A stretch of 37,511 nucleotides of DNA from Pseudomonadota bacterium (GTDB lineage Bacteria > Pseudomonadota > Gammaproteobacteria > Steroidobacterales > Steroidobacteraceae), in contig CANHFH010000011.1 in the NCBI GenBank assembly GCA_947459825.1, forward strand, positions 1-37,511, in the 5' to 3' direction. The translations under genes and the position numbers were made by a program. Below are positions 1 to 37,511 of this stretch, one piece after another. Positions within the stretch are counted from its first letter, which is position 1. Each line of letters opens with the position of its first letter. A model generated the notes under the pieces. It did not search any database. It saw nothing but the letters and a program-made list of their open reading frames with translations, and was not told the origin of the DNA.

Positions 1-800
1 CTGCAACGGCGCGCGATCGCCACGCTGTTGGCGAGCGCTTCCGGCAGGTCGGCGAAGAGCGCCGCCATCTCGTCGGGCGTGCGCAGGTATTGCTGCTGCG
101 TGTAGCGGCGGGAGCGACCGGGGTCGGCGAGCTGCACGCCCTCGTGGATGCAGACCCGCGCCTCGTGGGCGTCGAAATCGTCGGGCGCGAGGAAGCGCAC
201 ATCGTTGGTCGCGACCAGCGGCACCCGCCCGGCCGCGGCGAGCGCCACGGTTGCGGCCAGCAGCGCCTCCTCGCCCTCGCGACCGACGCGCGAGACCTCG
301 AGGTAGTAGCGGTCGCCGAAACGCTCGCGCCAGAACGCGAGGTGCCGCGCCGCGTCGGCGGACTTGCCGAGCGCCAGCGCGCGGCCGACATCGCCGTCGG
401 CGCCGCAGGACAGCGCGATCAGCCCGCCGACCCCCTGGGCGTCCAACCAATCGCGCTCGATGAGCGGCAGGTCGCGCTGGCGACCGTCGATGTAGGCCCG
501 GCTGACGAGCGCCGTGAGGTTGCGGTAGCCGTGCTCATCCATGCACAGCAGCGCGATACGGCTCGGCTGGGCGCGCTCGCCGCGCTCGGCCACCAACAGG
601 TCGACGCCGATGATGGGCTTCACGCCGCGCGCCATGGCATCGCGGTAGAACTTCACCATCGCGAACAGGTTCACCTGATCGGTGATCGCCACCGCCGGCA
701 TGCCGGCCTCGGCCACCGCCTTCACGAGTTCCGGGATGCGCACCACGCTGTCGACCAGCGAGTATTCGGTGTGCAGGCGCAGATGGACGAAGGCGGTCAT
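1..800 (-). CDS. dnaE: DNA polymerase III alpha subunit, N-terminal fragment (PHP domain)
   Basis: This is the first 266 residues of the replicative DNA polymerase catalytic subunit; the rest lies beyond the left edge. The start ATG (complement of 798-800) is followed by [18 protein letters not shown], the classic opening of the DnaE PHP domain, then [17 protein letters not shown] and [16 protein letters not shown], which match the N-terminal PHP fold of E. coli DnaE. The start codon overlaps the rnhB stop as ATGA, so translation is probably coupled. Position after lpxA-lpxB-rnhB is the usual gammaproteobacterial place for dnaE. Only the PHP region is visible, so nothing can be said about the polymerase active site. 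Confidence 0.96.
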
Positions 801-1387
801 GGCGCGAGCAATCTTACCGGGCCGAAACTCCTGCGGTGCACAGCCGAGACGCCCTCTGCACGCAGCGCGGCGAGGTGCGCGGCCGTGGGGTAGCCCTTGT
901 GGACCGCGAATCCATATCCAGGATGTCGCGTATCCAGTTGTTCCATAAGGGTGTCACGCAGCGTCTTGGCGAGGATCGATGCGGCGCTGATGGCCGGACG
1001 GCTGGCATCGCCGCGCACCACGGTCTCGACGGTCGGCGTCGGCGCAGCCTGCGCCCAGACGAGCCCCTCGAGCCGAGGCAGACGGTTGCCGTCGATCTCG
1101 ACATGATCGGGGGCGACCTGAAGTCCCGCCAGCGCGCGACGCATGGTGAGCAGCGTCGCTTGCAGGATGTTGAGCGTGTCGATCTCGGCGGGGCTCGCGA
1201 GCGCCACCGACCAGCCCAGCGCATGCTCGCGGATCTCGACGGCGAGCCGCGCACGGACCTCCGGGGCGAGGGCTTTGGAGTCCGCGAGCCCCGCGATGGG
1301 CCGGGAAGGATCGAGGATCACCGCCGCCGCGACCACCGGTCCGGCGAGCGGACCGCGCCCGGCTTCGTCGACGCCCGCTACCCTCAT
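797..1387 (-). CDS. rnhB: Ribonuclease HII
   Basis: RNase HII of 196 residues, which cuts the RNA strand of RNA-DNA hybrids and removes single ribonucleotides from DNA. The protein opens [19 protein letters not shown], containing the family's catalytic D-E-A-G-R-G motif (D7, E8), followed by LADSKAL and a later DGN segment. A longer frame runs 21 codons upstream to 1450 inside lpxB, but the ATG at 1387 is preferred because it forms an ATGA overlap with the lpxB stop and gives the normal family length. It also shares an ATGA overlap with dnaE downstream, placing it in the lpx-rnhB-dnaE operon. Confidence 0.96.
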
Positions 1388-2550
1388 GACGCCACTCGCG
1401 GAGCGAGGACCTCCATCACCGCCTCCGCCGCGAGGTCCGCACCGCCGCATCGCAGCTGCTCGTGCACCGCGGTGAACGCGACCTTCGCTTCAGCCACGCG
1501 GGTCGGCTGCTCCAACCACGCGAGGAGCGCCGCACCGAGCGCCTGCGGCGTCACGGCCTCCTGGAAGAACTCGGGCACCACCGCACGCCCGGCGAGCAGG
1601 TTGGGCTGCGAGAAATGCTTCACCTTCACAAGACCTAGCCGCCGCAGCAGGAAGGCGGTCAGACCCGCCAGCCGATAGGCGACCACCATCGGCCGCTTCG
1701 AGAGCAGCGTCTCGAGCGTGGCCGTGCCCGAGGCGACGAGCACCACATCGGCCGCCGCCAACGCCTCGCGGGCGCGACCGTCGGTCACCTGCACCGACAG
1801 GCCCGGTGCGCGCTCGCCCCATTCGGCCTCGAACCGCGCCCGCACCGCCGCGTTGACCATGGGCGCGACGAAGCGCGTGGTCGGCCGATGCGAGGCGAGC
1901 CATGCGCAGGCGCCGGCGAACGGCGCGGCGAGCCGCGACACCTCGCCCTCGCGGCTGCCGGGCAGCACCGCCACCACCGTGTCCTCCGCCGTGAATCCAA
2001 GCGCCGTACGCGCGGCGTCCCGGTCGGGCTGCATCGGGAACTGGTCGGCGAGCGGATGGCCGACGAAGCGCGCCTCGACGCCGTGGTCAGCATAGAAGGG
2101 CGGCTCGAACGGCAGCAGACAGAGGATGCGATCGCAGGCGGCGCCGATGCCCTTCACCCGCCCCTGCCGCCAAGCCCAGACCTGCGGGCTGACATACTGG
2201 ACGGTGCGGATGCCCTGCGCCTTGAGCCGCGCGGCGAGCCCGAGGTTGAACTCCGGCGCGTCGATGCCGATGAACACGGCGGGCTGGGCGGCGACGATCT
2301 CCGCCGTCACGCGGCGACGCAGACGGATCAGGCGCGGCAGATGCCGGACGATCTCGGCGAGCCCCATCAGCGCGAGCTCGCCCGCGTCGGCGATCGGCTC
2401 GCAGCCCGCCGCACGCATGCGCGGACCCGCGACGCCGATGAACCGCGCCTCGGGCAGGCGCGCACGCAGCGCCTCGATGAGGGCCGCGCCGAGGTTGTCC
2501 CCCGAGGCCTCGCCCGCGACCAACGCGATGACCGGACCGGTGCTCGCCAT
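1384..2550 (-). CDS. lpxB: Lipid-A-disaccharide synthase
   Basis: Peripheral inner-membrane glycosyltransferase (GT19) of 388 residues that joins UDP-2,3-diacylglucosamine to lipid X to form the lipid A disaccharide. Diagnostic stretches are [18 protein letters not shown] at the N terminus, [12 protein letters not shown], and [19 protein letters not shown] near residue 140, all hallmarks of LpxB. Length matches the family (about 380). It starts 13 bases after the lpxA stop and ends in an ATGA overlap with rnhB. Nothing looks truncated or rearranged. Confidence 0.97.
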
Positions 2551-2563
2551 GGCCCGGACGGCG

Positions 2564-3337
2564 TCAGCGCACCAGGCTGCGCGTCGAACGACCGATGAAC
2601 TCGACGAAGGGCACGATCTCGGGCTGCGTCGCGGCGGCCTCGCGCAGCCGCGTCACCGCCTCCTCGAGCGGCAGATCCGAACGGTAGAGCGTACGGAACG
2701 CGTTCTTGATGTTGCGCACCTGCTCGGTGGAGAACCCGCGGCGCGAGAGGCCGGTGGCGTTCACCGAATGCGGCTCGGCCGGATGCCCGACCGCCATGAT
2801 GTACGGCGGCACATCGCGCGTGACGGCGGTGTTGTTGGCGATGAAGGCGTGCGAGCCGATCTTGCAGAACTGGTGCACGCCGGTGAAGCCCGCGAGGATC
2901 ACATGGTCGCCGATCTCGACATGTCCGGCGAGCGTCGCGAGGTTGGCGAAAACGCAGTGGCTGCCGACGATGCAGTCGTGCGCCACATGCGAGGAGGCCA
3001 TGAAGAGGTTGTCGTCGCCGACGCGCGTGATGCCTTTGTCCTTGGCGGTGCCGCGGTTGACGGTCACATACTCGCGGAAGGTGTTGTCGTCGCCGATCTC
3101 GACGCGGGTCGGCTCGCCGGCGTACTTCTTGTCCTGCGGCGCATCGCCGATCGAGGCGAACTGGAACACCTTGTTGCGCGCGCCGAGCCGCGTCCAACCG
3201 GTCACGACGGCGTGCGGGCCGATGACCGTGCCCTCGCCGATCTCCACATCGGGACCGATGATCGCGTAGGCGCCGACCTGGACTCCCGGCGCGAGCTTCG
3301 CACCCTCCGCCACCACAGCGCGCGGATCGATGCTCAT
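2564..3337 (-). CDS. lpxA: UDP-N-acetylglucosamine O-acyltransferase
   Basis: Cytoplasmic trimeric left-handed beta-helix enzyme (257 residues) for the first step of lipid A synthesis, 3-O-acylation of UDP-GlcNAc from acyl-ACP. The N-terminal two thirds is hexapeptide repeat. The segment [10 protein letters not shown] contains the histidine equivalent to E. coli LpxA His125, and [11 protein letters not shown] is the conserved start of the C-terminal helical domain. The start overlaps the fabZ stop as ATGA and lpxB follows 13 bases later: the standard fabZ-lpxA-lpxB unit. Confidence 0.97.
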
Positions 3338-3798
3338 GCCGCCCCCTTGCCGGTCTCCGGCGCGACCATCAAGGAGGCCGAGGCGACCTCCTTGTCATCG
3401 ACATAGGCGACGGCGCCGAACTTCCAGATGCCGCGCATCTGCCGCTGCAGCGTCGCGGTGAGGATCAGCTGGTCGCCGGGCTCCACGGGCTTGCGGAAGC
3501 GGGCCTCGTCGATGCCGACGAAGTAGAAGCGCGTCTCGTCGTCCGGATACACGCCGGCCGTGACGAACGCGAGGATGCCGGCCGCCTGCGCCAACGCCTC
3601 GATGATCATGACGCCCGGCATCACCGGCCGCTGCGGGAAATGCCCCGGGAAGTACGGCTCGTTGTAGGTGATGTTCTTGAGCGCGCGGATGCTCTTGCCC
3701 TTGTGGCACTCGAGCACCCGGTCGACGAGCAGGAAGGGATAGCGGTGCGGCAGCTGCCGCAGCACCTCGTTGATGTCGAGTGTGACGATGTCGCTCAC
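3334..3798 (-). CDS. fabZ: 3-hydroxyacyl-ACP dehydratase FabZ
   Basis: Hot-dog-fold dehydratase of 154 residues that converts 3-hydroxyacyl-ACP to trans-2-enoyl-ACP in fatty acid elongation and competes with LpxA/LpxD for hydroxyacyl-ACP. Conserved segments are [30 protein letters not shown] (catalytic His in PGHFP) and [10 protein letters not shown] (catalytic Glu). The length is normal. It lies between lpxD (29-base gap) and lpxA (ATGA overlap), the conserved arrangement that ties fatty acid and lipid A supply. Confidence 0.97.
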
Positions 3799-3828
3799 TT
3801 TCTTTCCTCGCAGGTCGGACGGCCGGCT

Positions 3829-4860
3829 TCAGGCCGGTTCGTCGGGGACGGCGCCGCGTTCCAGGGCGGAGACGCGGCGCGCCAAAGAATCTATGCGCTT
3901 GAGGCGGCCGACCACGCGGCGCCAATCGGCGGCGGGCTCGGCGGGCACGCCGCCCGAATACACGCCCGGCTCGCGGATGTCGCCGGTCACGAGCGTGTAG
4001 CCGGTGACGGTGACATCGTCGCAGAGCGTGAGATGACCGGCGAGACCGACGCCGCCCCCGAGCCGGCAGCGCGCGCCGACATGCGAACTGCCGGCGAGCC
4101 CGACGCAGCCGGCGAGCGCGCTGTGCGCCCCGATGCTGCAGTTGTGGCCGATCTGCACGAGGTTGTCGATCTTCACGCCCTCGCCGATGACGGTGTCGCC
4201 GAGCGCGCCGCGGTCGATGGTGGTGTTCGCGCCGATCTCGACATCGGCGCCGATGCGCACCGTGCCGACCTGCGGCACATGGATCCATGCCCGACCCTCG
4301 GGCGCGTAGCCGAAGCCTTCCGAGCCGACGACCGAACCGGGGTGCAGGACGCTGCGGGCGCCGATCTCGACGCGTTCGAGCACGGTGACCCGTGCGACGA
4401 GGCGCACATCGTCGTCGAGGACCGCGTCCTCACCGACCACGCAGCCTGGACCGATGACCACGCGCGAGCCGATGCGCGCCCTTGCGCCGATGACGCTCTG
4501 CGGACCGACATGGGCGCTCGGATGGACGACCGCGTCGGCGGCGACCACCGCCGTCGGGTGCACGCCAGCCGGTGCCGCCGGCAGCGGATGCAGCACGGCA
4601 GCGATACGCGCGAACGCGGCATGGGGGTTGTCGGCGATGAGGCAGTCGACCGGACAGGACTCGACCGAGGACGGATGCAGGACCACCGCCCCGGCGCGGC
4701 AACCGGTGAGCCGGTCGGCGAGCCGTGGATCGGCGAGGAAGGCGACCTGGTCAGCGGCGGCGGCATCGAGCGTCGCCACCGAACCCACCCTGCGGGCCGG
4801 ATCGCCCCGCAGCGCGAGACCGAACCGGACCGCGAGCTCCCCGAGCGACACCTGCGCCAT
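3829..4860 (-). CDS. lpxD: UDP-3-O-(3-hydroxyacyl)glucosamine N-acyltransferase
   Basis: Third enzyme of lipid A synthesis (343 residues), adding the N-linked hydroxyacyl chain. It has an N-terminal uridine-binding domain (about residues 1-100), a long left-handed beta-helix of hexapeptide repeats (roughly 100-300) including VQIGHNCSIGAHSALAG with the expected active-site histidine, and a C-terminal helix (VGRLKRIDSLARRVSALE) typical of LpxD. Located between skp (24-base gap) and fabZ, as in most proteobacteria. Confidence 0.97.
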   Translation of the reverse strand: MAQVSLGELAVRFGLALRGDPARRVGSVATLDAAAADQVAFLADPRLADRLTGCRAGAVVLHPSSVESCPVDCLIADNPHAAFARIAAVLHPLPAAPAGVHPTAVVAADAVVHPSAHVGPQSVIGARARIGSRVVIGPGCVVGEDAVLDDDVRLVARVTVLERVEIGARSVLHPGSVVGSEGFGYAPEGRAWIHVPQVGTVRIGADVEIGANTTIDRGALGDTVIGEGVKIDNLVQIGHNCSIGAHSALAGCVGLAGSSHVGARCRLGGGVGLAGHLTLCDDVTVTGYTLVTGDIREPGVYSGGVPAEPAADWRRVVGRLKRIDSLARRVSALERGAVPDEPA

Positions 4861-4884
4861 CGGACGCGCCGCCGGGGACGGAGG

Positions 4885-5427
4885 TCAGCGGGTGGCGGGC
4901 TTCGCCGCCCCTGCGGGACGCGACTGCAGCACCTGCAGCAGTCCCGGCGTGATGTCCATGGCCTGCGTGGCGTAGATCACGCCCTCGGTGATGACGAGGT
5001 CGTAGTTCTGCGCCTTGGCGTAGCTGCGCACCTCGTTCAGGAGCTCGTTCTGCAGCTTGCCGACCTCTTCGTTGCGACGGTCGTTGAGCTCGTCCTGGGC
5101 CTCGGCCTGACGGCGCGCGAGGTCGCGCTCGCCGTCGCGGAGCTCTTTCTCGACCCGATTGATCTGGTCGGGCGACATGGTGGCGCGGTCCTTGTTGAGC
5201 TTGTCGCGCTTGCCCTGCAGCGCGGTAGACGCGTTGGTCAGATCGCGGCGCTTGGCGTTCGCCTCGTTGCCGAGCGACTCGAACACCGCCTTGCCCTGCG
5301 GGCTCTCCTCGATGAGGCGGCCGAAGTTCAGCACGCCGATCTTGGCCTCCGCGTGGGCGGGGGCTGCCTGCAGCAATCCGACCGCCGCGATGGCGGGGAG
5401 CAACGACTTGATGGAGAACGCACGCAT
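4885..5427 (-). CDS. skp: Periplasmic chaperone Skp/OmpH
   Basis: Exported chaperone of 180 residues that carries unfolded outer-membrane proteins across the periplasm to the BAM complex. A signal peptide covers about residues 1-26 (basic MRAFSIK start, hydrophobic core, cleavage after AHA). The mature part starts KIGVLNFGRLIEESPQGKAV, the OmpH/Skp beta strand, followed by a long charged coiled-coil (about residues 50-125, rich in K/R/D/E/Q) forming the tentacles. It follows bamA after 31 bases and precedes lpxD, the usual order. Confidence 0.94.
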   Translation of the reverse strand: MRAFSIKSLLPAIAAVGLLQAAPAHAEAKIGVLNFGRLIEESPQGKAVFESLGNEANAKRRDLTNASTALQGKRDKLNKDRATMSPDQINRVEKELRDGERDLARRQAEAQDELNDRRNEEVGKLQNELLNEVRSYAKAQNYDLVITEGVIYATQAMDITPGLLQVLQSRPAGAAKPATR

Positions 5428-5458
5428 CTGCTTTCGGACCTCTTGGTGTACCTGCGGC

Positions 5459-7903
5459 TCAGAACGCCTGGCCGATCGTGAACTGGAACCTCTCCTCCTC
5501 GTCGGGGAACAACACGTCGTCGCCCCGATAGGCGTTCAACGGGATCGCGTAACTGAAACGGAACACGCCCAGCGGCGCGAGCCATTGCACGGCGAGACCC
5601 GTCGAATGCTTCAATTTATCATACTTGAAGGAGTAATCGATGGGCGTGAGCCCGTCGACGCCCGTGAACTGGTAGCGGTTCCCCGTGGAGAACACGTTGC
5701 CGATGTCGTAGAACCATGTCGCCCGGGCGGAGGTCGCCCACTTCTCGGGCGTCGGGATGATCAGCTCCGCGCGGGCCGCCACCTTGAGGTTGCCGCCGAA
5801 CGGGTTCCCGAAGCTGTCCTTCGGACCGAGCCGGCTCTCGCGGTAACCGCGCACCGTATCCGGACCGCCCGCGAAGTAGTTGCGGTACGGCGGCGACGCC
5901 GTGGTGTCGCCGATGTCCATCGCGAACCCGGCCTCGGCGGCGATCGCCAGCGTCCAACGGCCGATCAGCGGGATGAACTGCAGGTAGTCGTAGTTGACCG
6001 AGTAGTACTCGACATCGCTGAACGGCAGCGCGTAGCCGAGCGACAGCGTGTGCCGCATGCCGCGGTCCGCGAACAACGCGCGGTTGCGCGAGTCGTAGCT
6101 CCAGCCGACGATCAGCTCGTAGGTGTCGAACTGCGTGGTGTCGAGCACGGTCCCCGGCACGATGAAGCCGTTGCCGTAGTCCTGCTCAGGGATGATCTGC
6201 TGGCGGTAGTCGCCGTTGCTGCGCACCCAGGAACGCGCCTGCTCTGCGCTGCCGTCGCCGGTGATCAGCGATGACCGCTGCGCCGAGAGACCGAGACGCA
6301 GCGCCTGGTACTCGGAGATCGGGTAGCCGTAATCGACGCCGAGGGCGAGCGACTCCGACGAGAAGTCCGACGAGGCCGACACGAACTGCGTCACATCGCG
6401 GTAGGTGAACGACAGCGTGCGCGCGACGCCGTCGATGCTGGTGTACGGGTCGGTGTGCGAGATGCCGTAGACCTTGGAGTAACGGCCGGAGTTGAGGTCC
6501 AGCGACAGACGCTCGCCGCGGCCGAGGAAGTTGCTGTCGGCGTAGTTGCCGTTGAGGATGAAGGACTGCGACTCCGAGTAACCGATGCCGCCGCCGAGCT
6601 GCGCGGACGGCCCTTCCTTGATGTCGAACTCGACGTCGACGAGGTCGGCGGAACCCGCGACCGGCTTGGTCTCGGACTCCACCTTCTCGATGAACGGCAG
6701 GCGCTGGATGCGCTGCTTCGAGCGCTCCACGAGCAGGTTGGAGAGCCACGCGCCCTCGAGCTGGCGCATCTCGCGGCGCAGCACATCGTCGTCGATCTTG
6801 GAGACCCCGTTGAACACGACGTTGCGCACATACACGCGGTTGCCGGGGTCGACGAAGAAGGTGATGTCGACCTTGCCGGTCTTCGGGTCCGGCGTCGGCA
6901 CAGGATCGACCTTGGCGAACGCGTAGCCCTCGAGACCCAGACGGTTCTGGATCAGTTCCTGCGTCGCGGTGATGCCTTTCTTGGAGAAGGTCTCCTCCGG
7001 CTTCACGAGCAGCAGCTGGCGCAGCTCTTCCTCGGCCACCACGAAGGTGCCGGCGAGCTTGACCGTGCCGAGCTTGAAGACCTCGCCTTCCTCGATGTTG
7101 AGGGTGATGAAGATGTCGTCCTTCTCGGGCGCGATCGCCACCTGGGTCGACTGTATGTCGAAGTTGGCGTAGCCGCGGTCCATGTAGAAGGAACGCAGCT
7201 TCTCGAGGTCGCCCTGCAGCGACTCGCGCGAGTAGCGGTCGTCCTGGCGGTACCAGGACAGCCAGTTCGGCGTCTTGAGCTCGAAGTCCTCGAGGATCTC
7301 GTCCTCGCCGAACGACTTGTTGCCGACCACGTTGATCTGCCGGATCCGCGCGCGCTTGCCTTCCTTGATGTCGATCTTCACGCGCACGCGGTTGTCGGGC
7401 AGGTCCTCGACCTGCGTGTCGACCTTGACCGCGTACTTGCCGCGGCTGAAGTACTGGTCGGTGAGGAACTGGCGGACATCCTCGAGCACCGAGCGGTCGA
7501 AGGTCTTGCCGGTGGCGAGCCCGACGTTGCGCAGGCTCTTGGAGAGGTCTTCGGTCTTGATGTCCTTGTTGCCCTTGAGCTCGAAGCTCTCGATGGTCGG
7601 ACGCTCGAGCACCGCCACGACCAGCGTGCCGCCGTCGCGGCGCAGTTCGACATCGCGGAAGAAGCCGGTGTCGTAGAGCGCGCGGATCGCCTCGCGGATG
7701 CGCTGCGGCGTCAGCCGGTCACCGATGTTCACGGGCAGGTAGTTGTAGACCGTGCCCTCCGAGACGCGCTGCAGACCCTCGACGCGGATGTTGTCGACGC
7801 GGAGGGGCTGGTCGGCGCTGACCGCCTGCGCCCGCACGGGGTCGCCCGGCAGCGCGACCGCGAGCGCGGCGACGAGCGCGAGCAAGGGACGGCGCAGGCT
7901 CAT
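5459..7903 (-). CDS. bamA: Outer membrane protein assembly factor BamA
   Basis: Omp85-family core of the BAM complex (814 residues), which inserts beta-barrel proteins into the outer membrane. A signal peptide (MSLRRPLLALVAALAVAL, cleavage near residue 26) is followed by five POTRA repeats (starting at LRVDNIRVEGLQRVSEGTV) to about residue 425. The C-terminal 16-strand barrel contains the lid-lock motif GGPDTVRGYRESRLGP (VRGY for the more usual VRGF) and ends in phenylalanine (IGQAF), the barrel signature. A longer frame extends 40 codons upstream to 8023 inside rseP; the ATG at 7903 is chosen because it begins the signal peptide and makes an ATGA overlap with rseP. Confidence 0.97.
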   Translation of the reverse strand: MSLRRPLLALVAALAVALPGDPVRAQAVSADQPLRVDNIRVEGLQRVSEGTVYNYLPVNIGDRLTPQRIREAIRALYDTGFFRDVELRRDGGTLVVAVLERPTIESFELKGNKDIKTEDLSKSLRNVGLATGKTFDRSVLEDVRQFLTDQYFSRGKYAVKVDTQVEDLPDNRVRVKIDIKEGKRARIRQINVVGNKSFGEDEILEDFELKTPNWLSWYRQDDRYSRESLQGDLEKLRSFYMDRGYANFDIQSTQVAIAPEKDDIFITLNIEEGEVFKLGTVKLAGTFVVAEEELRQLLLVKPEETFSKKGITATQELIQNRLGLEGYAFAKVDPVPTPDPKTGKVDITFFVDPGNRVYVRNVVFNGVSKIDDDVLRREMRQLEGAWLSNLLVERSKQRIQRLPFIEKVESETKPVAGSADLVDVEFDIKEGPSAQLGGGIGYSESQSFILNGNYADSNFLGRGERLSLDLNSGRYSKVYGISHTDPYTSIDGVARTLSFTYRDVTQFVSASSDFSSESLALGVDYGYPISEYQALRLGLSAQRSSLITGDGSAEQARSWVRSNGDYRQQIIPEQDYGNGFIVPGTVLDTTQFDTYELIVGWSYDSRNRALFADRGMRHTLSLGYALPFSDVEYYSVNYDYLQFIPLIGRWTLAIAAEAGFAMDIGDTTASPPYRNYFAGGPDTVRGYRESRLGPKDSFGNPFGGNLKVAARAELIIPTPEKWATSARATWFYDIGNVFSTGNRYQFTGVDGLTPIDYSFKYDKLKHSTGLAVQWLAPLGVFRFSYAIPLNAYRGDDVLFPDEEERFQFTIGQAF

Positions 7904-9273
7904 CCGATCTTCCCCGCGACATCGTTGAAGAGCGCGAGACCCATCAGCATCAGCAGCATCACGATGCCGATGTTCTGGCCGGCCACCTGCACGCGCTCGG
8001 CGAGCGGCGAGCCTTTGATCCATTCGATGGTCTGGTAGACGATCTGACCGCCGTCGAGGATGGGGATGGGCAGCAGGTTGAGGAAGCCGAGGCTCAAGGA
8101 GATCACCACCAGGAAACCGAGGAACTGTACGAGGCCGCTGCGGGCCGAGGACCCTGCGTATTCGGCGATGGTGAGCGGCCCGGAAAGGTTCTTGAGCGAC
8201 ACCTGACCGAGCAGCATGCGGCCGAACATCTTGGCCTGCAGCACCGTCATGTCCCAGGCGCGCACCGAACCCTCGACGAGGGCGCCCACCGGACCGAAAC
8301 GGCGCTGCACCACCATCGACTCGGGCAGCGGCGGCGGCGGCGTGGGCTCGATGCGGATACGGCCGATCTCGCGGCCCTGCACGATCTCGGCGGAGGTGCG
8401 CAGCGACACCTCGCTCGTAACGCCGTCGCGAGTGAAGCGCACGGCGATGTCGCGGTTCGGTCGGGCGTTGATGGCGTCGGCGAGCGCCGCGAAATCGGCG
8501 ATGGCGACGCCGTCGACCGCGGTCACGACATCGCCCTCGCGCAGACCCGCCTCCGCGGCGGGACCGCCCGGCAGCACGCGCCCGAGACGGGACGGGATGA
8601 CCGGCGACCAGAACCTGAATCCGATGCCACGCATCAGCGCCGCAGGCTCGGTGAGCACGCGACGCGCCTCGGCGTCCTCGACACGCAGTTCGACATCCCG
8701 CTCGCCGCCGTTCGGCGCCCGCACGGTGAAGCGCGCGACGCCGTCGTCGCTCATCGCGTCGATCAGACCGAACAGCACCTCGCCCTGCGAGGAGACCTCA
8801 CGCCCGCCGAGACGCAGGATCTCGTCATCGGCACGCAGGCCCGCCTGCGCGACCATGGAGTCGGGCGCGATGCGGCCCACCACCGGGCGCACCTCGGGCG
8901 AGCCCATCACCCAGAGCATCCCCCAGAGCACGAGGATGGCGAAGGCGAAATTGGCGGCGGGGCCGGCGAGCAGCACCAGGATGCGCTGCCAGGGCGGCCG
9001 CCGCGTGAAGGAGCGCGCGAGGTCGGCGTCGGGCACCGGACCCTCGCGCTCGTCGAGCAGCTTCACATAGCCGCCGAGCGGCAACGCGGCGATGACGTAC
9101 TCCGTGCGGTCGGCACCCGACACGCGCTTCCAGAGCGCGGGACCGAAGCCCACCGAGAACCGCAGCACCTTGAACCCGAGGCGACGGGCGGCCCAGTAAT
9201 GGCCGTACTCGTGGACGGCGACGAGGAGGCTGACGCCGAGGATGAACCCCGCCACCTGCCATAGGATGCCCAT
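7900..9273 (-). CDS. rseP: Site-2 zinc metalloprotease RseP
   Basis: Intramembrane protease of 457 residues that cleaves the anti-sigma factor RseA during the sigma-E envelope stress response. The first membrane segment carries the zinc-binding HEYGH motif (H21, E22, H25). Two PDZ regions follow (about residues 115-310, with GGPAAEAGLREGDVV in the second), and the third catalytic part is NLLPIPILDGGQIVY in the C-terminal membrane region. The ATG at 9273 gives the normal N terminus; an upstream frame continues within dxr but is not coding. It sits 8 bases after dxr and overlaps bamA (ATGA). Confidence 0.96.
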   Translation of the reverse strand: MGILWQVAGFILGVSLLVAVHEYGHYWAARRLGFKVLRFSVGFGPALWKRVSGADRTEYVIAALPLGGYVKLLDEREGPVPDADLARSFTRRPPWQRILVLLAGPAANFAFAILVLWGMLWVMGSPEVRPVVGRIAPDSMVAQAGLRADDEILRLGGREVSSQGEVLFGLIDAMSDDGVARFTVRAPNGGERDVELRVEDAEARRVLTEPAALMRGIGFRFWSPVIPSRLGRVLPGGPAAEAGLREGDVVTAVDGVAIADFAALADAINARPNRDIAVRFTRDGVTSEVSLRTSAEIVQGREIGRIRIEPTPPPPLPESMVVQRRFGPVGALVEGSVRAWDMTVLQAKMFGRMLLGQVSLKNLSGPLTIAEYAGSSARSGLVQFLGFLVVISLSLGFLNLLPIPILDGGQIVYQTIEWIKGSPLAERVQVAGQNIGIVMLLMLMGLALFNDVAGKIG

Positions 9274-9281
9274 GGGATCGC

Positions 9282-10469
9282 TCAAACAGTCACTCCCGCA
9301 CCGCCCACTTCGCGCAACGCCCGACGGCGGGCGTCGGCGTCGGCCGCCAGCACGCTGTCGAGGTCCTCGGCCGTGCCGGCCGGACAGTCCCTGACCACCG
9401 CTTCGATGACCGCTGCGATACCCGAAAAGTTCAAGCGCCCCTCCAGAAAAGCCGCCACGGCGACCTCGTTGGCCGCATTCAGCACGGCAGGCGCCGTGCC
9501 GCCCGCCCGTGCCGCCTCCCGCGCGAGGGCGAGACAGGGGAACCGGGCCATGTCGGGCGGCTCGAACTGCAAGGTCCCCGCCCGCGCGAGATCGAGGGAT
9601 TCTACACCGGAGTCGATGCGCTCGGGCCAACCGAGGGCATGGGCGATCGGGGTGCGCATGTCGGGCGAACCGAGCTGCGCCAGCATCGAGCCGTCCACAT
9701 ACTCCACCAGCGAGTGCACCAGGCTCTGGCGGTGCACCACCACCTCGACCTGCTCGAGGGCGAGACCGAACAGGATGCGCGCCTCGATGACCTCGAGACC
9801 CTTGTTCATGAGCGTCGCGGAATCCACCGAGATCTTGCGCCCCATGACCCACTTCGGGTGCTTGCAGGCCTGCTCGGGGGTCGCCTGCGCGATGCGCTCG
9901 GCGCTCCAATCCAGGAACGGGCCGCCCGAGGCGGTGAGCAGGATGCGGCGCACCCCCGGCGGCGCGCGACCGGCTTCGAGCCCGGGCGGCAGGCACTGGA
10001 AGATGGCGTTGTGTTCGCTGTCGATGGGCAGCAGCGTCGCGCCCGACGCGCGCGCCAGCGCGAGCAGCAGCGGCCCGGCCATCACCAGCGATTCCTTGTT
10101 GGCGATCATCAGGCGCTGCCCCGCGCGGGCCGCGGCGAGCGTCGAGGGCAGCCCCGCGGCCCCCACGATGCCGGCCATGACCGCAGGCGCCTCCTTGAGC
10201 GTGGCGATGTGCTCGAGCCCCTGTCCGCCCGCGAGCACGCGGGTCGGCAGACCACGGGCGCGCAGTTCGCGCTCGAGCGTCGCCGCGGCATCGGTCTCGG
10301 CGAGCGCCGCATAGTCCGGACGGAAGCGTTCGCACTGCGCCAGCATCTTGGTGACATCACGCCGCGCGCCGAGCGCGACCGCACGGAAGCGCTCCGGATG
10401 ACGCGCGATCACATCGAGCGTGTTCTCGCCGATGGTGCCGGTCGAACCGAGGATGGCGACGCCGATCAC
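9282..10469 (-). CDS. dxr: 1-deoxy-D-xylulose-5-phosphate reductoisomerase
   Basis: Second enzyme of the MEP isoprenoid pathway (395 residues), converting DXP to methylerythritol phosphate with NADPH. The N terminus [17 protein letters not shown] is the NADPH-binding loop; [15 protein letters not shown] holds metal/substrate ligands, and the stretch with [20 protein letters not shown] is diagnostic. The start is GTG at 10469: GTG and the cdsA stop TGA share bases (GTGA), no ATG exists nearby, and the reading frame further upstream is cdsA in another frame. Its place between cdsA and rseP matches Pseudomonas-type order, whereas E. coli has dxr before uppS. Confidence 0.95.
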
Positions 10470-11317
10470 GGCGGCCAGCCCTCGCCCACGAGCCCCGCCT
10501 GCAGCAGGCCGAGCATGAGGAGCGGTATGCCGGCGGTCAGGCTGTCGAACCGGTCGAGGATACCGCCGTGTCCCGGGAAGAGATGGCCGCTGTCCTTGAG
10601 CCCGGAGTGCCGCTTCATGAGGCTCTCCATGAGGTCGCCCACCACCGAGAAGGCGGCCGCACCGACCGCGAGCGGAGCGACCACCGCGACCGGCCAGCCG
10701 AGCAGCCGAGCGCCGACGATGGCGATGATGAGCGAAAAGAGCAGTCCGCCGATCACGCCCTCCCAGGTCTTGCCGGGCGAGACGCTGGGCGCGAGCTTGA
10801 TGCGACCGAAGCGGTGCCCCGCGAAATAGGCGCCGACATCGGCCGCCATGATCACCAGCAGCGCGAACAGCAGCACCCACGCACCCTGCCCGGGCTCGAG
10901 GCGCAGCCGACCGAGCGCCACCGCCACGGGCACCAGCGAGGCGATGCCGGCGACCGCGGCGAGCACCGCGCCGACGCGCTGCGGACCGCGCAGGATCCAG
11001 AACACCGCGAGCAGCCACCACAGACCCGCGACGACGAGCAGCGCGAGCATGCCGCTGCGGGTGCCGCTCAACGGCCACGCGGCGGCGATACCGAGCGCCA
11101 GCAGCGCGACGAAGGCCGCGCGCAGCGCCGGTCGGGTCGGTGCGACGAACGCCGACCACTCCCAACCGCCGACGAGGATCGCCACCACCACCAGCGCCAG
11201 CGTCGCGGCGGGCGGCATCGCGAACAGCACCACCGCCAGCGCGGCGATGAGCACCAACGCGGTGAGCACCCGCTGCCGCAGGCCCGAATAGCGGCCGGAC
11301 GCGGAGGCGCCGCTCAT
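10466..11317 (-). CDS. cdsA: Phosphatidate cytidylyltransferase
   Basis: Integral membrane enzyme of 283 residues making CDP-diacylglycerol from CTP and phosphatidate, the branch point of phospholipid synthesis. It shows about eight hydrophobic segments and the CDP-DAG synthase signature near the C terminus: [20 protein letters not shown] followed by GILDRFDS, with the conserved K-R, K-D and D-R-x-D residues. The start overlaps the uppS stop (ATGA) and the end overlaps dxr (GTGA), so it is translationally coupled on both sides. Confidence 0.96.
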
Positions 11318-12042
11318 GCGCCGCCCCGACCCGAGACCTGTCCGCCCGTGAGACCGAACCGGCGCTCCCGGCTCTCGAAGTCCGCGATCGCCTCGGCGAG
11401 CACGCGCTCATCGAAGTCCGGCCACAGCGTGTCGGTGAAGAAGAGCTCCGCGTAGGCGATGTTCCAGAGCAGGAAATTGCTGACCCGATGGTCGCCGCCG
11501 GTGCGGATGAAGAGGTCGGGGTCCGGCAGCTCCGAGAGCTGCAGCTCCGCGGCGAGCGCCGCTTCGTCGATGTCCGCCGGGCGCAGCGCGCCGCTCGCCG
11601 CGCGCGCAGCGAGCCGCCGCGCCGCCTCGACGAGGTCCCAGCGGCCGCCGTAGCTGACCGCGACCTGCAGGTCGAGCCGGGTGTTGGCGGCGGTGAGCGC
11701 CTCGGCCTCGGCGATGCGCTGCTGCAGCCGCACGGCGAGGCTCTGGCGGTTGCCGATGATGCGCAGCCGCACGCCGTTCGAGTCCAGCTCCTCGACCTCG
11801 CGGTCGAGCGCGTCCATGAACAACGACATCAGCGTCGCGACCTCGGTCTCGGGACGGCGCCAGTTCTCGCTCGAGAACGCGAACAGCGTCAACGCGCGCA
11901 CCCCGAGGCGCGCGCACTCGCGGATGGTGCGGCGGACCGGCTCGATGCCGGCGCGATGCCCTGCCGTGCGCGGCTCGCCGCGGGCCTCGGCCCAACGGCC
12001 GTTGCCGTCCATGACGATCGCGATGTGCTGCGGGAGGGCCAC
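11314..12042 (-). CDS. uppS: Undecaprenyl pyrophosphate synthase
   Basis: Cis-prenyltransferase (about 242 residues) making the C55 carrier lipid for peptidoglycan and O-antigen. [17 protein letters not shown] carries the catalytic Asp (D12 here) and the diphosphate-binding Asn/Arg; [14 protein letters not shown] and the C-terminal [18 protein letters not shown] motif are also family hallmarks. No ATG gives a sensible N terminus. The GTG at 12042, 31 bases after the frr stop, yields the normal family length, but I see no good Shine-Dalgarno in front of it, so the start is the least certain part. It ends in an ATGA overlap with cdsA. Confidence 0.94.
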
Positions 12043-12073
12043 GGCGTGACGGAGCGGAGGGAGATCCGCCCGC

Positions 12074-12631
12074 TCAGACCTGCATGATCTCTTTTTCTTT
12101 GGCGGCGAGGACCTGCTCGATCTCCGCCACATGCTTGTCGGTGAGCTTCTGGATCTCTTCCTGCGCCTTCTTCTCCTCGTCCTGGGAGATCATCTTCTCC
12201 TTGAGCGCCTCCTTGACGTCCTGCAGCACATCGCGTCGCACATTGCGCACCGCGACCCGTGCGCCCTCGGCATCGCCGCGCACCACCTTGGTGATGTCGC
12301 GTCGGCGCTCCTCGGTCAGCGGCGGCAGCGGGATGCGGATCACCGTGCCCGCGGTGTTCGGCGTCAGGCCGAGGTCGGACTTGTAGACGGCCTTCTCGAC
12401 GGCCTGCACCGCCGCCTTGTCCCAGGGCGTGACGACGAGCGTGCGCGCGTCCTCGATGCCGATGTTGGCGAGCTGCTGCAGCGGCGTCTCGGTGCCGTAG
12501 TAGTCGACCTTCAGGTTCTCGATCAGGCTCGGGTGAGCGCGCCCGGTGCGCAGTTTCTTGAGGTCGGCCTGGAACTGCTGCACGCACTTGGCCATGCGGG
12601 CGGTGGCGTCTTTCTTGAAGTCCTCGATCAT
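12074..12631 (-). CDS. frr: Ribosome recycling factor
   Basis: Cytoplasmic factor of 185 residues that splits the post-termination ribosome together with EF-G. The sequence begins [17 protein letters not shown], and [19 protein letters not shown] and [15 protein letters not shown] are RRF signatures; the alpha-helical C-terminal arm ([19 protein letters not shown]) is intact. The length matches E. coli Frr (185). It starts 24 bases after pyrH and is followed by uppS, as in other gammaproteobacteria. Confidence 0.97.
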
Positions 12632-12655
12632 GGTGTCGGTCCTTTCTGGCGGGGC

Positions 12656-13390
12656 CTATCGGGCGGGGGCCAAGGTGACGATGGTACCGACATCCTCGCC
12701 GCGCACGATGCGCAGCAGGTCGCCGGCGTTGTAGAGGTTGAAGACCTGCAGCGGCAGCCGGTTGTCGCGGCACATCACGATGGCCGTCGCATCCATGACC
12801 TCGAGGCGCTCGTCGAGCACGCGGTCGTAGGTCAGGGTCGGGTAGCGGACCGCCGTGGGGTCCTTCTTCGGGTCGGCGGAATAGATGCCGTTGACCTTGG
12901 TGCCCTTCACCAGCAGGTCGGCGCCGATCTCGATGGCGCGCAGCGAGGCCGCGGTGTCGGTGGTGAAGAACGGGTTGCCGGTACCGGCCGCGAACAGCAC
13001 CACACGCCCCTTCTCGAGGTGGCGGATGGCGCGGCGGCGGATGTAGTCCTCGCAGACCTCGTTGATGCGGATCGCGGACATCACCCGCGCGTGCGCACCG
13101 ACCGATTCCAGGGCGTCCTGCATCGCGAGGCTGTTCATGACCGTGGCGAGCATGCCCATGTGGTCGCCCGTCACGCGGTCCATGCCGGCGCGCGCGAGGC
13201 CCGCGCCGCGGAAGATGTTGCCGCCGCCGATGACCACCGCCACCTGCACGCCGAGCGCCTGCAGCTCCTGGATCTCGAGCGCGATGCGCCGCAGCATCGC
13301 CGGGTCGATGCCGTAGTCGCCATCGCCCATCAACGCCTCGCCCGAGAGCTTGACCAGGATGCGCCGGAAGCGCCGCTCGCCGTTCGTCAT
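12656..13390 (-). CDS. pyrH: Uridylate kinase
   Basis: Amino-acid-kinase-fold UMP kinase of 244 residues, making UDP in pyrimidine nucleotide synthesis. [12 protein letters not shown] is the nucleotide-binding start, [11 protein letters not shown] the glycine loop, and [19 protein letters not shown] the conserved C-terminal segment. The ATG at 13390 is preceded by a GGAGAC Shine-Dalgarno and gives the standard N terminus; the frame continues upstream into tsf but that part is not coding. An intrinsic terminator lies only 18 bases upstream of the start, so expression needs read-through or a promoter inside the tsf 3' end. Confidence 0.96.
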
Positions 13391-13408
13391 CACCCGTGTC
13401 TCCTGTCG

Positions 13409-13433
13409 AAAAAAACCCCGCCGGAGCGGGGTT
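13409..13433 (-). terminator. Intrinsic terminator after tsf
   Basis: On the minus strand a perfect 8-bp stem AACCCCGC / GCGGGGTT with a TCCG loop is followed directly by five further T residues, making a run of seven. It starts 18 bases after the tsf stop, and its T-run ends 18 bases before the pyrH ATG, so it closes rpsB-tsf and lies in the pyrH leader. Confidence 0.93.
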
Positions 13434-13451
13434 CTCGTGGCGCCGGTCGGC

Positions 13452-14345
<894 letters not shown>

Positions 14346-14348
14346 GGC

Positions 14349-15353
14349 TCAACCCCGACGGCGCGGCGCGGCAGCGGCCGGGCCGGTGCGACGGCGCGGC
14401 GCCGAGGCGCTGGCGACCGGCGCGACTTCACCGTCGGCGGCGGCATCGCCGACCTCCACCTCGTCACCCTCGACGGCCGCAGCGGCCGCAGCGACCGGAG
14501 CGGTCGCAGGCGCCGGGCGGCGGCGGGCGGGAGCGGCGGGCGCAGCCGGGCGGCGGGCGCGCACCGGCGCCTCGCGCTTAGGACGGGCGGCGCCACGCGC
14601 CGGCCTCTGCTTCGGGTTGCCCTGCTCGTCGAGTTCGACGAACTCGTCCTCGGTGACGGCGAGCGCCGGCGCGCTGCTGCGGCCTTCGAGGACCGAGTCG
14701 GCGATGCCGGAGGCGTAGAGGTGGATGGCGCGCATGGCGTCATCGTTGCCCGGCACGACGAAGTCGACGCCGTCGGGCGAGCAGTTGGTGTCGACGATGG
14801 CGACCACGGGGATGCCGAGCTTGTTGGCTTCGTGGATCGCGATCTTCTCGTGGCCGACATCGACCACGAACAGCGCGTCGGGCAGGGACTCCATGTCCTT
14901 GATGCCGCCCAGGCTGCGCTCGAGCTTGTCCATCTCGCGGCGCAGCATCGTGCCTTCCTTCTTGCCGCGCTTGTCGAGCGAGCCGTTGGCCTTCATCTCG
15001 GTGAGGTCGGCGAGGCGCTTGATCGACTGGCGCACGGTCTTGAAGTTGGTGAGCATGCCGCCGAGCCAGCGCTGGTTCACGAACGGCATGCCGGCGCGGA
15101 TCGCTTCCTTCTGGATGGGCTCGCGCGCGGAGCGCTTGGTGCCGACGAACAGCACCGTGCCGCCGTCACCGGCCACCGCCTTGATGAACTTGGCGGCCTC
15201 GACGAAGAGCGGCTGCGTCTTCTCGAGGTTGATGATGTGGATCTTGTTGCGCTCGCCGAAGATGTACTCGGACATCTTGGGGTTCCAGAAGCGGGTCTGG
15301 TGTCCGAAGTGGACGCCCGCTTCCAGCATCTGTCGCATGGACACGCTGGACAT
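14349..15353 (-). CDS. rpsB: 30S ribosomal protein S2 with long C-terminal extension
   Basis: Ribosomal protein S2, here 334 residues against about 241 in E. coli. Residues 1-245 are a standard S2 ([20 protein letters not shown] start, [47 protein letters not shown]). From about residue 245 the protein continues as a low-complexity Ala/Pro/Arg-rich tail with an acidic patch ([10 protein letters not shown]) and a terminal basic cluster (PRRRG). The start at 15353 is preferred over an ATG two codons upstream: AAGGAG lies 8 bases from it but only 2 from the other, and the N terminus then aligns with E. coli MATVSM. tsf follows after three bases. Confidence 0.96.
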
Positions 15354-15474
15354 CGTCATTTCTCCTTGTCGGGTTGGGCCTCCGCGCATCCTCGACTGCC
15401 ATCCGTCCCCGAAGGTCCGGACACCCAGCAGCCGATGCATTCGATGCGCGTGTGGGTTGGTTTGCCAAAAAAGG
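15354..15474 (-). ncRNA. Structured rpsB leader (S2 autoregulatory RNA candidate)
   Basis: The transcribed leader of rpsB can fold into nested helices. An outer 8-bp helix pairs CGCGCATC (15450-15443) with GATGCGCG (15390-15383). A middle helix pairs GGCTGC (15433-15428) with GCAGTC (15399-15394) including one G-U. An inner helix pairs GTCC (15422-15419) with GGAC (15408-15405). The SD AAGGAG follows close by. In E. coli the rpsB 5' leader (the conserved element named t44) is bound by S2 to repress rpsB-tsf. Position and layered helices fit that element; identity with the known motif is inferred by position, not by alignment. Confidence 0.7.
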
Positions 15475-15490
15475 CCGCGCTTTATACCAT
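15462..15490 (+). promoter_or_regulatory. map promoter
   Basis: TTGCCA (15462-15467) and TACCAT (15485-15490) are separated by exactly 17 bases; the start would fall near 15497, about 53 bases before the map ATG. It shares bases 15485-15486 with the rpsB -10, so RNA polymerase is unlikely to occupy both at once. Confidence 0.6.
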
Positions 15491-15509
15491 GCACCTCCCG
15501 TAAAAACAA
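15481..15509 (-). promoter_or_regulatory. rpsB-tsf sigma70-type promoter
   Basis: On the minus strand TTGTTT (15509-15504) and TATAAA (15486-15481) are separated by exactly 17 bases. Transcription would start near 15474, giving a leader of about 120 nt. The -10 overlaps the -10 of the opposing map promoter. Confidence 0.75.
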
Positions 15510-15519
15510 CGCTTTACGG
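15498..15519. repeat. Perfect 7-bp inverted repeat in the rpsB/map control region
   Basis: CCGTAAA (15498-15504) and TTTACGG (15513-15519) flank 8 bases and cover the rpsB -35. It could be an operator or a small hairpin at the 5' end of the map transcript. No regulator is suggested by the neighbours. Confidence 0.5.
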
Positions 15520-15549
15520 CCCCCTCCCCGCCAGCCCCCACCCCTCCAG

Positions 15550-16308
15550 ATGCCCATCACCCTCAAGTCCCCGGAAGAGCAGCAGAAGATGCGAGAGGCC
15601 GGCCGTCTGGCCGCCGAAGTGCTCGACATGATCGGCGAGCATGTGCAGGCCGGCATCACCACCGACGAGCTCGACCGCATCTGCCACGACCATATCGTGC
15701 AGGTGCAGAAGGCGATCCCGGCCAACCTCAACTACCGCGGCTTCCCGAAGACCATCTGCGCGTCGGTCAACCATGTGGTCTGCCACGGCATCCCGGGCGA
15801 CAAGCGCCTCAAGCAGGGCGACATCGTCAACATCGATGTCACGGTGATCCGCGACGGCTTCCACGGCGACACCAGCCGCATGTACTTCGTCGGCAAGCCG
15901 CTGCCGCACGCCAAGCGCCTCGTCGAGGGCTGCTTCGAGGCGATGTGGCGCGGCATCCGCGTGGTGCGTCCGGGCGCGCGCCTCGGAGACATCGGCCACG
16001 CCATCCAGGAATGGGTCGAATCCCAGGGCCACTCGGTGGTGCGCGAATACTGCGGCCACGGCATCGGCCGCATCTACCACGAGGACCCGCAGGTGCTGCA
16101 CTACGGCAAGCCCGGCACCGGCACCGAGCTCAAGCCCGGCATGACCTTCACCATCGAGCCGATGATCAACGCCGGCAAGCGCGATGTGAAGCTGCTGCCC
16201 GACGGCTGGACCGTCGTCACCCGCGACCACTCGCTGTCGGCGCAGTGGGAGCACACGGTGCTCGTCACCGACGACGGCTTCGAAGTGCTCACGCTGGGCG
16301 CTTCGTGA
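15550..16308 (+). CDS. map: Methionine aminopeptidase type I
   Basis: Cytosolic metalloprotease of 252 residues that removes the initiator methionine from nascent proteins. The five metal ligands of the pita-bread fold are at the expected places: D96 (NIDVTV), D107 (GDTSRMY), H170 ([11 protein letters not shown]), E203 (TIEPM) and E234 (QWEHTV), each one residue lower than in E. coli MAP. The ATG at 15550 begins [20 protein letters not shown], the usual type I start; there is no obvious Shine-Dalgarno upstream. It diverges from rpsB and its stop overlaps the glnD GTG start. Confidence 0.97.
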
Positions 16309-18965
16309 CCGCACCGGCCTGGCCGCTGCTCGAGACCCTGCCGCAGCGGCTCGCCGCGGCAGGCGCCGCCCCGGCGGCCTACTCCGCGGCCCTGCGCGAG
16401 GCGCAGGCCGAGCTCAACGCGCGCTTCGGCACCGAGGAGCCGGTCGAGACGCTGGTGCGCGCACGCGCGCAGCTCATCGATGTCGCGCTCGTCGAAGCCT
16501 GGCGCGCGAAGCTCGTGGGGCACGACACCGACTGGTCGCTGGTCGCGGTCGGCGGCTACGGTCGCGGCGAACTGCACCCCTGCTCCGATGTCGACATCCT
16601 CATCCTCGTCCCGGCGCCGCTCGATGAGGCCGGCCGCGCCGCCCTCGAACCCTTCGTCGCCTTCCTCTGGGACATCGGCATCGAGATCGGGCACAGCGTA
16701 CGCACGGTCGAGGAATGCGCGGCCGCGGCCGCCGCCGATGTCAGCGTGATGACCACGCTGGTCGAGGCGCGCCGCATCGCCGGCTCCGCGCCGCTCGCCG
16801 CCGCGATGCTCGAGGCGCTCTCGCCGTCGCATCTCTGGCCGGTCAAGGAATTCTTCGAGGCCAAGGTGCGCGAGCAGACCGACCGCCACGCCAAGGCCAA
16901 CGACACCGCCTACAACCTCGAGCCGAACGTGAAGACCGGCCCCGGCGGGCTGCGCGACATCCAGACCATCGCCTGGGTCGCCAAGCGCCACTTCGGCGCC
17001 GAGAGCCTCGCCGAGCTCGCGACCCAGGGGTTCCTGACGCCGGGCGAACTGCGCCGTCTCGAGGCCGCGCAGAGCTTCCTGTGGCGGGTGCGTTACGCGC
17101 TGCACACGGTCAACGGCCGCCGCGAGGACCGCCTGCTGTTCGACCACCAGGTCAAGCTGGCGCGCGCCTTCGGCTACGAGGACGCCTCGTTCACGCTCGC
17201 GGTGGAGCAGCTGATGCAGCGCTACTACCGCACCGTGATGGATGTGAGCCTGCTCAACGAGCTGCTGCTGCAGCTGTTCCGCGAGGCCATCATCGACGGC
17301 AGCGCCGGCGCGGCGGTGCCGCAGCCGCTCAACCCGCGCTTCCAGGTGGTCGACGGCTACCTCGAAGCGGTGCACGACGACCTGTTCGTGCGCCAGCCCT
17401 CGACGCTGCTCGAGGTGTTCGCGCTGCTGCAGCAGAACCCCGAGATCCGCGGCGTGCGCGCCGGCACCATCCGCGCCATCGTCCAGAACCTCTGGCTCAT
17501 CGACGAGGAGTTCCGCCAGAACCCGCGCAACCATCGCCTCTTCCTCGAGATCCTGCGCGCGCCCGCCGGCGTCACCAACGAGCTGCGCCGCATGAACAAC
17601 TACGGCGTGCTCGGCCGCTACATCCCCTCCTTCGGCCGCATCGTCGGCCGCATGCAGTACGACCTGTTCCACGCCTACACGGTCGACGCGCACACGCTGT
17701 TCGTGGTGAGCAACCTGCGCCGTCTCGCGCTGCCGCGCTTCGACCACGAGCTGCCGAAGCTCTCGCAGATCATGCAGGCCCTGCCGCGGCCGGAGGTCGC
17801 CTATCTGGCGGCGCTGTTCCACGACATCGCCAAGGGCCGCGGCGGCGACCACTCGGAGCTCGGCGCGGTGGATGCCGAGGCCTTCTGCCTGGAACAGGGC
17901 CTGTCGCGCTACGACGCGCGCCTCGTCGCCTGGCTGGTGCGCAACCACCTGCAGCTCTCGCTCACCGCGCAGAAGCAGGACATCGCCGACCCCGATGTCA
18001 TCAACGGCTTCGCGCGCTTCGTCGGCGACGAGACCCACCTCGACCATCTCTATGTGCTGACCGCGGCCGATGTGCGCGCCACCAACCCGCGGCTCTGGAA
18101 CTCCTGGAAGGCCTCGCTCTTCAGCGAGTTCCACGACCGCGTGAAGGGCGCGCTGCGGCGCGGCCTCGAGACGCCCGTCGACCAGGAGGAGCTCAAGCAG
18201 GGGCACCAGGCCGAAGCGCGCGCGTTGCTCGCCGATGCGGGCCTCGCCGAGGGCGCGGCCGATGCCGCCTGGTCGCACTTCACCGACGACTACTTCCTGC
18301 GCCACACGCCGCAGGAGATCGCCTGGCACACCCGGCTGCTCGCCGGCCGGCCGGCCGGCGCCGAAGCGCCGGTGGTCGCGGTGCAGGCCGAGAGCGAACG
18401 CGGCACCACCTCGATCACCACGCTCGCGACGCACCGCAAGCACGGCTTCGCGCGCACCACCGCGGTGCTGGACCAGCTCGGCCTCAACATCGTCGATGCG
18501 CGCATCACACCGACGCTCGATGGCGACAGCGTCGACCTCTACCATGTGCTCGAGGAGGACGGCACGCCCATCGCCGACACCGATCGGCACGAGGAGATCG
18601 AGTACGCGCTGCGCCGCGCGCTCGAGAGCCCGCGCGGTTCGCGCTTCGAGGTATCACGCCGCGCGCCGCGCCAGGCGCGGATGTTCGACACCCGCACCCG
18701 GCTGTCGGTGACGCGCGACGAGCGCAACCGCCGCTCCATCCTCGAACTCATCACCGGCGACCGGCCGGGGCTGCTCTGCGATGTCGGCAAGGTGCTCATG
18801 GAGGAGCGCGTCGACCTCGTCGGCGCGAAGATCATGACCGTCGGCGAGCGGGCCGAGGATGTGTTCTATGTGCGCGGCTTCGACGGTCGCCCGCTCGAGG
18901 ACGCCGCTGCAGAGCGTCTGGTCGCTCGCCTCACCGAAGCGCTGGACGCGCGCCGTGCGGCCTGA
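16305..18965 (+). CDS. glnD: Bifunctional PII uridylyltransferase / uridylyl-removing enzyme
   Basis: Nitrogen sensor of 886 residues that uridylylates PII proteins when glutamine is low and removes UMP when it is high. The nucleotidyltransferase motif GGYGRGELHPCSDVDILIL lies near residue 83, the PII-UTase helical region (KTGPGGLRDIQTIAWVAK) near 210, the HD hydrolase motif LFHDIAKGRGGDHSELG near 505, and two ACT domains occupy about 700-790 and 810-886 (ILELITGDRPGLLCDVGKVL in the second). The start is GTG, overlapping the map stop as GTGA. Length matches E. coli GlnD (890). Confidence 0.97.
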   Translation: MTAPAWPLLETLPQRLAAAGAAPAAYSAALREAQAELNARFGTEEPVETLVRARAQLIDVALVEAWRAKLVGHDTDWSLVAVGGYGRGELHPCSDVDILILVPAPLDEAGRAALEPFVAFLWDIGIEIGHSVRTVEECAAAAAADVSVMTTLVEARRIAGSAPLAAAMLEALSPSHLWPVKEFFEAKVREQTDRHAKANDTAYNLEPNVKTGPGGLRDIQTIAWVAKRHFGAESLAELATQGFLTPGELRRLEAAQSFLWRVRYALHTVNGRREDRLLFDHQVKLARAFGYEDASFTLAVEQLMQRYYRTVMDVSLLNELLLQLFREAIIDGSAGAAVPQPLNPRFQVVDGYLEAVHDDLFVRQPSTLLEVFALLQQNPEIRGVRAGTIRAIVQNLWLIDEEFRQNPRNHRLFLEILRAPAGVTNELRRMNNYGVLGRYIPSFGRIVGRMQYDLFHAYTVDAHTLFVVSNLRRLALPRFDHELPKLSQIMQALPRPEVAYLAALFHDIAKGRGGDHSELGAVDAEAFCLEQGLSRYDARLVAWLVRNHLQLSLTAQKQDIADPDVINGFARFVGDETHLDHLYVLTAADVRATNPRLWNSWKASLFSEFHDRVKGALRRGLETPVDQEELKQGHQAEARALLADAGLAEGAADAAWSHFTDDYFLRHTPQEIAWHTRLLAGRPAGAEAPVVAVQAESERGTTSITTLATHRKHGFARTTAVLDQLGLNIVDARITPTLDGDSVDLYHVLEEDGTPIADTDRHEEIEYALRRALESPRGSRFEVSRRAPRQARMFDTRTRLSVTRDERNRRSILELITGDRPGLLCDVGKVLMEERVDLVGAKIMTVGERAEDVFYVRGFDGRPLEDAAAERLVARLTEALDARRAA

Positions 18966-18993
18966 AGCCGCGCACCGACGCCGCACACCCGTC

Positions 18994-20199
18994 ATGAACC
19001 GCGACCTCGACAAGCTGCTGCCCTACCCCTTCGAGCGGCTCGCCCAGTTGAAGGCGGGCGTGACGCCCCCTGCCGACCTCGCGCACATCGCGCTCTCCAT
19101 CGGCGAACCCAAGCACGCGCCGCCGGCGTTCGTGTTGGAGACCCTCCGCGACGCGATGACCGGCTTCGGCAGCTATCCCACCACCGTCGGCACGCCGGAG
19201 CTGAGAGCGGCCTGCGGCCGTTGGCTGGAGCGGCGCTTCGGCTTCACGCCGCAGAGCATCGGCGCGGCGCAGGTGCTGCCGGTGAACGGTACGCGCGAGG
19301 CGCTGTTCGCCATCGCGCAGGCGGTGGTCGACCGCGGCGCCGCGCGTGACGGCGCGCCGCTGGTGGCGATGCCGAACCCGTTCTACCAGATCTACGAAGG
19401 CGCGGCGCTGCTCGCCGGCGCCGAGCCGTTCTTCATCGACACCCGCGCCGAGGACGGCTTCCTGCCGGACCTGGATGCGGTGCCGGCGTCGGTCTGGGAC
19501 CGCTGCCAGCTGCTCTACCTCTGCAACCCCGGCAACCCCGCGGGTGCGGTGATGGACCTCGCACTGCTGCAGCGCGTGCTGACGCTCGCGGAGCGCCACG
19601 ACTTCGTGGTGGCCGCCGACGAATGCTACGCCGACATCTACCCGGACGAATCCGCGCCGCCGCCCTCGCTCTTGAGCGCAGCGCTCGCGCTGGGTGACGC
19701 GGCGTTCCGACGCTGCCTCGTGTTCCACAGCCTCTCGAAGCGCTCCAGCCTGCCCGGTCTGCGCTCCGGCTTCGTCGCCGGCGACGCCCGGCTGCTCGAG
19801 CGCTTCCTGCTCTATCGCACCTACCACGGCTGCTCGATGCCGCTGCCGGCGCAGCAGGCGAGCATCGCCGCCTGGAGCGACGACGCCCACGCCCGCGACA
19901 ACCGCGCGCTCTACCGCGAGAAGTTCGCGCGCGTGCTGCCCATACTCGCACCGCACCTCGATGTGCAGGCGCCGGCGGGCGGGTTCTACCTCTGGCCGCA
20001 CACGGGACGCGACGACGAGGCCTTCGTGCGCGAGCTCTACGTGCGCAAGAACGTCACCGTCGTCCCCGGCTCCTACCTCGCGCGCGACGCCGGCGGCGGC
20101 AACCCCGGCGCGGGCCGCGTGCGCATCTCCCTCGTGGCGGGCGTCGACGAGTGCGTCGAGGCCGCCCACCGCATCGCCGATCTCATGCAAGGACGCTGA
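18994..20199 (+). CDS. dapC: N-succinyldiaminopimelate aminotransferase
   Basis: PLP-dependent class I/II aminotransferase (401 residues) producing N-succinyl-L,L-diaminopimelate in the succinylase branch of lysine/peptidoglycan precursor synthesis. The N terminus [20 protein letters not shown] is typical of the DapC family; [11 protein letters not shown] and CNPGNPAG are aminotransferase motifs, and [16 protein letters not shown] holds the PLP lysine. It lies 28 bases after glnD, and dapD starts one base after its stop, which supports this function over other family members. Confidence 0.93.
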
Positions 20200-20200
20200 C

Positions 20201-21034
<834 letters not shown>

Positions 21035-21076
21035 GACGCCGCCCGACCGGAGCCCCGGCCGACCGCTTCTGCGCGG

Positions 21077-23746
21077 TCAGAAGCTCGCCGTCACCGATGC
21101 CGAGAGCTTCACGCCGACATCGTAGCGGTTGAAGTAGATCCGGTTCGGCCCGAGCTCCTGATACTCGCGGTAGTCGCGGCGCAGGAGGTTCCGCGCCTCG
21201 AACTTGAACTCCAGGTCGCGGCCCATGAACTCGAAGCCCTGCCGCGCGACGAAGTCGATCGAGACACCCGGCGACTCGTAGATGTCGGGCAGACCGCCGG
21301 CACCACGGCTCGTCACACGGTCGCTCGCGTAGGAGATCAGCAGCGTCTGCTGCGACAGCGAGTCCTGGCCCTCGAGGCCGAACTGCAGGTTCGCGAGGTG
21401 CTCCGACTGGCCGGTCAAGGGCGCGCCGTCGCGGAAGAAGTTGCTGGCCGGCTGCACCGGTGAACCGAACACCTCGGCGGTGTCGCCCGGCTTGACGCTC
21501 AGCTCCGACTTCGACCAGGTGTAGTTGCCGATGAGCACCAACCGACGCGAGGCGAAGAAAGGCGCGTCGGAGCTGTCCCACAGGTCGAAATGCGTCTGCG
21601 ACTCGACCTCCACGCCGTAGAGGGTCGCCGCAGGCGCGTTGGCGAAGCTGGTGAGCGGGTCGTTGTCGTTGAAGCTCGTGAAGGCCTCGATCGGCTTGTC
21701 GATCCCCTTCCAGAACGCCGCGGCCGACAGCCGCTGGTCGCGCGCGAAGTACCACTCCCAGCGCAGCTCGGCGTTGGTGAACTCGCTGTCGATGAGCAGC
21801 GGGTTGCCGCGGTAGGCACGGTTGCTCTCGGGGTCGAAGTAGGACTGCAGCATCAGCTCGCGGAACTGCGGACGGGCGATGGTGCGCGAAGCGTTGAAGC
21901 GCGCCTGCATGTCGTCGGCGAACTTCCAGGTCAGCGTCAGCGCCGGCAGCACATAGTCGTTGTCGAGCAGCGTGCCCGCCGTCGACCCGGTGACCGTGTT
22001 GAACACCTGCTTGGGCTCCACCCGCTGCTCGCCCTGCTCGTAGCGCGCGCCGATGTTGACCTCGAAGCCGTCGGTCACCTCGGTCTGCGCCTGCAGGTAG
22101 GCCGCCTGGGTCTTGAGGGAAGCGGTGAAGGCCGGCTGCGACTCGGTCGACTCGATGGCGCCGATGCCGTAGAAATCCACCACCTGCGACCCGAGCAGGT
22201 AATCGGGGCGGAACATGCCCACATAGCTCGGGAAGGTCGAAGGCGCGATGACCAGGAACTCCCGACGCTCGGAGTCGCGCTCGGTGTCCGTGCCCTCGAA
22301 GCCGGCCGACAGCACCAGCTGCGGCGTCACCTCCCAGGAGGCGTCCGCGCCGTAGGCGAACAGATCCTCATCGAGGTTGGAGAACACGATCTCCGCATAG
22401 CCCGTCTGCCCGTTGTCGAGACGGTTCACGAAATACTGTCCGGTCGGATCCGCGGCGGCGTTGGTGCGCGAGTAACCGAGCCCGAGCTCGAAGGGCGCCT
22501 TGCGGGTCGAGTTGGCGTACGCGGCGCGCAGGTCGATCTTCACCGGGTCGAGGTTGAACCCGCCGCTCAGCTGGGTGCTCCAGACCTGGCGCTCGTACCA
22601 GCCGGTCTCCTGCTCGATGAAATCGCGGCCGGGGCGCTGGCTGTTCTGCTTGCCCTCGGCGAGGCTGGTGCGCTTCAGCGTGTCACGGATGATGAGGTTG
22701 GTCCACCGGACCCTGTTCCCCTCGCCGAACTCGTAGCCGATGCCGACCAGACCGTTGACGATGACGCGGTTATCGGTCGCGACCTCGCGGTAGTCCTTGT
22801 CGAGCACCGACAGCGCCGCGTCCGCGGCGCTCTGCTCGATGTTGTCCTTGGTGCGCCACGACTGGCCATAGCCGGCGGTCGCGATCAGGCCGAGTTCGCC
22901 GTCGCCGAGCTCTCGCGAGGTGCCGCCGGTCGCCGAGAACGACATGTTGACCGGCAGCTTGTCGTTGAACTGGACGAGACCCGTGCGGGTGTTGACGAAC
23001 TGCTTGACGAGCTGGCGGGTGTCGATCGTGCCCGAACTCAGGCGCGTACCACCCGCGAAGTACGCCGCGACGGCCGGCGGCACATCGCGCACGCCGCTGT
23101 CGCTGCCCGTCCAGTCGTACTTGCTGCCGTAATGGGTGTATCCGAGCTGACCGGTGGTCTCGGTGTCACCGCTGATGCCGACACCGAACTTGAAGAACGG
23201 CTCCCGCGGCACCGCCAGCGTCGTGAGGTTGATGAGACCGCCACCGAACTCGCCCGTGAAGTTGGGCGAGTAACTCTTCTGCACCACCGATGACGCGATG
23301 ACATCGGTCGGGAAGAGATCGAGCGGCACCGCGCGGCGCAGCGGCTCCGGGCTCGGCAAGGGCAGGCCGTTGAGCAGCGCCTGCGAGTACCGGTCGCCGA
23401 GGCCGCGGACATAGACGAAGCCGTTGCTCGCGACGCTGAGACCGGTGACGCGGCTCAGCGCTCCGGCGATGTCGCCTTCGCCTGTGCGTGCGATGTCGTC
23501 GGCGGAGAGCACCGACAACACCTGGTTGGCGGACTGCTGGATGTTGCGGTCGCGACGACCGAGGACGACGATCTCGCCGATGGTGTCGACGTCGACCACC
23601 TCCTCCGCCTCGGCCGGCGGGGCCTCGTCGGCCGCCGCCGCCGGCTGCGCCGGAGGGGTCTCCACCTGCTGCCCGGATGCCGCTGCCGACAGCGCGGCGA
23701 GCGCGGCGAGCAGCAGGGACCGGGGACCCGCGTTGATGTCGTTCAT
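21077..23746 (-). CDS. TonB-dependent outer membrane receptor, substrate unknown
   Basis: Outer-membrane active transporter of 889 residues. A signal peptide covers about residues 1-25 and is followed by an Ala/Pro/Glu-rich linker and a TonB-box-like stretch (IGEIVVLGRR, near 57-65). The plug contains DIARTGEGDIAGALSRVTGL, FVYVRGLGDRYSQALLNG and FTGEFGGGLINLTT, the form common in alphaproteobacterial and related receptors. The remainder is a 22-strand-type barrel that ends in a terminal Phe (VTASF). It starts 36 bases after the lipoprotein stop with GAGGA upstream of the ATG, so the two are an operon driven by the Pho box at 25461-25478. A phosphorus-containing substrate is inferred from that promoter only. 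It converges on dapD with a 42-base gap. Confidence 0.92.
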   Translation of the reverse strand: MNDINAGPRSLLLAALAALSAAASGQQVETPPAQPAAAADEAPPAEAEEVVDVDTIGEIVVLGRRDRNIQQSANQVLSVLSADDIARTGEGDIAGALSRVTGLSVASNGFVYVRGLGDRYSQALLNGLPLPSPEPLRRAVPLDLFPTDVIASSVVQKSYSPNFTGEFGGGLINLTTLAVPREPFFKFGVGISGDTETTGQLGYTHYGSKYDWTGSDSGVRDVPPAVAAYFAGGTRLSSGTIDTRQLVKQFVNTRTGLVQFNDKLPVNMSFSATGGTSRELGDGELGLIATAGYGQSWRTKDNIEQSAADAALSVLDKDYREVATDNRVIVNGLVGIGYEFGEGNRVRWTNLIIRDTLKRTSLAEGKQNSQRPGRDFIEQETGWYERQVWSTQLSGGFNLDPVKIDLRAAYANSTRKAPFELGLGYSRTNAAADPTGQYFVNRLDNGQTGYAEIVFSNLDEDLFAYGADASWEVTPQLVLSAGFEGTDTERDSERREFLVIAPSTFPSYVGMFRPDYLLGSQVVDFYGIGAIESTESQPAFTASLKTQAAYLQAQTEVTDGFEVNIGARYEQGEQRVEPKQVFNTVTGSTAGTLLDNDYVLPALTLTWKFADDMQARFNASRTIARPQFRELMLQSYFDPESNRAYRGNPLLIDSEFTNAELRWEWYFARDQRLSAAAFWKGIDKPIEAFTSFNDNDPLTSFANAPAATLYGVEVESQTHFDLWDSSDAPFFASRRLVLIGNYTWSKSELSVKPGDTAEVFGSPVQPASNFFRDGAPLTGQSEHLANLQFGLEGQDSLSQQTLLISYASDRVTSRGAGGLPDIYESPGVSIDFVARQGFEFMGRDLEFKFEARNLLRRDYREYQELGPNRIYFNRYDVGVKLSASVTASF

Positions 23747-23782
23747 GCAGTCCTCTTCGCGGCGCGCGGCGCCCGGCGATGG

Positions 23783-25369
23783 TTACGGGTTGATCGCCGG
23801 CAGGCTCGTGCAGGAGCCGCTCGTCGTGCCGAAGTTCGCCGTGTTCGAGTTGCAGGTCCAACCCGCGTACCAGGTGTCCGCCGCGTCCTTCACCGCACCG
23901 ATGTAGTTCGTGGTCTCGAAGCCCGCGTCCACGACCTTCGGGTCGGTGGCGGTGCGCGCCGTCTCGTTGGCGCCGTTGACGAAACCGTTGGTGAGCGTGT
24001 TGGTGAAGGTGGAGGTGTTGTTGTTGGCCGCCACGTTGAAGGTCGCCTCCACCTGCGCCGCGGTCAGGCCGCTCGAGCCGATGAACGGCGTCGGACCGCA
24101 CTGCATCGCCACCGAGCGGAAGGTCGGGGGACCGACCTTGTCCACCGCGGCGTTGGTGGTGATCATGTTCGCGCCGGCGAGCCGCAGACAGCCGATCGGC
24201 GAGGTGACCACGCCGTTCACCAGCGAGGCATCGGACTGGCCGCGGAACAGCATCGCCGCCTGGTTGCCGGCGGCGGCGTTGCGATGCACGAAGGTGAAGT
24301 TGGCGAGCTTCAGGTAGGTGCGCGGCTGCTGGTCCTCCAGCGCGTTGGCGCTGTCGAGCTCGATGATCGAATCGGCGGCGCCCGAGGTCTTCTGCACCGC
24401 GATCACGTACTGGATCCGCCCGCGATAGCCGGTGTCGACATCGATGTTGTCGTCGTCGGCGCCCGTCAGCACCATGCGGCGGGCGTTGTGGGTGCCGCCG
24501 AAGAACTCGAACGCGTCGTCCGAGCTGTTGTGCGACTGGATGAACTCGATGGTGGTGCCGCTGCCGACGCCGCCCGTGGTGAGCGCCTGCAGCTCGGAGT
24601 TGCCCGAGAGCACGAAGCCCGAGTAGCGGATCTGCACATAGCGCAGGGTGCCGCTGTTGTCGGTCGGGGTCGCGCCGCCGTAGCGCGCGAGGTCCACCGC
24701 GCCCTCGACCTGACGGTCGCACTCGGCGGTGCCCGGAGGCGCCGCGGGCGTGAAGCAATCCGTGATCGGCGCACGGCCCGACAGCACGACGCCGCCCCAC
24801 TGGCCCTGCGAATCGTTGCCGGCGAGACCGAGCACATTGTCGCGGCTCGTGAAGACGATCGGCTGCGTGGCCGTGCCGGCGGCGTTGATGCGGTTGCCGC
24901 GGCTCACATGCAGCCAGGAGGTGCCGACCGCACCGTACACGACGACGCCCGGCTGGATGGTGAGCGTGACGCCGCAGGCGAGGCCGGCGGGCGTGCCCGA
25001 AGCGCCGCAGTCGTCGCCGACATCGACGCGGCCGCCGAGCGCGTACAGCAGACCCGCGACGCGCGGCAGCGTGGCGCTGCGCGTGAACTTGGCCGGCAGC
25101 TCGCAGATGCGGTAGGTGCCGGTCGGGCCGGTGATGGTCCCGCGGTCGCCGAGACCGACCGGGTTATCGATGGTGGGGCAGCCCGCGGCGGGCGACACGA
25201 GCGCCGGCGGCGGCGGCGGGGGCGGCGGCGGGGGCGGCGGAGCCGGGTTGTTCACGGTGATGTTGCCGCCGCTGCCCGGCGAGGCGATCTCCTCCGCGCC
25301 GCAGGCGGCGAGCACCGCGACCGACGCGGCGAGGAACAGAAGGTTGCGATGCTTGGCGTTGAGGGTCAT
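23783..25369 (-). CDS. Beta-helix-like outer-membrane lipoprotein paired with TonB receptor
   Basis: Uncharacterised exported lipoprotein, 528 residues. The lipobox L-A-A-C ends at Cys23; +2 Gly and +3 Ala predict outer-membrane sorting. A linker rich in Gly/Asn leads into twelve consecutive prolines (about residues 42-53), followed by a globular domain with LTIQPGVVVYG, GTATQPIVFTSRDN, SQGQWGGVVLSGRAPI, SGTLRYVQIRYSG, GGVGSGTTIEF and DDAFEFFGGTHNARR, which I recognise from a family of repeat-rich lipoproteins common in Bacteroidetes and probably right-handed beta-helical. Several Cys pairs suggest disulfides. The ATG at 25369 has GGAG 8 bases upstream; a GTG three codons earlier is less likely. 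It is the first gene of a Pho-box operon with the TonB receptor, so a surface capture role for a phosphorus compound is plausible but unproven. Confidence 0.85.
   Translation of the reverse strand: MTLNAKHRNLLFLAASVAVLAACGAEEIASPGSGGNITVNNPAPPPPPPPPPPPPALVSPAAGCPTIDNPVGLGDRGTITGPTGTYRICELPAKFTRSATLPRVAGLLYALGGRVDVGDDCGASGTPAGLACGVTLTIQPGVVVYGAVGTSWLHVSRGNRINAAGTATQPIVFTSRDNVLGLAGNDSQGQWGGVVLSGRAPITDCFTPAAPPGTAECDRQVEGAVDLARYGGATPTDNSGTLRYVQIRYSGFVLSGNSELQALTTGGVGSGTTIEFIQSHNSSDDAFEFFGGTHNARRMVLTGADDDNIDVDTGYRGRIQYVIAVQKTSGAADSIIELDSANALEDQQPRTYLKLANFTFVHRNAAAGNQAAMLFRGQSDASLVNGVVTSPIGCLRLAGANMITTNAAVDKVGPPTFRSVAMQCGPTPFIGSSGLTAAQVEATFNVAANNNTSTFTNTLTNGFVNGANETARTATDPKVVDAGFETTNYIGAVKDAADTWYAGWTCNSNTANFGTTSGSCTSLPAINP
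25205..25240 (-). repeat. Twelve-codon polyproline tract
   Basis: Twelve CCG/CCC codons in a row within the lipoprotein gene form a GC-only imperfect repeat. It is a likely slippage site and a strong EF-P-dependent translation stall, and it forms a stiff spacer between the lipid anchor and the folded domain. Confidence 0.9.
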
Positions 25370-25444
25370 CGGAGGCACTCCATAGGTCCTTAGGGTCGCC
25401 GAAGGGTTCGGACGGCCGCGCGACCGCGCGACCTGACGCCGGCA

Positions 25445-25478
25445 AGGTTAGGGAGGCGATGTGACAGGTCGGTGAAAG
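25445..25478 (-). promoter_or_regulatory. Pho box and -10 of the lipoprotein/TonB-receptor operon
   Basis: On the minus strand two 7-bp half-sites, CTTTCAC and CTGTCAC, are separated by 4 bases (25478-25461), exactly the 7-4-7 geometry of the PhoB box (consensus half-site CTGTCAT/C). Ten bases downstream lies TAACCT (25450-25445), a fair -10 at the distance expected when PhoB replaces the -35. The transcript would begin near 25438 with a leader of about 70 nt. The box ends only 4 bases before the divergent dioxygenase ATG. Confidence 0.75.
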
Positions 25479-25482
25479 GAAG

Positions 25483-26451
25483 ATGACGGCCGTGCGACAG
25501 CGTGCGGCCGCGTACGACGACCTGCGGCTGCGCTATCCTCCGCAACGCATGGGCACCGCACTCACACCGGAACTGCGCAGCTGGGCGCTCGCCGAGATCG
25601 AGGCCGCGCGACCGCCCGACGAGGTGCTCGCCGAACTCATCGCGCGCGGTGTCCCCGAGGACGACGCCGTCGACGGCATGACGGCGCTGCTCGAATCGCG
25701 GCTCGCCGAGCTCAAGGCGCGCAGCGCCGTAGCGGGCTCAGGTCCCCCGATCCCGGGCGGCGCAGACGCCGCGGGCCTCGCGGACGACGCGCCCCTGCCC
25801 GTCCCGCAGCCCTTCGGCTCGCCCGCACCTCCCGTGGTGCGCGTGCTCGACCGCGACATCAAAGTATTGATGACCGTGGCGCAGCCGCGCGTCATCCTGT
25901 TCGGCGGTCTGCTGAGCAACGCCGAGTGCGACGAGCTGGTCACGCTCTCGCGCGCCCGCATGAGCGCCTCGCAGGTCGTCGACAAGGACACGGGCGGCGA
26001 GATCGCCCACGAGGGGCGCACGAGCTCAGGGTTCGGCTTCCACCGCGGCGCGACACCGCTCATCGACCGCATCGAGCGGCGCATCGCCACGCTGCTCAAG
26101 TGGCCGCTCGAGCAGGGCGAAGGGCTGCAGATCCTGCGTTACCGGGTCGGCCAGGAATACCGGCCGCACTACGATTACATGGACCCGACGCTGCCCGGCG
26201 CACCGGCGTTCCTCGCCCGCGGCGGCCAGCGCGTGGCCTCGCTCGTGATGTACCTCAACACGCCGACCGGCGGTGGCGCGACGAACTTCCCGGACATCGG
26301 GCTCGAGGTCGCGGCCGTGAAGGGCAACGCGGTGTTCTTCAGCTACGACCGCCCCCTCCCGTCGACCAAGAGCCTGCACGGCGGCATGCCGGTGACCGAC
26401 GGCGAGAAATGGGTGGCGACGAAGTGGCTGCGCGTCGCGCGCCACGACTGA
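25483..26451 (+). CDS. Prolyl 4-hydroxylase-like Fe(II)/2-oxoglutarate dioxygenase
   Basis: Cytoplasmic 2OG-Fe(II) oxygenase of up to 322 residues. The C-terminal P4H domain carries the iron triad H229-x-D231 (YRPHYDYMDP) and H299 (KSLHGGMPV), with K309 (GEKW) ten residues later as the 2-oxoglutarate lysine; LVMYLNTPTGGGATNFPDIG is typical of bacterial P4Hs. The N-terminal region (TPELRSWALAEIEAARPPDE) is a small helical domain seen in related proteins. The ATG at 25483 follows AAGGAAG closely; the ATG at 25549 (residue 23) fits the usual family start but lacks a Shine-Dalgarno, so the start is uncertain. Its substrate is unknown; EF-Tu is the known substrate of a Pseudomonas homologue. It is divergent from the polyproline lipoprotein and converges on pstB. 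Confidence 0.88.
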   Translation: MTAVRQRAAAYDDLRLRYPPQRMGTALTPELRSWALAEIEAARPPDEVLAELIARGVPEDDAVDGMTALLESRLAELKARSAVAGSGPPIPGGADAAGLADDAPLPVPQPFGSPAPPVVRVLDRDIKVLMTVAQPRVILFGGLLSNAECDELVTLSRARMSASQVVDKDTGGEIAHEGRTSSGFGFHRGATPLIDRIERRIATLLKWPLEQGEGLQILRYRVGQEYRPHYDYMDPTLPGAPAFLARGGQRVASLVMYLNTPTGGGATNFPDIGLEVAAVKGNAVFFSYDRPLPSTKSLHGGMPVTDGEKWVATKWLRVARHD

Positions 26452-26487
26452 CGCGCCGAGAGCGGGCGGTGACCGGGGCCTGCGGCC

Positions 26488-27318
26488 TCAGCCGAAGCGG
26501 CCCGTGATGTAGTCCTCGGTCAGCTTCGCCTGCGGATTGGTGAAGATCTTCTTGGTCTCGCCGACCTCGATGAGGTCGCCGAGATGGAAGTACGCGGTGC
26601 GCTGCGAGACGCGCGCCGCCTGCTGCATCGAGTGCGTCACGATGCAGATCGCGTAGCTCTCGCGCAGCTCGTCGATGAGGTCCTCGATGCGCGCGGTGGC
26701 GATCGGGTCGAGCGCCGAGCAGGGCTCGTCCATGAGGATCACATCCGGGTTCACGGCGATGGCGCGCGCGATGCAGAGGCGCTGCTGCTGACCGCCCGAG
26801 AGGCTGGTGCCGGGGTTATTGAGGCGGTCCTTGACCTCCTCCCAGAGGCCGGCGCGGCGCAGGCTCACATTGACGATCTCGTCGAGCTCGCCGCGGTCGG
26901 CCGCGAGGCCGTGGATGCGCGGGCCGTAGGCCACATTCTCGTAGATCGATTTCGGGAACGGGTTCGGCTTCTGGAACACCATGCCGACGCGCGCGCGCAG
27001 CTGCACGACATCGCGCCTCTTGTCGTGGATATCCTGCCCGTCGAGCGCGATCAGGCCGGTGACCCGCGCGCTCTCGATGGTGTCGTTCATGCGGTTGAGG
27101 CAGCGCAGGAAGGTCGACTTGCCGCAGCCCGACGGCCCGATCATCGCCAGCACCTCGGCGCGGCCGATGTCGATGTTGACGTCCTTGATGGCGTGCTTGT
27201 CGCCGTAGTGGACGTTCACATCGCGGCAGGCGAACACCGGCTCGGGAACGGTCACCTGGCCGATCGTACGGATGCCCTCGCGGACGGGCGGGACGGCTTT
27301 GTCGCTCATGTCGTTCAC
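26488..27318 (-). CDS. pstB: Phosphate ABC transporter ATP-binding protein
   Basis: ATPase of the high-affinity phosphate importer, 276 residues. Walker [10 protein letters not shown] lies at 61-69, the Q-loop in [19 protein letters not shown], the signature [16 protein letters not shown], Walker [14 protein letters not shown] and the switch His in [13 protein letters not shown]; all are PstB-specific. The GTG start at 27318 overlaps the pstA stop (GTGA); an ATG three codons later is the alternative. It ends the pst operon: phoU, which commonly follows pstB, is absent, and a convergent dioxygenase gene lies 36 bases beyond. Confidence 0.97.
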
Positions 27319-28625
27319 CAGCGTTTCTCGAACTTGTTGCGCAGCACCACGGCGGTGGCGTTCATCACGATCAGGAACAGCAGCAGCACGATGATCGCAC
27401 CCGAGGTGCGCTCGACGAAGCCGCGCTCCGGCAGGTCGGACCAGAGGAACACCTGCACCGGCAGCACCGTCGACGGGTCGAGCGCCCCGGCGGGCACCTC
27501 GACGATGAAGGCCACCATGCCGATCATCAGCAGCGGCGCGCTCTCGCCGAGCGCACGGGCCATGCCGATGATGGCGCCGGTGAGCACGCCCGGCATGGCG
27601 AGCGGCAGCACATGGTGCACCACCGTCTGCCAGCGCGAGGCGCCCATGCCGAGCGCGGCCTCGCGGATCGAGGGCGGGACGGCCTTGAGCGCCGCGCGCG
27701 AGGCGATGATGACCGTCGGCAGCGTGAGCAGCGTCAGCACCAGACCGCCCACCAGAGGCGCCGAGCGCGGCATGCCGAAGAAGCTGATGAACATCGCGAG
27801 GCCGAGCAGACCGAACACGATGGACGGCACCGCCGCGAGGTTGTTGATGTTGACCTCGATGATGTCGGTGATGCGGTTACGGGGCGCGAACTCCTCGAGG
27901 TACACCGCCGCGCCGACGCCGATCGGGAACGACAGCAGCAGCGTGATGAGCAGGGTCAGGAACGAGCCCACCACCGCGCCGCGCACACCCGCCTGCTCGG
28001 GGTCGCGCGAATCGCCGTTGGTGAAGAACGCGCGGTTGAAGCGCAGCTGCAGCGCGCCGTCGGCGCGCAACGCATCGACCCACGCGACCTGTGCATCGGA
28101 GAGCCGCCGTTCGTCCTCCGGCGCGCTGCGCGAGACCTTGCCCTTGAGCAGCATGTCCACCGTATCGTCGGCGAGCAGCGTGACGCGCTGCCGCTGACCG
28201 ATGAGGCCAGGGTCGGCGGTGACGCGCTTCTGCAGCTCGACGCTGGCGGCGCTGCTGACGAGCCCGTAGAGCTCGCGCAGCGCCGGGCGGCCCTCGACAT
28301 CCGGGAAGCGCTCGCGCAACGCCGCGCGCACCAACGCCTGGTAGTCGGCGACCGCGAGGTCGTCGGGCAGGCGCGTGCCCGCGGGGTCGATGACCTCCGG
28401 GTCGTAGATGATGTCGAGCTGCACATAGCCCTGACGCAGCACCGAGAGGCCCTGCGAAAGCACCGTGCCGAACAGGAACACCACGAACGAGATGCCGAGC
28501 GCCACGGCCGCGAGGCCGTAGGCGCGGAACCGTCGCTCGGCGCGGTAACGGCGCGCGAGGCCGGCGCGCACCCGGACCTGGGTCTCCGCCGCGGTGCGCG
28601 GCACGCCGTTACTCGTACTGTTCAC
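27315..28625 (-). CDS. pstA: Phosphate ABC transporter permease PstA, long form
   Basis: Inner-membrane permease of 436 residues, about 140 longer than E. coli PstA. A cytoplasmic N terminus and one membrane segment (residues about 35-60) are followed by a periplasmic region of about 150 residues ([18 protein letters not shown] onward) resembling the DUF3333 domain of alphaproteobacterial PstA. The standard five-to-six-helix permease follows with the coupling loop [19 protein letters not shown]. The start is GTG with AGGA six bases upstream, and it overlaps the last 17 bases of pstC. Confidence 0.95.
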
Positions 28626-29997
28626 GGTACTTCCTCACCACATAGAGCGCGATGACATTGAGCAGCAGCGTCACGAGGAACAGCATGAGACCGAGCGCGA
28701 ACGCCGCCAGGGTCTTCGGGCTGTCGAACTCCTGGTCGCCGACGAGCAGCGTGACGATCTGCACCGTCACGGTCGTCACCGCCTCGAGCGGGTTGAAGGT
28801 CATGTTGGCGGCGAGACCCGCCGCCATCACCACGATCATGGTCTCGCCGATGGCACGCGACACCGCGAGCAGGATGCCGCCGACGATGCCCGGCAGCGCG
28901 GCGCGCAGCACGACCTGGCGGATGGTCTCGGAGCGCGTCGCGCCGAGCGCGTAGGCGCCGTCGCGCAGGCTCTGCGGTACGGCGGTGATCATGTCGTCGG
29001 CGAGCGAGGACACGAACGGGATGATCATGATGCCCATCACGAGGCCCGCGGCGAGCGCGCTCTCGCCCGCCACCGTCAGCCCCATGGACTCGCCGATCGT
29101 GCGCAGCATCGGGCCGATGGTGGTCACCGCGAAGAAGCCGTAGACCACCGTCGGCACGCCGGCCAGCACCTCGAGCAGCGGCTTGACGACGCGGCGCAGC
29201 TTGGGCGCGGCGTACTCGGCGAGGTAGATGGCCGAGAACAGCCCGAGCGGCACCGCGACCACCATCGCCACCAGCGAGATGAGCAGCGTACCGACGAAGA
29301 GGGGCACCGCACCGAACGCGCCCGAGGAACCGATCTGGTCGGCCCGGATCGCCATCTGCGGGCTCCAGTTGGTGCCGAAGAAGAACTCGGTGAACGGCAC
29401 GATGGAGAAGAACCGACCGGCCTCGAAGACGATGGAGAGCACGATGCCGACGGTGGTGAGCACCGCGACCGCCGAACAGGCGAACAGCGCCCACTCGACG
29501 AGACGCTCGTATTCATTGCGTGCGCGCAGGTCGGGCCGGATCCGGGCCCGCACCCAGAGCAGCGCGAGGATGCCGGCGCCGAGCGCGACGCCCGCCAAGG
29601 AGAACCCGGCGATGCGCTTGAGGCGCACGAACTCGGCCGCCGCGAGCCGCACGGGCTCCGTGACCGAGGACGCCGGCAGGCTGCCGGCGACCACATTCCG
29701 CAGGTCGTTGAGCATCAGCGACATCTGCGCCGCGGGGATCGGCTGTTGGCCCTCGGCGAGCTGTGCCGTCACGAGACGGGTGAGGACATTGTCCTGGAAC
29801 GCCACCCACGCCACGAACACGAAGAGCGCCGGGATGGCGCACCACATCGCCGTCAGCAGCCCATAGTGGCCGGGCAGCGAGTGGAGGTTGCGCACCTCGC
29901 GGTGGCCGCCGACCACAGCGATGGCGCGCGCCTTGCCGACCTGGAAGGCCAGCACCGCGAGCGCGACGATCAGAAGTAGGACGATGGACGGGCTCAA
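28609..29997 (-). CDS. pstC: Phosphate ABC transporter permease PstC, long form
   Basis: Partner permease of 462 residues, longer than E. coli PstC (319). It has an N-terminal membrane helix (SPSIVLLLIVALAVLAFQVG), a second helix, a periplasmic/linker region (about 80-165), then the conserved permease with GVPTVVYGFFAV and the coupling loop LRDGAYALGATRSETI. Start choice: a TTG at 29997 has GGAG six bases upstream; an in-frame GTG at 30009 has no Shine-Dalgarno and lies just 6 bases from a large stem-loop. I prefer TTG, but GTG (four extra residues) cannot be excluded. It overlaps pstA by 17 bases. Confidence 0.94.
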   Translation of the reverse strand: MSPSIVLLLIVALAVLAFQVGKARAIAVVGGHREVRNLHSLPGHYGLLTAMWCAIPALFVFVAWVAFQDNVLTRLVTAQLAEGQQPIPAAQMSLMLNDLRNVVAGSLPASSVTEPVRLAAAEFVRLKRIAGFSLAGVALGAGILALLWVRARIRPDLRARNEYERLVEWALFACSAVAVLTTVGIVLSIVFEAGRFFSIVPFTEFFFGTNWSPQMAIRADQIGSSGAFGAVPLFVGTLLISLVAMVVAVPLGLFSAIYLAEYAAPKLRRVVKPLLEVLAGVPTVVYGFFAVTTIGPMLRTIGESMGLTVAGESALAAGLVMGIMIIPFVSSLADDMITAVPQSLRDGAYALGATRSETIRQVVLRAALPGIVGGILLAVSRAIGETMIVVMAAGLAANMTFNPLEAVTTVTVQIVTLLVGDQEFDSPKTLAAFALGLMLFLVTLLLNVIALYVVRKYREQYE

Positions 29998-30015
29998 GCG
30001 CGACTCCACAGGGGC

Positions 30016-30059
30016 GGCGGCCGAAGGGAACGGGGTATTTTATCCGTTCCCGGGCCGCC
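30016..30059 (-). promoter_or_regulatory. Intercistronic stem-loop between the porin gene and pstC
   Basis: On the minus strand GGCGGCC pairs with GGCCGCC (7 bp) and, inside a 1/3-base internal loop, GGGAACGG pairs with CCGTTCCC (8 bp) around a 10-base A/T-rich loop. No T-run follows, so it is not a classical terminator. It ends 9 bases before the pstC Shine-Dalgarno and may stabilise the upstream pstS-porin mRNA or limit pstCAB expression. Confidence 0.65.
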
Positions 30060-30095
30060 ACCGGGGCAGTCATGGAAATTTAATGGGCCGCGGGG

Positions 30096-31568
30096 TCAGT
30101 AAGTCCAGTTCAGGTCCACCTGCAGGCGGTCGTAGCCCCGACCCTTCGCCGACGCGCCCGACGGCACGGTGATCGCCGCCGGCACATCGAGGTTGGTCTC
30201 GTTCATCATGTAGAGCACGTTGAACCGCCAGTTGCGCGACAACTGATAGGCCACCCGGAAGGCGCTGCCGCCGCCGTCGGTGTTGCCGGACGCGAAGTCC
30301 GAATCGATCCATTGCGCGAACAGCGCGTCCTTCTCGACCTTCTGGTAGAGGTACCCGAACTCCCAGCTGCCCGGCAGGTTGGCGTTGGCGCGACCGTAGT
30401 TGAAGCCCACCGAGTACGCCGTGTCGAGACCCGCCGGGACATTCGAGGACGGCGTCGTCGAGACCACGCCGGAATCCGCCTTGAGGTTGCGTGCGACATT
30501 GCCGAACACCAGCAACGGCTGCGGACCGAGGTTTAGCTGGTACTCGCCCAGCAGCTCGACGATGTCGTAGTCGTTCGCCAAGCAGGGCGAGACCACGCCC
30601 GCCGAGCTGTACACCGCTCGACGGCATACAGCGGCGTTGGTGGTGGTCGTGTTGCCGTAGGCGCCGAGACCGGACGCGCCAGCGCCCGCCCCCTGGAAGG
30701 GGTTGTAGCCCTGCACCGCGCCATGGTCGTAGTAGGACACCGAGAGGAGCTTGCGCGAGCCGTCCGACGAGGCCGCGCGCCAGCCTGCTTGGGCGCCGAC
30801 CATGGAGGAGTCGGCGAAAGCCGAGCGCTCGGAGAGGCCCGCGTAGAACACGCTGCCGAAGAAGCCCGTCGCGCCCTGCTGCCAGGCGGCGGCGACGCCC
30901 TCGGGGTTCACATCGTTGTCGAAGAAATACGACTGCACGCGCACCCAGGGGTACTTCATCTTGCCGGCCGTGACCTTCCATGTGTCGGTCGGCGACCACT
31001 CGACATAGGCCAGGTCGAGATCGAGCGCCTTGCGGGAGTTCGCATCGGTCATCGTCTGGTTCGAGGAACGCGCATCGCCGCCCTCGCCGCTCGCGAACTG
31101 GATCTCGACGCGGGTGTTGTCGTTCACCCGCGCCATCGCGCCGGCGCGCAGCCGGTAGCGGTTGCGGTTGCGGTCGACCGGGTTGAACTCCTGCTGGATG
31201 GTCTCGTTGCGCACCCGCAGGTCGCCCTTCCATTGCCAGCGCGCGAGCCAACCGGACGAGGCGCTCTCACCCACCGCGCGGGCCAGGTTGTCCGAGCCGC
31301 GGTCCACCGACTCCTGCAGCTCGGTGTTGACGGTCTCCTGCGCGGTGCGCTGCTCGGCCTGCGCGACCTCGAGCTGCGCGAGCCGCTCCTGCAGCGCCTG
31401 CAGCTGCGCCTTGAGTGCGCCGAGCTCCTCGGCGGACACGGCGGCGGCCGGCGAAGACTTGGCGGGCGCCGCGGCGACCTTCTGGGCGGGCTCAGCGGCC
31501 TGCGCGAGGCAAGCCGTCCCCGTGGTCGCCGCGATCACCGCGACGACCCTGGCGAAACGATGGGTCAT
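30096..31568 (-). CDS. Putative outer-membrane porin of the pst operon
   Basis: Beta-barrel protein of 490 residues with a signal peptide (about 1-24, cleavage near AQA-AEP). A linker of Ala/Lys/Ser is followed by a coiled-coil with heptads (LGALKAQLQALQERLAQLEVA, about 50-90), then the barrel: LRVRNETIQQEFNPVDRNRNR, LDLDLAYVEWSPTDTWKVTAGKM and a final aromatic LNWTY. This matches the bacterial putative-porin family, with a trimerising coiled coil near the N terminus. It lies between pstS (24-base gap, GGAAGG upstream of the ATG) and pstC, so it likely provides phosphate passage through the outer membrane, like OprO/OprP, though it does not look like those proteins. Confidence 0.88.
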   Translation of the reverse strand: MTHRFARVVAVIAATTGTACLAQAAEPAQKVAAAPAKSSPAAAVSAEELGALKAQLQALQERLAQLEVAQAEQRTAQETVNTELQESVDRGSDNLARAVGESASSGWLARWQWKGDLRVRNETIQQEFNPVDRNRNRYRLRAGAMARVNDNTRVEIQFASGEGGDARSSNQTMTDANSRKALDLDLAYVEWSPTDTWKVTAGKMKYPWVRVQSYFFDNDVNPEGVAAAWQQGATGFFGSVFYAGLSERSAFADSSMVGAQAGWRAASSDGSRKLLSVSYYDHGAVQGYNPFQGAGAGASGLGAYGNTTTTNAAVCRRAVYSSAGVVSPCLANDYDIVELLGEYQLNLGPQPLLVFGNVARNLKADSGVVSTTPSSNVPAGLDTAYSVGFNYGRANANLPGSWEFGYLYQKVEKDALFAQWIDSDFASGNTDGGGSAFRVAYQLSRNWRFNVLYMMNETNLDVPAAITVPSGASAKGRGYDRLQVDLNWTY

Positions 31569-31592
31569 GTGGCCTTCCTGTCCGGGTAGGAC

Positions 31593-32651
31593 TCAGGGTG
31601 CGAAATTCTTGAGCGACTTCACATCCGCACGGGTGCGGGCGAGGTCCGACTTCGGCTGCGGCACGAGGCCGCGGTCGGTGAGGTAGCCCTCCTCGCCCAG
31701 CGCCCTGTCGCTCACATACTCGTTGACGAACTCCTGCAGGCCCGGGATCACGCCGATGTGCGCCTTCTTCACATAGATGAAGAGCGGACGCGAGGCGGGA
31801 TACTTGCCCGAGGAGATCGTCTCGTAGGTCGGCTCGACGCCGTCGATCTTGGAGCCGCGCAGCTTGTCCATGTTCTCTTCGAGGAAGGAGAAGCCGAAGA
31901 TGCCGACGGCGTTGCGGTTGGCCTCGATCTTCTGGACGATGAGGTTGTCGTTCTCACCGGCTTCGACGAAGGCGCCGTCCTCGCGCAGCGTGTGGCAGAG
32001 GCGCTTGAAGCGCTTCTCGTCCTGGCCGCGCAGCGTGTTGAGCCACGGGAAGGTGCGGCAGCCGGCTTCCATGTAGAGCTCGTTGAACGAGTCGCGTGTG
32101 CCCGAGGTCGGCGGCGGGCCGAGCACCTCGATCTTGGTCGCGGGCAGCGACTTGTCGATCTGGTTCCACATCGTGTAAGGGTTCGGGATCAGCGTCGTCG
32201 GGTTGGCCGGGTCCGGCACCTGCTTGGCGAGCGCCAGGTAGACCTGCTTGCGCGTCAGGTTCATCACCGGACCACGCTTGCTCTCCGAGAGGGTCAGGCC
32301 GTCATAGCCGACGCGTACCTCGATGATGTCCCGCACGCCGTTCTTGCGGCAGCTGTCGAACTCCGAGGCGTTCATGCGGCGCGAGGCGTTCACCACATCC
32401 GGGTGCTGCGGGCCGACGCCGTTGCAGAACAGCTTGATGCCGCCGCCCGTGCCCGTGCTCTCGACCTTCGGGGTCTTGAAGCGACCCTGACGACCGAACT
32501 TCTCGGCGACGGTGGTGGTGAAGGGATAGACGGTCGAGGAACCGACCACATTGACGAAATCGCGGGCGGCCTGGGCCGAGGCGGTGACCGGCAGGGCGGC
32601 GACGATCGCGGCGGCAGCGGTCAGGGCGAGGATTCGGGGGGTGCGGGACAT
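31593..32651 (-). CDS. pstS: Periplasmic phosphate-binding protein
   Basis: Substrate-binding protein of the phosphate importer, 352 residues. The signal peptide (MSRTPRILALTAAAAIVAAL, cleavage after ASAQA) is followed by FVNVVGSSTVYPFTTTVAE, the N-terminal phosphate-binding loop, and ESTGTGGGIKLFCNG and GTRDSFNELYMEAGC, which supply further ligands. ATG at 32651 has AAGGAG seven bases upstream; an upstream in-frame ATG would add an unlikely N terminus overlapping the promoter. A triple Pho-type repeat lies immediately upstream. It is the first gene of pstS-porin-pstC-pstA-pstB. Confidence 0.96.
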   Translation of the reverse strand: MSRTPRILALTAAAAIVAALPVTASAQAARDFVNVVGSSTVYPFTTTVAEKFGRQGRFKTPKVESTGTGGGIKLFCNGVGPQHPDVVNASRRMNASEFDSCRKNGVRDIIEVRVGYDGLTLSESKRGPVMNLTRKQVYLALAKQVPDPANPTTLIPNPYTMWNQIDKSLPATKIEVLGPPPTSGTRDSFNELYMEAGCRTFPWLNTLRGQDEKRFKRLCHTLREDGAFVEAGENDNLIVQKIEANRNAVGIFGFSFLEENMDKLRGSKIDGVEPTYETISSGKYPASRPLFIYVKKAHIGVIPGLQEFVNEYVSDRALGEEGYLTDRGLVPQPKSDLARTRADVKSLKNFAP

Positions 32652-32678
32652 CGTGGAACTCCTTCGTGGATTGGGAAA

Positions 32679-32712
32679 AAGATATGACGGATTGATTGCA
32701 GATTTATGACGG
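32679..32712 (-). promoter_or_regulatory. Triple Pho-box repeat and -10 of the pst operon
   Basis: On the minus strand three 7-bp half-sites occur at 11-bp spacing: CCGTCAT (32712-32706), CTGCAAT (32701-32695) and CCGTCAT (32690-32684), with A/T-rich 4-base spacers AAAT and CAAT. Taking the first two as the Pho box, TATCTT (32684-32679) lies 10 bases further on as the -10, the same spacing as at the lipoprotein promoter. The leader would be about 20 nt and includes the pstS Shine-Dalgarno. Confidence 0.8.
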
Positions 32713-32746
32713 CTGTAACAATTCATCGGCGACTCGCGGAAAACCC

Positions 32747-32775
32747 TTGCGCGACGCGGGGTTGGCACTTATAAA
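32747..32775 (+). promoter_or_regulatory. dapE promoter, probably giving a leaderless mRNA
   Basis: TTGCGC (32747-32752) and TATAAA (32770-32775) are 17 bases apart. Transcription would start about 7 bases after the -10, at or next to the A of the dapE ATG (32782). No Shine-Dalgarno is present. Confidence 0.65.
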
Positions 32776-32781
32776 GCCGCC

Positions 32782-33909
32782 ATGTCGAAGACCCTGGACC
32801 TGACCTGCGACCTCATCGCGCGCCCCTCTGTGACACCCGAGGACCATGGCTGTCAGGCCCTGATGGCGAGCCGCTTGGCGGCCGTCGGCTTCCGCACCGA
32901 GACCCTGCAGTTCGGCAGCGTCACCAACCTCTGGGCGCGCCGCGGCGATGCCGGTCCCCTGCTCTGCTTCGCCGGCCACACCGATGTGGTGCCCTCCGGC
33001 CCCCTCGAGGAATGGCGCAGCGACCCCTTCGCGCCGGTGATCCGCGATGGCGTGCTGTACGGGCGCGGCGCCGCCGACATGAAAAGCGGCCTCGCCGCCA
33101 TGGTCACCGCCGCCGAGGAGTTCGTCGGCGCGCATCCCGACCATCGCGGGTCCATCGCCTTTCTGATCACCAGCGACGAAGAAGGCCCCTCGGTCGACGG
33201 TACCAAGCGCGTGGTCGAAGTGCTGCGCGAACGGCGCGAGACGATCGACTGGTGCGTGGTCGGCGAACCTTCGAGCGACAAGGCCGTGGGCGACACCATC
33301 AAGATCGGCCGTCGCGGCTCGCTCTCGGGCAGGCTCACCGTGCACGGCGTGCAGGGTCATGTCGCCTATCCGCAGCTCGCCGAGAACCCGGTGCACACGC
33401 TCGCGCCGGCGCTCGCGGAGCTCACCGCGCGGATCTGGGATGCCGGTGACGAGTTCTTCCAGCCGACCACCTTCCAGATCTCCAACCTCAACGCCGGCAC
33501 CGGCGCACCGAACGTCATCCCGGGCGAACTCAAGGCGCGCTTCAACCTGCGCTACTCGCCGGTGCAGACCGTCGAGGTGCTGAAGAAGACCGTTGAGGAG
33601 ATCCTCACCCGCCACGGCGTGCGCTACACGCTCGAGTGGTATGTGTCGGGCGAACCGTTCTACACGCCGCCCGGCGACCTGTCGGCGGCGGCGGTCGAGG
33701 CCGCGCGCGCGATCAGCGGCGCGGCGCCCAAGCTCTCGACCGGCGGTGGCACTTCTGACGGCCGTTTCATCGCACCGCTCGGCGCACAGGTCATCGAGCT
33801 CGGCGTCACCAACGCGACCATCCACAAGGTCAACGAGTGCGTGCGCATCGAGGAGGTCGACCTGCTGCACCGCATGTACCGCGGCGTGCTGGAGCGTCTG
33901 CTCGCTTAG
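32782..33909 (+). CDS. dapE: Succinyl-diaminopimelate desuccinylase
   Basis: Di-zinc M20 hydrolase of 375 residues that releases L,L-diaminopimelate and succinate. Metal and catalytic motifs are [16 protein letters not shown] (first His and catalytic Asp), [12 protein letters not shown] (bridging Asp) and [12 protein letters not shown] (catalytic and metal Glu); the C-terminal His is in NATIHKVNE. The lid domain [22 protein letters not shown] is intact. It stands alone between the divergent pst operon and a convergent PAP2 gene; its stop codon TAG overlaps the PAP2 stop TAA on the other strand. Confidence 0.97.
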
Positions 33910-34442
33910 CCGACGAGCGCGAAGCTCGCCGACGCGAGCGACGCGCCGAGCAGCGCGCCCACCGCCACATCCGACGGATAGTGCAGGCCGAGCACCACGC
34001 GCGAGGCGGCGACCAGCAGCGCGAACGGCACCAGCAAGACCGCGAGCCAGGGCACATAGCCGACCGCGAGCACCGTGAACGCCACCGCGTGCAGCGTGTG
34101 GCCGGAGGGGAAGCTGTAACGGTCGAGCGGAGGCATGGCGCACTCGATGCCGATCAAGCCGATGAACGGCCGCTCCCTGACCAGCGTGCGCTTGAGGACC
34201 TTGTAGAGCGCGAGCCCTACTGCGCCCACCACGACCATGTGCAGCGCGGCGCGTGCGCCCTCGGCCCAGCCGAGCCACAGCGGCATGCTCGCCATAAGCG
34301 CATACCAGATGACGCCGTCGCCCAAACGGCTCACGGTGCGGAACAGCATCCGCAGCGCACGGCGACGGGATGCGGCGTTGGCGATGAGACAGAGCCGGTG
34401 CTCGGCCCGGTCGGCGCGCATGAACAGCGCGCTCGCGCTCAC
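33906..34442 (-). CDS. PAP2-family membrane phosphatase
   Basis: Integral membrane lipid phosphatase of 178 residues with the complete three-part PAP2 motif: K84-x6-R91-P92 (KRTLVRERP), PSGH at 112-115, and S147-R148-x5-H154-x3-D158 ([12 protein letters not shown]). Four to five hydrophobic segments are visible. The GTG at 34442 overlaps the glycosyltransferase stop (GTGA); an ATG seven codons later (34421) is the alternative. Substrate cannot be read from sequence: phosphatidate, undecaprenyl pyrophosphate and lipid A 1-phosphate are all dephosphorylated by this family. As the last gene after PlcP-like and GT4 genes, phosphatidate-to-diacylglycerol conversion is a reasonable inference. Confidence 0.88.
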
Positions 34443-35638
34443 GACGGCGCCACCTCGCGGCTCGGCGCGACATCCGACTCGATGACGCCCTCGTAGAGCC
34501 GGGCGAGACGCTCGGCCATGAGCCGCGACGACCAGCGCACGGCATCCTCGCGCGCCCGGTGCGAGAGCTCCTCGCGTCGCTGCGGGTCGCGCAGCACGCC
34601 GGCCACCGTCGCCGCGAACGCCGTCGTCTCCTCGGGGACGACGACCGCGCCGCCCGCGCCGCTCAGCACATCGACGGTGCCCATCACCGCCGTCGAGACG
34701 ACCGGCGTGCCCTGGGCCATCGCCTCGATCAGCACGAGACCCTGCGTCTCGGTGCGCGAGGCGAACACGAAGGCGTCGGCCGCGCGGTAGCAATCGAGCA
34801 GGCCGCGCGTGCGCTCGAGGTAGCCGATGAAGAGCACGCTGGACCCGAGGCCGAGCTTGGCGGTGAGCGCACGCAGATGCGCCTCGGCCGGACCCTCGCC
34901 CGCGATCACCAGCAGCACATCGGGGACCAGCCGCCGCAGCTCCACCAGCATCTGCAGCAGGAAATCGATGTTCTTCTCGTGCGCGACGCGACCGACGAAG
35001 GTCGCGACCGGACGCTGCGCCGGGATGCCGAACTGCGCGCGGAAGGCCGCGCCGTTGCCGGCGCCGAACGCCGTGGCCGGCAGGCCGGTGGGCAGCACCT
35101 CGATGGGGGTGCGCACGCCGTAATCGCGCAGGGCATCGGCCATCTGCCGCGAGGGCGACACCACCGCCTGCACCGCGTGGCACTGCGACACCGTCATGCG
35201 CCGCGCGAGCGCGCGCGTCAGCGGCGCCGGGATGCCGGGCACATAGTGATGCAGGTAGTGCTCGAAGTAGGTGTGGTAGGTCTCGACCACCGGGCAGCCG
35301 AGCCGCCGCGCGAGCTTCACGCCGGCGTAGTGGGCCACGAAGGGCGTCTGGATGTGGATAACATCGACATCGTCGGGCCGGAGCGACTCCGCCCACCGCA
35401 TCAGCGGTCGCCACTTGAGCAGCCGGTCTTCGGGATCGCGCGGCACGCCGCGGGAGGGCAGCCGTACCGTGTCTAGGGGATCGTCGCCGAGCGACGAGCC
35501 GGTCGCGGAGAGGTATTCGGGAGCGACCAGGGTGACCTTGTGGCCGAGGGCCTGCAGGTCGGAACGGAAGGTCTGGATCGACGTGGAGACGCCGTTCACC
35601 CGAGGGAAGAAGACATCCGACAACATCAATATCCGCAT
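34439..35638 (-). CDS. GT4 glycosyltransferase, candidate glycolipid synthase
   Basis: GT-B-fold retaining glycosyltransferase of 399 residues. The N-terminal half starts MRILMLSDVFFPRVNGVSTS, followed by DVDVIHIQTPFVAHYAG and VVETYHTYFEHYLHHYVPG; the C-terminal half has FVGRVAHEKNIDFLLQM and the EX7E motif (ETQGLVLIE, about residue 296-304). The family includes SqdX, MgtA-like and Agt enzymes that glycosylate diacylglycerol, as well as sugar-polymer enzymes. Its operon partner is a PlcP-like phosphoesterase, the pair used for glycolipid formation in phosphate-starved alphaproteobacteria, so diacylglycerol is the favoured acceptor. It starts 4 bases after the preceding gene; the Shine-Dalgarno is weak. 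Confidence 0.88.
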   Translation of the reverse strand: MRILMLSDVFFPRVNGVSTSIQTFRSDLQALGHKVTLVAPEYLSATGSSLGDDPLDTVRLPSRGVPRDPEDRLLKWRPLMRWAESLRPDDVDVIHIQTPFVAHYAGVKLARRLGCPVVETYHTYFEHYLHHYVPGIPAPLTRALARRMTVSQCHAVQAVVSPSRQMADALRDYGVRTPIEVLPTGLPATAFGAGNGAAFRAQFGIPAQRPVATFVGRVAHEKNIDFLLQMLVELRRLVPDVLLVIAGEGPAEAHLRALTAKLGLGSSVLFIGYLERTRGLLDCYRAADAFVFASRTETQGLVLIEAMAQGTPVVSTAVMGTVDVLSGAGGAVVVPEETTAFAATVAGVLRDPQRREELSHRAREDAVRWSSRLMAERLARLYEGVIESDVAPSREVAPS

Positions 35639-35642
35639 GCAC

Positions 35643-36362
35643 TTACGATAAAGACTTCTTGTTACAGGTTGATTGCGGTCCGCTCATCTTCAAAACGCCA
35701 TCCAAGGCCTTCTGGGACCTCGCATCCCCGAGCACGGGCAGCATGCGACCGACGACCTGGCGCAGCACGCCGTCCGGCGAGAACCTGAATGTGGTCGCCG
35801 GAACAAAGGGCCTGACCAGAGCAGACGACGCCTCGAGTGCGACCTCGATGTCCTCGCCGTGGAGGCGGCCCCGCGCGATGAACCCGATCGCCGTGCCGCG
35901 GTCCGCCAACAGGTACTGGAACTCCAACGACCGCCCCGCCCGGAGCTCCGTCAACCGTGCCTGGAGGAACGACACGAGCTCGGGTCCGGCGAGCAGCGTA
36001 CCGCGCGCCGTGAGCCGCGCCGGTCCGCGATCCGGTCGCGAGGCGTCGATGATGGTCACGACATCGCCGCGTCGCTCGGCACGCAGATCCTGTCCGACAT
36101 TCGCCCTGCGCAAGCGATATCGCGTCCAACGCCCATCAGCGAGCTCGACCTCTTCGAGGGCCGCCAGACTTCCGTCCTGGTGGCGCCACTCGGTGGACAA
36201 GCGGTCAGCGCATCGTGAAGCGGTGACGAGGTAGCGCAGACCGTCGGCTCCGCCGCTGCGGATGACCGCCTCGCCTCGCCCACCTTCGAGGGCGGTCGAG
36301 GGCATCGCCACCGCAGATGCGATGATGACGATCGCGAAGATGGAAGCGACCATGGTCCGCAT
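35643..36362 (-). CDS. Exported protein of unknown function in the lipid module
   Basis: I do not recognise this protein (239 residues). The ATG at 36362 begins a clear signal peptide (MRTMVASIFAIVIIASAVAM, cleavage after about residue 24); the frame remains open further upstream within the metallophosphoesterase gene, but the signal peptide sets the start. The mature part has many short alternating strands (LRYLVTASRCADRLSTEWRH, RWTRYRLRRANVGQDLRAER, LEFQYLLADRGTAIGFIARG), suggesting a lipocalin- or beta-barrel-like soluble periplasmic fold. It has three cysteines, one of them late (STCNKK). It lies 26 bases after the PlcP-like gene and 4 bases before the glycosyltransferase, so it is almost certainly co-transcribed with them. 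Confidence 0.75.
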   Translation of the reverse strand: MRTMVASIFAIVIIASAVAMPSTALEGGRGEAVIRSGGADGLRYLVTASRCADRLSTEWRHQDGSLAALEEVELADGRWTRYRLRRANVGQDLRAERRGDVVTIIDASRPDRGPARLTARGTLLAGPELVSFLQARLTELRAGRSLEFQYLLADRGTAIGFIARGRLHGEDIEVALEASSALVRPFVPATTFRFSPDGVLRQVVGRMLPVLGDARSQKALDGVLKMSGPQSTCNKKSLS

Positions 36363-36388
36363 GATGTCGCCGCGGCGGCGCAAGCGGT

Positions 36389-37195
36389 TCAGGCCGCCAA
36401 GCCGACGGGCGCCGTCTGGCCCTCGATGACAGGGCGCCCCTGCATGCGCGACCAATCCCAGATCGACAGACGGCCGTTGCGGTCCTCGACGAGCGCCGTG
36501 CAGCTCTCCACCCAATCGCCGTCGTTGCAGTAAAGCACGCCGTCGATGCGCGAGATCTCGGCGCGGTGGATGTGGCCGCAGACCACGCCGTCGGCACCGC
36601 GGCGCCGCGCTTCGCGCGCCACCGCCTGCTCGAAGCTCGAGATGTAGTTCACGGCGTTCTTGACCTTGTGCTTGAGATACCCGGCCAGCGACCAGTACTC
36701 GTAGCCGAAGGCGCGCCGCACCTTGTTGAAATACAGGTTCATGTCGAGCGAGAAGTCGTAGGCCCGGGAGCCGAGCGCCGCGAGCCAAGGGCTGCACTTG
36801 ACCACGCTGTCGAACTCGTCGCCGTGCAGCACCAGCAGCCGCTCGCCCTGCGCGGTCTCGTGGATGCAGTCCTTCTGGATCTCGAGGTTGCCGAAGCCGA
36901 GACCGCCGAACTCGCGGAAATCCTCGTCGTGGTTGCCGGGAACATAGACCACGCGCGTCCCGTGCTTGGCCTTGCCGAGCAGCGTGCGCAGCACGTTGTT
37001 GTGCTCCTGCGGCCAGTAGAAGGTGCGGCGCAGCGCCCAGAAGTCGACGATGTCACCGACGAGATAGAGCGTGTCGCACTGGATGCTGCGGAGGAAATCG
37101 AGCAGCGCCGCGGCGTTGCAGCCGCGCGTGCCGAGATGGATGTCGGAGATGAAGACCGCGCGGACCGGAGGGAACGGAGATTGCGTCGCGACCAA
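36389..37195 (-). CDS. plcP: PlcP-like metallophosphoesterase (phospholipase C type)
   Basis: Calcineurin-like phosphoesterase of 268 residues with a full metal set: D18 and H20 (SDIHLG), D48 (VGDIVDFW), N88-H89 (GNHDED), H124 (LHGDEFD), H208 and H210 (CGHIH). Automatic tools often call this family UDP-2,3-diacylglucosamine diphosphatase (LpxH), but FYWPQEHNNVL, KHKVKNAVNYISSFE and GDWVESCTALVE match my recollection of Sinorhizobium PlcP (SMc00171), which turns phospholipids into diacylglycerol under phosphate starvation. The gene symbol is therefore by similarity. The start is TTG; no other start codon exists in frame near the N terminus and the Shine-Dalgarno is poor. It heads PlcP-exported protein-GT4-PAP2. 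LpxH itself is an alternative. Confidence 0.78.
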   Translation of the reverse strand: MVATQSPFPPVRAVFISDIHLGTRGCNAAALLDFLRSIQCDTLYLVGDIVDFWALRRTFYWPQEHNNVLRTLLGKAKHGTRVVYVPGNHDEDFREFGGLGFGNLEIQKDCIHETAQGERLLVLHGDEFDSVVKCSPWLAALGSRAYDFSLDMNLYFNKVRRAFGYEYWSLAGYLKHKVKNAVNYISSFEQAVAREARRRGADGVVCGHIHRAEISRIDGVLYCNDGDWVESCTALVEDRNGRLSIWDWSRMQGRPVIEGQTAPVGLAA

Positions 37196-37229
37196 AGGTG
37201 GGTACCCGCCTCGCCGAAGTTGGCGGGAC

Positions 37230-37272
37230 TTTGTACCCGGCGCGTGAACGGCGCGTTTCGGCGCGGTGAAAG
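37230..37272 (-). promoter_or_regulatory. Degenerate Pho-box-like repeats upstream of the PlcP-like gene
   Basis: On the minus strand CTTTCAC (37272-37266), CCGAAAC (37261-37255) and CGTTCAC (37250-37244) recur every 11 bp; the first is identical to a half-site of the lipoprotein Pho box. TACAAA (37235-37230) is a possible -10, eight bases after the last repeat, and no sigma70 -35 lies 17 bases before it. The middle repeat is poor, so this is tentative. Confidence 0.4.
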
Positions 37273-37277
37273 TTTTG

Positions 37278-37511
37278 CTACGAAGTCGTCGGCGCGCCGC
37301 TGCGCCGCGCGTTGGCCCAGACGCCGTAGGCGCCGAGCGCGACCACCGCCATCAACACCCAAGCGGGCATCGAGAGGCCGAGGAACGACCAGTCGATCTT
37401 CTGGCACTCGCCGGCGCCGAACAGCACCTTCTTGATGACCGTCATCAGCGGGAACACCTCGACCATGTAGTCGAGGCTCGCGCCGCAGGCGGGCACGGAA
37501 CCGGGCGGCAG
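37278..37511 (-). CDS. dsbB: Disulfide bond formation protein B, C-terminal fragment
   Basis: The last 77 residues of the inner-membrane quinone reductase that reoxidises DsbA; the remainder lies beyond the right edge. PACGASLDYMVEVFPL and FGAGECQKIDWSFLGLSMP hold the two cysteines of the second periplasmic loop (Cys104 and Cys130 in E. coli), and a final membrane helix (WVLMAVVALGAYGVW) precedes a short basic tail. The open frame continues to the window edge. It ends 82 bases before the PlcP-like gene. Confidence 0.9.
   Translation of the reverse strand: MPPGSVPACGASLDYMVEVFPLMTVIKKVLFGAGECQKIDWSFLGLSMPAWVLMAVVALGAYGVWANARRSGAPTTS

Follow-up and report, generated by a model that had tools for sequence, protein, structure and literature searches.

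A predicted phosphate-starvation pair of the ElpS type: a surface-tethered beta-helix lipoprotein and an outer-membrane transporter

Results and discussion

We describe a lipoprotein gene and a TonB-dependent receptor gene that form a predicted phosphate-starvation pair, in which a surface-tethered beta-helix protein of the ElpS type would work with an outer-membrane transporter. With its Pho array, the pair lies on the minus strand within 21077-25500 of the window, by which we mean the whole stretch of 37,511 nt that was analysed. Homology and gene order place it in the known, poorly understood ElpS/CC0171 system, which was described in Caulobacter (PMC2996285) and has relatives in Flavobacterium (PMC8115612). 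The first-pass annotation of an uncharacterised phosphorus uptake pair thus stands for Pho control, as judged by sequence, and for receptor linkage, but not for the word uncharacterised. Newly described here are an acidic core in the lipoprotein, a conserved sequence after its lipid cysteine and a prolyl 4-hydroxylase (P4H) gene beside the polyproline-tethered lipoprotein. The role of ElpS has been a question since 2010, and ElpS-type relatives occur in several proteobacterial families, yet no Pfam or NCBIfam model was found for them, nor a solved relative of the lipoprotein by sequence search. With the acidic core, the constant receptor and the adjacent P4H gene, this role becomes addressable by point mutants and mass spectrometry. 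Papers are cited by PMC number.

Genomic context of the pair

The features of the locus are collected in Table 1. As the first-pass annotation had it, the two genes show an operon-like layout (same strand, 36 bp apart, the receptor 3' of the lipoprotein), the domains matched sustain the call of a TonB-dependent receptor, the lipobox and proline run that of a polyproline-tethered lipoprotein, and PstS and a porin are indeed neighbours, along with PstC, PstA and PstB. On the 3' side of the receptor, Pfam matched a tetrahydrodipicolinate succinyltransferase, an aminotransferase and GlnD. A Pfam scan of 20 window ORFs found no nuclease, phytase or phosphatase beside the pair, and thus offers no backing for the first-pass suggestion that organophosphates, nucleic acids or phytate may be taken up; no gsp gene was matched within the window. 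Since the P4H ORF opens at 25483, inside the Pho array, the start given in Table 1 is likelier, and the half-sites upstream of pstS similarly suggest that the longest ORF start, 32768, is probably too far upstream. The host genome (2.6 Mb, 200 contigs) carries a single copy of the lipoprotein and both the PhoX and PhoD families. On contigs other than that of the window lie a response regulator-PhoR-PhoU cluster, whose beginning has Pho half-sites, and the type II secretion genes gspC-F.

Table 1. Positions in the window of the pair, its control region and its neighbours
Feature	Position	Strand	Remarks
TonB-dependent receptor, CC0171-type	21077..23746	-	889 aa; Plug and barrel domains (Pfam)
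ElpS-family lipoprotein	23783..25369	-	ATG start, 528 aa; alternative GTG at 25378 gives 531 aa
Right-handed parallel beta-helix domain (modelled)	24002..25198	-	residues about 58-456
Acidic core on the predicted helix	24353..24529	-	within N281-D339: D284, D285, E288, D306, D307, D310, E337
Conserved GAEEIASPGSGGN segment and polyproline tether	25199..25300	-	12 consecutive Pro
Lipoprotein signal peptide and lipobox	25301..25369	-	Cys23 predicted acylated
TAACCT, weak -10-like hexamer	25445..25450	-	10 bases past the Pho array
Four CTGTCAY-like half-sites, two tandem Pho boxes	25461..25500	-	5' of the lipoprotein, 11-bp spacing
Prolyl 4-hydroxylase, 2OG-Fe(II) oxygenase	25549..26451	+	divergent; possible partner of the pair
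pstS, porin, pstC, pstA, pstB	26488..32768	-	high-affinity phosphate uptake; context (Pfam, NCBIfam)
Three Pho-like half-sites	32684..32712	-	upstream of pstS; weak, 21 of 28

Pho control

Production of the lipoprotein under phosphate starvation is predicted from the Pho array and its conservation. The 7-4-7 Pho box noted in the first pass is real: CTTTCAC-CGAC-CTGTCAC at 25461-25478 has 1 mismatch to CTGTCAY-N4-CTGTCAY and lies upstream of the lipoprotein in the correct orientation, although the array proved larger than had been noted, with four half-sites and not one box. The whole array matches the consensus at 25 of 28 positions and is the best in the window, whereas no more than 20 matched in any of 30 dinucleotide-shuffled copies of the window, and the next-best separate array, that upstream of pstS, is barely over this maximum. 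A scan of the whole window at 3 mismatches found 6 boxes against 6.98 expected, i.e. no enrichment, so that the argument for Pho control is drawn from the array itself and its conservation. As for the -10 element claimed ten bases downstream, the distance is right, but the hexamer is weak and agrees with TATAAT at only 3 of 6 positions.

Pho boxes with up to 3 mismatches were found in 57/78 of the upstream 200-bp regions of the family loci, as compared with 17/716 random, mostly coding windows taken from these loci and 101/3120 shuffles. This count covers 78 of 81 loci (80 plus the window), two being set aside for want of a usable lipobox call (L007 and L013) and one for short upstream DNA (L022); the remaining 21/78 regions carry no box at 3 mismatches. 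In the three Caulobacter loci (L051, L053 and L057) the best box within 200 bp has 6, 7 and 6 mismatches, respectively, so that induction of the best-studied member takes place without a box recognisable as E. coli-type in that region. Several relatives display TA-rich hexamers at an equal distance from the Pho box, as seen by eye.

Genome-wide, boxes with at most 2 mismatches numbered 26 in the host, against 2 in a reversed control, and three of the 26 are the window array. Five genomic sites were inspected: two boxes overlap the start of the response-regulator gene that precedes PhoR. Another genomic box lies directly before PhoU; the box nearest PhoX, about 1 kb off and in the wrong orientation, was not counted. 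In one relative (L014), phoB-phoR and phoU-pstS flank the pair.

Distribution and conserved pairing

A scan of named genomes yielded 152 relatives, of which the best 80 of 152 were retained as loci; these 80 are from Steroidobacteraceae-type gammaproteobacteria, Sphingomonadales and Caulobacterales. A member was present in 51 of 398 genomes of an even phylum sample, with at most 3 candidates scored per genome, and in 16 of 60 genomes of the window's own family, the own genome being included in both counts.

The first-pass annotation had named as one refutation the lack of linkage to TonB receptors elsewhere. When this was checked, a receptor was found directly downstream on the same strand in 78/80 loci, and the other two (L018 and L030) end at a contig edge. 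The median gap between both genes was 86 bp over 76 measured loci, window included, a count that leaves aside a locus with a receptor split by a frameshift (L042). The phylum-sample loci (L084-L112) had a receptor in the short flank in 25/29 cases; in the other four, the sequence stops at or soon after the gene. Likewise, in 19 hand-picked longer stretches with distant members, which partly overlap the phylum-sample genes, 17 showed a neighbouring receptor, which was downstream in 14 and upstream in 3, the exceptions being one of two copies in its genome (L117) and a locus cut by its contig (L125).

Other neighbours were less constant, with pst genes at 11/80 of the loci and gspC or gspD within the retrieved stretch at 29/80. 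The 20 recurrent-neighbour proteins identified (from 73 neighbour clusters) comprised pst/phoU products, PhoB, PhoR, PhoB-like regulators and a 2OG oxygenase, as well as a CHAD/CYTH protein, a type IV secretion ATPase, an FAD-binding protein, a copper oxidase, DapC and several unmatched proteins.

The receptor itself has a generic barrel, with PqqU, FepA and YncD as best Foldseek matches and BtuB- and TbpA-kind receptors also among the structural matches, and the host genome contains 29 receptor-barrel matches over the cut-off. At E 0.01, NCBIfam gave three models, namely TonB-Xanth-Caul, which scored below its cut-off, a model of heme receptors and a third one, none of them for SusC, and Pfam revealed no carboxypeptidase-like N-terminal domain. 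In the plug the structural model of the receptor has low confidence (pLDDT under 50, residues 1-153) and so gives no information on the pocket. The receptor alignment held 41 of 71 or more receptors, picked for spread. With so generic a barrel, one could think of an ordinary siderophore-type receptor that accompanies the lipoprotein by chance, but we find this hardly credible. The pair is kept, with Pho boxes, across Steroidobacteraceae, Sphingomonadales and Caulobacterales, the frequencies of Pho boxes and of receptor linkage given above make an incidental pairing unlikely, and elpS was reported, with data not shown there, not to respond to iron depletion (PMC2996285).

Relationship with ElpS/CC0171 and other systems

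In Caulobacter crescentus, ElpS is CC0170 (elpS, CCNA_00169) and goes with the CC0171 receptor and a type II secretion operon (PMC2996285). The window lipoprotein is 53-54% identical to that of the C. vibrioides locus L051 over residues 10-527. The L051 lipoprotein has a LAGC lipobox at 17-20 and Asn38, and is followed by a receptor, gspC, gspD, gspE, gspF and gspG; since lipobox, Asn38, receptor and gsp operon are the features published for ElpS, we identify the L051 pair as ElpS/CC0171. The window pair has in common with it full-length homology, the lipobox, a low-complexity tether, a CC0171-type receptor (53% identical to that of L051) directly downstream in the same direction and a link, for the window pair a predicted one, with phosphate starvation. 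It differs in that pst genes and a P4H gene stand in place of the type II secretion genes, which belong to the Caulobacter context and do not define the family, in its tether of 12 prolines instead of the TTP repeats of ElpS, and in its clear tandem Pho boxes. Moreover, the short gap to the receptor suggests one operon in the window, whereas the CC0171 gene was reported as constitutive, with data not shown there (PMC2996285).

ElpS is induced by low phosphate, palmitoylated and surface-exposed (PMC2996285), and the low-phosphate induction of its promoter was also described elsewhere (PMC5172544); several TonB-dependent receptors and the type II secretion system belong to the Caulobacter PhoB regulon (PMC11208175). 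The published view, in which the lipoprotein is a helper of extracellular phosphatases that is clipped in its tether and released from the surface with no need of the receptor, seems to us rather unlikely. It draws on the increase in supernatant phosphatase activity upon elpS overexpression and on a secreted form that starts at Asn38, the beginning of the linker (PMC2996285), and the PhoX and PhoD families and the gsp genes of our host genome would suit it. Nevertheless, elpS deletion left phosphatase activity unchanged and no such activity was found in the protein, whether purified or immunoprecipitated (PMC2996285), and a helper role leaves the near-constant pairing with one receptor family unexplained.

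In Flavobacterium, phosphate depletion induces three ElpS-related lipoproteins (FI, FII and FIII), two of which lie downstream of receptors, and FI is the most abundant exoprotein of phosphate-starved F. johnsoniae (PMC8115612). FI and FII are found beside the receptors Fjoh_3857 and Fjoh_0545 (PUSIII and PUSIV), which are also induced by low phosphate, and FII sits with phoBR (PMC8115612). Besides belonging to another phylum, these loci show the reverse of the window order, with the lipoprotein downstream of the receptor, and their lipoproteins are, by the paper's own figures, 31-36% identical to ElpS over about half the length (PMC8115612). Colony expansion was unaffected in mutants lacking Fjoh_3856 or Fjoh_0546 (PMC7807042). 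Import was not reported for any family member found, and the published Caulobacter work gives no import phenotype (PMC2996285). A literature search for ElpS, CC0170, CCNA_00169 and Fjoh_3856/3857, exclusive of subscription journals and preprints, returned, beyond the papers cited and PMC12864828, matches judged unrelated by title or start of abstract.

The pair would work in the manner of the SusCD/PusCD systems, with a surface lipoprotein and a TonB receptor, but the window lipoprotein is by its model a beta-helix and has no SusD domain, and its receptor has no SusC-type match. The first-pass opinion that the lipoprotein is not SusD-like agrees with the family scan: SusD/PusD membership was rejected, as there was no Pfam family at E 0.01 and no PF07980/PF14322-type SusD family in 50 members at E 1. 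BtuG-BtuB and TbpB-TbpA would be functionally analogous lipoprotein/TonB-receptor pairs as well; BtuG and TbpB have folds other than that of the window protein, and their ligands are known. Well-known pairs of TonB receptors and lipoproteins are import systems, and this counts against the possibility that the receptor exports the lipoprotein to the surface. Such export, for which Oar/PopC offers a precedent (PMC6434023), would fit with the presence of one receptor beside almost every copy examined and with the arrival of ElpS at the surface independently of type II secretion (PMC2996285). We consider it very unlikely; moreover, for a receptor mutant only the production of ElpS was reported, as unaffected (PMC2996285).

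The lipoprotein

The lipoprotein alignment comprised 50 of the 78 sequences available, picked for spread. Cys23 and Gly24 were invariant in it; Gly24 being position +2, the protein is without the Asp+2 residue of inner-membrane retention, as expected of the ElpS family. The GAEEIASPGSGGN motif followed the lipid cysteine in 79/79 proteins with a lipobox called. The seven acidic-core residues (Table 1) were invariant across the 50 sequences, and among 61 additional domains each recurred in 60 or 61.

The beta-helical repeats that had been read from the sequence are supported by a structural model and by structural alignment. Foldseek against the PDB gave no match for the lipoprotein at E 0.001 or better; VIA-align, re-examining Foldseek's own match list, returned the beta-helix fold. 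A profile search of PDB sequences produced nothing relevant, there was no Pfam or NCBIfam family match, and no phosphate-binding domain was recognised. The modelled fold is common to polysaccharide lyases and GH28 enzymes, and the paired acidic residues on successive coils could mark a hydrolase or lyase acting on a glycan, which would open phosphorus-bearing polymers before uptake by the receptor. We regard this enzyme reading as possible, albeit rather improbable: the lyase and GH28 profiles of Pfam and NCBIfam did not match, no other enzyme family was found by sequence, Foldseek offered no significant relative, and the alignment matched no catalytic residue set, while a common beta-helix by itself shows no function. 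The acidic core could serve stability instead. Some families carry a tandem two-domain lipoprotein of about 950 residues.

Proposed mechanism

We propose that the lipoprotein captures, or trims, a phosphorus-bearing polymer and hands it over to the receptor, a mechanism to which we give an even chance; surface capture with hand-over accounts best for the constant association of lipoprotein and receptor under what looks like PhoB control. Under phosphate scarcity, PhoB would bind the four-half-site array and switch on the lipoprotein and the receptor, probably as one operon. The lipoprotein, lipidated at Cys23, would reach the outer membrane and be displayed on the cell surface by a polyproline tether of roughly 30 residues. 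We expect the acidic site of the beta-helix to coordinate a metal, for instance calcium, together with which it might bind a phosphorus-bearing or anionic polymer and perhaps cut it. Polymer fragments would then pass through the TonB receptor into the periplasm, where phosphatases, for which the PhoX and PhoD families of the genome are candidates, would release phosphate for PstSCAB.

The prolyl 4-hydroxylase neighbour

The window P4H matches solved prolyl 4-hydroxylases (3itq, E 1.6e-39; 2jig, E 1.2e-38). That this enzyme modifies the lipoprotein prior to its export, by hydroxylating the polyproline or [T/A]P tether, is a quite improbable proposal, which we put forward as a lead, not a result; such a modification may stiffen the tether, prime it for glycosylation or protect it against the protease by which Caulobacter releases ElpS. 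If true, this would be a hydroxyproline-tethered surface lipoprotein in a Gram-negative bacterium. A literature search with related terms gave no mention of prolyl 4-hydroxylase among the matches listed. Against the proposal, the association is post hoc and confounded by kinship, and most of the sphingomonad genomes searched have P4H homologues at other sites in any case. In 27/79 loci, window included, a P4H homologue is found no more than 2.5 kb from the pair, on differing sides and strands. In alphaproteobacteria, a P4H was present in 16/17 genomes with polyproline tethers and in 31/39 with others, a difference that is not significant (p 0.25). In gammaproteobacterial loci it was present in 11/11 genomes with at least 5 consecutive Pro versus 4/11 with other tethers (Fisher p 0.004, kinship ignored). 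The tether count leaves out L007, although its tether has 8 prolines and is accompanied by a P4H, and the genomes searched for P4H were all but those of L013 and L062. Finally, just 2 PF13640 genes, the window P4H included, are present in the host genome, versus the 29 receptor barrels.

Genes around the lipoprotein-receptor pair

In the window, a prolyl 4-hydroxylase gene diverges from the polyproline-tethered lipoprotein gene, and its longest ORF start (25483) falls within the Pho array ahead of the latter. The pstS gene has Pho half-sites of its own, and its longest ORF opens upstream of them; the true start is therefore probably further in. In the same genome, two PhoD-family matches lie near another TonB-dependent receptor.

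Coordinates of features
Feature	Location	Position or orientation
Prolyl 4-hydroxylase	window 25549-26451	divergent from lipoprotein
pstS, longest ORF	window 31593-32768	
Two PhoD-family matches	G000:C8:28218-32108	near another receptor
PhoB-like response regulator (example)	L047 14466-15146	convergent to pair
CYTH-CHAD protein	L067 14462-15976	near pair

Relatives of the pair

Downstream of the pair, and convergent to it, ten loci from Novosphingobium, Porphyrobacter, Croceibacterium and Pelagerythrobacter-type genomes (L040, L041, L042, L043, L047, L048, L056, L058, L061 and L077) carry a PhoB-like response regulator, L047 and L061 being those covered by the family-model scan. Its receiver is degenerate: the VDW-motif aspartate is retained, and the conserved Thr and Lys region is changed. 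CYTH and CHAD form a polyphosphate-related domain pair; a protein carrying both was identified near the pair by family scan in L067 and by cluster membership in L063, L066 and L072.

L113-L116, L119 and other genomes of the phylum sample encode ElpS proteins with two domains in tandem, about 950 residues long; in the five stretches named here a receptor adjoins the gene. Two metagenome bins, L009 and L011, are titled Klebsiella pneumoniae and Janthinobacterium lividum; their loci are ~70% identical to the window lipoprotein, as in the Steroidobacteraceae-type set, and the titles look wrong.
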